Shown here in pieces: positions 1 through 64,000 of a stretch of DNA of 64,000 bases. The stretch comes from Tabrizicola sp. (GTDB taxonomy: Bacteria; Pseudomonadota; Alphaproteobacteria; Rhodobacterales; Rhodobacteraceae). The notes under the pieces are model-generated. The model was not told the origin of the DNA. It did not search any database and saw only the letters and a program-made list of their open reading frames with translations. The translations under genes and the position numbers were made by a program. Position 1 is the first letter of the stretch. Every line of letters begins with the position of its first letter. The stretch covers positions 115,929-179,928 of the forward strand of contig NZ_JAEULP010000088.1 of NCBI RefSeq assembly GCF_016792905.1, in the 5' to 3' direction.

Positions 1-60
1 GGGCATGACGGGGGCTTCGGACAGACGGCAGTCTGAAGATGTCAGCAGGGAGAGGCCGGA

Positions 61-1497
61 ATGATCGGAGATCTTGGCGCAGCCGACGCAACCGAACTGG
101 CGGCAATGGTCGCACGCCGCGAATTATCGCCAAGTGAACTGCTGGATGCGGCGCTGGCTGCGGTCGAGGCGCGAAATCCTGCGATCAACGCGGTGGTGCT
201 GGTGCAGGAGGGCGTGGCGCGGAAGGCGATTGCCGAGGGCCTGCCGCCGGGACCCTTCCGGGGGGTGCCGTTCCTGATCAAGGACCTGGGCTGCGAGGCG
301 AAGGATTTCCCGTCGCACAACGGCTCGCGCCTGTTCGCGAACACGGTTTACCCCGGCGATTCCGCGATCTTCGAGCGGATCAGGGCGACGGGGGTCGTGA
401 CTTTCGGGCGCACGACCAGCCCCGAGGGCGGGGTTGGTACGGTGACGGAAGCGGCGGTCTACGGCGGGCCGACACGGAACCCGTGGAACCTTGACCATAC
501 CTCCGGCGGGTCCTCCGGGGGGGCGGGGGCGGCGGTGGCGGCGGGGATCGTCGCCATGGCGCATGGGTCCGACGGGGGCGGGTCGGTGCGGATACCGGCC
601 TCGTCCTGCGGGCTGTTCGGGTTCAAGCCGACGCGGGCGCGGCTGCCGGACGGGCCTTATGCGGGCGAAGGCTGGGCGGGCATGGCGATCGACGGGTTCC
701 TGACGCGGTCGGTCCGCGACACGGCGGTGATGCTGGACGCCTGCGCGGGGCCGGACCTGGGCGCACCCTATGTAGCGCCGCCGCTCCACCATGGCCATGC
801 GGCAGCGATCAGTCGTCCGCCGCGCCGGTTGCGGGTGGCGATCTGCGACACCACGCTGACCGGCGCACCGATCCATCCCGAGGTGGCCGAGGCGGTACGG
901 GCCGCCGGGCGCCTGCTGGAATCGCTTGGCCATGCGATCGAACCGGCGCGGCCCGACGCGGATGTGCCGATGATGATGCGGGCCTGGACGGACATCGTCG
1001 GTGTCGGCACGGCCCTGTCGATCCGGTCGAAACTGGGCGACCGTGCTCCGCGCGCAGAGGAGGTGGAGGGCGTCAGCCGGGGCGCCTGGGCACATGCGCA
1101 GGGGCTGCATCCGACACGCTACCTGCAGGCGGTCGGCGAGATCCACGCCTTTGGCCGCCAGATGGCCGGGTTCTTCGACCGGGGGCCGGATGTGCTGCTG
1201 ACGGCCACGCTGGCCGAGCCGCCGGCCAGGGTCGGTCGCTTCACGCCGACGACCGAGGACTATGTCGCCTATCGCACCGGCCCGCAGGGCATCTTCGCCT
1301 ACTCGCCGTTCTGCGCCGCGTTCAACGCCAGCGGCCAGCCCGCCGCCTCGCTGCCTCTCGGCTGGTCCTCGGACGGGTTGCCGATCGGCGTCCATCTGGC
1401 GGCAGGCTATGGCGAGGATGAGCTTCTGATCAGTCTCTGCGCAGAAGTCGAGCGCGCGGCCCCCTGGACGGCAAAGCGCGCACCCGTGGCGGGGTGA
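61..1497 (+). CDS. Amidase (amidase signature family)
   Basis: A 478-residue hydrolase of the amidase signature family, which cleaves carboxamide bonds with a Ser-cisSer-Lys triad. The visible triad is Lys74 (in FLIKDLG), the GGSSGG motif near residues 149-154 and the nucleophile Ser175 in [10 protein letters not shown]. Length is normal for the family. The ATG is preceded by AGGGAGAGG about 8 bases upstream. It lies 77 bases before a polyamine-type ABC importer, and a second amidase closes that operon, so the pair probably processes an imported or related amide. The true substrate cannot be read from sequence. The 60 bases to its left hold no complete gene. Confidence 0.92.
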
Positions 1498-1541
1498 CGC
1501 GGAAGGAATCGCTTGTCAGCGCAGAATTGCTCGGATCAATA

Positions 1542-1550
1542 TGATCAAAT
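1542..1550. promoter_or_regulatory. Candidate operator TGATCAAAT upstream of potA
   Basis: The amidase-potA gap is locally AT-rich and contains GATCAATATGATCAAAT at 1534-1550. The 9-base string TGATCAAAT occurs again at 52003-52011, upstream of the glutamine-synthetase cluster. A shared regulator is inferred; no binding protein can be named from the sequence. Confidence 0.4.
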
Positions 1551-1574
1551 ATGGGGAGTCGAAGGGGGACGACC

Positions 1575-2639
1575 GTGGCCGATGAGGTGACGATCTCTGC
1601 CCGGAATGTCGTGAAGGCCTTCGGGCAGGGCGCAGCTACGGTGCGGGCGCTGGACGACGTTTCGGTGGACATCCGGCGGGGAGAGTTCTTCACGCTTCTG
1701 GGGCCCTCGGGCTGCGGCAAGACCACGCTTCTGCGGCTGATCGCGGGCTTCGAGATGCCGACCGACGGCACGATCCTCTTGGACGGGACCGACATCACCA
1801 CGCTGCCGCCGAACCGGCGGCCGGTGAACACGGTGTTCCAGAGCTATGCGCTGTTTCCGCACCTGACGGTGGCGCAGAACATCGCCTTCGGGCTGGAGAT
1901 GCTGGGTAAGCCCGCTGCGGAAGTGAAGACGCGGACGGCGCAAATGCTGGCGCTGGTCAAGCTCGACGCGATGGCGGGGCGCAAGACCAGCCAGCTTTCG
2001 GGCGGGCAGCAGCAGCGGGTGGCACTGGCCCGCGCTCTGGCGCCGCAGCCGAAGGTGCTCTTGCTCGACGAGCCGCTGAGCGCACTGGACCTGAAGCTGC
2101 GCAAGGAGATGCAGATCGAGCTGAAGCGGTTGCAGCTGGAGACCGGCATCACCTTCATCTTCGTCACCCATGACCAGGAAGAAGCCCTGACCATGTCCGA
2201 CCGCATCGCGGTGATGAGTGCGGGCAAGATCCAGCAGGTCGGCACGGCGAAGGACATCTACATCCACCCGAAGAACCGCTTCGTCGCCAGCTTCATCGGC
2301 GAAACCAACTTCCTGACCGGCGCCGCCGAAGACAGCACGCTGCGCCTTGGCACCGGGGAACGGATCGACGTGCCGGGTCTGCGGGCGGGTGGAAGCGCAA
2401 CCGTCAGCGTGCGACCGGAGCAGTTGCGTCTCGGCAAGGCGGAAGACGGCGGGTTGCAGGCCAAGGTCAGGACGCTGGTCTATTTCGGCACCGACACGCA
2501 TTGCCATCTTGCGCTTGCCGACGGCACCGAGGTCGTCGCGCGCCTGCAAAGCCCGGCCACGGGCGAGGCTGGTCTGTCCGAGGGGCAGGAGGTCGGCGTG
2601 AGCTTTGCCAAGGGCGCCGTGCAGCGGGTGGAGGACTGA
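1575..2639 (+). CDS. potA: Polyamine-type ABC transporter ATP-binding protein
   Basis: ATPase subunit of a spermidine/putrescine-type importer on the cytoplasmic membrane. It has Walker A GPSGCGKTTLLR, ABC signature [15 protein letters not shown], Walker B VLLLDEPLSALD, the H-loop VTHDQEEAL, and a C-terminal TOBE-like region (about residues 270-354) as in PotA. I chose the GTG at 1575 because GAAGGGGG lies about 7 bases upstream. An in-frame ATG at 1551 would add eight residues and lacks a Shine-Dalgarno sequence. Its stop overlaps the potB start (TGATG), so the genes are translationally coupled. Confidence 0.93.
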   Translation: MADEVTISARNVVKAFGQGAATVRALDDVSVDIRRGEFFTLLGPSGCGKTTLLRLIAGFEMPTDGTILLDGTDITTLPPNRRPVNTVFQSYALFPHLTVAQNIAFGLEMLGKPAAEVKTRTAQMLALVKLDAMAGRKTSQLSGGQQQRVALARALAPQPKVLLLDEPLSALDLKLRKEMQIELKRLQLETGITFIFVTHDQEEALTMSDRIAVMSAGKIQQVGTAKDIYIHPKNRFVASFIGETNFLTGAAEDSTLRLGTGERIDVPGLRAGGSATVSVRPEQLRLGKAEDGGLQAKVRTLVYFGTDTHCHLALADGTEVVARLQSPATGEAGLSEGQEVGVSFAKGAVQRVED

Positions 2640-3547
2640 TGAGCCCCGCCGAGGAAACCGCCGTCCGGGATCAGGTGCGCAGCGCCTGGTATCTGTCGGC
2701 CCCGGCGCTTGCGGTGCTGACCCTGGCGGCGGTCGGCCCCTTGCTGATCGTGCTGGTCTATTCCTTCCTGACCCCCGGCACGCATGGCAACATCGAATGG
2801 ATCTTCAGCCTGGAGGGATGGCGCGGCGTCCTCTTTGAATACGACATCTTCGACGACACGCTGAAGCTGGCCGACGGCAACCTGACGATCTTCTGGCGGT
2901 CGGTGAAACTGTCCTTCGTGACCACGGTGCTGACCTTCATCGTGGGCTTTCCGACCGCCTGGTTCATCGCGACGCGACCGACGAAGGCCCGGGCGGCCTG
3001 GCTGTTCCTGATCACCATTCCCTTCTGGACCAACCTTCTGATCCGGACCTTCGCCATCAACCAGATCATCCGCAACGAGGGCGTTCTGAACACTCTCCTT
3101 TTGAAAGCCGGGGTGATCTCGACGCCGATCCAGCTGACCTATACCGATACCGCTCTGCTGATCGGGATGGTCTATGTCTATTTGCCGCTGATGGTGCTGC
3201 CGCTCTTCGCGACCATCGACCGCTTCGACATGCGGCTTCTGGAGGCGGGCTACGACCTTTACGCAAGCCGCTGGCAGGTGCTGCGCCGGGTGATCCTGCC
3301 GATCATCAAGCCGGGGATCATCGCGGGCTCGATCCTGGTCTTCATCCCCTGCCTTGGCGCCTATGTGACCCCGCGCATCCTGGGCGGCGGCAAGAACATG
3401 ATGATCGGCAACTTCATCGAGCTGCAATTCGGCCAGGGCAAGAACTGGCCGCTGGGCGCGGCGCTGTCGGTGGCGCTGCTGGTGATCGTGACCATCGCCC
3501 TCCTCGTCTATGTCCGCACCATCAGCGGGGAGCGCAAGAATGGCTAG
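2639..3547 (+). CDS. potB: Polyamine-type ABC transporter permease (PotB/PotH-like)
   Basis: 302-residue inner-membrane permease. There is a long first hydrophobic segment (LAVLTLAAVGPLLIVLVYSF), several further membrane helices, and the cytoplasmic EAA-type loop LEAGYDLYASRWQVLRRVILP followed by IIKPGI, which contacts the ATPase. The ATG at 2639 overlaps the potA stop. Its 3' end overlaps potC by 8 bases. The order ATPase-permease-permease-binding protein is the standard pot arrangement. Confidence 0.92.
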   Translation: MSPAEETAVRDQVRSAWYLSAPALAVLTLAAVGPLLIVLVYSFLTPGTHGNIEWIFSLEGWRGVLFEYDIFDDTLKLADGNLTIFWRSVKLSFVTTVLTFIVGFPTAWFIATRPTKARAAWLFLITIPFWTNLLIRTFAINQIIRNEGVLNTLLLKAGVISTPIQLTYTDTALLIGMVYVYLPLMVLPLFATIDRFDMRLLEAGYDLYASRWQVLRRVILPIIKPGIIAGSILVFIPCLGAYVTPRILGGGKNMMIGNFIELQFGQGKNWPLGAALSVALLVIVTIALLVYVRTISGERKNG

Positions 3548-4346
3548 GCGGCGTGATTTCGCGGTGAACGACCTGCCGGGCGCGACGCTGATCTCGATGC
3601 TCGTCTTCATCGGGCTTTACGCCCCGATCCTGGTCCTGATCGTTTATTCCTTCAACGCGGGCGACAGCGTGGCCAAGTGGCAGGGCTGGTCGCTGGACTG
3701 GTATCGCACCGCCTGGGCCAACGACGAGGTCAAGGCCGCGACCTGGGTCAGCCTGGTGGTCGCCACCGGGGCTGCGGTCCTGTCGACGGCGCTGGCCACG
3801 ATGGCGGCCCTTGGCACGACCCGGCGACCGGCATTCCGGGGACAGACCTTCATCTACGTGATGATCAACCAGCCGCTGATGGTGCCGGAAATCGTGACGG
3901 CAGTGGCGCTGCTGCTGGTGACGGCGGCGATCAAGAAGGCCACCGGCTACAGCGGCCTTGGCTATCTGATCGTGGCCCATGCCGCCTTCTGCATTCCCTT
4001 CGCCTATCTGCCGATCCGCGCCCGGCTGGAGGGGATGGACCTGACGCTCGAAACCGCGGCCTCGGACCTGTACGCCAGCCGCTGGCAGACGTTCCGGCGC
4101 GTCACCCTGCCCCTCTTGATGCCCGGCATCCTGGCGGGGGCTATGCTGGCCTTCGTGACCTCGCTGGATGACGTGGTGATCACCGAATTCATCAAGTCGC
4201 CCGGACAGGACACGCTGCCGACCTATATGCTTGGCCAGCTGCGCCGGGCGATGAAGCCGGACGTGAACGCGATCTCGACACTTCTTCTGGCGCTGACGCT
4301 GGTGCTGCTGTCGGCGTTCTTCCTACTGACCCGAAACCGCAAGTGA
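3540..4346 (+). CDS. potC: Polyamine-type ABC transporter permease (PotC/PotI-like)
   Basis: 268-residue second permease of the importer. It has an N-terminal membrane segment (LISMLVFIGLYAPILVLIVY), several more helices and an EAA loop (ETAASDLYASRWQTFRRVTLP). The SLDDVVITEF segment near the C-terminal side is typical of PotC-type permeases. The ATG at 3540 lies inside the end of potB in another frame, so expression is probably coupled. Confidence 0.92.
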   Translation: MARRRDFAVNDLPGATLISMLVFIGLYAPILVLIVYSFNAGDSVAKWQGWSLDWYRTAWANDEVKAATWVSLVVATGAAVLSTALATMAALGTTRRPAFRGQTFIYVMINQPLMVPEIVTAVALLLVTAAIKKATGYSGLGYLIVAHAAFCIPFAYLPIRARLEGMDLTLETAASDLYASRWQTFRRVTLPLLMPGILAGAMLAFVTSLDDVVITEFIKSPGQDTLPTYMLGQLRRAMKPDVNAISTLLLALTLVLLSAFFLLTRNRK

Positions 4347-4392
4347 CCTGCGGGTGAAGCTGCAGGCAATGATCCAACTGAAGGAGACACCG

Positions 4393-5418
4393 ATGAAGAC
4401 ACTGCTTGGCGCTGTTGCGCTCATGATGGCGGGAACCGCCCTCGCCCATGCCGAGGGCGAGCTGTTCCTTTACAACTGGGGCAACTACACCAGCCCCGAC
4501 ATGATCAAGAAGTTCGAGGACAAGTATCAGGTCAAGGTAACGATCACCGACTTCGACTCGAACGACACCGCGCTGGCCAAGGTCGAGGCGGGCGCCTCGG
4601 GCTTCGACCTCGTCGTCCCCTCGGCGGGTTTCGTCGGCATCTATGCCGAAAAGGGCCTGATCCAGAAGCTCGACCTGTCCAAGCTGCCGAACCACAAGAA
4701 CATCGCCCCCGAATGGCTGGATGTCGCCTGGGATCCGGGCCGGGAATGGAGCGTTCCGTGGCAGTGGGGATCGACGGGCATGTCGGTCAACGTCAAGGAC
4801 TATGCCGGTGACATCAACACCAGCGACATCTTCCTGAACCCGCCGGCCGAGCTGGAAGGCAAGATCAACGTCATCCCGGAAATGGGCGACGTGCTGGCGC
4901 TGGCGACGATGTGGGCGGGCGGCACGGTCTGCTCGGAAGACCCGGAAGTGATGAAGAAGGTCCGCGACGCCCTGCTGGCCGCGAAGCCCAAGTGGATGTC
5001 GATGGACTATTCCACCGTCGAGAAGATGATCAACCACGACTACGCCGCGACCGTCGACTGGAACGGGTCCGCGATGCGGGCGCGGCTGGGCAACCCCGAC
5101 GTGGCCTATGGCTATCCGAAGGAAGGCTATGGCCTGTGGATGGACAACGTTGTGCTCTTGTCGGACGCGAAGAACGTCGACAACGCCTATCTGTTCCTCG
5201 ATTTCATCATGGACCCGGAAAACGCGGCGATGCTGTCGGCCTTTGCTCGCTATGGCAACGGCATCGCCGGATCGGACGCCTTCATGCCGGAGGACATGAA
5301 AACCGCGCCCGAGATCGTGCCGCCGGCCGAATTTGCCGCCAAGGGCCAGTTCGTGACCGTCTGCACCGGCAAGGCGCTGGAGTACCAGACCGCGATCTGG
5401 ACCGAACTGCAGAAGTAA
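4393..5418 (+). CDS. potD: Polyamine-type ABC transporter substrate-binding protein
   Basis: 341-residue periplasmic binding protein. A signal peptide covers about residues 1-20 (MKTLLGAVALMMAGTALAHA), and the mature protein begins EGELFLYNWGNY, the characteristic start of PotD/PotF proteins. I chose the ATG at 4393 because AAGGAG stands 6 bases upstream; upstream in-frame codons would spoil the signal peptide. The ligand (putrescine, spermidine or another cation) cannot be assigned from sequence. The neighbouring amidases suggest that an amide-linked polyamine is possible. Confidence 0.92.
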   Translation: MKTLLGAVALMMAGTALAHAEGELFLYNWGNYTSPDMIKKFEDKYQVKVTITDFDSNDTALAKVEAGASGFDLVVPSAGFVGIYAEKGLIQKLDLSKLPNHKNIAPEWLDVAWDPGREWSVPWQWGSTGMSVNVKDYAGDINTSDIFLNPPAELEGKINVIPEMGDVLALATMWAGGTVCSEDPEVMKKVRDALLAAKPKWMSMDYSTVEKMINHDYAATVDWNGSAMRARLGNPDVAYGYPKEGYGLWMDNVVLLSDAKNVDNAYLFLDFIMDPENAAMLSAFARYGNGIAGSDAFMPEDMKTAPEIVPPAEFAAKGQFVTVCTGKALEYQTAIWTELQK

Positions 5419-5444
5419 GGTCCGGCCCGCCTGTCGAACCGGCG

Positions 5445-5473
5445 AAGCGGGAGGGTGTCGCACCCTTCCGCTT
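5445..5473 (+). terminator. Stem-loop after potD
   Basis: A 13-base stem (5445-5457 with 5461-5473, one mismatch) around a TCG loop lies between potD and the second amidase. There is no clear U run, so it may protect the 3' end of the binding-protein message rather than terminate fully. Confidence 0.5.
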
Positions 5474-5506
5474 CCTGTGTTGAACATTACCGCCCGGAGG
5501 GTGCCC

Positions 5507-6931
5507 ATGCTGGAATGGTCGGCCACGGAACTGTCTGCCGCGATCCATGCGCGGCAGGTCGCACCGTCCGAGGTGATGGCGGCCTGGCTGGCGCAGGTCC
5601 GGGCGGTGAATGGCGCGATCAATGCAGTCATCTCGCTGCGCGATCCCGACGAATTGATGGCCGAGGCACGGGAGCTGGACGACGCAGCGCCGCAGGGCTG
5701 GCTGCACGGGATTCCCCTGCCGGTCAAGGAGCTGGTGGCCACGAAAGGGTTGCGGACGACCTGGGGGTCGCCCGTCTACGCGGACAATGTGCCCGCAAAG
5801 GACGATATTCTCGCGGCACGGATGCGGGCGGCGGGGGCGATATTCCCGGCCAAGACCAACGTGCCGGAATGGGGCCAGGGATCGCATTCCTTCAACCCGA
5901 TCTTTGGTGTCACCCGCAACCCCTATGAGCTGTCCCGCAGCGCGGGCGGCTCGTCCGGCGGGGCGGCGGCGGCGCTCGCCGCGCGGATGGCCTGGGTCGC
6001 GGATGGCAGCGACATGATGGGGTCGCTGCGCAATCCGGCCGGGTTCTGCAATGTCTATGGCCTGCGCCCGACCTGGGGCCTGGTGCCCGCGGATGCCGAG
6101 GGCGACACCTATCTTTCGACGCTTGCCACCGAAGGCCCGATGGCCCGGACGGTCGAGGATCTGGCGCGGCTTCTGATCGCGCAGGCGGGCGAGAACCCCG
6201 AGGTGCCCTTCCCCCGCCCGGTGCCCGACCTGCTGTCGGGGCTGGAACGGGGCGTCAAGGGGCTGCGCATCGGCTGGCTCGCCGACTGGGGCGGGGCCTA
6301 TGCGATGGAGCCGGGCATCCTCGACGCTTGCGAAAGCGGCCTGAGGGTGCTGGAGGATCTGGGCGCGGTGGTCGAACCCCTGCCCCCGCCCTTCCCGGCC
6401 GAGAAGCTCTGGTCGTCCTGGGTCACGCTCAGGGCGATGCTGAATGCGGGCGGCAAGCGCGCCCTGGTCGAGGACGCCGCCAAGCGCGCATTGACCAAGT
6501 CCGAGACGCTGTGGGAGATCGAGCAGGGCATGGGGCTCTCGGCACAGGCGGTCTACGAGGCGAGCGTGATCCGCAGCCGCTGGCACGCGCATGCGGCGCG
6601 GCTCTTCCGGCGTTTCGACGCCGTGGTTCTGCCCACGGCACAAGTTTGGCCCTTCCCGGTCGACTGGCGCTGGCCGGAAGCGATCAACGGGCAGAAGATG
6701 GACACCTATCACCGCTGGATGGAGGTGGTGGTGCCTGCGAGCCTGATCGGCCTGCCCGCCCTGTCGGTGCCGGTCGGCTTTTCGCCCGAGGGGCTGCCCT
6801 CGGGAATGCAGATCATGGGACGGTCTGGCGATGATGCCGGAGTGCTTGCCATCGGCCAGGCCTACCACCGCGCGACCGAGTGGCCACAGCGGCATCCGCC
6901 ACGGCTGGCCTCGCCGATCCCCTTGCGTTAA
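5507..6931 (+). CDS. Amidase (amidase signature family)
   Basis: 474-residue amidase, only distantly similar to the one at the start of the window. The likely triad is Lys74 (LPVKEL), the GGSSGG motif around residues 148-152, and Ser173 in DMMGSLRNPAG, where the usual GGS is MGS. The start at ATG 5507 is set by GGAGG six bases upstream; an earlier in-frame codon at 5477 lies inside the preceding spacer. It follows the pot stem-loop and may be a partly separate transcript. The presence of two amidases beside one importer suggests import and hydrolysis of an amide, but this is inference. Confidence 0.9.
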   Translation: MLEWSATELSAAIHARQVAPSEVMAAWLAQVRAVNGAINAVISLRDPDELMAEARELDDAAPQGWLHGIPLPVKELVATKGLRTTWGSPVYADNVPAKDDILAARMRAAGAIFPAKTNVPEWGQGSHSFNPIFGVTRNPYELSRSAGGSSGGAAAALAARMAWVADGSDMMGSLRNPAGFCNVYGLRPTWGLVPADAEGDTYLSTLATEGPMARTVEDLARLLIAQAGENPEVPFPRPVPDLLSGLERGVKGLRIGWLADWGGAYAMEPGILDACESGLRVLEDLGAVVEPLPPPFPAEKLWSSWVTLRAMLNAGGKRALVEDAAKRALTKSETLWEIEQGMGLSAQAVYEASVIRSRWHAHAARLFRRFDAVVLPTAQVWPFPVDWRWPEAINGQKMDTYHRWMEVVVPASLIGLPALSVPVGFSPEGLPSGMQIMGRSGDDAGVLAIGQAYHRATEWPQRHPPRLASPIPLR

Positions 6932-6955
6932 GCCTTGGCGAAACAGGAGGCCGGG

Positions 6956-7666
6956 ATGATCCTTGGGCATATCGGGGCGCGCAAGGGCTCGAAGGGCGTG
7001 CCGGGCAAGAACTTTCGCCTGATCTGCGGCAAGCCGCTGATCGACTGGTCGCTGGACCAGCTTTTCGCCAATCCCCGGGTCGGCGCGGTCGTGGTCTCGA
7101 CCGATGACGAGGCGATCCATGACCATGCCGTCCGGCGTGGCGCGCTGGAGATCGGCCTGCGCCCGGCCGAACTTGCCACCGACACTGCGCCGAAATGGGG
7201 GGTCTGGCAGCACGCGCTTGCCGCAAGCGAAGCGATCACCGGGCCGGTTTCGGCCTTTCTCGACCTCGATTGCACCTCACCGCTGCGTCTGCCGGAAGAT
7301 ATCGACGGAGCGCTCACACTTTACGAAACCGAACATCCAGATATGGTCATGAGCGTGTGCGAGGCGCGGAAGAATCCATATTTCAACCTTGTGGAACCGG
7401 ATGCGACCGGAGCGCTGCATGTGTCAAAACCGTTGCCCGGAGGGGTCTGGGCGCGGCAGGATGCGCCGGTGGTCTACGAGCATGTCGGCATGGTCTATGT
7501 CGTTGACCCGCAATACCTGGCCCATGCAAGTACGATCTACGAAGGGCGGGTCATTCCCTATGTGCTGCCGAGCGAACGCTGCCACGACATCGACACGCCC
7601 TACGACATGCGGCTGGTCGAATTCCTGTTGTCCGAACAGCTGAAATCGGGCCTGGTCAAGGCCTGA
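6956..7666 (+). CDS. neuA: Acylneuraminate (nonulosonate) cytidylyltransferase
   Basis: 236-residue nucleotidyltransferase that activates a nonulosonic acid with CTP to the CMP-sugar. The N-terminal ARKGSKGVPGKN loop is the CTP-binding signature of NeuA/KdsB enzymes, followed by STDDEAI and the metal-binding DLDCTSP region. ATG 6956 is preceded by AGGAGG; a TTG at 6935 is possible but less likely. Its end overlaps the convergent Kdo-transferase gene by 11 bases. With neuB and neuC in the same block this supports sialic-type acid synthesis; the exact sugar is not determined. Confidence 0.88.
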   Translation: MILGHIGARKGSKGVPGKNFRLICGKPLIDWSLDQLFANPRVGAVVVSTDDEAIHDHAVRRGALEIGLRPAELATDTAPKWGVWQHALAASEAITGPVSAFLDLDCTSPLRLPEDIDGALTLYETEHPDMVMSVCEARKNPYFNLVEPDATGALHVSKPLPGGVWARQDAPVVYEHVGMVYVVDPQYLAHASTIYEGRVIPYVLPSERCHDIDTPYDMRLVEFLLSEQLKSGLVKA

Positions 7667-8930
7667 GCAGCGGCGCAATCGCCTGCACCGTCCGCGCTGC
7701 AGCACCCGAATGTGCCGCAACGAAGCGGGTGATGGTTTCCGGTGCCGGGTCGGGCCAGTTCATCACATCGGCCACCAGTCGTTCGGCGCTGGTTTGCAGG
7801 CAGACCCCGGCGGCAATCGCCTCGACGGCCGGGTATTCGATGGTCTGGATGTGGGGCCCGACGATCACCGGGCGTCGCAGCGCCAGGGGCTCGATGATGT
7901 TGTGCGAGCCCTTCGGCTGGAACCCGCCGCCCACGACAACCCGGTCGGCCAGCGAGAGGTAGAAATACATCTCGCCAAGCGAATCTCCCAGCAGTACATC
8001 CACTGGCGCGAAATCCCTCCGGATAAAATCCGCCGTCAGGTCCACACTGCGTCGCGCCACACGGACGCCAAGCCCGTCGAGCAGCCTTGCCACGTCGTCG
8101 AAGCGCTCCGGCGCCCGCGGAATGAACAGGATCAGCGGCGGGTTTTCGGTCGCGAGGATGGCCTGGGTGGCAGACAGGAAAAGCGCCTCTTCCGGTTCCG
8201 TCACCGAAGCGAAGGCGATGATCCGGCGTGATCCGGCAAGGCCGGTGCGCAATCTTGCGCCCGCAGCCAGTTGCTCCGCCGGGATTGGCTGGTCGAAGCG
8301 CAATTCGCCCGTCACCGTGATATTGGACACCCCGACCGAAGCGAAGCGTTCCGCTTGCAGGTCCGACTTCACCAGCGCCCCGGCAAATCCGCGCATCAGG
8401 GCAGGCCGGACCCCGAACCGGGCGTCGCGCGCCATGGAGTCGGACGGATACTGCGCGTTGCACATCAAAAGCGGCACGCGAGCCTTCCGCGCGGCAAAGA
8501 TCATCCGGGGCCAGATTTCGATTTCCATTACCAACCCGAGCTTTGGCCGGAAGGCGCGGAAGAAGCCGCGATAGGCCCAGGTCGTTTCGAAGGGCACCCA
8601 GACGGCGACAAGCCGACCAGAAGCGATTTCGGGGGCGAAGACACGCTCTGCCTCCCGTCGGCCGGCAGGGGTAAAATGGGTGGTGACGACCACCTCTCCC
8701 CGATCGAGCAGCGCACGCACCAGCGGCACGGCCGATCGTATCTCGCCAAGGCTCACGGCATGGATCCAGACCGCGCCGGGCAGGCGGGGCCGGTAGCGAC
8801 CGAAGCGCTCGCCCAGATGCCGGGCATAGAGCGGGTCCTTGCGACCGCGTTTCCAGAGGTAGATCAGGACCACGGGCAGGCCGATATGCCAGAGGGCCGA
8901 CCAGAGCCGCAGGAAGAGCCAGAGCCTCAT
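7656..8930 (-). CDS. waaA: 3-deoxy-D-manno-octulosonic acid transferase (WaaA-like)
   Basis: 424-residue glycosyltransferase of the Kdo-transferase family. It has an N-terminal hydrophobic anchor (about residues 5-27), HLGERFGRY, then WIHAVSLGE with the candidate catalytic Glu63, and in the C-terminal half the donor-binding region LLGDSLGEMYFYLSLADRVVVGG is recognisable by its GDSLGEM core. Known enzymes transfer Kdo from CMP-Kdo to lipid A. It overlaps the upstream paralogue by 4 bases (ATGA). Whether this copy or its neighbour is the lipid A enzyme is unresolved. Confidence 0.85.
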   Translation of the reverse strand: MRLWLFLRLWSALWHIGLPVVLIYLWKRGRKDPLYARHLGERFGRYRPRLPGAVWIHAVSLGEIRSAVPLVRALLDRGEVVVTTHFTPAGRREAERVFAPEIASGRLVAVWVPFETTWAYRGFFRAFRPKLGLVMEIEIWPRMIFAARKARVPLLMCNAQYPSDSMARDARFGVRPALMRGFAGALVKSDLQAERFASVGVSNITVTGELRFDQPIPAEQLAAGARLRTGLAGSRRIIAFASVTEPEEALFLSATQAILATENPPLILFIPRAPERFDDVARLLDGLGVRVARRSVDLTADFIRRDFAPVDVLLGDSLGEMYFYLSLADRVVVGGGFQPKGSHNIIEPLALRRPVIVGPHIQTIEYPAVEAIAAGVCLQTSAERLVADVMNWPDPAPETITRFVAAHSGAAARTVQAIAPLLRP

Positions 8931-10174
8931 CCCAGGCCTCCGAGCGCAAGGAGCTCGGCGGCGAGGGGCGCGAGCGCCTGCCGCGCGCGGTCAGAAAGCA
9001 GGCTGGCACGGGTGGCCATTTCGGCATGGTCGGCCAGAACCGCAGCGGCCAGCCCGTCGGCCGAAACCGGCTGCGCCGCGCCGAATTCGTGCAGTGTGGC
9101 GAAATCGGCGGCAAAGTTGGCGATCCGTGGCCCGTGCAGGATGGCAGAGCCAAGCGCCGCCGGTTCCCAGGGGTTGTGGCCTTCGGTCGGACCGAAACTG
9201 CCGCCGACAAGACAGGTCGGGCAGAGCCGATACCAAAGGCCCATCTCGCCCAAGGTATCGACAATCCAGACATCCGCCGTCGGCCCCTGCCCCGCGCTGC
9301 GCCGGGTTGCGGTCAGGCCGTGCTCTGCCGCCCGCGCCGCGATCTCGGCGCCACGGCCCGGATCACGCGGAGCGATGACGAGGAGCGGCCTGGGATGCAG
9401 CGCGCGGAAGGTTGAAAACACGACAAACTCATCCTCGGGATGCGAGGAGGCGAGGAGGATGGGGCGGAGGCCCGCCAGCGCCTCGCGCGCAGCCGAAAGC
9501 GCCTTCGGCTCGGCGGACAACGGCGGCGCGGCGGCCTTGAGCGAGCCCGTCACCCGCACCTCGGCCGCGCCAAGGTCCTGCAGGTGGCGCGCCGTCGTCG
9601 GGTCCTGCGCGGCGATCAGACAGAAGCGGGCGAGGAGATCGGAGTAGAGGCCCTTTCCTTTCACCCGCCGGGCATAGGCCGCGGCATTCATGCGCGCATT
9701 GATCAGCGCCAGCGGGATGCCGCGCGCGGATGTGGCGACAACCGCTCCGGGCCAGAGGTCCTGCTCGGCCCAGACCGAGAGGCTCGGGCGCCAATGGTCG
9801 AGAAAGCGGGTCAGGTAGGCAGGCGCATCGAGCGGCAGGAACTGGTGGAAAGTGCGGGGCGGCAGGTTCGCCGCAAAGACCTCGGCCGAGCCGCGGGTGG
9901 TGGACGTAACCAGAAACCCGGCAGCCGGTGCCTGGTCGGCCATCGCGGCGATGAGCCCACGCAGGGCGAGCGTTTCGCCAAGGCCCACGGCGTGGAGCCA
10001 GATGAGCGGTCCGTCCGGGCGGGGCAGCGAGGCTTCGCCCAGCTTCTCGCGCCAGCGGTCGGGCAACTCCTTGCCACGGGCCAGACGGCGGCGCAGCACC
10101 ATCGGCGCAGCCAGGGGGATCGCCCGCGCGGCCAGGAGATAGGCCCGCAGCCCTGGTCCGGTCGGGCTAGTCAC
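8927..10174 (-). CDS. Second Kdo-transferase-like glycosyltransferase
   Basis: 415-residue paralogue of the adjacent WaaA-like protein. It keeps WLHAVGLGE with candidate catalytic Glu67, VTSTTRGSAEV and the C-terminal VDTLGEMGLWYRLC and GHNPWEPAALG donor-site motifs. The GTG at 10174 is the best start: it overlaps the neuC stop by 8 bases and removes an Arg-rich tail read from inside neuC. Because it is encoded directly after neuC, it is a reasonable candidate to transfer a nonulosonic acid from its CMP donor rather than Kdo. That is inference from context. Confidence 0.8.
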   Translation of the reverse strand: MTSPTGPGLRAYLLAARAIPLAAPMVLRRRLARGKELPDRWREKLGEASLPRPDGPLIWLHAVGLGETLALRGLIAAMADQAPAAGFLVTSTTRGSAEVFAANLPPRTFHQFLPLDAPAYLTRFLDHWRPSLSVWAEQDLWPGAVVATSARGIPLALINARMNAAAYARRVKGKGLYSDLLARFCLIAAQDPTTARHLQDLGAAEVRVTGSLKAAAPPLSAEPKALSAAREALAGLRPILLASSHPEDEFVVFSTFRALHPRPLLVIAPRDPGRGAEIAARAAEHGLTATRRSAGQGPTADVWIVDTLGEMGLWYRLCPTCLVGGSFGPTEGHNPWEPAALGSAILHGPRIANFAADFATLHEFGAAQPVSADGLAAAVLADHAEMATRASLLSDRARQALAPLAAELLALGGLG

Positions 10175-11282
10175 GGAACGCCTTCTGCAGGCTGAGCGTC
10201 CAGAACTCCGGCCGGGCCAGGACTTCGGCGAAGCGCCCCGCGGCCGAACCCTTGCCATAGCCCTGATGCCGTTCGGCGGGACGGCCCCAATGCGTTGCCA
10301 GGAAATCGAGGATCACGGCCCGCTCCCCCGCCTCGCAGGACACGACCGAGGGTGCCTCGGCGCGGTTGGTCTGGCGACTGCCGACGTCAAGCGACGGCAG
10401 GCCAAGGAACGGCGCCTCGCGCACCCCGGCGCTGGAGTTGCCGACCATGCAGGCGGCGTTCTTCATCAGCTCGGAAAAATGCGCGAAGCGCATCGAAGGC
10501 AGCACCCGGAAGCGGTCCTTCGGCAGGCGATCCAGCACCGCGAAGATTGCCGCACTTCCGGGGTCGTTGTTCGGCGCGATCACCACGAAGCTCCGGCCCG
10601 AGGCCTCAAGCGCGCCGAAAAGATCCGCCGCCTGCTGGCCGATCGTGTCCTGTTCGGAGGTGACAGGATGGAAGGTCGCGATGCCATAGTCGGCAAAGGC
10701 GATGTCGTAGCGTGCGCGCACGTCGTCCAGCGTGACACCGGAGGGTCTGGCGTGGAAGTCAAGCTCGGGCGAGCCAATGACGTGGATCGTCTCGGGCGGT
10801 TCCCCCAGCGCCATGACGCGGCGGGCGGCGGCCTTGGATGACACGAAGTGGTGCGTGCAGAGCTTGGTGTTGCAGTGGCGGAAGACCTCGTCGATGGTGC
10901 CGGACACCTCGCCGCCCTCGACATGGGCGGAACGGACGTAGTTGGTGGCCGCAACAAGCGCGCCCGCCAGCGCCTCGATCCGGTCGCCGTGCAGGACGAT
11001 CAGGTCGGGCCTGGAGTCGCGGACATAGGCCGAGAAGCCGGTGACGGTGCGTGCCAGGATCAGGTCCTGCGGATCGCCCTCGTGCTGGTTCTCGAACTCC
11101 TCGACCGCGATGCCGGGCGTCCGGCGCACCTCGTTCCGGGTCAGGCCGTAGCGCTCCATCATATGCATCCCGGTGACGAAGAACGTCACGCGGTGCCCCG
11201 CATCGCGCGCCGCGGCAGCAAGCGGTTCCAGCTTGCCGAAATCGGCCCGTGTGCCGGTGAGGAAGAGGAGGTGGCGGGTCAT
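10167..11282 (-). CDS. neuC: UDP-N-acetylglucosamine 2-epimerase (hydrolysing), NeuC type
   Basis: 371-residue enzyme that converts a UDP-HexNAc to free ManNAc-type sugar, the first step of nonulosonic acid synthesis. Visible motifs are the N-terminal FLTGTRADFGKL, VLHGDRIEAL, HVEGGEVSGTIDE and, near the C-terminus, the substrate-site GNSSAGVREAP. The ATG at 11282 starts directly at MTRHLLF; upstream in-frame residues are from the divergent spacer. It is followed by the two Kdo-transferase-like genes with short overlaps, which suggests one operon of three. Confidence 0.9.
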   Translation of the reverse strand: MTRHLLFLTGTRADFGKLEPLAAAARDAGHRVTFFVTGMHMMERYGLTRNEVRRTPGIAVEEFENQHEGDPQDLILARTVTGFSAYVRDSRPDLIVLHGDRIEALAGALVAATNYVRSAHVEGGEVSGTIDEVFRHCNTKLCTHHFVSSKAAARRVMALGEPPETIHVIGSPELDFHARPSGVTLDDVRARYDIAFADYGIATFHPVTSEQDTIGQQAADLFGALEASGRSFVVIAPNNDPGSAAIFAVLDRLPKDRFRVLPSMRFAHFSELMKNAACMVGNSSAGVREAPFLGLPSLDVGSRQTNRAEAPSVVSCEAGERAVILDFLATHWGRPAERHQGYGKGSAAGRFAEVLARPEFWTLSLQKAFRD

Positions 11283-11413
11283 TGGGCCTGGCTCTGGAAG
11301 CGTCTGCCTGTCTAACCCCCGGGGCGAACGCTGCGCAAGACTCGGTGCAGCGGGTTGTCGTATGCAGGCCGACCTCCTATCCTCGGTCGCGCACTCCAAT
11401 TTCCCGGGGCCAG

Positions 11414-12160
11414 ATGCCTATCCTCACCACCGTTCGCGCGTCCATCGGTCGCAAGCTTCGACCGCGCCGCGAGGTAGAGGTCAATTCGGGGGATGATCTG
11501 GTGGAATTCGCCCACTGGATCGAACGTCCCGCGCTGCGACTTCTCGTGCCGCCCGACCTGTTGCGGATGCAGGGCGGCTTCGTCTACGGACCCGGCCACC
11601 CGTTCGTCGCGGCACAGACCGAGGGGGCAGCGATCCTGCGCGCGTTCTATTCGACCTGCCAGCCCAAGACGATCAGCGATTATTACGGAATCGATGGTCG
11701 GGGTCGCGCAGGCGCGGACTTGCCCCCCTGGGAGATTCCCTGGTACGGCCGCAGCCAGCGCACCCCGCCGCCGGGAGAGCTGGAGCTGGGTCCCGAGCAC
11801 GGCGTCAGCTTCTACGGCCCGGTGAGCGAGCGGAAGATCGGCCTGGAACTGCGGCGCCTCGATCGCCTTGCGCTTGGCATCAGGCAGAACGGTTACGACC
11901 CCGACGCTTTTGGCGATATCGAGGGCTATATCCTGGACAACGGCAGCGGGGCCGCCTTCTTCGTCCGGGGCGGCAAGCACCGCGCAGCCGTGTTGACGGC
12001 CCTGGGGCACCGCCGCATTCCGGTTGCGTTCCGCTCAAGCTGGCCGCGGCTGATCCACTCCGGCGATGCGGGCCGTTGGCCGCTCGTGCGGTCGGGGAGC
12101 ATGGAAATCTCGCTGGCGAAGGATATTCTCGAAGCCTATATCCGGGGCCGGACGCAGTGA
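11414..12160 (+). CDS. ParB/Srx-fold-like protein of a surface-glycan cluster
   Basis: 248-residue protein that I do not recognise as a named family. Near residues 185-210 it has ILDNGSGAAFFVRGGKHRAAVLTALG followed by HRRIPVAF, in which GGKHRAAVLTALG resembles the ParB/sulfiredoxin-fold box (G-x-HR-x-AA-LG). The rest is without clear motifs. ATG 11414 is the first start before the conserved-looking region. It is divergent from neuC and followed by a methyltransferase 10 bases downstream. ParB-fold proteins can be CTPases, nucleases or small-molecule kinases, so no activity is assigned. Confidence 0.72.
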   Translation: MPILTTVRASIGRKLRPRREVEVNSGDDLVEFAHWIERPALRLLVPPDLLRMQGGFVYGPGHPFVAAQTEGAAILRAFYSTCQPKTISDYYGIDGRGRAGADLPPWEIPWYGRSQRTPPPGELELGPEHGVSFYGPVSERKIGLELRRLDRLALGIRQNGYDPDAFGDIEGYILDNGSGAAFFVRGGKHRAAVLTALGHRRIPVAFRSSWPRLIHSGDAGRWPLVRSGSMEISLAKDILEAYIRGRTQ

Positions 12161-12170
12161 CGGGATAGCG

Positions 12171-12836
12171 ATGGACAAGCTTCTGGAGGCCTATTCGGGC
12201 GACAAGGCGCGCGGCTATGATGCGCGGCGGTCGCAGTCGAAACGCTGGAAACGCGAAGTTGCCGCGATGGAGGGCATGCTTGCCGCGATCCGCCCGGCAA
12301 CCGTGCTGGATTGCCCCTTCGGCACCGGTCGCTGGGTCGAGCAGTACGAAGCCATCGGTGCCAGCGTAACCGGGGTCGACCTGTCGCAGGGCATGCTGGA
12401 TGAGGCGGCCGGGAAGATCGCAACCCTTCCGACCGACCGTCGGTCGGCCTATGTCCTGCGCTGCGCCAGCATCTTCGACCTTGCCCCTGCCCCCGGCCCG
12501 GCGCCCGAGCTTGCGGTCTGCATCCGCTTCCTGAACTGGGTTCCGTTCGCCGATGCCGAACGCGCGCTGGAACGGCTTACCGCGCTCGGTTCGCCCGCGA
12601 TGATCATCGGGGCCAGCCTTGTCCCTGATGACGCCGGCCCCTTGCGCAGGCTGTGGTATCGCCTGTCGCTCGGCCTGATCAACCTGCGCTCCCGGAACAA
12701 ACCGCAGCAGCATGTTCACCGCGAGACGGCATTTCTTGCCAGCCTGACGCGCCTCGGCTGGCGGGTTGCGGACCGACGCGAGATCATGCGCCGCAACGCC
12801 AGGGTCAATTCCTTCTTCCGCCTCGAACGCGCATGA
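12171..12836 (+). CDS. Class I SAM-dependent methyltransferase
   Basis: 221-residue methyltransferase with SAM-binding motif I VLDCPFGTGRWVEQY, an acidic motif II in TGVDLSQGMLDEA, and a downstream LAVCIRFLNWVPF segment at the motif IV position. It is shorter than multidomain rRNA enzymes and resembles small-molecule or sugar methyltransferases. ATG 12171 lies 10 bases after the ParB-like gene, and its stop overlaps the next start (ATGA), so the three genes look like one operon. The acceptor may be a surface sugar, judged only from the neighbours. Confidence 0.85.
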   Translation: MDKLLEAYSGDKARGYDARRSQSKRWKREVAAMEGMLAAIRPATVLDCPFGTGRWVEQYEAIGASVTGVDLSQGMLDEAAGKIATLPTDRRSAYVLRCASIFDLAPAPGPAPELAVCIRFLNWVPFADAERALERLTALGSPAMIIGASLVPDDAGPLRRLWYRLSLGLINLRSRNKPQQHVHRETAFLASLTRLGWRVADRREIMRRNARVNSFFRLERA

Positions 12837-13861
12837 CGGACGGGCGGCGCGTCCTTCTGCTGAACGACACGGACGAAGGCGGCACCCATTTCGGCTGCAT
12901 TCGCGTGATGCGCACAATTCGCGATGAGCTCTCGCAGCGCGGGTTGACCGACCTCCCCTCGATCAAGGTCGGGACCGACTGGCGGCACGATCCGGCCCTC
13001 ACCGCACAGATCGACGCAGCCGACCTGGTGGTGATCAACGGCGAAGGCACCCTGCACCACGGCAAGCGGCGCGGGCGCTGGCTTATGGAGGCAGGTGCCC
13101 GGGTCAAGGCGCGCGGTGGCCGCGTCGCGCTGATCAATGCGCTCTGGCAGCAAAACCCGCCGGACTGGGGCGCAATGGCACGCGACTTCGACATTCTCGC
13201 CTGCCGCGACAGCCGGTCGATGACCGATCTTGCAGCAGAGACCGGGCGCGACGTCACCTGCCTTGGCGACCTGTCGATGCTGCATCCCTGGCAGGATCCC
13301 GGCGCAAGGCGATCCGGTGTCATGGTGGGATGTTCAGTCCATGGCAAGGTGACCGAGTCCCTCGCCCGGTTTGCCGAGGAGGGCGGGCATGATCTTGTCC
13401 CGGTGACAACGGTGATCAAGGCGGTTCCCGCCCGCCTGACGGGCTGGCGGCGCTGGCTGCGGGCCCGGCGTTGCGACTGGCAGAACCGCAGGTTCATCGC
13501 CCGGCACCCGACAACCCGGCTCGTCGCCGATGACGCAGCCTATCTTGCCCAGCTGTCGCGTCACAGCCTTGTCGTCACCGGACGCTTCCATTCCGTCTGC
13601 CTTGCGATTCTCTCGGGGACGCCGTTCCTTGCCGTCTCGTCGAACAGCTGGAAGATCGAGGCCCTGATCGCCGACATCGGCCTTGATCCCGCACGGGTCC
13701 GCCCGCTTGCCGACCTTCGAGAGGCGACCCTTGCCGAACGCGACTGGAGCTATTCCTCAGAGGAGAAGGCCGCCATTGCGGCAAGCCTGCAACGCTGGCG
13801 GCTTGAAGGTCGCAACCTGTTTGACCAGATCGCCGCGCTTATCCCAGATCGGCCCACTTGA
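12833..13861 (+). CDS. Polysaccharide pyruvyl transferase family protein
   Basis: 342-residue protein with N-terminal VLLLNDTDEGGTHFGC, VVINGEGTLHHG (the conserved G-E-G-T/S segment of the family) and a C-terminal VTGRFHSVCLAILSGTPFLAV, in which GRFHS matches the conserved GxRxH motif. Members transfer pyruvate from phosphoenolpyruvate to sugars, or act as unrelated polysaccharide modifiers. ATG 12833 overlaps the methyltransferase stop. The 3' end overlaps the convergent neuB by 23 bases, so the two transcripts would be antisense to each other there. Confidence 0.8.
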   Translation: MTDGRRVLLLNDTDEGGTHFGCIRVMRTIRDELSQRGLTDLPSIKVGTDWRHDPALTAQIDAADLVVINGEGTLHHGKRRGRWLMEAGARVKARGGRVALINALWQQNPPDWGAMARDFDILACRDSRSMTDLAAETGRDVTCLGDLSMLHPWQDPGARRSGVMVGCSVHGKVTESLARFAEEGGHDLVPVTTVIKAVPARLTGWRRWLRARRCDWQNRRFIARHPTTRLVADDAAYLAQLSRHSLVVTGRFHSVCLAILSGTPFLAVSSNSWKIEALIADIGLDPARVRPLADLREATLAERDWSYSSEEKAAIAASLQRWRLEGRNLFDQIAALIPDRPT

Positions 13862-14867
13862 GCTGCGTGTTCCGCGTCACCGCCCGCGTCAGCCGTTTCC
13901 CCAGCACCTTGTCGAAGTCATAGGCCGCGATCTCGCCTGACCCCGGGCGGCGGGCCCAGATGTCGGTTTCGGCGATGACATGGCCCTCGGCCAGGTCGCG
14001 GTCGGCCACGACCGAGCCGCGGGCGAAGCGATAGACGTCTTCCTCCGGGGCGGAGCGGCTCTTCGGGTTGTTGGCGGCGATCCATATTTCCTTCGAGCGG
14101 TCGATCAGGAAGCGCAGTTCCGCCGGGTCCATCGAGTTGATGATGTCGGGGCCCTTGCGGTAGCGGCTGTCGGTGTAGTGGCGCTCCAGGATGCAGGCGC
14201 CCAGCGCGACCGAGGCCAGCGCCATTTCCGGGCCGATGGAATGATCGGAAAAGCCGACAACGGCTTTTGGGAAGGCCTGTCTCAATTCGGTAACGCCCCG
14301 CAGCGAGACGATCTCCGCCGGGCTGGGATACAGGTTCGTGCATTCGAGAAGCGCATAGTCGACCCCTGCCTTGTCCAGGATCTCGACCGAAGCGCGGATG
14401 GTTTCAATCGTTTGCATCCCCGTCGACAGGATCACCGGCTTGCCCTTGCGCGCGATGTGGCGGATCAGCGGCAGGTTGTCGGCCTCGCCACTGCCGATCT
14501 TGTAGGCCGGGACATCCTGCGTCTCCAGCCAGTCGGCGGCGGCGCGGGAGAAAGGGGTCGAAATCCAGATCAGCCCCAGGTTTTCGGTATAGCGCTTCAG
14601 CTCCGCCTCTTCGTCCAGCGTCAGCGCGCAGCGTTCCATCACATGCCAGATCGAGACATCGGCATTCGGCGGGAAGATCGACTTCGCCTCCTCGGTCATC
14701 TCGTCTTCGATGATATGGGTCTGGTGCTTGATCATCTCGCAGCCTGCGCCCGCCGCCAGCCGCACCATTTCCTTTGCCACGGAAAGATCTCCGCCGTGGT
14801 TGATGCCGATCTCGGCGATGACAAGCGGCGGATGGTTCTGGCCGATCTCGCGGTGGGCGATCTTCAT
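13839..14867 (-). CDS. neuB: N-acetylneuraminate (nonulosonate) synthase
   Basis: 342-residue enzyme that condenses phosphoenolpyruvate with a ManNAc-type sugar. A TIM-barrel NeuB domain starts MKIAHREIGQ, with VIAEIGINHGGDL, KHQTHI, KIGSGE, ILSTGM and GFSDHS. A SAF (antifreeze-like) domain covers about residues 285-342. ATG 14867 is preceded by AAGGAG. It completes neuA-neuB-neuC in this block, although the three are split over separate transcripts. N-acetylneuraminate, legionaminate and related products cannot be told apart from these motifs. Confidence 0.92.
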   Translation of the reverse strand: MKIAHREIGQNHPPLVIAEIGINHGGDLSVAKEMVRLAAGAGCEMIKHQTHIIEDEMTEEAKSIFPPNADVSIWHVMERCALTLDEEAELKRYTENLGLIWISTPFSRAAADWLETQDVPAYKIGSGEADNLPLIRHIARKGKPVILSTGMQTIETIRASVEILDKAGVDYALLECTNLYPSPAEIVSLRGVTELRQAFPKAVVGFSDHSIGPEMALASVALGACILERHYTDSRYRKGPDIINSMDPAELRFLIDRSKEIWIAANNPKSRSAPEEDVYRFARGSVVADRDLAEGHVIAETDIWARRPGSGEIAAYDFDKVLGKRLTRAVTRNTQLKWADLG

Positions 14868-14917
14868 GGGGCACTCCTTGGGCTTGGGTCCCGTGCTGCA
14901 TGAGGCGCCTGCGCCTG

Positions 14918-15460
14918 TCAAGCCAAGGGGTAGCGGGCCAGGGGCCGGTACTGCGGACCCCTGCCGGTCAGGTGGCTTTGCCAAAGCGTCAGGTCACGGA
15001 CCTCCCAGGGTTCCGTGCAAAATCCCGCCCCCATGGCAACGGCGCGTTCCAGCCGGGCGGTGTCGGCGGGGTCCGGCACCGGAAAGCGGCCCAGCGTGAC
15101 ATGTGGCACAAATTTGCGGGCATCGACCCTGCAACCGGCGCGGCGGGCGATCGTCTCGACCTTGGCCTGCAGATGCATCAAGGGCGCCGAGGGGGCAACC
15201 CCGGCCCAGGCAGTGTGCGGCCTTGCCTTGCCGAAAAGGCCAAGCCCTTGCAGAGCCAACGGAAAGCCGTTTTCCCGCAGCGCCTCGAAGCCCTCATGCG
15301 CAGCCTCGATCATCGGTTCGGGGCAGTTTCCAAGGAAGACCAAGGTCAGGTGCAGGTTCTCGGGCTCGACCCTGCGTGGCAGCGGCAGAAGGAACTGCTG
15401 GACCTGAAGCGCGCCACGGATGGCGGGGGGCAGGTCCAGACCAAGGAAGGCCCGGATCAT
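14918..15460 (-). CDS. thpR: RNA 2',3'-cyclic phosphodiesterase
   Basis: 180-residue member of the 2H phosphoesterase family (LigT/ThpR). The two signature motifs are HLTLVFLG near residue 37 and HVTLGRF near residue 119. It hydrolyses 2',3'-cyclic phosphates at RNA ends in characterised homologues; the physiological role is uncertain. It lies 50 bases upstream of neuB on the same strand and may share its transcript, but has no evident functional link to sugar synthesis. Confidence 0.88.
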   Translation of the reverse strand: MIRAFLGLDLPPAIRGALQVQQFLLPLPRRVEPENLHLTLVFLGNCPEPMIEAAHEGFEALRENGFPLALQGLGLFGKARPHTAWAGVAPSAPLMHLQAKVETIARRAGCRVDARKFVPHVTLGRFPVPDPADTARLERAVAMGAGFCTEPWEVRDLTLWQSHLTGRGPQYRPLARYPLA

Positions 15461-15594
15461 GCAGCGGCCCGGCGCGGGTCGGAACCGGTCGTGTTACGGG
15501 CTGTCCGGCCCCTGGTCTGGATGCCTTTGTTCGTCATGCGGCCGGAAGGTAGGGCATTCCGACCGGGCTCGCGATCAATTCCATGGGAAAACAC

Positions 15595-15600
15595 TATAAT
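15595..15600 (+). promoter_or_regulatory. TATAAT -10 element upstream of the Nudix gene
   Basis: A perfect TATAAT stands in a locally AT-rich spacer. A matching -35 is not clear. Transcription would start near 15607, after the upstream in-frame ATG at 15583, which argues for the later start of the Nudix gene at 15685. Confidence 0.4.
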
Positions 15601-15684
15601 TTCGGCCTTTCCCATGTCATATTCATTACCGAGGATAATGGGCAGCGGCCAGACCCGGGAACCGGGCGGCCAAGTGGGCGTGAC

Positions 15685-16215
15685 ATGGGTTGGCAAGACA
15701 AGATAGCGGCACCAGGGGCCGACGCGGGTAGTACGCGCATGCAGTATGGGGCGTTGTGCTGGCGGCTCGCTGAAAAGGATGTCGAGATTCTTCTGATCAC
15801 CAGCCGCGATACCGGTCGCTGGGTAATCCCGAAGGGTTGGCCGATGCCGGGGCTTTCACCGGAAGCCGCGGCGGCGCAGGAAGCCTGGGAAGAGGCGGGG
15901 GCCTCCGGCACGATGAACCCGCTTTGCGTGGGGCGCTACGGCTATCAGAAATGCCTCTCCGTGACGTCATCGGTGCCCTGCGCCGTCGCGGTCTTCGGAA
16001 TGCGCGTCGACAAGCTGGCCAAGACATTTCCCGAGGCGAAGGAACGGCGGCGCAAGTGGTTCCCGCTGCGGGAGGCTGCGGAAATGGTGGCCGAGCCGGA
16101 GCTGGCGATGATCATCGCGGGGTTCATCCCCCCGATCGCCGGGCGCGCTGCGCCAATCACGGGGGATGACGACGATGCCCCGACACCTGCGGCGCGGAAA
16201 CGCAAGGGTCATTGA
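15685..16215 (+). CDS. Nudix hydrolase
   Basis: 176-residue hydrolase of nucleoside diphosphate-linked compounds, close in pattern to diphosphoinositol polyphosphate phosphohydrolase-like bacterial proteins. The Nudix helix is seen as KGWPMPGLSPEAAAAQEAWE followed by EAG; the usual first Glu is Leu and the RE pair is QE, while the EE metal ligands are kept. The start at 15685 is preferred because the TATAAT at 15595 lies downstream of the alternative ATG 15583. The C-terminal tail is charged and probably disordered. Confidence 0.8.
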   Translation: MGWQDKIAAPGADAGSTRMQYGALCWRLAEKDVEILLITSRDTGRWVIPKGWPMPGLSPEAAAAQEAWEEAGASGTMNPLCVGRYGYQKCLSVTSSVPCAVAVFGMRVDKLAKTFPEAKERRRKWFPLREAAEMVAEPELAMIIAGFIPPIAGRAAPITGDDDDAPTPAARKRKGH

Positions 16216-16269
16216 CCTTTCGTCAGCAGTGCCTAGCTATCGGAAGTGTCGTCTGCGGGACGTCGGGAA

Positions 16270-16710
16270 ATGATCCGTTACAGCCTCAAATGCGCGGCCG
16301 GGCATGGCTTCGAAAGCTGGTTCCAGAATGCTGCGGCCTTTTCGGCGCTGCTGACGGCCGGACAGGTGTCCTGTCCGGTCTGCGGCAGTGACGCGATCGA
16401 GAAGGATCTGATGGCCCCCGCCGTCCGTCCGGCCCGCAACGCCGCCCAGGCCGTGCCGTCGGACCGGCCCGACCTCTCTGCCCCCGCCTCGGCGATCGAG
16501 GAGAAGATCGCGGCCCTGCGGCGGCAGATCGAGGAAAACTCGGAATATGTCGGACTGAACTTCGCCGCCGAGGCGCGCCGGATTCATTCCGGTGACGCGC
16601 CGGAGCGGTCGATCCATGGCGAGGCCAAGCCGGACGAGGCCCGTCAGATGATCGAGGACGGGCTGCCCGTCGCGCCCCTGCCCTTCCTGCCCGCCCGCAA
16701 GGTGAACTGA
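16270..16710 (+). CDS. DUF1178 family zinc-ribbon protein
   Basis: 146-residue protein matching the DUF1178 pattern: MIRYSLKCAAGHGFESWFQN at the N-terminus and CPVCGS near residue 40, which together give Cys pairs that could bind zinc. The middle is Ala-rich, and the C-terminus holds HGEAKPDEARQMIEDGLPV, typical of the family. Function is unknown. ATG 16270 is chosen because the conserved region begins there; a GTG at 16246 is possible. Confidence 0.85.
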   Translation: MIRYSLKCAAGHGFESWFQNAAAFSALLTAGQVSCPVCGSDAIEKDLMAPAVRPARNAAQAVPSDRPDLSAPASAIEEKIAALRRQIEENSEYVGLNFAAEARRIHSGDAPERSIHGEAKPDEARQMIEDGLPVAPLPFLPARKVN

Positions 16711-16726
16711 GCCGGGGGCCCGGACC

Positions 16727-16741
16727 TGTCCACGGTGGACA
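16727..16741. repeat. Perfect 15-base palindrome TGTCCAC-G-GTGGACA
   Basis: The palindrome stands 17 bases after the DUF1178 stop and is followed by GATTTT. It could be a weak terminator hairpin or an operator; position favours a terminator. Confidence 0.45.
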
Positions 16742-16826
16742 GATTTTCCAAGCTCATGAAATCAATGGGTTGCGCGCGGGCGTTCAGGCATTCTTAAGAT
16801 TCCCCGCCCCGGGTCCCAGCTTCCTC

Positions 16827-16851
16827 CTGGCAAGAAATACTCCGCCGAAGG
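16827..16851. repeat. Dispersed intergenic motif, copy A (AAATACTCC type)
   Basis: GGCAAGAAATACTCCGCCG and flanking bases resemble copies at 31364 and 39526. It lies between convergent genes, which is where such motifs recur in this window. Confidence 0.5.
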
Positions 16852-16875
16852 TATGATCCCGGGCCGGGCCGAGCG

Positions 16876-17373
16876 TCAGTAGATATACCGGATCTGTTCG
16901 GTCCAGAACCGTTCCATCCGCTTCAGCGACATGTTGATCTCGTCCATGCCGGAGGCGTCGATCAACCCGCGCCTTTCGATCCCGTCGGAATGTCGGGCGA
17001 AAAGATCGGACAGAAGCCCCCGGACATGGCGGCCCTTTTCCGTCAGCTTCACGCGGACCGAGCGGCGGTCGATTTCCGAGCGCTGGTGGTGCATGTAGCC
17101 CAAGTCCACCAGCTTTTTCAGATTGTAGCTGACGTTCGAGCCCTGGTAGTAGCCGCGCGACTTCAGCTCGCCCGCCGTCACCTCGTTCTCGCCGATGTTG
17201 AACAGCAGCAGCGCCTGGACCGAGTTGATTTCCAGGATGTTCAGGCGTTCGAATTCATCCTTGATCACGTCAAGCAGCAGCCGGTGCAGCCGTTCGACCA
17301 GCGCCAGGTTGTCAAGATAGCAGGACAGGAACGCCTTTTGCGATCCGTCCAGCAGCGGGGCATAGATTGTCAT
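16876..17373 (-). CDS. MarR family transcriptional regulator (LdtR-like)
   Basis: 165-residue winged-helix regulator. After an N-terminal helix (AFLSCYLDNLALVERLHRLL), the DNA-binding domain covers about residues 50-125, with SRGYYQGSNVSYNLKKLVDL as recognition helix region, and YMHHQRSEIDRRSVRVKLT as the wing with the conserved D-R-R. A C-terminal dimerisation helix follows. The ATG at 17373 has GGAG upstream. The pattern is close to alphaproteobacterial MarR proteins such as LdtR, but targets cannot be inferred here. Confidence 0.85.
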   Translation of the reverse strand: MTIYAPLLDGSQKAFLSCYLDNLALVERLHRLLLDVIKDEFERLNILEINSVQALLLFNIGENEVTAGELKSRGYYQGSNVSYNLKKLVDLGYMHHQRSEIDRRSVRVKLTEKGRHVRGLLSDLFARHSDGIERRGLIDASGMDEINMSLKRMERFWTEQIRYIY

Positions 17374-17450
17374 TCCGTTTCTCCACCGTTCGCACGGGCG
17401 CAGAATCGGCACAAAGCACAAACATTCCGTAAACTTGCAGAGAACTGCGC

Positions 17451-17726
17451 CTAGTTTCCGCGCGTCAGTCGCGTTTCGGCGAAGGCGGTGATCCGCGCCA
17501 GGAGCGGCGCCAGCACCGGCGGCGGCGCGGATTGGCCGAGGATCCAGGCCATCAGGTCCTGGTCATTTTCAGCCAGCAGGGCGTCGTAGGTCACAAGATC
17601 GGCCTCTGACAGCCCGGCAAGATGCGCGTCGGCAAAGGGGCCCAGCACGAGGTCCATCTCCTTGGTGCCCCGCCGCCAGGAACGCATCGCCATCCGCTTC
17701 AGGCGTGCTTCAGCCGTCTCGCCCAT
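17451..17726 (-). CDS. sdhE: FAD assembly factor SdhE
   Basis: 91-residue protein of the SdhE/Sdh5 family, which promotes covalent flavin attachment to succinate dehydrogenase. The hallmark RRGTKEMD (R-G-x-x-E) is near residues 18-25, followed by FADAHLAGLSEADLVTYDALL and DLMAWILG. Length is normal. It is divergent from the aminotransferase gene, with an 84-base spacer that probably holds both promoters. Confidence 0.92.
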   Translation of the reverse strand: MGETAEARLKRMAMRSWRRGTKEMDLVLGPFADAHLAGLSEADLVTYDALLAENDQDLMAWILGQSAPPPVLAPLLARITAFAETRLTRGN

Positions 17727-17747
17727 TCTGGCTCCGTTCCCGCTTGA

Positions 17748-19013
<1,266 letters not shown>

Positions 19014-19022
19014 AAGGACATC

Positions 19023-19403
19023 ATGGCCGACCGGATCACCGCCAATCTTCCGGCCCGCGACTTTGCGGCAACGTCGGCTTTCTATGACACACTCGGCTTC
19101 CGCGAGGATTTCCGCGACGAGGGCTGGATGATCCTGAAGCGCGGGCCCATGGTGCTGGAGTTCTTTCCGCATCCCGACTGCGACCCCAAGACCAGCTGGT
19201 TTTCAGCCTGCATCCGGGTGGACGAACCCGACACGCTGCTGGAGGAGTGGCGCGCGGCGGGACTGCCTGCCGACCACAGGTCGATCCCCCGCCTGACCGG
19301 ATTTTTCAAGCAGGGGGCTGCGCCGCGGATGTTCGCGCTGGTGGATGAGAACGGCAGCCTATTGCGGGTGATCGACAACCGCGACGCCGGAGAGCCTGGA
19401 TGA
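19023..19403 (+). CDS. VOC family protein (bleomycin-resistance/glyoxalase fold)
   Basis: 126-residue single-chain VOC protein starting MADRITANLPARDFAATSAF, with GWMILKRGPMVLEFFPH and a C-terminal RMFALVDENGSLLRVID. This is the usual length of bleomycin-binding-like proteins. Metal-binding His/Glu positions are partly present (EFF, FALVDENG). It is linked to the aminotransferase upstream and overlaps the next gene by 4 bases. Substrate is not assigned. Confidence 0.85.
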   Translation: MADRITANLPARDFAATSAFYDTLGFREDFRDEGWMILKRGPMVLEFFPHPDCDPKTSWFSACIRVDEPDTLLEEWRAAGLPADHRSIPRLTGFFKQGAAPRMFALVDENGSLLRVIDNRDAGEPG

Positions 19404-19807
19404 GTGCCGATCTTCCCGACTACTATTTCCGGGTGCGCGAGAATGGCGCGGCGGTGTTCCGCTTGGGCACCGAGAACCGCCAGCGCCGGATCGAGATGGA
19501 CGAGATCGCCACGGTCAACGTGAAGAACGGCAACATCAAGCCGCATGGCGAGGTGGAGCTGACCGAGGCCGACCGGACGGCCATCCGGGACTGGCTGGCG
19601 GCGCGGCAGGCGCAGCTGGCGATGCGCGAGGTCGATGACATCCTGCGCACGGTCGACCACCTGAACCTGACGACGCAATGGGCGCAGTCACGCGCGACGG
19701 ACGCGCAGCTTGAGGCGGTGACGGACGCGCTTCTGCTGGCGATGCACGACCTGCGCACGATGCTGGTCCGGCGCAAGTCGGACCGGCTGGGGAAAGGCGA
19801 GGGCTGA
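19400..19807 (+). CDS. Conserved hypothetical helical protein
   Basis: 135-residue protein that I do not recognise. It begins with a short beta-rich part (YYFRVRENGAAVFRLG and MDEIATVNVKNGNIKPHG), followed by a long predicted helical region with charged residues from about residue 55 to the end. No signal peptide or membrane segment is seen. The ATG overlaps the VOC stop, so it is probably co-expressed with the aminotransferase and VOC genes. Coding is supported by its overlap spacing and by GC-rich third positions. Confidence 0.75.
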   Translation: MSADLPDYYFRVRENGAAVFRLGTENRQRRIEMDEIATVNVKNGNIKPHGEVELTEADRTAIRDWLAARQAQLAMREVDDILRTVDHLNLTTQWAQSRATDAQLEAVTDALLLAMHDLRTMLVRRKSDRLGKGEG

Positions 19808-19876
19808 CGGCTTGCCGTTCGGCTTTGTCTCCGCGTCGCCCTGCGAGCCGGGACGAAGCGTGGGCGAGCCGTGGCT

Positions 19877-20305
<429 letters not shown>

Positions 20306-20307
20306 GC

Positions 20308-20721
20308 ATGACCGCCCATACCCCCCTCCCCCCTGCCACCACCTCGCGCGCGGGACCGTGGCCCCGCCCTCCCCGGGCATTGCAGGCTGCGCGGCTGGGC
20401 GAACCCCCGGCCGGAGCGCGGGTCACGGTGGCGGGGCTGGTCCTGGTGCGGCAAAGGCCGGGTACGGCGAAGGGGGTGATCTTCCTCACGCTGGAGGACG
20501 AGACTGGGGTGGTGAATGTCGTCGTCTGGGCCAATGTCTACGAACGCTTCCGCCGCGCGGTGATCGCCGGGCGGCTTCTGCGGGTGACGGGCAAGCTGCA
20601 GCGCGAGGCGGGGGTGGTGCATGTGGTGGCGGAACGGATCGAGGACCTGTCGCCGCTGCTGGACCGGCTGCTGGAGCCGGGGTTCCGGCACGACGACGCG
20701 CGGGCGGGGGATCAGTCATAG
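20308..20721 (+). pseudogene. Isolated C-terminal OB-fold part of error-prone DNA polymerase DnaE2
   Basis: 137-residue reading frame. From about residue 40 it matches the last part of DnaE2: [38 protein letters not shown] and [20 protein letters not shown], the OB-fold domain that follows the polymerase core in family C error-prone enzymes. All polymerase, PHP and helix-hairpin-helix parts are absent, and no imuA or imuB is nearby. The first 35 residues are Pro/Arg-rich and may be spurious. Because a LexA-type promoter precedes it, this could be a deletion relic of an imuA-imuB-dnaE2 cassette or a retained small SOS protein. Confidence 0.68.
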
Positions 20722-20732
20722 GGCCGGAATCC

Positions 20733-20801
20733 AAATTCCTTAAGGACGGAATTTGACAAGTTTCTTGCTCAAGAAATTTGGCGGCGAGGGATCCCGCCGC
20801 C
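20733..20801. repeat. Three adjacent inverted repeats downstream of degP
   Basis: The spacer holds AAATTCC/GGAATTT (20733-20739 with 20748-20754), TTTCTTG-CT-CAAGAAA (20761-20776) and GGCGGC/GCCGCC (20780-20785 with 20796-20801). The last can act as the 3' stem-loop of degP on the minus strand. The AT-rich pair looks like a dispersed intergenic element. Confidence 0.55.
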
Positions 20802-20825
20802 AATCAAACCCTTGAGCCGAGGCTA

Positions 20826-22277
<1,452 letters not shown>

Positions 22278-22435
22278 GATGCGAACTCCTGTTCAACAGA
22301 TCTGGCGACGGTGGCGTTCCACTCTGGAACCCTGCCGCGTCGGCGTTGAAGAAACAGTTAGTCAAAGCCCCCCGCAATGCAAACCCTGTCGCGGCGCATC
22401 AAAGGGATGTGAATGCATTTGTCATCCGGGCCGGT

Positions 22436-22624
22436 TCAGGAGGGACCGGCGAGCCAGACCAGAGCGACCCCGAGAGCCAGAGCGACCAGCCCGATCACCC
22501 GCCGCTGATCGACGCGCAACGAGGCGATCAGCCGCAAGGCATCCTCGATCCGGCGGGGGGCCAGTGCCAGCACCAGCCCCTCCACCGCCAGCACCAGACC
22601 CAGTGCCAGGATGATATGGCTCAC
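22436..22624 (-). CDS. DUF2065 family small membrane protein
   Basis: 62-residue protein with two hydrophobic helices (IILALGLVLAVEGLVLAL and VIGLVALALGVALVWLA) around a short basic loop ending in LRVDQRR. This is the DUF2065 pattern, commonly found after hflC. The start is GTG at 22624, overlapping the hflC stop by 4 bases (GTGA). Function is unknown; the context suggests a role beside the HflKC membrane complex. Confidence 0.85.
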   Translation of the reverse strand: MSHIILALGLVLAVEGLVLALAPRRIEDALRLIASLRVDQRRVIGLVALALGVALVWLAGPS

Positions 22625-23514
22625 GGGGCCGCCGGGGCCTCGGGCGCCGTCGGTCCGCGATCCGACCGCAGGTAATCGAAGAACTCGCTGTCGGGCTGCA
22701 TCACGATCGAGGAATTGCCGCCCTTCAGGCTGGTCTCATAGGCTGCGAGCGAGCGGATGAAGGCGAAGAACTCGGGATCCTTGCCATAGGATTCGGCAAG
22801 GATGCGGTTCCGTTCGGCATCGGCCTCGCCGCGGATCACCTCGGCCTGGCGCCGGGCGTCCGAGGTCAGCTCGACCACCGTCCGGTCCGCCGCAGCCCGC
22901 ACGCGCTGCGCCGCCTCGCCGCCGCGGGCCACTTCGTCGGCCGCTTCGCGTTCGCGCTCGGCCCGCATCCGGGCGAAGGTCGCTTCCAGGTTCTGCTCGG
23001 GCAGGTCGGTGCGGGTCAGCCGCACATCGATGACATCGACGCCCAGTGCCGCGCCTTCGCGCTTGGCGATGGTCAGGATCTGGTTCATCAGCCCGGCCCG
23101 ATCCTGGGACAGGACCTGTTCCTGCGTCGCGTTGCCCAGCACCTCGGGGATGGCCTGGGACAGGATGTTGCCCAGAAGCTGCTGCGCCCGATCCTCGCCC
23201 CCGGTACCGACCGACTGGCGGAACTCCACCAGATCGACGATGCGCCAGCGGGCAAAGGCGTCGACCACCAGGCGGCGGTCGGACAGGAGCGTTACCTCGA
23301 TCGGCTGGGTCTGCAGGCCGAGGATGCGGTCCTCATAAAGGACCACATCCTGCATCAGGGGGATCTTGAAGCCAAGGCCCGGCTCTTCCTTCACCTGCAT
23401 GACCTGTCCGAACTGCAGGACCAGCGCCTTCTTGCGTTCGTCGACGATGAAGACCGAGGACAGAACCAGCACCAGAAGGACGACCAGCGCCGGAACAAGA
23501 TACATCGCGCGCAT
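22621..23514 (-). CDS. hflC: HflC, SPFH-family regulator of FtsH protease
   Basis: 297-residue membrane protein of the stomatin/prohibitin (SPFH) family. One N-terminal helix (YLVPALVVLLVLVLSSVFIV) is followed by the SPFH domain (about residues 20-190, with VDVIDVRLTRTDLPEQNLEA) and a coiled-coil region rich in Glu, Arg and Ala. HflC forms a ring with HflK that controls FtsH. It starts one base inside the hflK stop (TGATG). A few non-charged C-terminal residues (RGPTAPEAPAAP) are low complexity. Confidence 0.93.
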   Translation of the reverse strand: MRAMYLVPALVVLLVLVLSSVFIVDERKKALVLQFGQVMQVKEEPGLGFKIPLMQDVVLYEDRILGLQTQPIEVTLLSDRRLVVDAFARWRIVDLVEFRQSVGTGGEDRAQQLLGNILSQAIPEVLGNATQEQVLSQDRAGLMNQILTIAKREGAALGVDVIDVRLTRTDLPEQNLEATFARMRAEREREAADEVARGGEAAQRVRAAADRTVVELTSDARRQAEVIRGEADAERNRILAESYGKDPEFFAFIRSLAAYETSLKGGNSSIVMQPDSEFFDYLRSDRGPTAPEAPAAP

Positions 23515-24704
23515 CAGTTGGTCCCTCCCGCAGAACCCGCAGTCTGGCCGGCGCCCTGGGCCGGGCTCATCCGGCCAAGTTCGTTCAGGGGCAGGAAGGG
23601 AACCACGCCCTGACCTGCCTCGCCGCCGCTCACACCGTCAAGGATGACCTTGTTCATGCCGCCAAAGACCCGCTCCATGGTTTCCAGATAGAGCCTCCGC
23701 CGCGTCACCTCGGGCGCCTTCACATATTCCGCAAAGACCGAGAGGAAGCGCGCGGCCTCGCCCTGGGCGGAGTTCACCGCTTCGGCGCGGTAGCCTTCCG
23801 CCGCTTCCAGAAGCCGCGCGGCCTCACCCCGGGCGCCTGCCGTCACCTTGTTGGCATAGGCGTCGGCCTCCTTTTCCAGCCGGTCGCGCTCCTGCTGCGC
23901 CGCCTGCACGGCGCGGAAGGCGTCGATCACTTCGCGGGGAGGCTGGGCGACCTGGAGGTTGACGCGGATCACGGTGATCCCGGCGTTATAGCTGTCCAAT
24001 GTCGCCTGGACGGCGGTCCGCAGGTCGGCGGCAATCACGCCCCGATCGCGGTTCAGGATCGGCGACAGCTCCGAGCGGGCGATGATGTCGCGCATCGCGC
24101 TTTCGCTGACCGCCTTGATGGTCAATTCCGGTTCCGCCAGGTTGAACAGGTATTTCTCGGGGTCCGAGATGTTCCAGACCACCTGGAAGCCGATGTCGAC
24201 GATGTTCTGGTCGCGCGTCAGCATCAGGCCAGAGTCGCTGCCGGCCGCCTGGGTGCCGATGTCGGTCGTGCGTTCGCCCGTCACCTGGACCTTCTCGTAG
24301 CTCACGATGGGCCAGGGCGCGAAGTTCAGCCCCGGGTCGCCGACGCCCGAGCTTTCGCCCAGGAACAGCTCGACCGAGCGTTCCTCGGGCCGAACGGTGT
24401 AGAACGACATGAAGGCCCAGACCGCGACCAGCGCCAGCGCGCCAAGCGCCATGCCCTGCCGGGTGAAGATCGGACTGCCGGGATCGCCACCGGGACCACC
24501 CGTCCCGCGATTGCCGCGCCCTCCCATCAGCACGCGCAGCTGTTCCTGCCCGCGTTTCATCAGCTGGTCGACCTCGGAGATTTGCGGTCCGCCCTCGCCG
24601 CGCCGACCGCCGCGACGGTCGTCGTCGTCGTTGTTGCCCCTGCCGCCCCGGTCGTCTCCGCCCGGGCCACCGCCGCCGCCCCAGGGACCGCCACTTCCTG
24701 CCAT
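23514..24704 (-). CDS. hflK: HflK, SPFH-family regulator of FtsH protease
   Basis: 396-residue partner of HflC. The N-terminal 80 residues are Gly/Asp/Arg-rich and disordered; one membrane helix follows (MALGALALVAVWAFMSFYTV), then the SPFH domain with RPEERSVELFLG and the conserved ITVIRVNLQVAQPPREV, and a coiled coil with RGEAARLLEAAEGYRAEAV. It is the first gene of hflK-hflC-DUF2065(-degP). The glycine-rich tail is longer than the core family but common among Alphaproteobacteria. Confidence 0.93.
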   Translation of the reverse strand: MAGSGGPWGGGGGPGGDDRGGRGNNDDDDRRGGRRGEGGPQISEVDQLMKRGQEQLRVLMGGRGNRGTGGPGGDPGSPIFTRQGMALGALALVAVWAFMSFYTVRPEERSVELFLGESSGVGDPGLNFAPWPIVSYEKVQVTGERTTDIGTQAAGSDSGLMLTRDQNIVDIGFQVVWNISDPEKYLFNLAEPELTIKAVSESAMRDIIARSELSPILNRDRGVIAADLRTAVQATLDSYNAGITVIRVNLQVAQPPREVIDAFRAVQAAQQERDRLEKEADAYANKVTAGARGEAARLLEAAEGYRAEAVNSAQGEAARFLSVFAEYVKAPEVTRRRLYLETMERVFGGMNKVILDGVSGGEAGQGVVPFLPLNELGRMSPAQGAGQTAGSAGGTN

Positions 24705-24779
24705 TGATCAGAACCTCTTCTTACGCTTTTCCCTAAGCTGGTCATATCCGGCCGGAAATCAACCCACCGTGACCCCGTG

Positions 24780-26138
24780 TCAGGCCGTTCGCACCGGTTT
24801 TCGCATCGTCACCAGTTCTTCCGCCATCGTCGGATGCACCGCGCAGGTGGCGTCGAAATCCTCTTTCGTGGCGCCCATCCGGATCGCGATGGCGGCAAGC
24901 TGGATCATCTCGCCGGCTTCGGGTGCGACGATATGGCAGCCAAGGACCTTGCGCGTGGCCTGGCTGACGATCAGCTTCATCAGCACCCGTTCCGGCCTGC
25001 CCGCAAAGGCGGTCCGCATCGGGCGGAATGCGGTGGCGTAGACCTCGATCGACTCCTGTTCGCGCGCGGCTTCCTCGGAAAGGCCGACCGAGCCGAGTTC
25101 CGGCTGGGTGAATACGGCCGAGGCGACAAGCTGATGGTCAAAGGTTGTGGGTCTTGCGCCAAAGACGGTGTCGGCGAAGGCATGGCCCTCGCGGATGGCG
25201 ACCGGGGTCAGGTTGATCCGGCCGGTCACATCGCCCACGGCGAAGATCGAGGGCACGGCGGTCTGGCTGTAGGCGTCCACCGGAATCTCGCCGGTGCGGC
25301 CAAGCTCCAGCCCCAGCGCCTCAAGGCCAAGTCCCGCCGTGTTCGGGCGGCGGCCGGTGGCGTAGAGCACCAGGTCGACCTCGCGTTCCGACCCGTCGGA
25401 GCCGGTGACGCGGATGCCGGTCGGGGTCTTTTCCAGTTTCGTGACGGCGGTGCCGAGGTGGATGCCGATCCCCGCCTCGCGCATCGCGTTGGCGACATGG
25501 CCGCGCACTTCGTCATCGAAGCCGCGCAGGATCTGGGCGCCGCGGTAGTACTGGCTGACCTCGACCCCCAGGCCATTGAGGATGCAGGCGAACTCCCCGG
25601 CGATATAGCCGCCGCCGACCACCAGCGCGCGTTTGGGCAGCGCGTCGAGGTGGAACATCTCGTTCGAGGTGACGGCAAGATCCGACCCGGGAAACTCCGG
25701 CACGAAGGGCCAGCCGCCGGTGGCGACCAGGATGTGCTTGGCGGTGAACTCCTCGCCGGTGGCGAGCCTGACCCGGTGCGGATCGACGATGGTGGCGCGG
25801 GTGTCGTGGACGACGACCCCGGCGTTTTTCAGCGTCGTGCGGTAGGCGGCTTCCAGGCGGTCAAGCTCGGCCTCCAGCCGGTTGCGGAACACGCGCCAGT
25901 CGAAGGTGCCGCCCTCCGCCTTCCAGCCATAGGCCTGCGCGTCCTCGAACATGGCCGGGAAACCGCTGGCGAAGACCATCAGCTTCTTCGGCACGCAGCC
26001 CCGGATGACGCAGGTGCCGCCCATCCGGCTTTCCTCGGCCAGGCCCACCTTCGCGCCCCAGTCGCCCGCCGCGACCCGCGCCGCCCTGACCCCGCCCGAG
26101 CCGCCGCCGATGACAAAGAGATCGTAGTCGAAGGCCAT
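24780..26138 (-). CDS. gor: Glutathione-disulfide reductase
   Basis: 452-residue flavoprotein that reduces oxidised glutathione with NADPH in the cytoplasm. The FAD motif is FVIGGGSGGVRAARVAA, the redox disulfide GGTCVIRGCVPKKL, the second nucleotide site LVVGGGYIAGEFA, and the C-terminal dimer/active-site HPTMAEE with the catalytic His. ATG 26138 is used; an upstream in-frame start at 26171 adds non-conserved residues. It stands 75 bases upstream of hflK on the same strand. Confidence 0.93.
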   Translation of the reverse strand: MAFDYDLFVIGGGSGGVRAARVAAGDWGAKVGLAEESRMGGTCVIRGCVPKKLMVFASGFPAMFEDAQAYGWKAEGGTFDWRVFRNRLEAELDRLEAAYRTTLKNAGVVVHDTRATIVDPHRVRLATGEEFTAKHILVATGGWPFVPEFPGSDLAVTSNEMFHLDALPKRALVVGGGYIAGEFACILNGLGVEVSQYYRGAQILRGFDDEVRGHVANAMREAGIGIHLGTAVTKLEKTPTGIRVTGSDGSEREVDLVLYATGRRPNTAGLGLEALGLELGRTGEIPVDAYSQTAVPSIFAVGDVTGRINLTPVAIREGHAFADTVFGARPTTFDHQLVASAVFTQPELGSVGLSEEAAREQESIEVYATAFRPMRTAFAGRPERVLMKLIVSQATRKVLGCHIVAPEAGEMIQLAAIAIRMGATKEDFDATCAVHPTMAEELVTMRKPVRTA

Positions 26139-26454
26139 GATGGATCCCGCCTGCCGCATAGTCGCGACCACAGCTATGCGCTAATGCCGCGCCGCGAAAG
26201 CCCCGGAGGACGTTTTTCGGTCCCCCCGCACAGATCACGTTCGTCGTCGACTTCCCCGAGCGATGGGCCCCGGTCCGGCGCACCGACAACATGCTGTCGC
26301 CGGCGCTTGACTGGGGGACGACCCGGCACATGTCCCCAGATAGCGGGCGATCCGGCCCTTCTGCGATGGACGGAACGCGATGATTCCGCCAATATCAGGG
26401 TTCTCATGGAGGTGAGCCTTGGCAACCTCATTGCTCAGGTTCCGGAGGTTGCGG

Positions 26455-26781
26455 ATGCAAGATACGACTTTCAGACCAGAAGCTTCCGGGATGGAACTGA
26501 CCGACGCATTCTTGACGATGGTAACAACAGTGCCGGGATCACGGGTGCTGAACGAGGCATACCTTCCTCCGGCGACGGCGGAACCGTCCGATCTGGTGAA
26601 GGCGAGTCCGTATCTGATGGAACTGCTGCAACTTGGGATGGATTCACGAGAAGTCCAGCGCCGCGCATTGGGCGCGCAACGCCTGAAAGAGGCTTTCTCC
26701 GCGATACCCTGGCACGTCGAGAAAGCGGAGCGCTACGCGGATCACTGGAACATTCTCTATGCCAGCCGGGTAAACTGGTAA
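26455..26781 (+). CDS. Orphan hypothetical protein
   Basis: 108-residue reading frame with GGAGG six bases before ATG 26455. It is mostly helical and charged (DLVKASPYLMELLQLGMDSR, HVEKAERYADHW), with no signal peptide, membrane segment or motif that I recognise. It lies alone in a stretch otherwise without genes, and base composition is a little lower in G+C than its neighbours. It may be a real small gene of foreign origin or chance coding in a decayed region. Confidence 0.45.
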   Translation: MQDTTFRPEASGMELTDAFLTMVTTVPGSRVLNEAYLPPATAEPSDLVKASPYLMELLQLGMDSREVQRRALGAQRLKEAFSAIPWHVEKAERYADHWNILYASRVNW

Positions 26782-27022
26782 GCCCCGCGCGCACCTTCCA
26801 TTTCGAGAGCGACAAGCCGAGATCGCACGTTTCCCAGATCGCCGACGCCGACTTCGGCGCGATGACCCGCGAGATGAACGCGGAAATGGCGCGCACCGGG
26901 CTGGCTGGCTAGGTCAACGGCCAGGTCGTCAAGAACCTCTACAGCCGCTCCATTGGGCAGTCCATCCAAGGCAGGTTCGATGTGACCCGGGACCAGAGCG
27001 GCGGGGGTTGGTTGCGCCAGCC
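26782..27022. other. Gene-poor stretch with degraded coding traces
   Basis: No intact gene is seen. On the plus strand a frame reads FHFESDKPRSHVSQIADADF and continues to an in-frame TAG at 26910-26912, after which VNGQVVKNLYSRSIGQS continues in the same frame. This looks like a decayed gene fragment, but I cannot name the parent family. The segment 26172-26454, before the orphan ORF, is likewise without a convincing gene. Confidence 0.4.
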
Positions 27023-27808
27023 TCAGTCCAGGTCGGCGAAGATGTTGCGGCTTTCCGACATGTCGACCGAGCCATTCTCGACCTTGCCCGAATTGATGTC
27101 GCGCACCGTGACCCGGCCATCGCCATGGCCGATCACCACCACGTCGCAGATGTCGATGAAAAGCCCGTTCTCGACCACGCCGGGGATCTGGTTCAGGACC
27201 AGCGCCAGCTGCCGCGGGTTGCCGATCCGCGTGAGGCTGAGGTCCAGGATGAAGTGCCCCTCGTCGGTGCGGAGCGGCGCGTCCTTTGCCATCCGCAGCG
27301 CCACATCCCGGCTCATCACATCCAGGCTGTAAAGCGTTTCCTCGATCAGGGCCTTCGTCGTCTGCCAGCCGAAGGGAATCACCTCGACCGGCAGGGGGAA
27401 GGCACCAAGCTGGGCCACTTCCTTGGCCGCATCCGCGATCACGATCATCCGGTCGCTGGCGGTCGCGACGATCTTTTCCTGCAAGAGCGCCGCGCCGCCA
27501 CCCTTGATCAGGTTCAGATTCGCGTCGAATTCATCCGCCCCGTCGATGGTCAGGTCGAGCCATTTCGTTTCGTCCAGAGTGACGACCGTCAGCCCGAGGC
27601 TTCGCGCCAGGTCCGCCGTGCGCGAGGAGGTCGCGACGCATGTCACCGACAATCCCTTGTCCCGGACCCGTTCGGCCAGGCAGCGCACCATCCAGGCGGC
27701 GGTCGACCCGGTGCCAAGTCCCAGCTTCATGCCGTTTTCCACGAAATCCACCGACCGGCGGGCGGCCACGAATTTGGCCTGGTCGATCGGCGAAAGTTCG
27801 GCAGCCAT
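27023..27808 (-). CDS. rpiA: Ribose-5-phosphate isomerase A
   Basis: 261-residue enzyme of the pentose phosphate pathway that interconverts ribose 5-phosphate and ribulose 5-phosphate. Visible motifs are GLGTGSTAAWMV (phosphate loop), DGADEFDANLNLIKGGGAAL (active-site Asp and Lys) and PVEVIPFGW. Length is slightly above the E. coli enzyme because of a C-terminal tail. The ATG at 27808 begins MAAELSPIDQAKFVAARR; the upstream residues in the same frame are from the spacer. Confidence 0.93.
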   Translation of the reverse strand: MAAELSPIDQAKFVAARRSVDFVENGMKLGLGTGSTAAWMVRCLAERVRDKGLSVTCVATSSRTADLARSLGLTVVTLDETKWLDLTIDGADEFDANLNLIKGGGAALLQEKIVATASDRMIVIADAAKEVAQLGAFPLPVEVIPFGWQTTKALIEETLYSLDVMSRDVALRMAKDAPLRTDEGHFILDLSLTRIGNPRQLALVLNQIPGVVENGLFIDICDVVVIGHGDGRVTVRDINSGKVENGSVDMSESRNIFADLD

Positions 27809-27903
27809 GGATTTCCCCCGTGTTAGCTGACCCGAGATAGCGCAAAGGCCGCCGAAGGGCGAGAGACTTCGCAACGGCAGCCTACGCAGGCTTTGTGGCA
27901 CAA

Positions 27904-28443
27904 TCAGGTCGCATCGGACGCCCGCGCGACGGCGGCCGAAACCTCCGCCACGCTCAGCGCGCCGTCGCCATTGGCATCAAGCCGCAGCATCGCGCGCAGG
28001 AGGCCCGCCTCCTCCTCGCCCAGCGCGGCCAGCCCCGCCGCAGCCCCCGCCGCTGCCATCTCGCCCGCATCGACCACCGCGTCGCCATCGGCATCCGCCG
28101 CCGCAAACTGCCGCTCCATCCGGCCCCGACCCTGCGCGCTTGCCGCGTGCTGGACAGTTGCCAGCTCATTGCGGTCGACTGAGCCATCGGCATCCAGATC
28201 CATCGCAAGAAAGCGACGCATCGCACTGGCCCGCGCCCCTGCCCGCTCCAGCGCGACATGCGCCTCGATCCCTTCCAGCCGCAGCCCGCCCGGCCCGCCG
28301 AAACCCGCGATCAGGTCGATGGCCCGCGCCTCGAACCGGGCGGGATTGCGCGCCATCTCCTCGGCCAGCGCATCCTCCTCGGCCCGGGCCGCCCCGGCCA
28401 GCAGAAGCCCCGCTACCATGATCACCGCCCGTCGCCGCATCAT
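27904..28443 (-). CDS. Secreted EF-hand protein
   Basis: 179-residue protein with an N-terminal signal peptide (MMRRRAVIMVAGLLLAGAARA) and three EF-hand calcium loops: DLDADGSVDRNE, DADGDAVVDAGE and DANGDGALSVAE. It is likely a periplasmic calcium-binding protein of unknown role. AAGGG precedes the tandem ATG codons at 28443/28440. It is upstream of rpiA on the same strand with a 95-base gap. Confidence 0.82.
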   Translation of the reverse strand: MMRRRAVIMVAGLLLAGAARAEEDALAEEMARNPARFEARAIDLIAGFGGPGGLRLEGIEAHVALERAGARASAMRRFLAMDLDADGSVDRNELATVQHAASAQGRGRMERQFAAADADGDAVVDAGEMAAAGAAAGLAALGEEEAGLLRAMLRLDANGDGALSVAEVSAAVARASDAT

Positions 28444-28624
28444 CGACCCTTTCGCATCCGTCGCGCCCGAGCCTGCCCCGAAGAAGGTTGATGATCGGTT
28501 AATGCCTTCGGGTTCTTCGGCGCGCGGCATCACAATGCTGCGCAGTCCCGCGTCATTCGGTCGCTTTTCGCCTTTCCCCGGCGCAAAACTTCGCCATCTT
28601 GGCAGGATGGCTTCTGGACCACCG

Positions 28625-29305
28625 ATGTACACGCTGCACTACGCCCCGGACAACGCGTCGCTGATCATCCGGCTGGTGCTGGACGGGGCGGGCATCCCCT
28701 ATCGCACCGTGCTGGTCGACCGGGCAAAGCGGCAGCAGGACAGCGCCGCCTACCGCGCGCTGAACCCGACCGGGCTGATCCCGACGCTGGAAACGCCGGT
28801 CGGGCCGATCACGGAAACCGGGGCGATCCTTCTGTGGCTGGCTGACACCCATCACCTTGGCCCCGGCCCCGGTGATCCGGACCGGCCCGTCTTTCTCAAG
28901 TGGTTGTTCTTCCTGTCGAACACCGCGCATGCCGACCTGCGCCAGATCTTCTACCCGCACCAGTACGCCCCGGTCGACGCCCATGCCGGGTTCACCGAGA
29001 TCATGGCCAACCGGATGCTGCGCCATTTCGGGCTGCTCGACGCCGCCGCGGCACAGGTGCCGAAGCTGTTCGCGCCGGGCCGACCGCTGGGCGTCTATGC
29101 CGTGGTCCTGACCCGCTGGGCCGCGCTTTACCCCGAAACCGGCCCGCGCTGGCTGGACCTGTCCGACTTTCCGAACCTGACCGCACTTGCCCGGGCGCAG
29201 GAAGCCCGTGTCGAAACCCCCGTTGTCGCCCGCGCCGAGGGGCTCGGGGCCCATCCCTTCACCCGGCCCGAACAGCCGAACCCGCCGGAAGGAAGCGTGC
29301 TATGA
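28625..29305 (+). CDS. Glutathione S-transferase family protein
   Basis: 226-residue GST. The N-terminal thioredoxin-like domain reads MYTLHYAPDNASLIIRLVLD, with ALNPTGLIPTLETP (cis-Pro loop) and TETGAILLWLAD (glutathione-binding Glu/Thr). The C-terminal helical domain runs from about residue 85. ATG 28625 is used; ATG 28607 would add six residues. Its stop overlaps a second GST gene (ATGA), and the two are tandem paralogues. The substrate is unknown. Confidence 0.87.
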   Translation: MYTLHYAPDNASLIIRLVLDGAGIPYRTVLVDRAKRQQDSAAYRALNPTGLIPTLETPVGPITETGAILLWLADTHHLGPGPGDPDRPVFLKWLFFLSNTAHADLRQIFYPHQYAPVDAHAGFTEIMANRMLRHFGLLDAAAAQVPKLFAPGRPLGVYAVVLTRWAALYPETGPRWLDLSDFPNLTALARAQEARVETPVVARAEGLGAHPFTRPEQPNPPEGSVL

Positions 29306-29967
29306 CCCTGACCCTGCACCATGCCCCCGACTTCGCCTCGACCATCGTCCGCTTCGCGTTGGAGGAACTGGAGCTGCCCCATACGCTCGCCATCGTCGAC
29401 ATCGAGGGCGGGGCGCTGGCCAGTCCGGAATACCGGCGGGTGAACCCCGTGGGCCTGATCCCGGCGCTGGAAACCGATCATGGCCCGATGTTCGAGACGG
29501 CGGCGATCCTTCTGTGGCTCGTCGACCAGACGGGGCGCCTGGGCCCTGGCCCCAGGGACCCGGACCGCGGCCCCTTCCTGTCCTGGCTCTTCTTCACCTC
29601 GAACGCGCTGCATCAGGCGGCCCTCGCCATGTTCTACCCGCACCGCCCGGCGGGCGAGGCGAACTCCGCCGCCGCCCAGGCCGCCGCGCAGGACCAGATC
29701 ACCGCCCGCCTCGGCCTGATCGAGACGCTGATCGAGACGCAATCCCCGCGCTGGCTGTCACCTGACCACCCCGGCGTACTGGGCTATTACATCGGCATCC
29801 TGGTGCGCTGGCTGATCCTGCTGCCGCCTTCGCCCTACGGCATTGATCTGGCGGACTTCCCGCATCTCCGCGCCGTTCTCGCCGCGCATGAGGCCCGCCC
29901 TGCGGCGCAGCGTGTCGCGGCCTCCGACGGCCTTGGTCCCACTCCTTTCACCAATCCGGGTTCCTGA
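29302..29967 (+). CDS. Glutathione S-transferase family protein (tandem paralogue)
   Basis: 221-residue GST that shares layout with the preceding gene: MTLTLHHAPDFASTIVRFAL, VNPVGLIPALETD and FETAAILLWLVDQTGRLGPG. Common motifs such as the WLFF-(L/T)SN segment and the C-terminal GLG-x-x-PFT show a duplication. Its TGA overlaps the ATG of the serine deaminase gene (TGATG), so three genes seem translationally coupled. Confidence 0.87.
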   Translation: MTLTLHHAPDFASTIVRFALEELELPHTLAIVDIEGGALASPEYRRVNPVGLIPALETDHGPMFETAAILLWLVDQTGRLGPGPRDPDRGPFLSWLFFTSNALHQAALAMFYPHRPAGEANSAAAQAAAQDQITARLGLIETLIETQSPRWLSPDHPGVLGYYIGILVRWLILLPPSPYGIDLADFPHLRAVLAAHEARPAAQRVAASDGLGPTPFTNPGS

Positions 29968-31346
29968 TGTTTCTCTCTGTCTTCGACATGTTCAAGGTCG
30001 GCATCGGCCCGTCGTCCAGCCACACGATGGGTCCGATGGTCGCCGCCGCGCGCTTCCTCGACGGCTTGCGCGCCTCGCCCTTCCATTTCCACGGGCTGAG
30101 GGCGTCGCTGCATGGCTCGCTGGCCTTCACCGGGGTCGGGCATGCCACCGACCGGGCGACGATCCTTGGCCTCGCGGGCTTTGCCCCCGACAGCTATGAC
30201 GCCGACAAGGCCGAGACCGCCCTTGCCCGTATCCGCGAGACGAAGACCATCGAGGCCCCCGGTCTTGGCACCCTCGCCTTCGACCCGTCGAAGGACCTGA
30301 CCTTCGACTATGGCCCTGCCCTGCCCGGCCATGCCAACGGCATGGTCCTGAAGGCGACCGACGCCCAGGGTGACGTGATCCTGGAGGAGACCTACTATTC
30401 CATCGGCGGCGGCTTCGTGCTGACCGAGGCCGAGCTGGCCGAGGCCGGAGGGGCCAAATCGAAGGCCCGGGCCGATGTGCCATATCCGTTTGAATCCGCT
30501 GCGGAAATGCTTGAGATGGCCAGGAAATCCGGCCTTTCCGTCGCGCAGATGAAGCGGGCGAACGAGCTGAAATTCCGCACGGCTGCCGAGCTGGACGCCG
30601 GGATCAACCGCATCTGGCAGGTGATGAACGACTGCATCTCGCGCGGCATGAAGGGCGAAGGTATCCTGCCCGGAGGCCTGAAAGTGCGCCGCCGCGCCAA
30701 GGGCATCCACGACGCGCTTCTGGCCGAACGCGGGCTGAACCTGACGCCGCCGCACACGATCAACGACTGGATGAGCCTCTACGCCATGGCGGTCAACGAG
30801 GAGAACGCCGCCGGCGGCCAGGTCGTCACCGCCCCCACCAACGGGGCCGCAGGGGTTGTCCCCGCCGTCATCCGCTACTGGCTGGACCACGTCCCGGGAG
30901 CCAGCGTCGCGAAGGTCGGCGATTTCCTCCTCACCGCCTCGGCCATCGGCGGCCTTTGCAAGCACAACGCCTCGATCTCCGGCGCCGAATGCGGCTGCCA
31001 GGCGGAGGTGGGCAGCGCCGCCGCGATGGGCGCCGCCGGATTGGCCGCCGTGCTGGGCGGCACCCCCGAACAGGTGGAAAACGCCGCCGAAATCGCGTTG
31101 GAACACCACCTCGGCATGACCTGCGACCCGGTGAAGGGCCTCGTCCAGGTGCCCTGCATCGAACGGAATGGCCTCGGCGCGATCAAGGCGGTCTCCGCCG
31201 CTTCCCTTTCCCTGCGCGGCGATGGCCAGCACCTCGTCTCGCTGGACGTCTGCATCGAGACGATGCGCCAGACCGGCAAGGACATGCACGAGAAATACAA
31301 GGAAACCTCGCTCGGCGGTCTTGCGGTCAACGTGCCGAACTGCTGA
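29967..31346 (+). CDS. sdaA: L-serine ammonia-lyase, iron-sulfur type
   Basis: 459-residue single-chain serine deaminase that converts L-serine to pyruvate and ammonia with a [4Fe-4S] cluster. The beta domain starts [20 protein letters not shown]; the catalytic domain carries [10 protein letters not shown], and the cluster cysteines are in [10 protein letters not shown] and [20 protein letters not shown]. Length is normal for the SdaA type. ATG 29967 shares a base with the GST stop. Confidence 0.93.
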
Positions 31347-31363
31347 CGCCAAGCCCTTTCACA

Positions 31364-31440
31364 TTTGCCCAAGTATCCCACGGGGGTTTGGGGGTGTGAA
31401 CCCCCCAAGACCCGAGGAGGAGGGCGAAGTCCCGACGACG
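31364..31440. repeat. Dispersed intergenic motif, copy B, with G/C stem-loop after sdaA
   Basis: TTTGCCCAAGTATCCCACGG is followed by TTGGGGGT-GTGA-ACCCCCCAA, a hairpin with one bulge. It sits just after sdaA and could serve as its 3' end. The first part resembles copies at 16827 and 39526. Confidence 0.5.
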
Positions 31441-31544
31441 AGACAAAGGACTTGCGCGTCAGCGCTCAACTAGAAAACCGCCCCAACCCCCGCGATGTCG
31501 CTTTCAGGCAGGCGACCCGCGCAACCACCGGCTAGGCAACCCTC

Positions 31545-32483
31545 ATGACCCGCGACACGACCCTCCAGGGCGTCATCCTGATGCTCGCCTTCTGCGTGAT
31601 CGCACCGCTTCTGGACGTGGGCGCCAAGCTTGCGGCCCAGAACGGAATCCCCGTCGGCCAGATCACCGCCGCCCGCTTCGTGGTGCAGACCGCGCTGATG
31701 CTGCCGGTCGTCCTGCTCATGCGGCTTTCCATGGCGCTCTCGGGCAAGGCGCTCGCCTACACCGCGCTGCGCGCGCTCCTTCTCATCGTCTCGACCTTCG
31801 CCTTCGTCTCCGGCATCCAGGTCATGCCGCTCGCCGATGCCCTCGCCATCGTCTTCGTCGAGCCGTTCATCCTGCTGATTCTCGGCCATTTCCTGTTCGG
31901 CGACCAGGTCGGCCCGCGCCGCATCGCCGCCTGCGCCGTGGGCTTCGTCGGCGTGCTTCTCGTCATCCAGCCCTCGCTCGCCGCCTTCGGCCTCGTGGCA
32001 CTCTGGCCGCTCGCCACCGCCGTCCTCTTCGCGCTCTACATGCTGGTCACGCGCGGGATTTCGACGTGGATGCACCCCGTCACCATGCAGTTCCACACCT
32101 CCTGGACCGGGCTCCTCCTCTGCATGCCGGTGATGCTCCTCGCCGACGGTTCCGGCATCCCCGCGCTTGATCCGGTCTGGCCCATGGGCTGGAACTGGCT
32201 CTGGCTCTTCATGGTCGGCTTCTTCGCCGCCGTCAGCCACATGTGCATGACCTACGCGCTGAAATTCGCCACAGCCTCCGCGCTGGCCCCCCTGCACTAC
32301 CTGGAGATCGTCACCGCCGTCACCCTCGGCTACCTGATCTTCAACGACTTCCCGAACGCCATGACCTTCGCAGGCATGGCGATCATCGTCGCCTCGGGCC
32401 TCTACATCATCCACCGCGAACGGCTGTCCGCGAAGGCCAAGGCGCGTGAGCCGCAGATCAGCCTGCTGCCAGAAGAGCCCTGA
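31545..32483 (+). CDS. DMT superfamily (EamA-type) transporter
   Basis: 312-residue inner-membrane protein with about ten hydrophobic segments in two EamA repeats, for example VILMLAFCVIAPLLDVGAKL at the start and FAGMAIIVASGLYIIHRERL at the end. The repeat end ALADALAIVFVEPFI-like core (PLADALAIVFVEPF) is typical. Exported substrate is unknown. Its last 26 bases overlap the convergent thiamine pyrophosphokinase gene. Confidence 0.88.
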   Translation: MTRDTTLQGVILMLAFCVIAPLLDVGAKLAAQNGIPVGQITAARFVVQTALMLPVVLLMRLSMALSGKALAYTALRALLLIVSTFAFVSGIQVMPLADALAIVFVEPFILLILGHFLFGDQVGPRRIAACAVGFVGVLLVIQPSLAAFGLVALWPLATAVLFALYMLVTRGISTWMHPVTMQFHTSWTGLLLCMPVMLLADGSGIPALDPVWPMGWNWLWLFMVGFFAAVSHMCMTYALKFATASALAPLHYLEIVTAVTLGYLIFNDFPNAMTFAGMAIIVASGLYIIHRERLSAKAKAREPQISLLPEEP

Positions 32484-33126
32484 TCGCCGCGTCCAGCCGC
32501 CGCCTGGGCAGGATCACCAGCATCCCCCGCCGGTCGAACTCCAGCACGACCTGCCGCGCCCTGACCCGGTTCGAGGTGCCGATCATCCCGTCCGGCGCGA
32601 AGCTGATCCCGGCAATCGGCCATTCCAGCCCCGCGCTGCGACCCGTCACCGGCGCCATCGGGAACAGCGACAAGGGCTCACCCGGCCCCAGCGCCAGCTC
32701 CAGCCGCGACGGGGCGGCAAAGGCCAGGTCCTTTGGCCCGATCAGGATGCAGCGCCGCTCTGCCCGCGTGATCAGCGTCGCCATCGCCGCAAGCCCGTGG
32801 TCCATCCGCGCGCCGGCAAAGCCCAGCGCCAGCACCAGCGGCGCCTCGATCAGCCGCAGCGCCTTGTCGAAGTCGGTGGTCGCCTGTTCCGCGACAAGAT
32901 GCTGGCGCTCGACGGGAATCCGCGCCCGCGCCGCGGTCGAGATCGAATCCATGTCGCCGATCACGGCTTCGGGCATGGCACCCAGGTTCAGCAGGCGATC
33001 CGCCCCGCTGTCCGCCGCCACCGGCACCGGGGCCCGCTTCAGGGCAAGTGCCAGATCGCGCGCAGAAAATGGGCCCCCGCCCGCCAGCGTTACACCTTGG
33101 GTTGACTGGACAATCGGCAAATTCAT
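32458..33126 (-). CDS. Thiamine diphosphokinase
   Basis: 222-residue enzyme that makes thiamine diphosphate from thiamine and ATP. The N-terminal catalytic domain has ADSGADRLLNLGAMPEAVIG followed by DMDS, and TTDFDKALRL; GARMDHGLAA follows. The C-terminal beta domain holds GISFAPDGMIGTSN. The ATG at 33126 begins MNLPIVQS; codons further upstream are not conserved-looking. No TPP riboswitch-like sequence is seen in the upstream 137-base divergent spacer. Confidence 0.87.
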   Translation of the reverse strand: MNLPIVQSTQGVTLAGGGPFSARDLALALKRAPVPVAADSGADRLLNLGAMPEAVIGDMDSISTAARARIPVERQHLVAEQATTDFDKALRLIEAPLVLALGFAGARMDHGLAAMATLITRAERRCILIGPKDLAFAAPSRLELALGPGEPLSLFPMAPVTGRSAGLEWPIAGISFAPDGMIGTSNRVRARQVVLEFDRRGMLVILPRRRLDAAIRALLAAG

Positions 33127-33263
33127 GTAAGACTGTATCCAATTAAGGCAGGATTCCCGGGGTCCGGCCACAATCAATCCATCAAATTACCCCCGTCTGT
33201 CCATGCAATAGGACGGTCGCAGGGTAGTATGGCGCGACGAGCAAGGCGAAAGGCTGTCCAGTC

Positions 33264-35510
33264 ATGACCAGTGAAAGCAAGATCCTGACCGTGTCCTACG
33301 GCACATTCAGCTGCACGCTGGAAGGGTTCGACAATCCCTTCGACACGATGAAGGCCATCGCCGAATATTTCCGCGACCTCGCCGCGCAGGACCGCCACTT
33401 CGGCGCCGAACCGCCGCCGCCCGACGCCGCCATGCTGCACCGCCTGGCCGAGCGTGAGGTCTCGCGCCTGGCCGCCAGCAAGGCCGACGACAGCGCGCGC
33501 CTGCATGCCCCGGCCGAGGCTGCCGTCGCCGAAGGTCCGGTCGCGCCCCGCATCCAGATCAACCCGGTCAACCGCCGTCCGGCGCATCCCCCGGTCGAAC
33601 CCGCCGCACCGGCCGAGGACGACGTCTCGGCTCCGGAACCCTCGCTGCAGGACGTGATCCCCGATGGCGTCGCTGCCAAGCTCGCCCGCATCCGCCGGTC
33701 GGTCAGCCCCGCCGTGCCGGAAGCGGCGGCCTCGTTCACGCGTTTCGCCGCCGATCCGGACCTTCAGGGCGAAGACCTGAGCCCGCCGCTGCCCGAGGTC
33801 GCCGAGGCCGTGCCTGACGATGCCGACTTGGGTATCGCCGCTGCCGAGGTGCAAGCCGACGCGCCTGCCGAAGAACCGACCCCGGCAGAGGCCGCCGATT
33901 CTGTCGCTGCGCGCCTCGGCGCCCTGATCGCCAGCGACGTGACCACGGCCTATGACGAGGAAGAGCCCGCCGTTGCCCCCGCCGCGGATTGGGCCGAGGA
34001 AACCATCGCCGAGGAGGCAGCGCCCTTCGTCGAGGTCGAGGCCGATTTCGTCGCCGAGGCGGAACTGCCCGAAGCGGTCGCCGTTGAACTGACCTCACCC
34101 GAAGACCTCGATCTGGCCAGCCAGGAAGATGATCTGGCGCTCTTGGCCGAACTGGATGGCATCGCGCAGGACGAAGCCCGGATCGCCGCCCTCCCGGACG
34201 ACGTCCTGCCCGAAGACCTGCCGGTCGAGATCGACCTGGCCGAGGCCATGCAGCAGGATCCGCTTCCCGAGGCCGTCGCCGCCGATATGTCCGTTGACGC
34301 GCTTCCCGAAGCTTCGGAGGCGGTAGCCGAGCCTGTGGCAGCGGCGGAGGTACTTGCCGAAGCGACCGAGGCGCTGGCCGAGGTCGAAGTCCCCGCAGAA
34401 GCGGCCGTCGAACCCGAGGCCGAACCCGTTGCCGAACCCGAGGAACCTGCCCCGCCGGTCAGCAAGGCCGGGTCGCGGGCGCGGCGCGTCAATTCGCGCG
34501 TGGTCCGTATCCATCCCGACGATGCCGCGCTCGACCCCGAGGGCAACATCGACCTTGGCGCGACCCGGGTGCTGGCCTCTGCCAACGAATCCGATGAAAT
34601 CTCCCGCCTGATGCAACAGGCCGAAGAGGTCATGGCCGAGGACGAGAACCGCCGCCGTCACGAAGCGCTGTCGCGCCTCAAGGCCGCCGTTGCCGCGACC
34701 GAAGCCGACCGCGCCGATCTCGACTACGAGGCGCCGAAGGTGGAGGCGAACCTCGACCCCTACCGCGACGACCTGGCCGAAGCGATCCAGCCCGACAACA
34801 TGCCCGAGCCTCCCGCCGCGCCCGAGGTCAAGCCGCGCCGCAAGTCGATGACGATCCGTCCGGCGGCAGAACCGCGTCCGGGCACCATCCGCCCCGGCAT
34901 GATCAGCCCACCGCCGCTGGTGCTGGTCTCGGAGCAGCGGATCGACCGCGTGCCCTCGCCCGGCGCCGCCCCAGCCCCGGTGCCCGCTGCCGCGCCGTCA
35001 AAGGCGCCTGTCATGCCCGGCATCAGCCCCTCGCTGCCCGAAGGACAGCCGATGGTTGCGCTTCGCACCGGCCGCCTCTCCGGCGCGATCGGGGCCGGGG
35101 CTGCCGTCGCCGCCTCGGGCATGCCGGTGCGGAACGTCGTTCTGGACAAACCCTCCTTCGGCATCGCCACCGAGGCCGAGGAAGATGAGGAGCTGGCCGA
35201 AGACAGCAAGGAGATCGACGAGCGGGGCTTCGCCAGCTTCGCCGAAACGGTTGGCGCGAAGTCGATGGCCGAGATGCTGGAAGCCGCCGCCGCCTATGCC
35301 ACCTGCGTCGAGAACCGCAGCCAGTTCACCCGCCCGCAACTGATGCGGCGGATGATGGCCTCGGCCGGCACCAAGACGGTCAGCCGCGAGGATGGCTTGC
35401 GCAGCTTCGGCACGCTCCTGCGCACCGGCCGGATCGAGAAGGTGACGCGGGGCCACTACAGCCTGGCCGACACTTCGCCCTACCTGGCCGAGGCCCGGCG
35501 CCTGTCCTGA
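33264..35510 (+). CDS. Large acidic, mostly disordered conserved protein
   Basis: 748-residue protein that I cannot assign. The first 50 residues look folded (ILTVSYGTFSCTLEGFDNPF). Residues about 80-620 are Ala/Glu/Pro-rich, strongly acidic and probably disordered, with repeated AEAxAEPxAE-like blocks. The last 100 residues again look folded (FASFAETVGAKSMAEMLEAA, SRSQFTRPQL-like ENRSQFTRPQLMRRM, and GTLLRTGRIEKVTRGHYSL). No signal peptide or membrane helix is seen. A strong terminator follows 31 bases later, so it is probably monocistronic. Confidence 0.82.
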   Translation: MTSESKILTVSYGTFSCTLEGFDNPFDTMKAIAEYFRDLAAQDRHFGAEPPPPDAAMLHRLAEREVSRLAASKADDSARLHAPAEAAVAEGPVAPRIQINPVNRRPAHPPVEPAAPAEDDVSAPEPSLQDVIPDGVAAKLARIRRSVSPAVPEAAASFTRFAADPDLQGEDLSPPLPEVAEAVPDDADLGIAAAEVQADAPAEEPTPAEAADSVAARLGALIASDVTTAYDEEEPAVAPAADWAEETIAEEAAPFVEVEADFVAEAELPEAVAVELTSPEDLDLASQEDDLALLAELDGIAQDEARIAALPDDVLPEDLPVEIDLAEAMQQDPLPEAVAADMSVDALPEASEAVAEPVAAAEVLAEATEALAEVEVPAEAAVEPEAEPVAEPEEPAPPVSKAGSRARRVNSRVVRIHPDDAALDPEGNIDLGATRVLASANESDEISRLMQQAEEVMAEDENRRRHEALSRLKAAVAATEADRADLDYEAPKVEANLDPYRDDLAEAIQPDNMPEPPAAPEVKPRRKSMTIRPAAEPRPGTIRPGMISPPPLVLVSEQRIDRVPSPGAAPAPVPAAAPSKAPVMPGISPSLPEGQPMVALRTGRLSGAIGAGAAVAASGMPVRNVVLDKPSFGIATEAEEDEELAEDSKEIDERGFASFAETVGAKSMAEMLEAAAAYATCVENRSQFTRPQLMRRMMASAGTKTVSREDGLRSFGTLLRTGRIEKVTRGHYSLADTSPYLAEARRLS

Positions 35511-35537
35511 GGATTCAGCAAGCCCTTTTCAGCAAGT

Positions 35538-35783
35538 TCAGACGGACGGGTCCTGCCCGTCCGTCTTTCCTGCATCCGGCTCCGGCTGGCCGATGCCCCG
35601 GAAGATGAAGCGGAACGGCAGCGCCCAAAGGAACCCCAGCCCGACATAGATCGCCAGCTCCAGAAGGAAGGGCGGCCGCTCGATCAGGTCAACCAGCGTC
35701 ACGGCCGCCACCACATAGACCGGCAGCCCGACCAGCAGGATCACCAGCGCCCAGCGCCTGCGGGCCTTGTAGCCTAGCGCCAT
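35538..35783 (-). CDS. DUF2842 family membrane protein
   Basis: 81-residue protein with two membrane helices (WALVILLVGLPVYVVAAVTL and LLELAIYVGLGFLWALPFRF) and a basic N-terminus, matching the DUF2842 pattern of Alphaproteobacteria. Function is unknown. Its final codons lie inside the terminator stem of the convergent upstream gene. Confidence 0.82.
   Translation of the reverse strand: MALGYKARRRWALVILLVGLPVYVVAAVTLVDLIERPPFLLELAIYVGLGFLWALPFRFIFRGIGQPEPDAGKTDGQDPSV
35541..35568 (+). terminator. Intrinsic terminator of the large acidic protein gene
   Basis: A perfect 10-base stem GACGGACGGG/CCCGTCCGTC (35541-35550 with 35556-35565), loop TCCTG, then TTT. It overlaps the last codons of DUF2842 on the other strand. 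Confidence 0.78.
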
Positions 35784-35841
35784 GTCCGTCCCCCGAACCC
35801 GACCCTCGCGAAGAGAAGGCGAAGCCGCACGATGAGCCCCT

Positions 35842-37134
35842 TCAATCCGCGAACGGGTCCGTCACAAGGATCGTATCGTCGCGCTCGGGCGAGGTCGACA
35901 GAAGCGCCACCGGGCACTGGATCAGCTCCTCGATCCGGCGGACATACTTGATCGCCGCCCCCGGCAGTTCGGCCCAGGACCGCGCCCCGGCTGTCGTCTC
36001 CGACCAGCCTTCCAGCTCTTCATAGACCGGCGTGCAGCGCGCCTGCTCATCAGCGGCGATCGGCAGATAGTCCATCCGCTTGCCGTCCAGCTCGTAGGCC
36101 ACGCAGATCTTCAGCCGCTTGAACCCGTCCAGCACATCGAGCTTGGTCAGCGCGATCCCCGAGACGCCGCTCGTCGCGCAGGTCTGCCGCACCAGCACCG
36201 CATCGAACCAGCCGCAGCGCCGCTTGCGCCCCGTCACCGTGCCGAACTCATGCCCGCGTTCGCCCAGCCGCTCACCGTCCGCATCATGCAGTTCCGCCGG
36301 GAACGGCCCTTCACCCACCCGTGTCGTGTAGGCCTTGACGATCCCCAGCACGAAGTCGATGGCCGTCGGCCCCACCCCCGTCCCGGTTGCCGCCTGCCCG
36401 GCGATGGTGTTGGACGATGTGACATAGGGATAGGTCCCGTAGTCGATGTCCAGAAGCGACCCCTGCGCCCCCTCGAACAGGATGCGCTTGCCCGCCCGCC
36501 GCGCTTCGGTCAGCACTTTCCAGACCGGCCCGGCATAGGGCTTCAGCTTCGGTGCAATCTCCAGCAGTTGCGCCTTCAGCGCCGCCGGATCGACCGGCTC
36601 CAGCCCGAGGCCCGCCCGCAGCGCGTTGTGATGCGTGAGCAACCGCCCGATCCGCGTGTCCAGCGTCGCCGCGTCGAACAGGTCCGCCACCCGGATCGCC
36701 CGGCGACCGACCTTGTCCTCATAGGCCGGGCCGATGCCCCGCCCCGTGGTCCCGATCTTCGCGACCGAAGTCTGCGCCTCTCGCCCCCGGTCCAGCTCGC
36801 CATGGATCGGCAGGATCAGCGAGGCATTCTCGGCCAGCATCAGGTTTTCGGGGCTGATCTCCACCCCCTGCCCGCGCAGCTTCTCGATCTCGGCCACGAG
36901 ATGCCAGGGATCGACCACCACGCCGTTGCCGATGACCGACAGCTTGCCACCGCGCACGATGCCGGACGGCAAGAGCGACAGCTTGTAGACCGTGTTGCCG
37001 ATGACCAGCGTATGGCCCGCATTGTGCCCGCCCTGGAACCGCGCGATCACGTCGGCCCGTTCGGACAGCCAGTCGACCAGCTTGCCCTTGCCCTCATCGC
37101 CCCACTGGGCACCCACCACGACGACGTTGGCCAT
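35842..37134 (-). CDS. purA: Adenylosuccinate synthetase
   Basis: 430-residue enzyme joining IMP and aspartate with GTP in AMP synthesis. The N-terminal loop [37 protein letters not shown] and the C-terminal [15 protein letters not shown] are classic PurA motifs. ATG 37134 is chosen because GGGGAAG lies upstream at good spacing; an ATG at 37140 would add two residues. The gene is monocistronic in appearance. Confidence 0.95.
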
Positions 37135-37260
37135 GCGCACTTCCCCGAGTCGAGTTCAAAACCACGCGGGGTATAGCGGCACGCGGGATGGGGGGAAACC
37201 CTGCAATTGCGCGCCCGCAACTGTCATGCAAACGTCATGCAATTGAAATAGGCGAGGCCC

Positions 37261-37674
37261 ATGGACGACATCATCCTCTACCACAACCCCGCCTGCGGCA
37301 CCTCGCGCAACACTCTCGCCCTGATCCGTGCCGCCGGGATCGAGCCCGTGATCATCGAATACCTGAAGACCCCACCCTCGCGTCAGGACATCCGGGCGCT
37401 GGCGCTGGCGAGCGGCCAGCCGCTACGCGCCCTGCTGCGCGAGAAGGATACGCCCTACGCCGCACTTGGCCTCTCCGACCCCGGCCTGACCGACGACCAG
37501 CTTCTCGACGCGATCGAGGCGCATCCGATCCTCTTGAACCGGCCCATCGTCGTCACGCCCAACGGCACCCGCCTCTGCCGCCCGTCCGAGGCCGTGCTGC
37601 CCCTCCTGCCGCCGATGACGGGGCGGTTTACCAAGGAAGACGGCGAGGTCATCGACCTTTCCGTCCGGACATGA
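37261..37674 (+). CDS. arsC: Arsenate reductase (ArsC, glutaredoxin-coupled type)
   Basis: 137-residue thioredoxin-fold protein with the catalytic Cys in HNPACGTSRNTL, and Arg in NRPIVVTP and LCRPSE, the pattern of plasmid R773-type ArsC that reduces arsenate with glutathione/glutaredoxin. It overlaps the following aquaporin-like gene by 4 bases. No arsR-like regulator or arsB/acr3 pump is adjacent. Confidence 0.9.
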   Translation: MDDIILYHNPACGTSRNTLALIRAAGIEPVIIEYLKTPPSRQDIRALALASGQPLRALLREKDTPYAALGLSDPGLTDDQLLDAIEAHPILLNRPIVVTPNGTRLCRPSEAVLPLLPPMTGRFTKEDGEVIDLSVRT

Positions 37675-38339
37675 CCCCGCGCGCCCTTGTTGCCGAGGCG
37701 CTGGGGACCGCACTTCTGGTCGCCACGGTGATCGGCTCGGGCGTCATGGCCGACCGGCTGTCCGGCGGGTCGGTGGCGCTGGCACTCCTCGCAAACACGC
37801 TGGCGACCGGGGCGATCCTTGTTGTCCTGATCACCACTCTCGGCCCGCTGTCCGGCGCGCATTTCAACCCGGTCGTCAGTCTGGTCATGGCGCTTCGCCG
37901 CAACCTGCCCTGGCGCCGCCTGGCCCCCTATGTTGCGGCCCAGATAGCAGGCGGGGCCGCCGGGGCGATCCTTGCCAACCTGATGTTCGACCTTGCCCCT
38001 GTCACGCTTTCCGACACTGCCCGGGGCGGGACCGGCCAGCTGATCTCCGAGTCCGTCGCGACCTTTACCCTGATCGGCGCCATTCTCGGCGGCCTGGCCT
38101 TTGCGCCGCAGGCGATCCCCTGGCTTGTCGGCCTGACGATCACCTCGGCCTACTGGTTCACCGCCTCGACCTCCTTCGCCAACCCGGCCGTGACGCTGGC
38201 CAGGTCCCTTTCGGACAGCTTCGCCGGAATCGCCCCCGCTTCGACCCCCGGTTTCATCATCGCGCAACTGGCCGGAGCGCTGGTCGGTACCGCGCTCTGG
38301 GGCTGGCTGTTTGCCGTTCCCCGGCCGGACCCGGCTTAG
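37671..38339 (+). CDS. MIP-family aquaporin/aquaglyceroporin (AqpS-like)
   Basis: 222-residue membrane channel with six hydrophobic segments and the two half-helix motifs HFNPVVSL (NPV in place of NPA) and FANPAVTLAR. The narrow-pore Arg after the second NPA is kept. Direct coupling to arsC (ATGA) matches the aqpS-arsC pairing known from Sinorhizobium meliloti, where the channel releases arsenite made by ArsC. That role here is inferred from context and family knowledge. Confidence 0.85.
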   Translation: MTPRALVAEALGTALLVATVIGSGVMADRLSGGSVALALLANTLATGAILVVLITTLGPLSGAHFNPVVSLVMALRRNLPWRRLAPYVAAQIAGGAAGAILANLMFDLAPVTLSDTARGGTGQLISESVATFTLIGAILGGLAFAPQAIPWLVGLTITSAYWFTASTSFANPAVTLARSLSDSFAGIAPASTPGFIIAQLAGALVGTALWGWLFAVPRPDPA

Positions 38340-38662
38340 AGATGAAGCCGCGGCATGCGTCCGCCCGATTGCAAGGTGACCACGACGCCAGCGACCACGA
38401 AGATCGCCAGCAGCCCGACGAGAAGCCACAGAAGCCCGCGCGGACACCGCCCGGTCGCCAGCATTGCGCCACCCATCGCCACCAGCACAGCCCCGGTCAC
38501 CATAAGCCAGAGGACAGACAGGCCCGCCCCATCCGGCGTGATCCGCCAGCGCAGGACGCCGCTGAACAGATGCACCCCGGTCCAACCAAGCGCCGCCCCG
38601 CCGAGCAGGAAGACCAGCCCCCCGATCCGCATCCGTGACGCCGTCGCCGCGTCCGTCGCCAT
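38336..38662 (-). CDS. Hypothetical small membrane protein
   Basis: 108-residue protein with three hydrophobic segments (IGGLVFLLGGAALGWTGVHL, LWLMVTGAVLVAMGGAMLA, LLWLLVGLLAIFVVAGVVVT). No family recognised. ATG 38662 begins MATDAATASRMRIGG. Its end overlaps the convergent aquaporin by 4 bases. Confidence 0.68.
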   Translation of the reverse strand: MATDAATASRMRIGGLVFLLGGAALGWTGVHLFSGVLRWRITPDGAGLSVLWLMVTGAVLVAMGGAMLATGRCPRGLLWLLVGLLAIFVVAGVVVTLQSGGRMPRLHL

Positions 38663-38738
38663 TCCCCGCCCTTTCACTTGGCCTTCGCACACCGCTCAGG
38701 CTAGCATGGCCCGACCGTGATCCCAAAAGGACAAGCAG

Positions 38739-39134
38739 ATGGGCTTCCTTCTTCGCTGGCTTGGCGCGTTCCTCCTTCTCGCCGCGATCTTCAACCCGAC
38801 CGACTGGAACTTCGTCCGCTGGGCGCAGTCCTCATGGGGGGCGCAAACCTCGCTGGTCGTCTTCACCGGCCTGATCCTTGCCGTCGCGGCCATGGTCTAC
38901 CTCGTCGCCACCATGCGCTCGATCGGCGTGCTTGGCGCGATCATCATCGCCGCGATCTTCGGCGCCGGGCTCTGGGTGCTGACCGACTGGGGCCTTCTCG
39001 GCCTCGACAATTCCAGCCTGAACACCTGGCTCGGCATCTTGGTCCTGTCGCTGATTCTCGGCATCGGCATGTCCTGGTCGATCCTGCGCCAGCGCCTGTC
39101 GGGCCAGCAGACCACGGACGAGGTCGATGGCTGA
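38739..39134 (+). CDS. Conserved small membrane protein (possibly DUF6524)
   Basis: 131-residue protein with four hydrophobic segments: LLRWLGAFLLLAAIFNP, TSLVVFTGLILAVAAMVYL, LGAIIIAAIFGAGLWVL and LGILVLSLILGIGMSWSIL. The pattern may correspond to DUF6524 proteins of Rhodobacterales; this is from memory and not certain. It ends 8 bases inside the next gene, a VOC protein. Confidence 0.78.
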   Translation: MGFLLRWLGAFLLLAAIFNPTDWNFVRWAQSSWGAQTSLVVFTGLILAVAAMVYLVATMRSIGVLGAIIIAAIFGAGLWVLTDWGLLGLDNSSLNTWLGILVLSLILGIGMSWSILRQRLSGQQTTDEVDG

Positions 39135-39513
39135 GACCTTCCTCTACCTTACCCTCGGCAGCAACGACATTGCCCGCTCCGCCCGCTTCTACGATGCCGC
39201 ACTTGCGCCCCTTGGCCTTGTCCGCCGCGCGACGGAGGATGACGAAATCGGCTACGGCCTGCCCGATGACCGTCGCACCAGGCTCTGGATCACGCGCCCC
39301 TTCGATGGCAGGCCCGCGACGGTCGGCAACGGTTCCATGCCCGCCTTCGTCGCACCCGGTCGGGACGCAGTGAAGGCCTTCCACCGCGCCGCCCTCGCGC
39401 ATGGCGGCAGCGACGAAGGCGGGCCCGGCCTGCGACCCTTCGGCCCCTCCTTCTTCGCGGCTTATGTCCGCGATCCCGACGGCAACAAGCTCTCCGCCGT
39501 CCACGAGGGCTGA
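39127..39513 (+). CDS. VOC family protein
   Basis: 128-residue VOC/glyoxalase-fold protein: FLYLTLGSNDIARSARFYDA at the start, LWITRPFDGRPATVGNG in the middle and AAYVRDPDGNKLSAVHEG at the end. The layout is that of glyoxalase-like proteins of unknown substrate. It overlaps the preceding membrane-protein gene by 8 bases. Confidence 0.85.
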   Translation: MAETFLYLTLGSNDIARSARFYDAALAPLGLVRRATEDDEIGYGLPDDRRTRLWITRPFDGRPATVGNGSMPAFVAPGRDAVKAFHRAALAHGGSDEGGPGLRPFGPSFFAAYVRDPDGNKLSAVHEG

Positions 39514-39525
39514 GCCGCGTTTTCC

Positions 39526-39626
39526 CCTTGGCCGAAATATCCCCGCCGGAGGCATCGACGCGCGGCAGGCCGGGCGTCTGGTCCGCGGTAGCGCCGCCCG
39601 AGGGGCTCGATGCCCCGAGGGCGGCT
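39526..39626. repeat. Dispersed intergenic motif, copy C, and interrupted hairpin before secG
   Basis: CCTTGGCCGAAATATCCCCG with GCCGGAGG resembles copies at 16827 and 31364. A hairpin follows: GCCGCCC-GA-GGGGC (39593-39606) pairs with GCCCC-GA-GGGCGGC (39612-39625), interrupted by a tandem GA/GA mismatch. Confidence 0.5.
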
Positions 39627-39707
39627 CCCCCGCCGGGAACCCTTGCGCCCCGGCCCCCTTCCGCCTAGATAGGCGCGTCAGCCGCCAGAAGCCCGCCGGA
39701 GCCTGCC

Positions 39708-40112
39708 TTGGAAAACGTCGTCCTCACCATCCACCTGATCCTCGCGCTCCTTCTCATCGGCGTGGTGCTCCTGCAGCGCTCCGAAGGTGGCGGGCTCGGC
39801 ATGGGTGGCGGCGGCGGCACGATGTCCGCCCGGGGCGCGGCCACGGCGCTGACCAAGCTGACCTGGATCTTCGCCTTGGCCTTCATCGTCACCTCGATCA
39901 CCCTGACCATCCTGTCCGCCCGCGGCGGTGATGTCGGCTCGGTGGTCGACACCGCGACGACCGATGCCGCGACCGAGGCTCCGGCGACCGAAGCCCCGGC
40001 CACGACCGGCGGCGGGCTTGCCGGGACCGACCTGACGCTGCCCGGCACCGCCACGGCGCCTGCCGCCCCGCCTCCGGCCGATGCGCCCGCCGCACCGCCC
40101 GCCAATCCCTGA
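39708..40112 (+). CDS. secG: Preprotein translocase subunit SecG
   Basis: 134-residue component of the SecYEG channel. Two membrane helices (VVLTIHLILALLLIGVVLLQ and LTWIFALAFIVTSITLTIL) flank the conserved RSEGGGLGMGGGGGTMSARG loop. A long Ala/Pro/Thr tail follows, common in Rhodobacterales. The start is TTG at 39708 with GGAG six bases upstream; no ATG fits. It is upstream of pyrG, which has its own promoter. Confidence 0.9.
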   Translation: MENVVLTIHLILALLLIGVVLLQRSEGGGLGMGGGGGTMSARGAATALTKLTWIFALAFIVTSITLTILSARGGDVGSVVDTATTDAATEAPATEAPATTGGGLAGTDLTLPGTATAPAAPPPADAPAAPPANP

Positions 40113-40167
40113 TCCCACAACTGCTTGCCTGCCCTCCGACCGTGCCCGCATGATCTAGCGGGGGGCG

Positions 40168-40196
40168 TTGCCTATTCCAGCGGGAGTCGCTATATC
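40168..40196 (+). promoter_or_regulatory. pyrG promoter (TTGCCT-N17-TATATC)
   Basis: -35 TTGCCT at 40168-40173 and -10 TATATC at 40191-40196 are spaced by 17 bases. The -35 hexamer is identical to that of the SOS promoter at 20273. Transcription would begin near 40203, about 59 bases before the TTG start of pyrG. Confidence 0.55.
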
Positions 40197-40256
40197 TCGA
40201 CTCCCGTGGTGCCGCGATTCCACCTGTCCCGAATCGCGCTCAATGACACGGGAGTC
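40181..40256 (+). promoter_or_regulatory. pyrG leader: palindromic operator and alternative stems
   Basis: CGGGAGTCG (40181-40189) and CGACTCCCG (40198-40206) form a 9-base inverted repeat around the -10. The right arm can also pair as GACTCCCGTG (40199-40208) with CACGGGAGTC (40247-40256), which holds the Shine-Dalgarno GGGAG. An 8-base stem CGCGATTC/GAATCGCG (40213-40220 with 40231-40238) lies between. So the same sequence recurs three times and could act as a repressor operator, as an RNA switch, or both. Confidence 0.6.
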
Positions 40257-40261
40257 CCGCC

Positions 40262-41905
<1,644 letters not shown>

Positions 41906-41961
41906 GAAGGGCACACCCTTTCGGCGCCATCGGTGTGGGTGCGCTACAGCGCACCGCCGCC

Positions 41962-43380
41962 TCACAACACCGGCCCCATGATCGCCAGCGCGTTGTTGGT
42001 TAGCCTCCGACCGATCCCCCAGGCCGCCACCTCCTCCAGCGTGACCTGCCGCGATTGGGCCAGGAACTCCTCCTGCCGGGCGCGCATCGCCGCGGTGGCG
42101 GCCGGGTCGACCAAGAGGATGTTGTTCTCGTAGTTCAGGTCGAAACTGCGCCGGTCCATGTTGGCCGAGCCGATCAGGGTGATCTCGCCATCCAGCGTCA
42201 GGGTCTTGGCGTGCAGAAGGCCCGGCAGAAATTCGTGCAAGCGCACGCCCGCCTCAAGGAAGCTCTCGTAATGGCTGCGGCTGGCGGCCCCCACCGCGAA
42301 ATCGTCGTTGCGCGCGGGCAGGATCAGCGTGACCTCAACCCCCCGGTTCGCCGCCGCGCAGATCGCCGCCTGCAGGGCCTGGGTCGGCACATAATAGGGC
42401 GTGGTGATGAAGAGGCTCTTCTCGGCAGCGAAGATCAGGCTGGTGAACATCTCGGGCATGGCGGCATCGCGGAAGGTCGGGCCCGTCGCCACCACCTGCG
42501 CCACGAAACCCGGCCCCGGCGGCTCGGCCGGTGCCCGCAGGATCGCGGTGATGTCATCGCCGCCGTTCCCCATCCAGTCGCTGGCGAAAAGATGCTGGTT
42601 CTGCCGCACCACCGGGCCAGTGAACCGCATCACCGTATCCACCCAGGGGGCGAACCGCGCTTTCGGCAGGAAAGCGGGGTCGGCGCAGTTCTGGCTGCCG
42701 CAATAGGTGACGCGGTTGTCGATCACCAGGATCTTGCGGTGATTGCGCAGGTCGATCCGCCCGTTCAGCATCCGCAGCAGCGGATTGCCGACCGGCAGGG
42801 CGATCCGGGTCTGCGCCCCGGCCTCGGCCATCTGCCGCCAAAGCTTGGTCTTCGTGAATTGGCGCGAGCCGATGTCATCGACCATCACCCGGCAGGCCAC
42901 GCCCCGCGCGGCCGCCCGCATGACCGCCTCGGCCATCCGCGTGCCGTTGCCATCATCCAGCCAGATGTAGAAGACCAGATGCACATGATCCACGGCGCCG
43001 TCGATGTCGGCCACCATGCCGGTGATCGCCGCATCCGAACCGGCCATCAGCTGCATCGCATTGCCGCCGGTCGGAGCATAGCCGGAGATCGACTGCCCGA
43101 CCCGCAGCATCGCCCGCGCCGTCGTCGACAGTCGGCCATCATCCGGCAGGGCGGCGGCCTCGGGGCGCGGCAGGTCGGCGAAGGTGCGCTGCATGGTCCT
43201 GATCCGCCACCGGCCAATGCTCGTCTGCCCGAGAAGCAGATAGGCCAGCGCGCCGAGATAGGGCAGCGTCACCACGATCAAGAGCCAGGCCGCGCGGGTT
43301 TCCGGCTGGCGATGGCGCCGCAGAAGGATGTGGGCCGACACCAGAAGCGCAAAGGCGATGTGAAGCAGGATGGCGATCAT
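41962..43380 (-). CDS. cls: Cardiolipin synthase (phospholipase D family)
   Basis: 472-residue membrane enzyme with two N-terminal hydrophobic segments (AILLHIAFALLVSAHILL and AAWLLIVVTLPYLGALAYLL) and two HKD catalytic motifs: NHRKILVIDN around residue 215 and LLHAKTLTLDG plus SANMDRRS around residues 395-420. It condenses phosphatidylglycerol to cardiolipin in known relatives. It converges with pyrG across 56 bases. Confidence 0.9.
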   Translation of the reverse strand: MIAILLHIAFALLVSAHILLRRHRQPETRAAWLLIVVTLPYLGALAYLLLGQTSIGRWRIRTMQRTFADLPRPEAAALPDDGRLSTTARAMLRVGQSISGYAPTGGNAMQLMAGSDAAITGMVADIDGAVDHVHLVFYIWLDDGNGTRMAEAVMRAAARGVACRVMVDDIGSRQFTKTKLWRQMAEAGAQTRIALPVGNPLLRMLNGRIDLRNHRKILVIDNRVTYCGSQNCADPAFLPKARFAPWVDTVMRFTGPVVRQNQHLFASDWMGNGGDDITAILRAPAEPPGPGFVAQVVATGPTFRDAAMPEMFTSLIFAAEKSLFITTPYYVPTQALQAAICAAANRGVEVTLILPARNDDFAVGAASRSHYESFLEAGVRLHEFLPGLLHAKTLTLDGEITLIGSANMDRRSFDLNYENNILLVDPAATAAMRARQEEFLAQSRQVTLEEVAAWGIGRRLTNNALAIMGPVL

Positions 43381-43458
43381 GCGAACCTCGGAACATCCGG
43401 CACGACGGTGAAACCGGCGGCCACAGGCGGTCGGCGTGGCCCGGCCTTCGCCCGTGCC

Positions 43459-43926
43459 TTACCACAGGCAGACTGCGACAGTCCCATCCTCGCGCGACAG
43501 CCACAACCCCTCGGGTGCGGCCACGAACCAGCGAACCTCGCCCAACGCCTTCAGGTAAGCCGCCTCCCGTTCCATCCGGTCCGGCTCGACGCAGGCCATC
43601 TCCGTCACAGCGAGCGGTCCGAAGACCAGTTCGCCCGCGTCCATCTCTGCCGTTCCCGTGAAGCGGTTGCAGCCGGTGGTTCCGGTGACCGTGCCGTCAA
43701 AGCCGATCTTGAGCGACAGGCCCGCGTCCTCGGGCACCGGTACCCCGTCGATCAGCAGCGGCACCCAGATCAGGTCGGCGATCCGTCCGACCGAGATCGA
43801 GACGCCGCCCTCCAGCCCCGGATCGCCACCGTCGAAACGCGGGGGCTCGGGCTGGTTGCAGGCCAGCGCAAGGGCGGGGTTCAGGGCAAGACCGGCGATC
43901 AGGGAAAGGGCAACAAGGCGGTCCAT
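43459..43926 (-). CDS. Secreted META/HslJ-domain protein
   Basis: 155-residue protein with a signal peptide (MDRLVALSLIAGLALNPALA) and a META-type domain: DGTVTGTTGCNRFTGTAEMD and FGPLAVTEMACVEPDRME match the GCN-x-F...T-x-M-AC pattern of HslJ-like proteins. The function of META domains is unclear; some relate to heat shock or novobiocin tolerance. ATG 43926 is the first codon that gives a signal peptide. Confidence 0.82.
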   Translation of the reverse strand: MDRLVALSLIAGLALNPALALACNQPEPPRFDGGDPGLEGGVSISVGRIADLIWVPLLIDGVPVPEDAGLSLKIGFDGTVTGTTGCNRFTGTAEMDAGELVFGPLAVTEMACVEPDRMEREAAYLKALGEVRWFVAAPEGLWLSREDGTVAVCLW

Positions 43927-44105
43927 CACGACACTCCGGCGGTTGTGGGCCGATCCTGCCACCCGGACGCGCCCCTGCCAAGACAGGTCTTCCCGACCGA
44001 AAGCAAGGGCCGGGGCCCTTGCGGCCCCCGCCCGACGTTAACACGGCACATCAAGTTCGGCCCGCAGGCTCCTGACTTTTCAAGGCAAGCGTGGAGCCGT
44101 CTTGA

Positions 44106-44765
44106 TCAGCCCAGCATTCCCACCACCATCGGCTCCACCTGATGCCAGCCCTCCCACATCATCTTCAGCGCGACGTAGAGGATGATCAGAAGCCCGACAT
44201 AGGCGATCCAGCGGTGCTTGTTCAGAAGGCTGGCGATCCAGCTCGCCGCAAGCCCCATCAGCGCGACCGACAGGATCAGGCCGATGATCAGCACGGTCGG
44301 GTGCCCATGCGCGGCCCCGGCGACGGCCAGCACGTTGTCGAGGCTCATCGAGACGTCGGCCACGACGATCTGCGTCGCGGCCTGGGCGAAGGTCTTGCGC
44401 GGGGCGCCCCCCGCCACGGTCCCGTCGGCGTTCAGGTCGGATTCGGCCAGCGCCTCGACGGCGGCATCTGCAGCCTGGTGCGTGGTGGACAACTCGCGCC
44501 ACATCTTCCAGCACACCCACAGAAGCAGGATGCCACCCGCCAGAAGCAGCCCGGCGATGGCCAGAAGCTGCGTCGTGACCAGCGCAAAGCCGATCCGCAT
44601 GACGGTGGCGGCGATGATGCCGACCAGGATCGCCTTGGCCCGCTGTTCTTTCGGCAAGCCCGCAGCGGCAAGACCGATGACGATGGCATTGTCGCCCGCG
44701 AGCACCAGGTCGATCCCGATGACCTGCATCAGGGCAAGGAAGCCTGCGTAAGTGAAAATCTCCAT
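44106..44765 (-). CDS. TerC family integral membrane protein
   Basis: 219-residue protein with about seven hydrophobic segments and the TerC hallmarks IDLVLAGDNAIVIGLA and VVADVSMSLDNVLAVAGAA, whose acidic residues lie in membrane helices. Some TerC members export manganese or other metals. ATG 44765 begins MEIFTYAGF. Upstream codons in frame lie in the divergent spacer with rlmJ. Confidence 0.88.
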   Translation of the reverse strand: MEIFTYAGFLALMQVIGIDLVLAGDNAIVIGLAAAGLPKEQRAKAILVGIIAATVMRIGFALVTTQLLAIAGLLLAGGILLLWVCWKMWRELSTTHQAADAAVEALAESDLNADGTVAGGAPRKTFAQAATQIVVADVSMSLDNVLAVAGAAHGHPTVLIIGLILSVALMGLAASWIASLLNKHRWIAYVGLLIILYVALKMMWEGWHQVEPMVVGMLG

Positions 44766-44924
44766 TCCGTCCCATCCATCCGTTGCGGTGTGCGTGGCCG
44801 GGCCCTGAAGGAGCTCTTCGTGCCAATGACCGGGCAGATAGGCGCGGAAGCACGGCGCCGCAAGTCTGCAACCGGCAAATACTTTGCCTTGCCCCGGCGG
44901 GCCGCGACCGGTTAGGGCTGGCCC

Positions 44925-45704
44925 ATGCTGTCGTACCAACATCTCTACCACGCCGGGAATCTGGCCGATGTGCAGAAGCACGCGGTGCTGGCCTGGGTGC
45001 TGGACTACCTGACCCGCAAGGACAAACCGCTGACCTATATCGAGACCCATGCCGGGCGCGGGGTCTATGATCTGTCGGCCGATGAGGCGGTGAAGACCGG
45101 TGAGGCGGCGGCGGGCATCGCACTGGCCGAGCGGCTATTTCCGGCCGACCACCCCTACCGGCAGCGGCTGGACGAGGCGCGGGCGGGTTATGGGTCGCAG
45201 GCTTATCCCGGTTCACCCCTGATCGCGGCCCTCGGGCTGCGCGAGACGGACACGATCCACCTGGCCGAGCTGCACCCGCAGGAGTTCGCGGCCCTGAAAG
45301 CGGCGGCGAAGGACTGGGGGGCGCATGTCCACCAGAAGGACGGGTTCGAGCTGGTGCTGGCGCTCACGCCCCCCACCCCACGCCGGGGGCTGATGCTGAT
45401 CGACCCCTCCTGGGAGGTGAAGGCCGACTACGAGGCGATCCCGCGCCACATGGCCAACATCCACCGCAAATGGAACGTCGGCATCCTGGTCCTGTGGTAT
45501 CCGCTTCTGAAGGGCGGCGCGCATGGCCCGATGCTGACGGCGCTGGCAGCGGCTTTCCCCGAGGGCCTGCGCCACGAGGTCCGTTTCCCCCCCGCCCGCG
45601 AGGGGCACCGGATGGAGGGTTCCGGCCTTTTCGTCGTCAACCCGCCCTATGGTCTGGCCGAAGAAACCGCCCGGCTGACCGCGATGTTCAAGGAGCTGCG
45701 ATGA
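44925..45704 (+). CDS. rlmJ: 23S rRNA (adenine(2030)-N6)-methyltransferase
   Basis: 259-residue SAM-dependent methyltransferase. MLSYQHLYHAGNLADVQKHA is the conserved N-terminus, YIETHAGRGVYDL the SAM-binding motif and LMLIDPSWEVKADY the catalytic DPP-like motif IV (here DPSWE). The C-terminal GSGLFVVNPPYGL completes the family pattern. It overlaps the next gene by 4 bases (ATGA). Confidence 0.9.
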   Translation: MLSYQHLYHAGNLADVQKHAVLAWVLDYLTRKDKPLTYIETHAGRGVYDLSADEAVKTGEAAAGIALAERLFPADHPYRQRLDEARAGYGSQAYPGSPLIAALGLRETDTIHLAELHPQEFAALKAAAKDWGAHVHQKDGFELVLALTPPTPRRGLMLIDPSWEVKADYEAIPRHMANIHRKWNVGILVLWYPLLKGGAHGPMLTALAAAFPEGLRHEVRFPPAREGHRMEGSGLFVVNPPYGLAEETARLTAMFKELR

Positions 45705-46585
45705 TCGCTTTTCACACGCTGGATGTGTTCACCGAAACGCCCTTCGCCGGCAATCCGCTGGCGGTGGTTCTGGGGGCAGACGGCTTGACCCCGGCGCAGA
45801 TGCAGGCCATCGCGCGCGAGTTCAACCTGTCCGAGACGATCTTCGTCATGGCCCCGCGCGACCCTGCCCATACCGCCCGGGTCCGCATCTTCTTCCCGAC
45901 CGCCGAGATTCCCTTCGCCGGGCACCCGACCATCGGCTGCGCTATCCTGTTGGCGGAGGAGGCGCATCAGGGCGACTTCTCCACCACGATCACGCTGGAG
46001 GAAGAGGCGGGTCTGGTTCCTGTCACCGTCACCCGGCAAGGCAGCAGGATCAGCGCGGAACTGACCGCGCCGGTTGTCCCCTACCCCGCTGGCGGCACAC
46101 CGGACACGGTGCTTCTGGCCGCGGCGCTGGACCTTGCCCCGGACGACCTTGGCCCCCATGCCCCCGGCGTGCATGAGGGTGGCCCGCGCTTCCTGTACGC
46201 CCCGCTTGCCAGCCTGGACGCGCTGGCCCGCGCCCGGGTGGTCGAGCCGCACTGGTCGCGGCTGATCGCCGCCCATGGCGTCGACAGCGCCTATCTTTAT
46301 GCGAAGGCAACGGACTGCGACTATCGCGCGCGAATGTACAGCCCGACGGCGGGCATCCCGGAGGACCCGGCCACCGGCTCGGCCAGCGCGATCCTTGCCG
46401 CGCAGCTTCTGGCCAATGGCGCGGTGCCGGAGGGAACCACCCGGCTGACCCTGCACCAGGGAGTGGAAATGGGCCGCCCCTCCGCCCTGCACCTCACCAT
46501 CGAGGCCACAGGCGACGCGCTGACCGCCGTCCGCATCGCGGGCAGCGCGGTGCGGATCGGCGAGGGGCGGCTCACGCCACCCTGA
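45701..46585 (+). CDS. PhzF family isomerase-like protein
   Basis: 294-residue protein of the PhzF family (diaminopimelate-epimerase fold). FHTLDVFTETPFAGNPLAVV begins the first domain, with the family's Glu in FNLSETIFV; IPFAGHPTIG and the second-half EDPATGSASAIL are signature motifs. Most family members have no known substrate. It is coupled to rlmJ, without an obvious functional tie. Confidence 0.88.
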   Translation: MIAFHTLDVFTETPFAGNPLAVVLGADGLTPAQMQAIAREFNLSETIFVMAPRDPAHTARVRIFFPTAEIPFAGHPTIGCAILLAEEAHQGDFSTTITLEEEAGLVPVTVTRQGSRISAELTAPVVPYPAGGTPDTVLLAAALDLAPDDLGPHAPGVHEGGPRFLYAPLASLDALARARVVEPHWSRLIAAHGVDSAYLYAKATDCDYRARMYSPTAGIPEDPATGSASAILAAQLLANGAVPEGTTRLTLHQGVEMGRPSALHLTIEATGDALTAVRIAGSAVRIGEGRLTPP

Positions 46586-46631
46586 TCGAGCGGGGCTTCC
46601 CTTGTGACTGGCGCGGGCATAGCTTGCCCCC

Positions 46632-47069
46632 ATGTTCGGTGATCTCCTCCGCCAGCTCCTGGCCCCCGCCCCGCACCGCCTGCCCGAGCCCGATGCCCGG
46701 CTGGCGCTGGCCGCCCTCCTGGTCCGCGTCGCCCGCAGCGACGGGCTCTACGCCGCCGAAGAGGTGGAACGGATCGACCGGGTGCTGGCGCATCGCCACG
46801 GGCTTGATCCCTTCGCCGCCGCGAAACTGCGCAGCGAGGCCGAGGATCTGGAACGCGAGGCACCGGACACTGTCCGCTTCACCCGCGCCCTGAAGGACGC
46901 GGTGGCGCTGGAAGACCGGGCCGACCTGATGACCGCCCTCTGGTCGGTGGCACTGGCGGACGGCCTGCGCGAGGCGCATGAAGACCGGCTGATGCGGCTG
47001 GTCGCAAACCTTCTGGGGCTGACCGACGTGGATTCGGCTTTGGCGCGGCAAAAGGCGGAACGGGAATGA
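46632..47069 (+). CDS. TerB-fold protein
   Basis: 145-residue all-helical protein of the TerB/DjlA-N type. RLALAALLVRVARSDGLYAAEEVERI (two helices with an acidic DGxxxxxE motif, positions about 25-50) and a second copy LMTALWSVALADGLREAHED are typical; the acidic residues can bind metal. It overlaps the next gene (ATGA) and may act with it. Confidence 0.83.
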   Translation: MFGDLLRQLLAPAPHRLPEPDARLALAALLVRVARSDGLYAAEEVERIDRVLAHRHGLDPFAAAKLRSEAEDLEREAPDTVRFTRALKDAVALEDRADLMTALWSVALADGLREAHEDRLMRLVANLLGLTDVDSALARQKAERE

Positions 47070-47836
47070 TCGCCAGCCTCGGCATGTATGACTTCGGCCC
47101 GGCGCAGGCCGCGAATGACCGGCTTTGGGCGCTGGTCCGCGATGGTCTGCGCACCCGGGGGATCGCCGCCCCGGAAACCCTGACCCGGGGCGAACATGCC
47201 TATTGGGATGCATGGCAATCTCCCCACCTGATCCTGTCGCAGACCTGCGGCTATCCGTTCCGCGCCCGGCTGCACGACCGCGTCACCTATGTCGGAACCC
47301 CGGACTACGGGGTCGATGGCTGCCCGCCGGGCTATTACCGGTCCGTCTTCGTCGCCCGCGCCGATGACCCGCGCGAGACGCTGGCCGACTTCGACGGCGC
47401 CCGCTTCGCCTATAACGAGGCGCTGTCCCAGTCCGGCTGGGCCGCGCCGCAGACCCATGCGGCGAAGCTGGGCATCCGCCTGCCCCCCACGCTGCAATCC
47501 GGCGGGCACCGTTTGTCGGCCCTCGCCGTGGCCGAGGGTCGTGCCGACATCGCCGCGCTCGATGCCGTCACCCATGCGATGCTGCGCGAGGTGGAGCCGC
47601 AGGTGGCCGCCCTGCGCGTCCTTGCCCTGACCGACCCGACGCCCGGCCTGCCCTATATCAGCGCCGCAAGTCAGGACCCCGAACCGGTCTTCGACGCCCT
47701 GGCCGAGGCCATCGCCGCCCTCTCCGCCCCCGATCGCACCAAGCTGCGGCTTAAGGGACTGGTCCGCATCCCGCGCGAAACCTATCTCGCGGTGCCCAAT
47801 CCGCCATCGCCCGAGCAGATTGCCGCGGCCGGGTGA
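47066..47836 (+). CDS. PhnD/SsuA/transferrin-like binding-fold protein without signal peptide
   Basis: 256-residue protein with the fold pattern of phosphonate/nitrate-type substrate-binding proteins: IASLGMYDFGPAQAANDRLW at the start, DFDGARFAYNEALSQSGWAA in the middle and ALAVAEGRADIAALDAVTHA later. No signal peptide is present, so a cytoplasmic or non-transport role is likely. It overlaps terB upstream and is 105 bases before the amine/amino-acid ABC operon, whose components are of a different family. Confidence 0.78.
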   Translation: MIASLGMYDFGPAQAANDRLWALVRDGLRTRGIAAPETLTRGEHAYWDAWQSPHLILSQTCGYPFRARLHDRVTYVGTPDYGVDGCPPGYYRSVFVARADDPRETLADFDGARFAYNEALSQSGWAAPQTHAAKLGIRLPPTLQSGGHRLSALAVAEGRADIAALDAVTHAMLREVEPQVAALRVLALTDPTPGLPYISAASQDPEPVFDALAEAIAALSAPDRTKLRLKGLVRIPRETYLAVPNPPSPEQIAAAG

Positions 47837-47941
47837 TCAGATTGCCCGCGACACAGGGCCTGAACGGCTGATTCAACGTTGCAATGATGCAAAATCTCGG
47901 TCCTACTGCCGGACCAACCGACCCTCGTGACCAGAAGACCC

Positions 47942-48724
47942 ATGCCCGACCCAAGCCCCGACATCCCGGTCATCGACATCCATGACCTGCACAAGAGCTA
48001 CGGCCAGCTTGAGGTCCTGAAAGGCGTCGATCTGAAGGCCCCCCGCGGCCATGTCGTGTCGCTGATCGGCTCCTCGGGCTCGGGGAAATCCACGCTCCTG
48101 CGCTGCTGCAATCTCCTGGAGGACAGCCAGCAGGGCGAGATCCGGTTCGAGGGCGAGGCCGTGCGCTGGAAGGGCGAAGGCCTGCACCGCCATCCCGCCG
48201 ACCGGGACCAGGTGACGCGCATCCGCACCAACCTGTCGATGGTGTTCCAGCAGTTCAACCTCTGGTCCCACCTGACCATCCTGCAGAACGTGATGGAAGC
48301 GCCCGTCCATGTGTTGAAGCGCGACCCGAAAGAGGTCGAGGAGAAGGCCCGCCACTACCTTGCCAAGGTCGGCATTGTCGAGAAATGCGATGCCTGGCCT
48401 GCCCAGCTCTCCGGCGGCCAGCAACAGCGCGCGGCCATCGCGCGCGCGCTCTGCATGGAACCCCGCGCGCTTCTGTTCGACGAACCCACTTCCGCGCTCG
48501 ACCCCGAACTGGAACAGGAAGTCGTCCGCGTGATCAAGGCGCTCGCCGATGAGGGCCGGACCATGCTCCTCGTGACGCATGACATGAAGCTTGCGGCCGA
48601 TTGCTCGGACCATGTCATCTTCCTGCACCAGGGCAAGATCGAGGAGCAGGGTCCTCCGGCGAGCCTCTTTGGCAATCCGCAGAGCGACCGGTTGCGCGGT
48701 TTCCTGTCGGCAACGGCCGCCTGA
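47942..48724 (+). CDS. Polar amino acid-type ABC transporter ATP-binding protein
   Basis: 260-residue ATPase of the HisP/GlnQ group: [20 protein letters not shown], Walker [31 protein letters not shown], signature [15 protein letters not shown] and Walker [12 protein letters not shown]. It opens an operon with two binding proteins and two permeases, then the glutamine-synthetase cluster. ATG 47942 is used; the upstream GTG 47927 is less likely. Its stop overlaps the next start (TGATG). Confidence 0.92.
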
Positions 48725-49431
48725 TGCCTTGCGCCGGCGCTATTGCGACCGCCGTGACCGGAATTATCCTGGCGACGACCGATCCGATCATCGTCGGCAC
48801 TGACGCGCCCTTCCCGCAGTATACCTATATCGACGATGCCGGGCAGATCACCGGCTTCGAACGCGACCTGATGGACGAGATCTGCCACCGCGCGGTCATG
48901 ACCTGTTCCTGGGAACTGGCGAATTTCGACCAGCTTCTCCCCGGCGTCATGTCGGGGCAGTTCGACGTGGTCCTCGGCGGGATCGCCGTGACCGATGAAC
49001 GCCGCGCGCTTGTCGACTTCACCCAGACCTACCATGGCACCGATCCCGAGGAATGGTACATCGGCGCCCCCGGCGCCCCCGGACCCGCGGCAGCGCTGAC
49101 GGCGGTCCAGTCCGGTACCGTGCAGGAGGCGCATCTGCGCGACATGGGCTACCGCCATCTCTCCTTCTCGACCGAACCCGAGGTGCTGGAAGCGCTGATC
49201 TCGGGCAAGGTCGACCTCGCCCTCGGCCCGTTCCAGACCCGCGCCGACATTCGCGATTTTGTCGCAGAGCATGGCCTTGACTATGTCTATTCTGAACTGA
49301 TCCTTGATGACGGCGTGGGCATGGCCGTCTGCAAGGGCAATGCCGAGCTGCTTGCGACGCTGAACTCGGCCCTCGATGCCATACGCAGCGACGGAACGCT
49401 TGCAAGCCTGGAGAACCGCTGGTTCGAATGA
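48724..49431 (+). CDS. Solute-binding protein, family 3 (first of two)
   Basis: 235-residue type 3 solute-binding protein: [60 protein letters not shown]. The N-terminus ([20 protein letters not shown]) is a weak signal peptide without positive charge, so export is uncertain. It overlaps the ATPase stop. A second, better-formed binding protein follows, so this one may widen substrate range or serve as a sensor. Confidence 0.85.
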
Positions 49432-49467
49432 AGCGCATCAACCATCCAACGTTAAGGGAGACAAAGG

Positions 49468-50223
49468 ATGAAAAGACTGCTGATCGCAACTGCCCTGGTG
49501 GCCGTCTCGGGAACGGCCTGGGCACAAGACGTAGTCCGTCTGGGGACCGAGGGCGCCTACCCGCCCTACAACTTCATCAATGACGCCGGCGAGGTCGCGG
49601 GCTTCGAGCGCGAATTCGGCGACGAGCTGTGCAAACGTGCGGGCCTGACCTGCTCCTGGACCACCAACGACTGGGATTCGATCATCCCGAACCTGCAGTC
49701 GGGCAACTATGACGTGATCGTCGCGGGGATGTCGATCACGCCGGAACGGCAGGAAATCGTCGATTTCAGCCAGCCCTACCTGCAACCGACGCCCTCGGCC
49801 TACCTCGCCCTGTCCAAGGACGCAGACCTGATGTCGGGTCCGGTGGCGGCGCAGACCTCGACCATCCAGGCGGCCTTCGTCGCCGAGAACGGGATGCAGG
49901 TGGTGGAATTTGCCACGCCCGAGGAAACCGTGGCCGCCGTGAAGAACGGCGAGGCGGTGGCCGTGCTGGCCGACAGCGACTACCTGAAGCCCATCGCCGA
50001 TGAATCGAATGGCGAGCTGGTTCTGCTCGACAAGACCGAATCCATCGGCGGCGGCGTCGGCATGGCGTTCCGCAAGTCCGACAAGGAACTGCACGACAAG
50101 CTCGACGCGGCGATCAAGTCGATGAAGTGCGACGGCACGCTGGATGCGATGATCCAGAAGCCGGAATACTTCGGGCCGAACTCGCCGCTCGCCTGGGGCG
50201 ACAAGGGCAAGGAAGGCTGCTAA
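49468..50223 (+). CDS. Solute-binding protein, family 3 (second of two)
   Basis: 251-residue periplasmic protein with a clear signal peptide (MKRLLIATALVAVSGTAWA), then DVVRLGTEGAYPPYNFINDA, GFEREFGDELCKRAGLTCSW and SGNYDVIVAGMSITPERQEI, the pattern of HisJ/ArgT-like proteins. A Cys pair may form a disulfide. AAGGGAGA-like bases precede the ATG. It shares the GFER-x-(D/F)-x-DE-(I/L)C motif with the preceding protein, showing duplication and divergence. Confidence 0.92.
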   Translation: MKRLLIATALVAVSGTAWAQDVVRLGTEGAYPPYNFINDAGEVAGFEREFGDELCKRAGLTCSWTTNDWDSIIPNLQSGNYDVIVAGMSITPERQEIVDFSQPYLQPTPSAYLALSKDADLMSGPVAAQTSTIQAAFVAENGMQVVEFATPEETVAAVKNGEAVAVLADSDYLKPIADESNGELVLLDKTESIGGGVGMAFRKSDKELHDKLDAAIKSMKCDGTLDAMIQKPEYFGPNSPLAWGDKGKEGC

Positions 50224-50282
50224 GGCCATAAGATCACGGGGCGGGCCAAAGGGTCCGCCCCGCTGCCACGAGGGACAACGTG

Positions 50283-51161
50283 ATGTTCGCAGCCTGCGCC
50301 GATCCGAAGGCCATCGAGGGCCTGACCTGGGCCATGTGCTACCTGACGTCGGCCAAGCATGTCGATTTCTACTGGTCCTTCGTCACCGTCCTCGCGCTTC
50401 TCGCGATCACCGCGCCCGCCGCCCTTGCGATGGGCTTCATGGGCGCCACCGCTGCCCGGTCGCACATCGCGCCGCTGCGCTGGTTGGGCAAGGTCTATAT
50501 CTGGATGGTGCGCGGCGTGCCCGACATCATCTTCTTCCTGTTCTTCGTCATCGCGCTGGACCAGGGCATCGAATATGTCAAAAGCCTTGCCGTCTGCCCC
50601 GGAGGCGAATGGCCCTGGCAGGGGCTGGAGTTCCGCGTCTGCGCCGACGCCAAGGTGCCGCTCGGCAACTCGCCCCCGATCTGGCACCAGCTTTACGGCT
50701 TCCTCCTTGCGGTCATCACCTTCGCCATCGTTTTCGGCGCCTTCGTCGCGAACGTCATCTACGGCGCGATGAACGCCGTCCCCCGCGCGCAGCTTGAAAC
50801 CGCCGAAGCCTACGGCATGAGCCGCGCCCAGGTCTTCCGCCGCATCCTCGTGCCGCAGATGTGGATCTATGCGCTGCCGGGCCTCGGGAACCTCTGGATG
50901 ATCCTGATCAAGGCCACGCCCCTCTTGTTCCTCCTCGGGGTCAAGGACATCGTCTACTACGCCCGCGAGCTGGGCGGCTCGAAGACGCAGGCTTACGAAT
51001 ACCCGCATGGTGACTGGCGGCTGTGGTATTTCCTGGGCCTGATGGTCTTCTACCTGGTCTTCACCCGGGTCTCGGAAATCGGCATCGGCAAACTGACGCG
51101 CAGACTGAGCCATGGCCAGGCCACGGCGGGCGGCGAAGCCCTGCGAAAGGCCGCAGCATGA
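50283..51161 (+). CDS. Polar amino acid-type ABC permease (HisQ/M family, first)
   Basis: 292-residue permease with an N-terminal periplasmic part (MFAACADPKAIEGLTWAM), several membrane helices and the EAA loop LETAEAYGMSRAQVFRRILV. An insertion around residues 100-130 (CPGGEWPWQGLEFRVCAD) has two Cys. GAGGGA precedes the ATG at 50283; GTG 50280 is adjacent in frame. Overlaps the second permease (ATGA). Confidence 0.9.
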   Translation: MFAACADPKAIEGLTWAMCYLTSAKHVDFYWSFVTVLALLAITAPAALAMGFMGATAARSHIAPLRWLGKVYIWMVRGVPDIIFFLFFVIALDQGIEYVKSLAVCPGGEWPWQGLEFRVCADAKVPLGNSPPIWHQLYGFLLAVITFAIVFGAFVANVIYGAMNAVPRAQLETAEAYGMSRAQVFRRILVPQMWIYALPGLGNLWMILIKATPLLFLLGVKDIVYYARELGGSKTQAYEYPHGDWRLWYFLGLMVFYLVFTRVSEIGIGKLTRRLSHGQATAGGEALRKAAA

Positions 51162-51991
51162 GCATGACCTGTCTGGAAACCATCCAGGCCTATGGCCTGC
51201 GCTCCATCGGCATCGGCGAGAACCTTCTGCCGAAAACCGACTTCACCCTCTGCCAGCAGTTCACCCTGATCGGCTCCGGCCTGATCTGGAACCTGTATTT
51301 CGGTGTCCTTGCCCTTGGCTTCGGCTTCTTCCTCGCCAACGCCATCGCCCTGGCCAAGACCGCCCGGAACCCCTGGGTCCGCAAGCCCGCCGAATGGTTC
51401 GTCTTCGTCTTCCGCGGCTCGCCCTTGTTCATCCAGTTCTTCCTCGCCTACGAGGCGCTGGTCCTTCTGCCCAAGGGCGGGATCGACATCCTGGGCGTGC
51501 ATATCGACACAGCCTGGACCACCCGGGCCTGGGCCGGGGCGCTTCTGGTCCTGTTCCTGAACACCGCCGCCTATTCCGCCGAAATCTTCTTTGGCGCGCT
51601 GAAATCCATCCCCAAGGGCGACCTTGAGGCCGCCGAGGCCTACGGCCTGACCGGCTGGAAGAAGTTCATCCGCATCGAATGGCCGACCATGCTGCGCCTT
51701 GGCTGGCCCGCCTATACCAACGAGGCGATCTTCCTGTTCCACGCCACCACGCTGGTCTACTTCTCCGGCTTCCCGGCCTTCGCGCAGAAGGGCGACGCGC
51801 TCTACTATGCGAATTATTTCGCCGACAAGACCTTCAACCCCTTCATCCCCTACCCCATCGTCGCCTTCTACTTCATCTGCCTGACGCTGGTCGTGACCTT
51901 CCTCTACGGCCGGGTGAATGCGCGGCTGAACCGACACCTGCCCTCGAACACCAGAAGCAAAATTCGCTTGCGTCCGCAGCTGATCCGGTAG
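51158..51991 (+). CDS. Polar amino acid-type ABC permease (HisQ/M family, second)
   Basis: 277-residue permease: hydrophobic LIWNLYFGVLALGFGFFLAN, FVFRGSPLFIQFFLAYEALV (typical of HisM-type), and EAA loop LEAAEAYGLTGWKKFIRIEW. It completes an importer for a polar amino acid, opine or polyamine. A 180-base spacer with an AT-rich palindrome separates it from the glutamine-synthetase-like gene. Confidence 0.9.
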   Translation: MSMTCLETIQAYGLRSIGIGENLLPKTDFTLCQQFTLIGSGLIWNLYFGVLALGFGFFLANAIALAKTARNPWVRKPAEWFVFVFRGSPLFIQFFLAYEALVLLPKGGIDILGVHIDTAWTTRAWAGALLVLFLNTAAYSAEIFFGALKSIPKGDLEAAEAYGLTGWKKFIRIEWPTMLRLGWPAYTNEAIFLFHATTLVYFSGFPAFAQKGDALYYANYFADKTFNPFIPYPIVAFYFICLTLVVTFLYGRVNARLNRHLPSNTRSKIRLRPQLIR

Positions 51992-52000
51992 TAGGCTACT

Positions 52001-52011
52001 TTTGATCAAAT
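52001..52011. promoter_or_regulatory. Candidate operator TTTGATCAAAT upstream of the amine-utilisation genes
   Basis: TTTGATCAAA (52001-52010) is a perfect 10-base palindrome just after the last permease gene. Its TGATCAAAT core recurs at 1542-1550 before potA. The rest of the 52012-52171 spacer contains no gene. Confidence 0.4.
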
Positions 52012-52171
52012 TATCCGGGCACCCGCCCGGACCGCTGGAAGGGCCATCGGGCCCAGGTTGCGGAAGGCGATCAGAACCAAGGGAAGGACCAAGGGCATGG
52101 TCCGAACTTGCGCATCAGGCGGGCGCTTTGCGGCGTCCGGGGCGCGGGGTCCGTGCCTTTCCTGAATTGAC

Positions 52172-53512
52172 ATGACGATGAAAGATTACCTCAGAAAGCA
52201 CCCCGACGTGCGCACCATTCGCGTTGCCGCCGTCGACTTGAACGGGCAGGCGCGGGGCAAGCGCGTGCCCGCCCGCTTTGCGGAAAAGGTCGTGAAGGAC
52301 GGAACCCGGTTCCCCTTCTCGGTCCTGAACCTCGACATCTGGGGCGAGGATATCGACGACAGCCCGCTCGTCTTTGAACAGGGCGACGCCGATGGCGTGC
52401 TGAAACCCACGGAACGCGGCTTCATGCCGATGCCCTGGCTGGAGGCGCCGACCGCGCTTTTGCCGATCTGGATGTTCCGCGAAAATGGCACGCCTTACGA
52501 AGGCGACCCCCGCCACGCGCTGAACGCCGTGGTGCAGCGCTACAAGGCCAAGGGCCTGACCCCGGTCTGCGCGATGGAGCTGGAATTCTTCCTGATCGAC
52601 GATAGCGGCAAGACCATGCAGGTCCCTGCCAGCCCGCGCAGTGGCAAGCGCCGCAAGGCCGCCGAGACGCTGTCGATCCGCGCGCTCGACGCCTTCGACA
52701 CCTTCTTCACCGACCTCTACGACGCCTGCGAGGCGATGGACATCCCGGCCGACACCACCACCTCGGAAACCGGCCTCGGCCAGTTCGAGGTCAACCTGAT
52801 GCATTGCGACGATCCGCTGCGCGCCGCCGATGATGCCTGGCTGTTCAAGATGCTGGTCAAGGGCCTGGCCCGGCGCCACGGCTTTGCCGCCAGCTTCATG
52901 GCCAAGCCCTATGCCGAATACTCCGGCTCGGGCCTGCACACGCATTTCTCGGTGCTGGACGACAAGGGCGACAACATCTTCGACAGCGGCGGCCCGAAGG
53001 GCACCGCGCAACTCCGCCACGCCGTCGCGGGCTGCCTGGCGGCGATGCATGACTCGACTCTGCTCTTCGCGCCGCATTTCAACAGCTACGAACGCCTGGT
53101 TCCCGACAAGCACGCCCCGACCGCGATCAGCTGGGGCTACGAGAACCGCACCGCCGCAATCCGCATCCCGGCGGGCAACCCCTCGGCCCGGCGGATCGAG
53201 CATCGCGTGGCGGGGGGCGACGTGAACCCCTACCTGATGCTGGCCGCGATCCTTGGGGCCGCACTCACCGGCCTGGAAGACGAGATGGAACCGCCGCCCG
53301 CCGTGACTGGCAACGCCTATGCGATGGAATTGCCACAGATCCCGTCGACCTGGGAAGACGCGATCGACGCGTTCGAACATTCCGACGTGCTTTACCGCTT
53401 CCTGCCCAAGGAACTGGTCCGCAACCTGGTGCAGACCAAGCGGCAGGAGCTGCATTACCTGGCCGAACTTACGCCCGAGGAACGGGTCGAGCTGTATCTC
53501 GATACCGTCTAA
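52172..53512 (+). CDS. Glutamine synthetase family ligase (gamma-glutamylpolyamine synthetase type)
   Basis: 446-residue GS-fold ligase. It has the metal-binding CAMELEFFLID, ETGLGQFEVNLMHCDDP, FMAKPYAEYSGSGLHTHFSV and AGNPSARRIEHRVAGGDVNP, but lacks the adenylylation-site and short-type features of true GlnA. Enzymes of this group (PuuA-like) attach glutamate to amines. It lies first in GS-GATase-GS-oxidase order downstream of an importer, as expected for a gamma-glutamyl amine pathway. Start ATG 52172; ATG 52178 is also possible. Confidence 0.88.
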   Translation: MTMKDYLRKHPDVRTIRVAAVDLNGQARGKRVPARFAEKVVKDGTRFPFSVLNLDIWGEDIDDSPLVFEQGDADGVLKPTERGFMPMPWLEAPTALLPIWMFRENGTPYEGDPRHALNAVVQRYKAKGLTPVCAMELEFFLIDDSGKTMQVPASPRSGKRRKAAETLSIRALDAFDTFFTDLYDACEAMDIPADTTTSETGLGQFEVNLMHCDDPLRAADDAWLFKMLVKGLARRHGFAASFMAKPYAEYSGSGLHTHFSVLDDKGDNIFDSGGPKGTAQLRHAVAGCLAAMHDSTLLFAPHFNSYERLVPDKHAPTAISWGYENRTAAIRIPAGNPSARRIEHRVAGGDVNPYLMLAAILGAALTGLEDEMEPPPAVTGNAYAMELPQIPSTWEDAIDAFEHSDVLYRFLPKELVRNLVQTKRQELHYLAELTPEERVELYLDTV

Positions 53513-53518
53513 CCGCGC

Positions 53519-53544
53519 AGCCCCCCTTGACCAGCGGGGGGGCT
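53519..53544 (+). terminator. Stem-loop between ligase and amidotransferase
   Basis: AGCCCCCC (53519-53526) pairs with GGGGGGCT (53537-53544) across a 10-base loop. No U run follows, so it may only attenuate or process the operon message. Confidence 0.5.
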
Positions 53545-53585
53545 TCATCCCACCTTTCCAAAAGGCAACCCGAAAGACGCGAGCC

Positions 53586-54293
53586 ATGCAGATCGGCATC
53601 CTCCAGACCGGCGAAAGCCCCGACGCGCTCCGCGCCGACATGGGCGATTACCCCGATTTCTTCGAGACGCTGCTGGCGGGCAAGGGCCTGACCTTCCGCC
53701 GCTGGGCCGTGCTGCGCAATGACTTCCCGGCTTCGGTGCATGACTGCGACGGCTGGCTGATCACCGGCTCGCGCTTCGGCGCCTACGAGCCGCATGACTG
53801 GATCCCGCCGCTGGAGGATTTCATCCGCAAGGCTTACGCGGAACATGTCCCCGTCGTCGGCATCTGCTTCGGCCACCAGATCATCGCGCAGGCGATGGGC
53901 GGCAAGGTGGAGAAATACGCGGGCGGCTGGTCGGTCGGGCCGACCGAGTACGATTTTGGCGACGAGACCTACACGCTGAACGCCTGGCATCAGGACCAGG
54001 TGGTGAAGAAGCCGGAAACGGCCAAGGTCCTGTCCTCCACCGCCTTCTGCCAGAATGCGGCGCTGCTCTACGACGACCGGATGTTTTCCGTGCAGCCCCA
54101 CCCCGAATTCCGCAAGGAATTCATGGAGGGGCTGATCAAGTACCGGGGGCCGGGTCTGGTCCCCGACGCGATCCTTGCCGATGCGAAAGCCCGCATCGAG
54201 ACGCCCCTCGACAGCCCGTCGATGGCCGACCGGATCGCGGATTTCTTCCTGACCCACCAAGCGAAAACTGGGGCCGAGAAGCTCCGCGCCTGA
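53586..54293 (+). CDS. Class I glutamine amidotransferase-like hydrolase
   Basis: 235-residue GATase1 protein with nucleophile Cys94 in VGICFGHQII and the His172-Glu174 pair in QPHPEF, giving a complete triad. No synthase domain is attached. It occupies the position of PuuD (gamma-glutamyl-GABA hydrolase) in the putrescine pathway, though PuuD proper belongs to the related C26 peptidase group. The likely job is removing glutamate from a gamma-glutamyl product. Confidence 0.85.
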   Translation: MQIGILQTGESPDALRADMGDYPDFFETLLAGKGLTFRRWAVLRNDFPASVHDCDGWLITGSRFGAYEPHDWIPPLEDFIRKAYAEHVPVVGICFGHQIIAQAMGGKVEKYAGGWSVGPTEYDFGDETYTLNAWHQDQVVKKPETAKVLSSTAFCQNAALLYDDRMFSVQPHPEFRKEFMEGLIKYRGPGLVPDAILADAKARIETPLDSPSMADRIADFFLTHQAKTGAEKLRA

Positions 54294-54329
54294 CGGTGCG
54301 GGGGCCACCCCCCTGAAAACGTGTGACTC

Positions 54330-55685
54330 ATGTCCAAATGGACCGACCAGCTGCCCGAGGCAGCGCGCGACTACATCGGCCACCGCCGGGTAGACGAAGT
54401 GGAATGCATCATCGGCGACATCGCCGGGGTGGCGCGCGGCAAGGCCATGCCCGCCGCGAAATTCGCCAAGCAGACCAACTATTTCCTGCCGAACTCGATC
54501 TTCCTGCAGACGATCACCGGCGAATGGGCCGACAACCCCTTCGACGCCTTCACCGAACCCGACATGATCCTGGAGCCCGACTGGTCCACCGCCACCGCCG
54601 CGCCCTGGACCGCCGACACCACGTTGCAGGTGATCCACGACGCCAAGGACCAGCAGGGCAACCCGATCCCCTTCTCGCCCCGCAATGTCCTCCGCCGCAT
54701 CGTCGACCTCTACGCCGCGCAGGGCTGGCGCCCGGTCGTCGCGCCCGAGATGGAATTCTTCCTGACCGCCCGCAATATCGACCCGAACATGCCGGTGATC
54801 CCGCCGATGGGCCGCTCCGGCCGCCGCGCTGCGGGCAAGCAGGCCTATTCCCTTTCCGCCGTCGACGAATACGGCAAGGTGATCGACGACATCTACGACT
54901 TCGCCGAAGCGCAGGGCCTTGAAATCGACGGCATCCTGCAGGAAGGCGGCGCCGGGCAGATCGAACTGAACCTCGCCCACGGCGACCCGGTGCGTCTGGC
55001 GGACGACGTCTTCTTCTTCAAGCGCCTGATCCGCGAGGCTGCGCTGCGTCACGACTGCTTCGCCACCTTCATGGCCAAGCCCATCGCAGGCGAGCCGGGG
55101 TCGGCGATGCACATCCACACCTCGGTCGTGGACATCGAGACGAAGAAGAATATCTTCGCCGGCCCGAAGGGGGTGGAGACCGAGGCCTTCCTGACCTTCA
55201 TCGGCGGCATGCAGAAGCACCTCGGCGCCGCCGTGGCCCTCTTCGCGCCCTACGTCAACTCCTACCGCCGCTATGTTCCCGACTTCGCCGCCCCGATCAA
55301 CCTGGAATGGGGTCGTGACAACCGGACCACCGGCCTGCGCATCCCGATCTCTTCCTCCGCCGCCCGCCGGGTGGAAAACCGCCTGCCGGGCATGGACTGC
55401 AACCCCTACCTCGGCATCGCCTCCACGCTGGCCTGCGGCTACCTGGGCCTGATGAACAAGACCCAGGCCCGCCCGGAATTCTCGGGCTCGGCCTATATCG
55501 ACAACGAGGATATCCCGGCGAACCTCGGCGATGCGCTCGACCTGCTGGAAGAGGACACCGCCCTGCAAGAGGTGATGGGCGTCGACTTCTGCAAGGTCTA
55601 CGACTCGGTGAAGCGGAACGAATACAAGGAGTTCCTGCAAGTCATCAGCCCATGGGAGAGGGAGCACCTGCTCCTCAACGTCTGA
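54330..55685 (+). CDS. Glutamine synthetase family ligase (second copy)
   Basis: 451-residue GS-fold ligase, clearly different from the first. It shows APEMEFFLTA, LQEGGAGQIELNLAHGDPV, FMAKPIAGEPGSAMHIHTSV and SSSAARRVENRLPGMDCNP. The pattern is PuuA-like. Two ligases may act on amines of different length, or one may be regulatory. Its stop overlaps the next start (TGATG), linking it tightly to the FAD oxidase. Confidence 0.88.
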   Translation: MSKWTDQLPEAARDYIGHRRVDEVECIIGDIAGVARGKAMPAAKFAKQTNYFLPNSIFLQTITGEWADNPFDAFTEPDMILEPDWSTATAAPWTADTTLQVIHDAKDQQGNPIPFSPRNVLRRIVDLYAAQGWRPVVAPEMEFFLTARNIDPNMPVIPPMGRSGRRAAGKQAYSLSAVDEYGKVIDDIYDFAEAQGLEIDGILQEGGAGQIELNLAHGDPVRLADDVFFFKRLIREAALRHDCFATFMAKPIAGEPGSAMHIHTSVVDIETKKNIFAGPKGVETEAFLTFIGGMQKHLGAAVALFAPYVNSYRRYVPDFAAPINLEWGRDNRTTGLRIPISSSAARRVENRLPGMDCNPYLGIASTLACGYLGLMNKTQARPEFSGSAYIDNEDIPANLGDALDLLEEDTALQEVMGVDFCKVYDSVKRNEYKEFLQVISPWEREHLLLNV

Positions 55686-56986
55686 TGAATCTCCTGCATA
55701 TCAACGACCGGCGGGGCGAATGGCCCGCCTCCTATTACACCGCGACCGCAGCCCCGATCGACCGCTTCCCGATTCTGAAGGGCGCGACAAAGGCTGATGT
55801 CTGCGTGGTCGGCGGCGGCTATACCGGCCTCTCCGCCGCCCTGCATCTGGCCCAGAAGGGCTATGACGTGGTCCTCCTCGAAGCCCACCGCGTCGGCTTC
55901 GGCGCAAGCGGGCGGAACGGCGGGCAGGTCGGCTCGGGCCAACGGCAGGATCAGGTCTGGATCGAAAAGACGGTGGGAAAGGAAAACGCCCGCCGCCTCT
56001 GGGACCTGGCCGAGGAAGCCAAGACTCTGGTCAAGACGCTCGTCCGCGACCACGCCATGCCCGTGACCTTCCATCCCGGCATTGCGCACGCCTGCCGGAC
56101 GGAAGGAGAGGTCCGCGAAACCCACGCCTATGCCGAGAAGCTGCACCGCGACTACGGCTACACCCATCTCGAACCGCTCGACCGCATTGGCATCCGGCGG
56201 CTGATCGGCTCCACCGATTATGTCGGCGGCGAGGTGGACCGCGACGCGGGCCACCTGCACCCCTTGAACTACGCCATCGGCCTGGCGCAGGCGGCGGCCA
56301 AGGCGGGCGTCCGCATCCACGAAGGCTCGGAGGTCCACCGCGTCGAACCCGGCCCCCGCCCCGTGGTCCGCACCCCTTCGGGCCATGTCGACTGCGCGAC
56401 CGTCGTGCTTGCGGGCAACGGCTACCTCGGCCAACTGAACGAGAAGGTTGCGGCAAAAGTGATGCCGATCAATAACTTCATCGTCGCAACTGAACCTTTG
56501 GGTGAACGGGCGAAGGACCTGCTCTCCGAACCCGTCGCCGTCGCCGACACCCGCTTCGTCGTCAACTACTGGCGTCTCAGCGAAGACAACCGCCTGCTCT
56601 TCGGCGGCGGCGAAAGCTATGGCTACCGCTTCCCCGACATCATCAGGACCGTCTCGAAACCCATGCTCCAGGTCTACCCGCAACTGGCCAAGACCCGGAT
56701 CGACTATGCCTGGGGCGGCACGCTGGCGATCACCGTGAACCGGATGCCCTGTTTCACGAGGCCCGGCCAGAATATCCTCTCCGCCTCCGGTTACTCCGGC
56801 CACGGCGTCGCGATGGCAACCCTCGCGGGCAAGCTGATGGCCGAGGCGACGGCAGGCCAGCAGGAACGCTTCGACCTGATGGCCAGCCTGCCGCAGCACC
56901 GCTTCCCTGGCGGCGTCGCGCTGCGCTGGCCGCTCCTCGTCACCGCGATGACCTGGTTCTCCCTGCGCGACCGGCTGGGGATCTGA
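55685..56986 (+). CDS. puuB: FAD-dependent oxidase (gamma-glutamylputrescine oxidase, PuuB-like)
   Basis: 433-residue DAO-family flavoprotein. The FAD motif is DVCVVGGGYTGLSAALHL near residue 38; GFGASGRNGGQVGSGQRQDQ is the PuuB-type flavin-site motif, and GYSGHGVAMATLAGKLMAE the C-terminal FAD contact. PuuB oxidises gamma-glutamylputrescine to the aldehyde. It shares a base with the preceding GS gene. No PuuC-like dehydrogenase is directly in the operon, though an aldehyde dehydrogenase is encoded 2.3 kb downstream on the other strand. Confidence 0.88.
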   Translation: MNLLHINDRRGEWPASYYTATAAPIDRFPILKGATKADVCVVGGGYTGLSAALHLAQKGYDVVLLEAHRVGFGASGRNGGQVGSGQRQDQVWIEKTVGKENARRLWDLAEEAKTLVKTLVRDHAMPVTFHPGIAHACRTEGEVRETHAYAEKLHRDYGYTHLEPLDRIGIRRLIGSTDYVGGEVDRDAGHLHPLNYAIGLAQAAAKAGVRIHEGSEVHRVEPGPRPVVRTPSGHVDCATVVLAGNGYLGQLNEKVAAKVMPINNFIVATEPLGERAKDLLSEPVAVADTRFVVNYWRLSEDNRLLFGGGESYGYRFPDIIRTVSKPMLQVYPQLAKTRIDYAWGGTLAITVNRMPCFTRPGQNILSASGYSGHGVAMATLAGKLMAEATAGQQERFDLMASLPQHRFPGGVALRWPLLVTAMTWFSLRDRLGI

Positions 56987-57025
56987 CGCCTTCCCTGCCG
57001 GAATTTCGACTGCTACCCTCTGCTC

Positions 57026-58147
57026 ATGTCGAAAAACCGTATCCTGACGGGCCAGCCCACCGCGCCGCACCTGCGCGGGCCCGTTACCCCACCGGCCCGC
57101 ATCAGCTTCGTCATCGTGCCGCGCTTCAACATGGCGACCCTGATCACCCTGATCGAGCCCCTGCGGGTCGCCAACTACCTCGCTCCCGAGCCGCTGTACC
57201 AGTGGGAAATCCTGTCGCCCGACGGCCCGGAAATTCCCGCCTCGAACGGGCTGTCGATCACCGCCCAGCCGCTCGACGACCGCAACCGGCGGGGCGAGAC
57301 GATCTTCGCCCTCGCCTCCTGGGGGGCCGAGGATTACTCCAACCGCGACCTCGCGGGTTGGCTCCGCCGCCAGTCGCGCGACGGCGCCCGGCTCTGCGCG
57401 GTGGAGCTTGGCTGTTACCTGCTGGCGAAGGCGGGCCTCCTGACCGGCCGCCCGCTTGCCACCCACTGGTCCTGGGCCCCGGGCTTTCACGAACGCTACC
57501 CCGACGTGCCCCTCGTCGAACAACTCTACACCCTTGGCGACAGCATCCTGACCTGCGCAGGGGGCATGGGCGGGGTCGATCTGATGTTGCGCCTGATCGC
57601 CGACCGGCATGGCGAGGGCATGGCGGGCGAGGTCGCCGATCAGATCCTGTACCAGCCGATCCGCCCCCCGACCGCCCCGCAGCGCCGGACGCTGGGCCAG
57701 GGCACCGACGAATTTCCGCCGACCCTGCGCCGTGCCATCGCTCTGATCGAGGAGAACATCGCCGACCCCCTTTCCGTGCCGGAGATCGCCGATGCGCTTG
57801 GCCTGTCACAGCGCCAGCTTGAACGCCTGTTCCATCGGGGTCTGGGGTGTTCCGTCGTGCAGTTCGGCACCCTTGTCCGCCTGCAACACGCCCGCGTCCT
57901 TCTGATCGCGACCAAGCTTTCGGTGCGCGAGATCGCCACGGCGACCGGCTTCAACGCCCTGTCGCATTTCGCCAGCGCTTTCCGCAAATGCTTCGACCGC
58001 CGTCCCAGCGACTATCGGCAGGGCTGGGCGCCAAGCGAACCCGCGCCCTCCTGGCCCGGCACGCTGACAGGCTATCTGGAAACCCTGCAACAGCGCACCG
58101 CCCGCGCCGTGCGCGAGGCTCGGAATGCCCCGATCCGCACGACATGA
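57026..58147 (+). CDS. GlxA-type AraC family transcriptional regulator
   Basis: 373-residue regulator with an N-terminal DJ-1/PfpI (GATase1-like) domain (about residues 25-215; ISFVIVPRFNMATLITLIEP, CAVELGCYLLAKAGLLTGRP) and a C-terminal AraC helix-turn-helix (about residues 235-345; VPEIADALGLSQRQLERLFH and REIATATGFNALSHFASAFR). It is 39 bases after the FAD oxidase, so it is a good candidate for controlling the amine-utilisation genes. Confidence 0.9.
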   Translation: MSKNRILTGQPTAPHLRGPVTPPARISFVIVPRFNMATLITLIEPLRVANYLAPEPLYQWEILSPDGPEIPASNGLSITAQPLDDRNRRGETIFALASWGAEDYSNRDLAGWLRRQSRDGARLCAVELGCYLLAKAGLLTGRPLATHWSWAPGFHERYPDVPLVEQLYTLGDSILTCAGGMGGVDLMLRLIADRHGEGMAGEVADQILYQPIRPPTAPQRRTLGQGTDEFPPTLRRAIALIEENIADPLSVPEIADALGLSQRQLERLFHRGLGCSVVQFGTLVRLQHARVLLIATKLSVREIATATGFNALSHFASAFRKCFDRRPSDYRQGWAPSEPAPSWPGTLTGYLETLQQRTARAVREARNAPIRTT

Positions 58148-58266
58148 GCAGACCGGGCGCTTCCCTCCCCCTCGTGGAGAGGGAGAGGGGGGCTCCCTGG
58201 TCGGACACCGCAGCCCCCTTCCCCATCCCACAAGGAGGGGAGGCACTTCACCGCCAAAGTCAGTGC

Positions 58267-59301
58267 TCAGGCAAAGGCCGGGATCACTTCCTTGCAGAAC
58301 AGCTCCAGCGAGCGTTTCTGTTCCTTCAGCCCCAGGCCAAGCGAGGCATAGTAGATGAACTCGTCCACCCCGATCGCCTCATACTCTTTCAGCTTGGCGA
58401 TCACCTCGTCGGGCGTTCCGAACATCAGGTTGCGCGACAGCATCTCCGGGTCATATTCCGCCCGGTTGCCCAGCTGGTCGAAGGGAATCGACTTCGAGAA
58501 GCCGTTCTCGACATCGCCCATGTTCTTGAACAGGTTCTCGAATTGCGACAACTGCCGCTGCGCCGCGCGGACCGGGACCATCCAGTCCTCCTTCCGGTCG
58601 TAAAGCGCCGTGTGACGCATCATCGCCATCGTGGGCCGCCTGGCTCCGGGGTTGTTCGCAACCGCCTCGTTCAGCCGGTCCATGTAAAGCTGCGCCTCGC
58701 CCATGTCGCGGGTCAGCGGCCAGGACTGGATGTTGCATCCATGCTTGACCGCGTAGTCATAGGTGATCGGCGCCCGTGCCGCGACCCAGACAGGAACTTC
58801 CTTCTGCAAGGGCTTCGGGCAGGAGGTCGCGGTCGGGAAGGACCAGAACTCGCCGTTGTGCTCGTAGTCGCCCTTCCAAAGCTCGCGGATCACCGGCAGC
58901 ATTTCCTGCATGTAGCGCCAGGCGTCGGTCTGCTTCAGGCCCGGCCGCATCCGGTCGAACTCGCGCTGGTAGGCGCCCGAGCCGATGCCGAACTCCAGCC
59001 GCCCGCCCGAGATCAGGTCGACGAAGGCCGCCTCGCCCGCCGCCTTGATCGGGTGCCAGTAGGGCGCCGCGATGACCGCGGTGCCAAGGCGGATGTTGTT
59101 GGTATGCGCGGACCACCAGGACAGCACCGAGAACGGGTTCGGCATGATGGTCATTTCCAGCGCATGATGCTCCGCCGCCCAGGCGATGCGGAAGCCGCCC
59201 GCGTCGGCCATCTGCACCATCTCCAGCGTGTGCCGGGCCACGTCCCGCATGTCGAGCGTGTCGTCGATCCGCTCCAGGTTGATCGCAAGGTGGAATTTCA
59301 T
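58267..59301 (-). CDS. LLM-class flavin-dependent oxidoreductase
   Basis: 344-residue luciferase-like monooxygenase. MKFHLAINLERIDDTLDMRD begins the barrel; AWAAEHHALEMTIMPNPFSV, GTAVIAAPYWHPIKAAGEAA and GRLEFGIGSGAYQREFDRM are typical LLM motifs for FMN binding. It probably uses FMNH2 from a reductase such as the one encoded at 61731. It lies 26 bases after the aldehyde dehydrogenase gene on the same strand, divergent from hydrolase, reductase and PF06684 genes. Confidence 0.88.
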   Translation of the reverse strand: MKFHLAINLERIDDTLDMRDVARHTLEMVQMADAGGFRIAWAAEHHALEMTIMPNPFSVLSWWSAHTNNIRLGTAVIAAPYWHPIKAAGEAAFVDLISGGRLEFGIGSGAYQREFDRMRPGLKQTDAWRYMQEMLPVIRELWKGDYEHNGEFWSFPTATSCPKPLQKEVPVWVAARAPITYDYAVKHGCNIQSWPLTRDMGEAQLYMDRLNEAVANNPGARRPTMAMMRHTALYDRKEDWMVPVRAAQRQLSQFENLFKNMGDVENGFSKSIPFDQLGNRAEYDPEMLSRNLMFGTPDEVIAKLKEYEAIGVDEFIYYASLGLGLKEQKRSLELFCKEVIPAFA

Positions 59302-59327
59302 CGCTATCTCCGTCGGTTAAGGGGGTT

Positions 59328-60800
59328 TCAGCGCATCACGAAGGGGTTCGCGATGGGCTCGGATGAGGTGTTGACCCAGATCGTCTTGGGCCGGGTGTAG
59401 TCGTACATGGCCTGGAACCCGCTCTCGCGGCCGTAGCCAGATCCCTTGACCCCGCCGAAGGCCGCGATGGGCGAGACGGCACGGTAGGTATTGACCCAGA
59501 CGATCCCGGCACGAATGGCCTTCGCCACCCGCATCTGCCGCGCGCCGTCCTTGGTGAAAACGCCCGCCGCCAGCCCGTGCTCAGACTGGTTCGCCAAGGC
59601 GATGGCTTCATCCTCGGTCCTGAAGCGCAGCACCGACAGCACCGGCCCGAACAGCTCGGTATCCACAATGGTCAGGTCGGGCGAGGGGCAGTCGATGATC
59701 GTCGGCTCATAATAGGTCCCGCCAAGCGCAGGCTGCCTGCCCCCGGTCAGGACCTTCGCCCCTTCCGTCACCGCCAAAGCCACCTGCGCCTCGATGTGCC
59801 GAAGTTGCCCCTCGGTGCAGAGCGGCCCCATCTGCGTCTCTTCCGCCAGAGGGTCGCCAATGCGAATGGCCTGCGCCGCCGCCACCATCCGCGCCAGAAA
59901 CGCGTCGGCGACCGCCTCATGTACAATAAGCCGCGACCCCGCCACGCAGCTCTGCCCCGTCGCCCCGAAGATCCCCGCCACCGACCCGTTCACCGCGCTC
60001 TCAAGGTCCGCATCCTCGAACACCACAAAGGGCGACTTCCCCCCCAGTTCCAGCGACACCTCCGCGAAATTCTCCGCCGAATTGCGCACCACATGCCGCG
60101 CCGCACTCGGTCCGCCGGTGAACGACACCCGCGCCACCAGCGGATGCGAGGTCAAGACCCGCCCCACCTCGCCATGCCCCGAGATGATGTTCACCACCCC
60201 CGCCGGAAACCCCGCCGCCTCGATCAGCCGCCCGAACTCCAGCATCGGCACCGACGCATGCTCCGACACCTTCAGCACCACTGTATTCCCCGCCGCCAAG
60301 GCCGGCCCCAGCTTCACCGCCGACAGGAACAGCTGCGAATTCCACGGCACCACCGCCGCCACCACGCCCAAGGGCTCGCGGTTGGTGAAGACCAGCAGGT
60401 CCGGCTTGTCGATCGGCAGCACCTCGCCCGAAATCTTGTCCGCTGCGCCTGCATAGAACTGGAAGAACTCCGCGATGTATTTCGCCTGCCAGCGCGTCTC
60501 CTTCAGCATCTTGCCGGTATCCAGCGTCTCCGCCCGGCCCAACTCCTCCGACGCCTCCGCCAGCAAGTCCCCCAGCTTCCGCAGGCATTTCCCCCGCGCC
60601 GAAGGCGTCATCCGCCCCCACTCGCCCGCCAAGGCCCGGTCCGCCGCCCGCACGGCCCGGTCCACATCTGCCGCCGTCGCCTCGGGCACTTCAGCCCAGA
60701 CCTTACCCGTGACCGGGGACACCGACGGGAACGCTCCCCCGTCCGAGGCCCCCACCCACTCCCCGTCGATCAGCATCCGGCAGCGCTTGATTTCAGACAT
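59328..60800 (-). CDS. Aldehyde dehydrogenase (NAD(P)-dependent)
   Basis: 490-residue ALDH-superfamily enzyme. Cofactor and active-site motifs are PWNSQLFLSAVKLGPALAAG, VSFTGGPSAARHV, the catalytic Glu in LELGGKSP and catalytic Cys in FGATGQSCVAGSRL, with C-terminal GGVKGSGYGRE. ATG 60800 begins MSEIKRCRMLIDGEW, with GGAGG upstream; the longer frame to 60965 is spacer. It is the first gene of the minus arm and could serve either this cluster or the adjacent gamma-glutamyl amine pathway as a PuuC equivalent. Confidence 0.9.
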   Translation of the reverse strand: MSEIKRCRMLIDGEWVGASDGGAFPSVSPVTGKVWAEVPEATAADVDRAVRAADRALAGEWGRMTPSARGKCLRKLGDLLAEASEELGRAETLDTGKMLKETRWQAKYIAEFFQFYAGAADKISGEVLPIDKPDLLVFTNREPLGVVAAVVPWNSQLFLSAVKLGPALAAGNTVVLKVSEHASVPMLEFGRLIEAAGFPAGVVNIISGHGEVGRVLTSHPLVARVSFTGGPSAARHVVRNSAENFAEVSLELGGKSPFVVFEDADLESAVNGSVAGIFGATGQSCVAGSRLIVHEAVADAFLARMVAAAQAIRIGDPLAEETQMGPLCTEGQLRHIEAQVALAVTEGAKVLTGGRQPALGGTYYEPTIIDCPSPDLTIVDTELFGPVLSVLRFRTEDEAIALANQSEHGLAAGVFTKDGARQMRVAKAIRAGIVWVNTYRAVSPIAAFGGVKGSGYGRESGFQAMYDYTRPKTIWVNTSSEPIANPFVMR

Positions 60801-60945
60801 CCCCGTCCTCCACGGCTTCCCCCTGTTGATGCCGCGCCGAAATGCCGCATGTTTCCGAAAATTCGCCACCAGCCGACGAAAAATCGAAACTCGCTCTCCA
60901 CGAGCAGTGGCAAACGAAAGCACCACGGACAGGAGGGTGCTTGCG

Positions 60946-61734
60946 ATGATCGACCCCCACGGCACAGTCTATGACCTGACCGGGCCAGAGGACGCCCCCG
61001 TGGTCGTCCTGATCCACGGCCTCGGCCTCAACCGCGCCGTCTGGCAATGGCTCACGCCCGACCTCGCCCGCTTCCGCGTCCTGACCTATGACCTGATCGG
61101 CCACGGCCAAACCGCCCCGCCGGAAGGCCAGCCTGTCCTGCAAGACCTCGCCGCCCAGCTGGCAAATCTCCTCGACCACCTGACCATCGACAAGGCCGCG
61201 ATCGTCGGCTTCTCGCTCGGTGGCATGATCGCCCGCCGTTTCGCGCAGGACTATCCGACCCGCACCACGGCGCTCGTCATCCTGCATTCCGCCCATCGCC
61301 GCAGCGAAAAGGCGCAAGGCGCGATCCTGTTCCGCGTCGCCCAGGCCGAAGCGGAAGGCCCCGCCGCCACGGTCGAACTCGCGCTCCAGCGCTGGTATAC
61401 AGAAGCGGCCCAAGCCAACCGGCCCGACCTGATGGACCTCACCCGCCAGTGGGTGCTGGCCAACGACCCCAAGATCTACCCCAAACTTTACCGCATCCTC
61501 GCGCATGGCGTGGACGAGATCGTCGCGCCACAGCCGCCGATCACCTGCCCCGCGCTTGTCCTGACCGGCGACGAGGACACCGGCAACGGCCCCGAGATGT
61601 CCGTCGCCATCGCCACGGAAATCCCCCGGTCCCGGCTGGTGATCCTCAAGGGCCTCCGCCACATGGCGCTGGCCGAGGACCCGCAAGCCGTGAACCGCCC
61701 CGTCACCGATTTCCTCACCGAGGTGCTGACATGA
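60946..61734 (+). CDS. Alpha/beta hydrolase
   Basis: 262-residue hydrolase similar in layout to RutD, PcaD and BioH. IHGLGLNRAVW forms the oxyanion loop, Ser90 in GFSLGGMIA the nucleophile, TGDEDTGNGP the acid region and LRHMALAEDP the catalytic His. AGGAGGG is eight bases before ATG 60946. It overlaps the reductase gene by 4 bases and is divergent from the aldehyde dehydrogenase; the 145-base spacer should hold both promoters. Confidence 0.88.
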   Translation: MIDPHGTVYDLTGPEDAPVVVLIHGLGLNRAVWQWLTPDLARFRVLTYDLIGHGQTAPPEGQPVLQDLAAQLANLLDHLTIDKAAIVGFSLGGMIARRFAQDYPTRTTALVILHSAHRRSEKAQGAILFRVAQAEAEGPAATVELALQRWYTEAAQANRPDLMDLTRQWVLANDPKIYPKLYRILAHGVDEIVAPQPPITCPALVLTGDEDTGNGPEMSVAIATEIPRSRLVILKGLRHMALAEDPQAVNRPVTDFLTEVLT

Positions 61735-62639
61735 GCCCCGACCCCCGCGCGCTCCGCAACGCCTTCGGCGCCTTCGCCACCGGCGTCACCGTGATCACCA
61801 CCCGCCAGCCCGACGGCACCCCGCGCGGCTTCACCGCAAACAGCTTCACCTCCGTCTCGCTCGACCCAGCCCTCCTCCTCGTCTGCCTGGCCAAGACCGC
61901 GCATTCGGCGGATGTCTTCGCCACTGCCCCGCATTTCGCCGTCAACATCCTGGCCGAGGACCAGAAAGCCGTCTCCGGCCTCTTCGCCTCGCGCACCCCC
62001 GACAAGTTCGCACAATGCGCCTGGACGCCGGGCCATGGCGATGTGCCGCTCCTCGACGGTGCCCTCGCCCAATTCGCCTGCGCAAGGCATGATCTCGTCG
62101 ATGCGGGCGACCACCTGATCCTGATCGGCAGGGTCGAGGATTTCGCCACCTCCGAAGGCCAACCCCTCGGCTATTTCCGCGGCAGCTACTTCTCCATCGG
62201 CATCGAGCGAGAGCTTGCCGAAGCCGCCGCCGCCGCCAAAGGCAGCCGCCTCGGCGCCGTCCTCGCCTGCAACGGCGGCGTGCTTCTCAAGGTCGATGCG
62301 CAAGGCGCCCTCAGCCTTCCGCTCGCGCCGAAACCCTCGCTCGACAGCCTGACCGCAAGCCTGACCGCGCAGGGCCTGACCCCGACGATCGACTTCGTCT
62401 ATGCCGCCTTCGACGACCGTTCGACCGGTGGTCACGCGGTCTATTACCACGGGCAGGTGTCGGGCACCCTGCCCCAGGGCTACCGCATCCTGCCCCTGAC
62501 CGACCTCGCCCGCGCCCCTCTCGCCAACCCGGTCGAGACGCAGATGCTGGCCCGTTATGCCGAAGACTACCGCAACGGCAGCTTCACCCTCTACCACGGC
62601 ACCGAAACCTCGGGCCATGTCCGCCAGATCGGCGCCTGA
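61731..62639 (+). CDS. Flavin reductase with extra C-terminal domain
   Basis: 302-residue protein. Residues about 1-165 are a flavin reductase-like FMN-binding split barrel: LRNAFGAFATGVTVITTRQP, GFTANSFTSVSLDPALLLVC, FAVNILAEDQKAVSGLFASR and YFRGSYFSI. Residues about 170-302 are an additional domain (GAVLACNGGVLLKVDAQGAL, YHGQVSGTLPQGYRILPLTD) that I do not recognise; it has a Nudix-like strand order without a Nudix box. RutF-type reductases usually stop near 165 residues. It should supply FMNH2 to the LLM enzyme. Confidence 0.87.
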   Translation: MSPDPRALRNAFGAFATGVTVITTRQPDGTPRGFTANSFTSVSLDPALLLVCLAKTAHSADVFATAPHFAVNILAEDQKAVSGLFASRTPDKFAQCAWTPGHGDVPLLDGALAQFACARHDLVDAGDHLILIGRVEDFATSEGQPLGYFRGSYFSIGIERELAEAAAAAKGSRLGAVLACNGGVLLKVDAQGALSLPLAPKPSLDSLTASLTAQGLTPTIDFVYAAFDDRSTGGHAVYYHGQVSGTLPQGYRILPLTDLARAPLANPVETQMLARYAEDYRNGSFTLYHGTETSGHVRQIGA

Positions 62640-62665
62640 CGACGCACAGAAAGGAAACCCACCCC

Positions 62666-63283
62666 ATGTCCCTCACCGACTCCCTCCCCGAACTCCGCAA
62701 GCTCGTCACCTATGACGAGGACACCGTCTCCGACGGCGGCCGCGCCTGCACCCCGCCGCTCCGCATGATCGCCGTCGCCGCCGTGGTCACGAACCCGTGG
62801 CATGGCCGGGGCTTCGTCGAAGACCTCTCCCCCGAAATCCGCCGCATGGGGCCTGCCCTGGGCCAACTCCTGACCGACCGGCTGATCCGCCTCGCGGGCT
62901 CCGGCGACGCCATCGAGGCCTACGGCAAGGCCGCCCTCTGCGGCACCGCCTGCGAGCTGGAACATTGCTCCGCCCTGATCCACACGCTCCGCTTCGGCAA
63001 CTTCTTCCGCGAGGCGGTGGGGGCGAAAACCTACCTCGGCTTCACCAATTCGCGCGGCCCCGCCAACACGCAAATCCAGATCCCCTTGATGGACAAGCAC
63101 GACGCCGGCCGCCGCTCGCATTACCTGACGATCCAGTTCTCCGTTCCCGACGCCCCCGGCCATGACGAGCTGGTCATCGCCCTCGGCGCCTCGCTCGGGG
63201 GTCGCCCGCACCACCGCATCGGCGACCGCTACCAGGACCTGAAGGAGATGGGCGGCGAGGTCGACAACCCGGCGGGGGTGTAA
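62666..63283 (+). CDS. PF06684 'amino acid synthesis' family protein (DUF1185)
   Basis: 205-residue protein that matches the PF06684 (formerly DUF1185) pattern: RKLVTYDEDTVSDGGRA near the start, RMIAVAAVVTNPWHGRGFVE, IEAYGKAALCGTACELEHCS, RFGNFFREAVGAKTYLGFTN and GHDELVIALGASLGGRPHHR. The 'amino acid synthesis' name has little biochemical support as far as I know. Here it closes an operon with a hydrolase and flavin reductase, suggesting an enzyme or binding step in the same catabolic route. Confidence 0.82.
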   Translation: MSLTDSLPELRKLVTYDEDTVSDGGRACTPPLRMIAVAAVVTNPWHGRGFVEDLSPEIRRMGPALGQLLTDRLIRLAGSGDAIEAYGKAALCGTACELEHCSALIHTLRFGNFFREAVGAKTYLGFTNSRGPANTQIQIPLMDKHDAGRRSHYLTIQFSVPDAPGHDELVIALGASLGGRPHHRIGDRYQDLKEMGGEVDNPAGV

Positions 63284-63298
63284 GCAAGCCGGAGCGGT

Positions 63299-63326
63299 CG
63301 TAGGTCGGGCTTCAGCCCGACTCCAC
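63299..63326. repeat. REP-like palindrome, copy 1
   Basis: GTCGGGC-TTCA-GCCCGAC hairpin inside a 28-base unit that recurs at 63821-63848 with one base changed. The two copies flank the cold-shock gene. Confidence 0.7.
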
Positions 63327-63370
63327 GCCTCCGCTCCCCTTGCGGGGCGACCGGGCGCCCGGCCCACCTC

Positions 63371-63403
63371 GGCTGTTCTTCGGAACAAGCCTTGCAATGC
63401 AAG
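63371..63403 (+). other. UUCG hairpin and palindrome in the cspA leader
   Basis: GGCTGTTC-TTCG-GAACAAGCC (63371-63391, one bulged A) is a stable tetraloop stem. CTTGCA-A-TGCAAG (63391-63403) abuts it. The AT-richer 63400-63541 stretch to the ATG is probably the untranslated leader of the cold-shock gene. Confidence 0.45.
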
Positions 63404-63541
63404 GGACAGAAGCCTATGTGGGACCCGCAAAGCTTCTTCTTTCGACCTTCTGTTTCCTGACGGCTTCAGTTGCGACTCTGACGACACTGAGCCAGGCCAT
63501 CGCACCACGCGGATGGCAATCTAAGATTAGGAGACATCACG

Positions 63542-63748
63542 ATGGCCCAAGGCACCGTGAAATGGTTCAACGCCACCAAAGGTTTCGGCTTCATCGCTCC
63601 GGCAGGCGGCGCGAAGGACGTGTTCGTCCACATCACCGCCCTGGAACGCGCCGGCATCCGCCAGCTGAATGACGGCCAGGCCGTCACCTACGACGTGGAA
63701 GCCGATCGCAACGGCCGCGAATCCGCCGTGAACCTCGCTCTGGCGTAA
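63542..63748 (+). CDS. cspA: Cold-shock protein (CspA family)
   Basis: 68-residue single OB-fold nucleic acid-binding protein. [20 protein letters not shown] holds RNP1 (KGFGFI) and [13 protein letters not shown] holds RNP2 (VFVHI). AGGAG precedes the ATG. A long leader and a terminator on the far side make it a single-gene unit. Paralogues are usually many, so cold induction is not certain. Confidence 0.93.
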
Positions 63749-63780
63749 GCCGGTCGAGGTCCAACCGGACCAGAAATGAG

Positions 63781-63818
63781 AAGGCGGAGGGACGCAAGTC
63801 CCCCCGCCTTTCGCTTTT
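63781..63818 (+). terminator. Intrinsic terminator after the cold-shock gene
   Basis: AAGGCGGAGGGAC (63781-63793) pairs with GTCCCCCCGCCTT (63798-63810) with one mismatch around a GCAA loop, followed by TCGCTTTT. Confidence 0.75.
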
Positions 63819-63820
63819 GG

Positions 63821-63848
63821 CGTAGGTCGGGCTTCAGACCGACTCCAC
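63821..63848. repeat. REP-like palindrome, copy 2
   Basis: Same 28-base unit as at 63299, with GACC replacing GCCC in the right arm, so the stem has one mismatch. It stands between the cspA terminator and the IS30-like transposase start. Confidence 0.7.
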
Positions 63849-63912
63849 AACCCTTACCGAACCTTAGCCTCTAGAAAGGAACGCAACACCTGAGGTTTGG
63901 AGGGGGGTTGCG

Positions 63913-64000
63913 ATGGAGAGGCGGGGGCGGCATCTGGACGCATGCGAGCGTGCGGTGATCTTTGCGGAGCATCGCCGGGGCACGAGCCAGCGGGAGATCG
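63913..64000 (+). CDS. IS30 family-like transposase, N-terminal part (cut by window end)
   Basis: The last 88 bases encode MERRGRHLDACERAVIFAEH and then RRGTSQREI, resembling the N-terminal helix-turn-helix of IS30-type transposases (R-x-L-x-x-x-E-R-x-x-I...G-x-S-x-R-x-I). The rest lies beyond the window. Upstream CGCAAC (63878-63883) and GTTGCG (63907-63912) may belong to the element's end, but the terminal repeat cannot be fixed from one side. Confidence 0.6.
   Translation, partial: MERRGRHLDACERAVIFAEHRRGTSQREI

What the first reader, a model, noticed from the sequence alone, without database searches (positions are those of the whole stretch)
40168..40262. pyrG leader with a palindrome over the -10 and an alternative stem over the ribosome site
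Seen directly: CGGGAGTC occurs at 40181, inverted at 40199-40206, and again at 40249-40256. The first pair is a 9-base inverted repeat around a TATATC -10. The second and third can form a 10-base stem hiding the GGGAG ahead of the TTG start, with an 8-base hairpin between. pyrG control in Gram-positives uses slippage attenuation; I know no described pyrG operator or switch of this form in Alphaproteobacteria. Either a repressor site plus a third half-site, or an RNA switch, would be new.
Basis: partly seen in the sequence, partly recalled or inferred. Interest (0 to 1): 0.75.

Follow-up and report, generated by a model that had tools for sequence, protein, structure and literature searches.

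The report
CTP-start switch in pyrG leader
In Rhodobacteraceae bacteria the gene for the enzyme that makes CTP appears to begin its message on a run of C's that can fold back over the ribosome-binding site, which looks like a self-regulating switch needing no regulator protein; many relatives seem to place the same C's directly before a leaderless start codon.

Summary
The three arms are real and unlikely by chance, but they are two different things. (1) The arm at 40199-40208 lies on the predicted transcription start: TTGCCT, 17 nt, TATATC, 6 nt, CCC (40203). Its core CCCGUG can pair with CACGGG at the ribosome site (40247-40252). CCCGTG occurs in 135 of 136 distinct Rhodobacteraceae leaders (the exception is a contig-edge artefact) and in 20 of 20 further divergent ones; the partner pairs fully in 130 of 135. 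Folding gives mean stem probability 0.92 for a C start, 0.27 for a start three bases on, at G. Best reading: CTP-sensitive start-site choice controlling access to the SD, as in E. coli pyrC. (2) The upstream arm is not a conserved operator (exact in 8 of 135 leaders); it holds GAGTC, a GANTC (CcrM) site conserved at that position in 86 of 135. Outside Rhodobacteraceae, 89 of 105 alphaproteobacterial pyrG starts read CC before the start codon, with the -10 ending 8 nt before it in 54 of 89: apparently leaderless pyrG with the same C-first geometry. No start site was measured; the CTP response is inferred, and predicted SD release is only partial.

The parts
40168..40173 (+). -35-like element TTGCCT
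   Evidence: Sequence; T, T, G at this position in 96%, 99%, 96% of 135 relatives. A strict sigma-70 scan of 40090-40330 reported no promoter.
40181..40189 (+).
   Evidence: Exact arm in 8 of 135 leaders; GANTC near this position in 86 of 135, 6.9 expected
40191..40196 (+). -10-like element TATATC
   Evidence: Sequence; best -10 ends 6 nt before the first C in 91 of 135 relatives and 5 nt in 24
40203..40205 (+). CCC: predicted start positions in high CTP
   Evidence: Seventh to ninth base after the -10; C in 135 of 135 relatives. Start site not measured.
40203..40208 (+). 5' arm of stem P1 (CCCGUG)
   Evidence: 135 of 136 distinct leaders, plus 20 of 20
40206..40206 (+). G: proposed alternative start in low CTP
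   Evidence: Inference; G in 135 of 135 relatives
40213..40238 (+). Internal hairpin P2 (arms 40213-40220 and 40231-40238)
   Evidence: a hairpin of 6 bp or more in 111 of 130 relatives, 83 distinct arm pairs
40247..40252 (+). 3' arm of stem P1 (CACGGG)
   Evidence: Pairs fully with CCCGTG in 130 of 135 relatives
40250..40254 (+). Shine-Dalgarno GGGAG, partly inside the P1 3' arm
   Evidence: Sequence; 7 nt before the TTG start
40262..41905 (+). pyrG, CTP synthetase, TTG start
   Evidence: ORF of 547 aa; 80% or more identical pyrG hits in the family

Best explanation
The leader is a protein-free feedback switch on CTP synthetase that works like E. coli pyrC. RNA polymerase can start pyrG on the C's (40203-40205) or on the G after them (40206). 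When CTP is plentiful it starts on C, and the 5' end CCCGUG pairs with CACGGG, covering the Shine-Dalgarno. When CTP is scarce it starts on G, the three C-G pairs over the SD are lost and the SD is freer, so more enzyme is made. Shown here: the sequence, its conservation and position relative to the -10, and the predicted loss of the stem. Inferred: the actual start sites, their response to CTP and the effect on translation. A conserved GANTC site in the promoter spacer suggests separate CcrM/GcrA input (inferred).
For: CCCGTG in 135 of 136 distinct family leaders and 20 of 20 further divergent ones that do not duplicate them. First C is 6 nt after the best -10 in 91 of 135, 5 nt in 24, close to the preferred start position 7 (passage of PMC5730371). 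Partner hexamer in the last 45 nt before pyrG pairs fully in 130 of 135, against 8.8% of shuffled 3' regions, although the arms' distance varies. The near-complete pairing begins at the predicted start base: 132 to 134 of 134 leaders pair at each of the six positions, but 33 to 56 of 134 at positions -7 to -2. Of 21 changes in the 3' arm, 17 keep a wobble pair. The three C's never became T, though U-G would still pair, so C itself seems required. Mean P1 pair probability falls 0.92, 0.75, 0.43, 0.27 as the start moves from first C to G (n = 130). CC also precedes pyrG in 89 of 105 other Alphaproteobacteria, without such a stem.
Against: No transcription start or CTP response was measured. The strict promoter scan found no sigma-70 site here. 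Predicted SD accessibility rises only from 0.27 to 0.38 (leader plus start codon) or 0.30 to 0.39 (with coding sequence); in the window the shorter RNA is predicted to form a 4-bp CGGG/CCCG hairpin over the SD, and accessibility there hardly changes (0.40 to 0.41). The P1 core shows no double compensatory change, and its pairing equals what its invariant columns give by themselves. Position 10 is rather far for an alternative start. An A at -3 (90% of relatives) could also be a start, and would leave the stem intact. Five of 135 leaders and 2 of the 20 extra ones lack the full partner.
Confidence: 0.6

Rival explanations
1. The stem is a constitutive SD-masking hairpin, or one opened by temperature, a protein or an sRNA; its position at the transcription start is incidental and CTP is not sensed by start choice.
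For: Stem and internal hairpin are conserved; the predicted SD release by a shifted start is small.
Against: The 5' arm keeps a fixed distance from the -10 and its C's never change to T; the C's are also kept in relatives that have no stem.
Confidence: 0.2
2. The arms are DNA half-sites of a repressor over the -10 with a third half-site at the SD.
For: Perfect 9-bp inverted repeat around the -10 and a third copy in the window.
Against: Exact upstream arm in 8 of 135 leaders and exact palindrome in 5 of 135; the other two arms keep complementarity at distances that vary without helical phase (47 to 112 nt to the start codon).
Confidence: 0.04
3. CTP-dependent reiterative transcription (slippage) on the CCC run, as on the G run of B. 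subtilis pyrG, lowers productive initiation or adds C's that strengthen the stem.
For: Three C's at the predicted start in 135 of 135 relatives; slippage at pyrG is established in B. subtilis (described in passages of PMC4448216).
Against: Outside the family position -3 is C in 47 and T in 46 of 105, so a run of three C's is not kept there; the scan found no terminator in the leader.
Confidence: 0.1
4. A metabolite-binding riboswitch with P1 as expression platform.
For: A stem over the SD with a hairpin inside it is a common arrangement (recalled).
Against: The interior varies in length and sequence (83 distinct arm pairs among 111 hairpins); no Rfam family reached its gathering score.
Confidence: 0.04

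Closest known systems
pyrC (and pyrD) of E. coli and Salmonella: translational control by nucleotide-sensitive start-site selection (recalled; titles seen in the reference list of PMC5730371)
   Same: Pyrimidine gene; C at the predicted start with a G a few bases on; 5' end complementary to the SD; no regulator protein needed.
   Different: Different gene (CTP synthetase), class and sequence; longer leader with an internal hairpin; G three bases after the first C; start shift not shown here.
pyrG of Bacillus subtilis: CTP-sensitive reiterative transcription and attenuation (passages of PMC4448216)
   Same: Same gene and same presumed signal, CTP; sensing by the initiating polymerase.
   Different: C's instead of G's at the start, no terminator found in the leader, a stem over the SD instead of attenuation.
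Leaderless mRNAs of Alphaproteobacteria (375 in Caulobacter, passage of PMC4117421; 171 in S. meliloti, passage of PMC3616915)
   Same: Outside Rhodobacteraceae pyrG has its -10 about 8 nt before the start codon.
   Different: CC directly before the start codon is kept in 89 of 105; whether these pyrG mRNAs are leaderless is inferred.
CcrM/GcrA-controlled promoters (passages of PMC7987155, and PMC3973325)
   Same: GANTC at a fixed promoter position in 86 of 135; GcrA and a RAMA-domain protein in this genome.
   Different: Methylation and GcrA binding untested; 49 of 135 promoters lack the site; the PMC3973325 text does not mention ctpS, CTP or pyrimidine.

Membership tests
pyrC-type start-site selection | C at the preferred start position with a purine a few bases downstream | tested here: met
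   CCCG 6 nt after the -10 in 91 of 135, 5 nt in 24
pyrC-type start-site selection | C-start transcript pairs with the SD region; purine-start transcript does not | tested here: met
   By prediction only: mean stem probability 0.92 against 0.27, n = 130; SD release partial
pyrC-type start-site selection | Start shifts with pyrimidine supply in the cell | not testable with these tools
   No start-site data for pyrG found in the passages read
B. subtilis-type pyrG attenuation | Run of G at the start | tested here: not met
   CCC in 135 of 135
B. subtilis-type pyrG attenuation | Intrinsic terminator in the leader | tested here: not met
   None found in window 40090-40330
Repressor operator with half-sites | Half-sites conserved among relatives | tested here: not met
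   Exact upstream arm in 8 of 135, palindrome in 5 of 135
Known Rfam leader or riboswitch | Match above the family's gathering score | tested here: not met
   Three sub-threshold matches only, in window 39600-40500
CcrM/GcrA promoter | GANTC in the promoter, conserved in position | tested here: met
   86 of 135 against 6.9 expected, 84 of the 86 at -20 or -19; present in the window
CcrM/GcrA promoter | Methylation-dependent expression | not testable with these tools
   No pyrG expression data seen

The most novel reading that the evidence does not exclude
Across Alphaproteobacteria pyrG is governed by one CTP sensor, the choice of C or a purine as first nucleotide. In most lineages this toggles between a leaderless AUG mRNA (low CTP, well translated) and a CC-AUG mRNA (high CTP, poorly translated); in Rhodobacteraceae the same C-first promoter was kept and the read-out moved to a 5'-end stem over a new SD. 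CTP-gated leaderlessness would be a new kind of translational control.
Probability: 0.35. Interest if true: 0.87.

Novelty: new variant of a known kind. Interest (0 to 1): 0.72.

Why it matters
CTP synthetase makes a building block of RNA, and the listings of nine paper searches showed nothing on how Alphaproteobacteria adjust its leader. If right, RNA polymerase itself reads CTP through the first base of the message, without repressor or riboswitch, and one sensor serves two read-outs (leaderless start or SD-masking stem). It gives a sharp, easily tested prediction in tractable laboratory bacteria and would extend start-site selection from enteric pyr genes to a whole bacterial class.

Tried and rejected
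Upstream open reading frame from the GTG at the predicted start: the distance to the pyrG start is spread over the three frames (49, 47, 39 of 135), and in-frame stops occur in 50 of 135 only; rejected as a conserved feature.

Same architecture elsewhere in this genome: a pattern search gave pyrG and two other places, against 2 hits for the reversed control pattern. One search had used a gap one base too short and missed even pyrG.

hemE as a leaderless control gene: start codons could not be settled, so it was not counted.

Published start-site maps: the passages read on S. meliloti, Gluconobacter, Caulobacter, Zymomonas and agrobacteria do not mention pyrG; their tables are in supplements, which were not available. 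Nine paper searches listed no paper that I recognised as being on pyrG leader control in Alphaproteobacteria; the library is open-licence PMC only and lists were capped, so this is weak evidence of novelty.

Idea that the start of the Rhodobacteraceae leader is a relic of an older leaderless gene start: suggestive by eye only, not tested.

Full report
What is there. Three copies of CGGGAGTC, one inverted, are unlikely by chance: 5 of 1000 dinucleotide shuffles of 40113-40261 had an 8-mer twice plus once inverted, and 3 of 300 had a perfect inverted repeat of 10 or more. Placing the promoter changes the meaning: TTGCCT (40168-40173), 17 nt, TATATC (40191-40196), 6 nt, CCC (40203-40205). The right half of the 'palindrome over the -10' is the predicted transcription start. 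A strict sigma-70 scan did not call this promoter (it demands T at the end of the -10); the case for it rests on conservation.

Rhodobacteraceae. Kinship is given by the tool for the genome-search loci; for the 80 loci it rests on record titles and 82-96% protein identity (one, L038, is titled Hyphomicrobiales). Of 143 loci with a locatable pyrG start, 136 had distinct leaders; 135 carry CCCGTG and the other (L064) is a gene at a contig edge. L006 was dropped because its start region is partly N; it too shows CCCGTG. To guard against a bias to close relatives I fetched the 20 lowest-scoring of the 149 genomes (one broken hit, G343, skipped): 20 of 20 have CCCGTG and 18 of 20 the 3' arm; none duplicates the 136. 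The first C is 6 nt after the best -10 in 91 of 135 and 5 nt in 24.

The stem. CCCGTG pairs in full with a hexamer in the last 45 nt before pyrG in 130 of 135 leaders (CACGGG 115, CGCGGG 10, TACGGG 4, TGCGGG 1), against 8.8% for shuffled 3' regions. The five exceptions are L013, L014, L049, L068 and L238. The distance from first C to start codon varies from 47 to 112 nt. In the 134 leaders with at least five pairs, 132 to 134 pair at each of the six positions; at -7 to -2 only 33 to 56 do, no more than base composition of the columns gives. Position -1 pairs in 131 of 134, as T or C facing the SD's G or A would anyway. Of 21 changes in the 3' arm 17 keep a wobble pair. There is no double compensatory change, since the 5' arm does not vary; the pairing statistics alone therefore do not prove the stem. 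What argues for it is that CAC beside the SD has no other evident reason to match the start of the leader. An internal hairpin of at least 6 bp exists in 111 of 130 leaders with 83 different arm pairs; 53% reach a stem score of 9, against 11% of shuffles.

Effect of start position. With leader and start codon folded, mean P1 pair probability over 130 leaders is 0.92 for a start at the first C, 0.75 and 0.43 at the second and third, 0.27 at G. SD accessibility rises only from 0.27 to 0.38, or 0.30 to 0.39 with 30 nt of coding sequence. In the window it hardly changes (0.40 to 0.41), because the shorter RNA is predicted to form a 4-bp CGGG/CCCG hairpin over the SD. The stem is sensitive to the start base; freeing of the SD is predicted to be partial.

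Beyond the family. I expected the motif to vanish and found its core in another form. There were 128 non-Rhodobacteraceae alphaproteobacterial rows: 26 loci, 80 next-ranked hits fetched (G207 skipped), 22 loci. Of these 121 were distinct and 105 had a clear M-x-R-F/Y start; 16 with another or uncertain N-terminus were set aside (six of these have CC-ATG at or up to 27 nt upstream of the point used). CC stands directly before the start codon in 89 of 105 (-1: C 98, T 2; -2: C 93, T 6). In those 89 the best -10 ends 8 nt before the start codon in 54, against 4.2 expected from shuffles. Lower-scoring hits among the 182 genomes were not examined. Controls: purA in the same class has CC in 3 of 29 rows (3 of 25 if rows without a usable start codon are left out); pyrG outside Alphaproteobacteria has CC in 3 of 19 readable starts of 20 fetched. 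No control set of proven leaderless genes was available. These pyrG genes look leaderless, with C at positions 7 and 8 after the -10 and the A of ATG at 9. C is an uncommon first nucleotide: 148 of 4,590 primary starts in agrobacteria (passage of PMC10469942), 13.7% in S. meliloti (passage of PMC3616915). A plain pyrimidine-before-purine rule (seen in Gluconobacter, passage of PMC5756330) would allow T as well as C.

Mechanism. The simplest account of both forms is that pyrG senses its product through the first nucleotide. Start-site choice depends on initiating NTP concentration, with preference for position 7 (passage of PMC5730371). Translational control of E. coli pyrC by such selection is known (title in that reference list; details recalled; the paper is not held). 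In Rhodobacteraceae the read-out would be the SD-masking stem. Elsewhere it would be CC-AUG against AUG; that nearness of AUG to the 5' end favours leaderless expression in E. coli is the title of Krishnan et al. 2010 (seen in reference lists; paper not held). [quoted passage not shown] None of the CTP-dependent steps has been shown.

The upstream arm. CGGGAGTCG is exact in 8 of 135 leaders, all in the window's genus (22 distinct leaders), and the palindrome in 5, which does not fit an operator. It contains GAGTC. A GANTC site begins 24 to 12 nt before the first C in 86 of 135 leaders, 84 of them at -20 or -19, against 6.9 expected; 49 of 135 lack it. Outside the family 30 of 89 have one in -34 to -12 of the start codon, 6.7 expected. 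The genome has GcrA and a RAMA-domain protein above cut-off, consistent with CcrM (that RAMA marks CcrM is recalled). GcrA is described as an activator that binds methylated GANTC (passage of PMC7987155), so cell-cycle input to pyrG is plausible but untested.

Verdict. The class-wide CC-ATG pattern is the most surprising result and would be a new mode if confirmed.

Noticed in passing
40184-40188; 86 of 135 family promoters: GANTC (CcrM methylation) site between -35 and -10 of pyrG, nearly always at -20 or -19 from the first C; the genome has GcrA and a RAMA-domain protein.
   Followed up: partly
40156-40160 (TAGCG); 106 of 135 family promoters: A T[TA]GCG block about 11 bp upstream of the -35, mostly at -47 or -46 from the first C; 11.6 of 135 expected. 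Function unknown.
   Followed up: no
pyrG starts outside Rhodobacteraceae, among L113-L219 and L252-L273: CC directly before the pyrG start codon in 89 of 105, with a -10 ending 8 nt before it in 54 of 89: apparently leaderless pyrG.
   Followed up: yes
L121 and L123 (same-class genomes G183, G050): Exceptions: pyrG with a GTG start and a GAGGGG ribosome site close before it, so the leaderless arrangement seems lost there.
   Followed up: no
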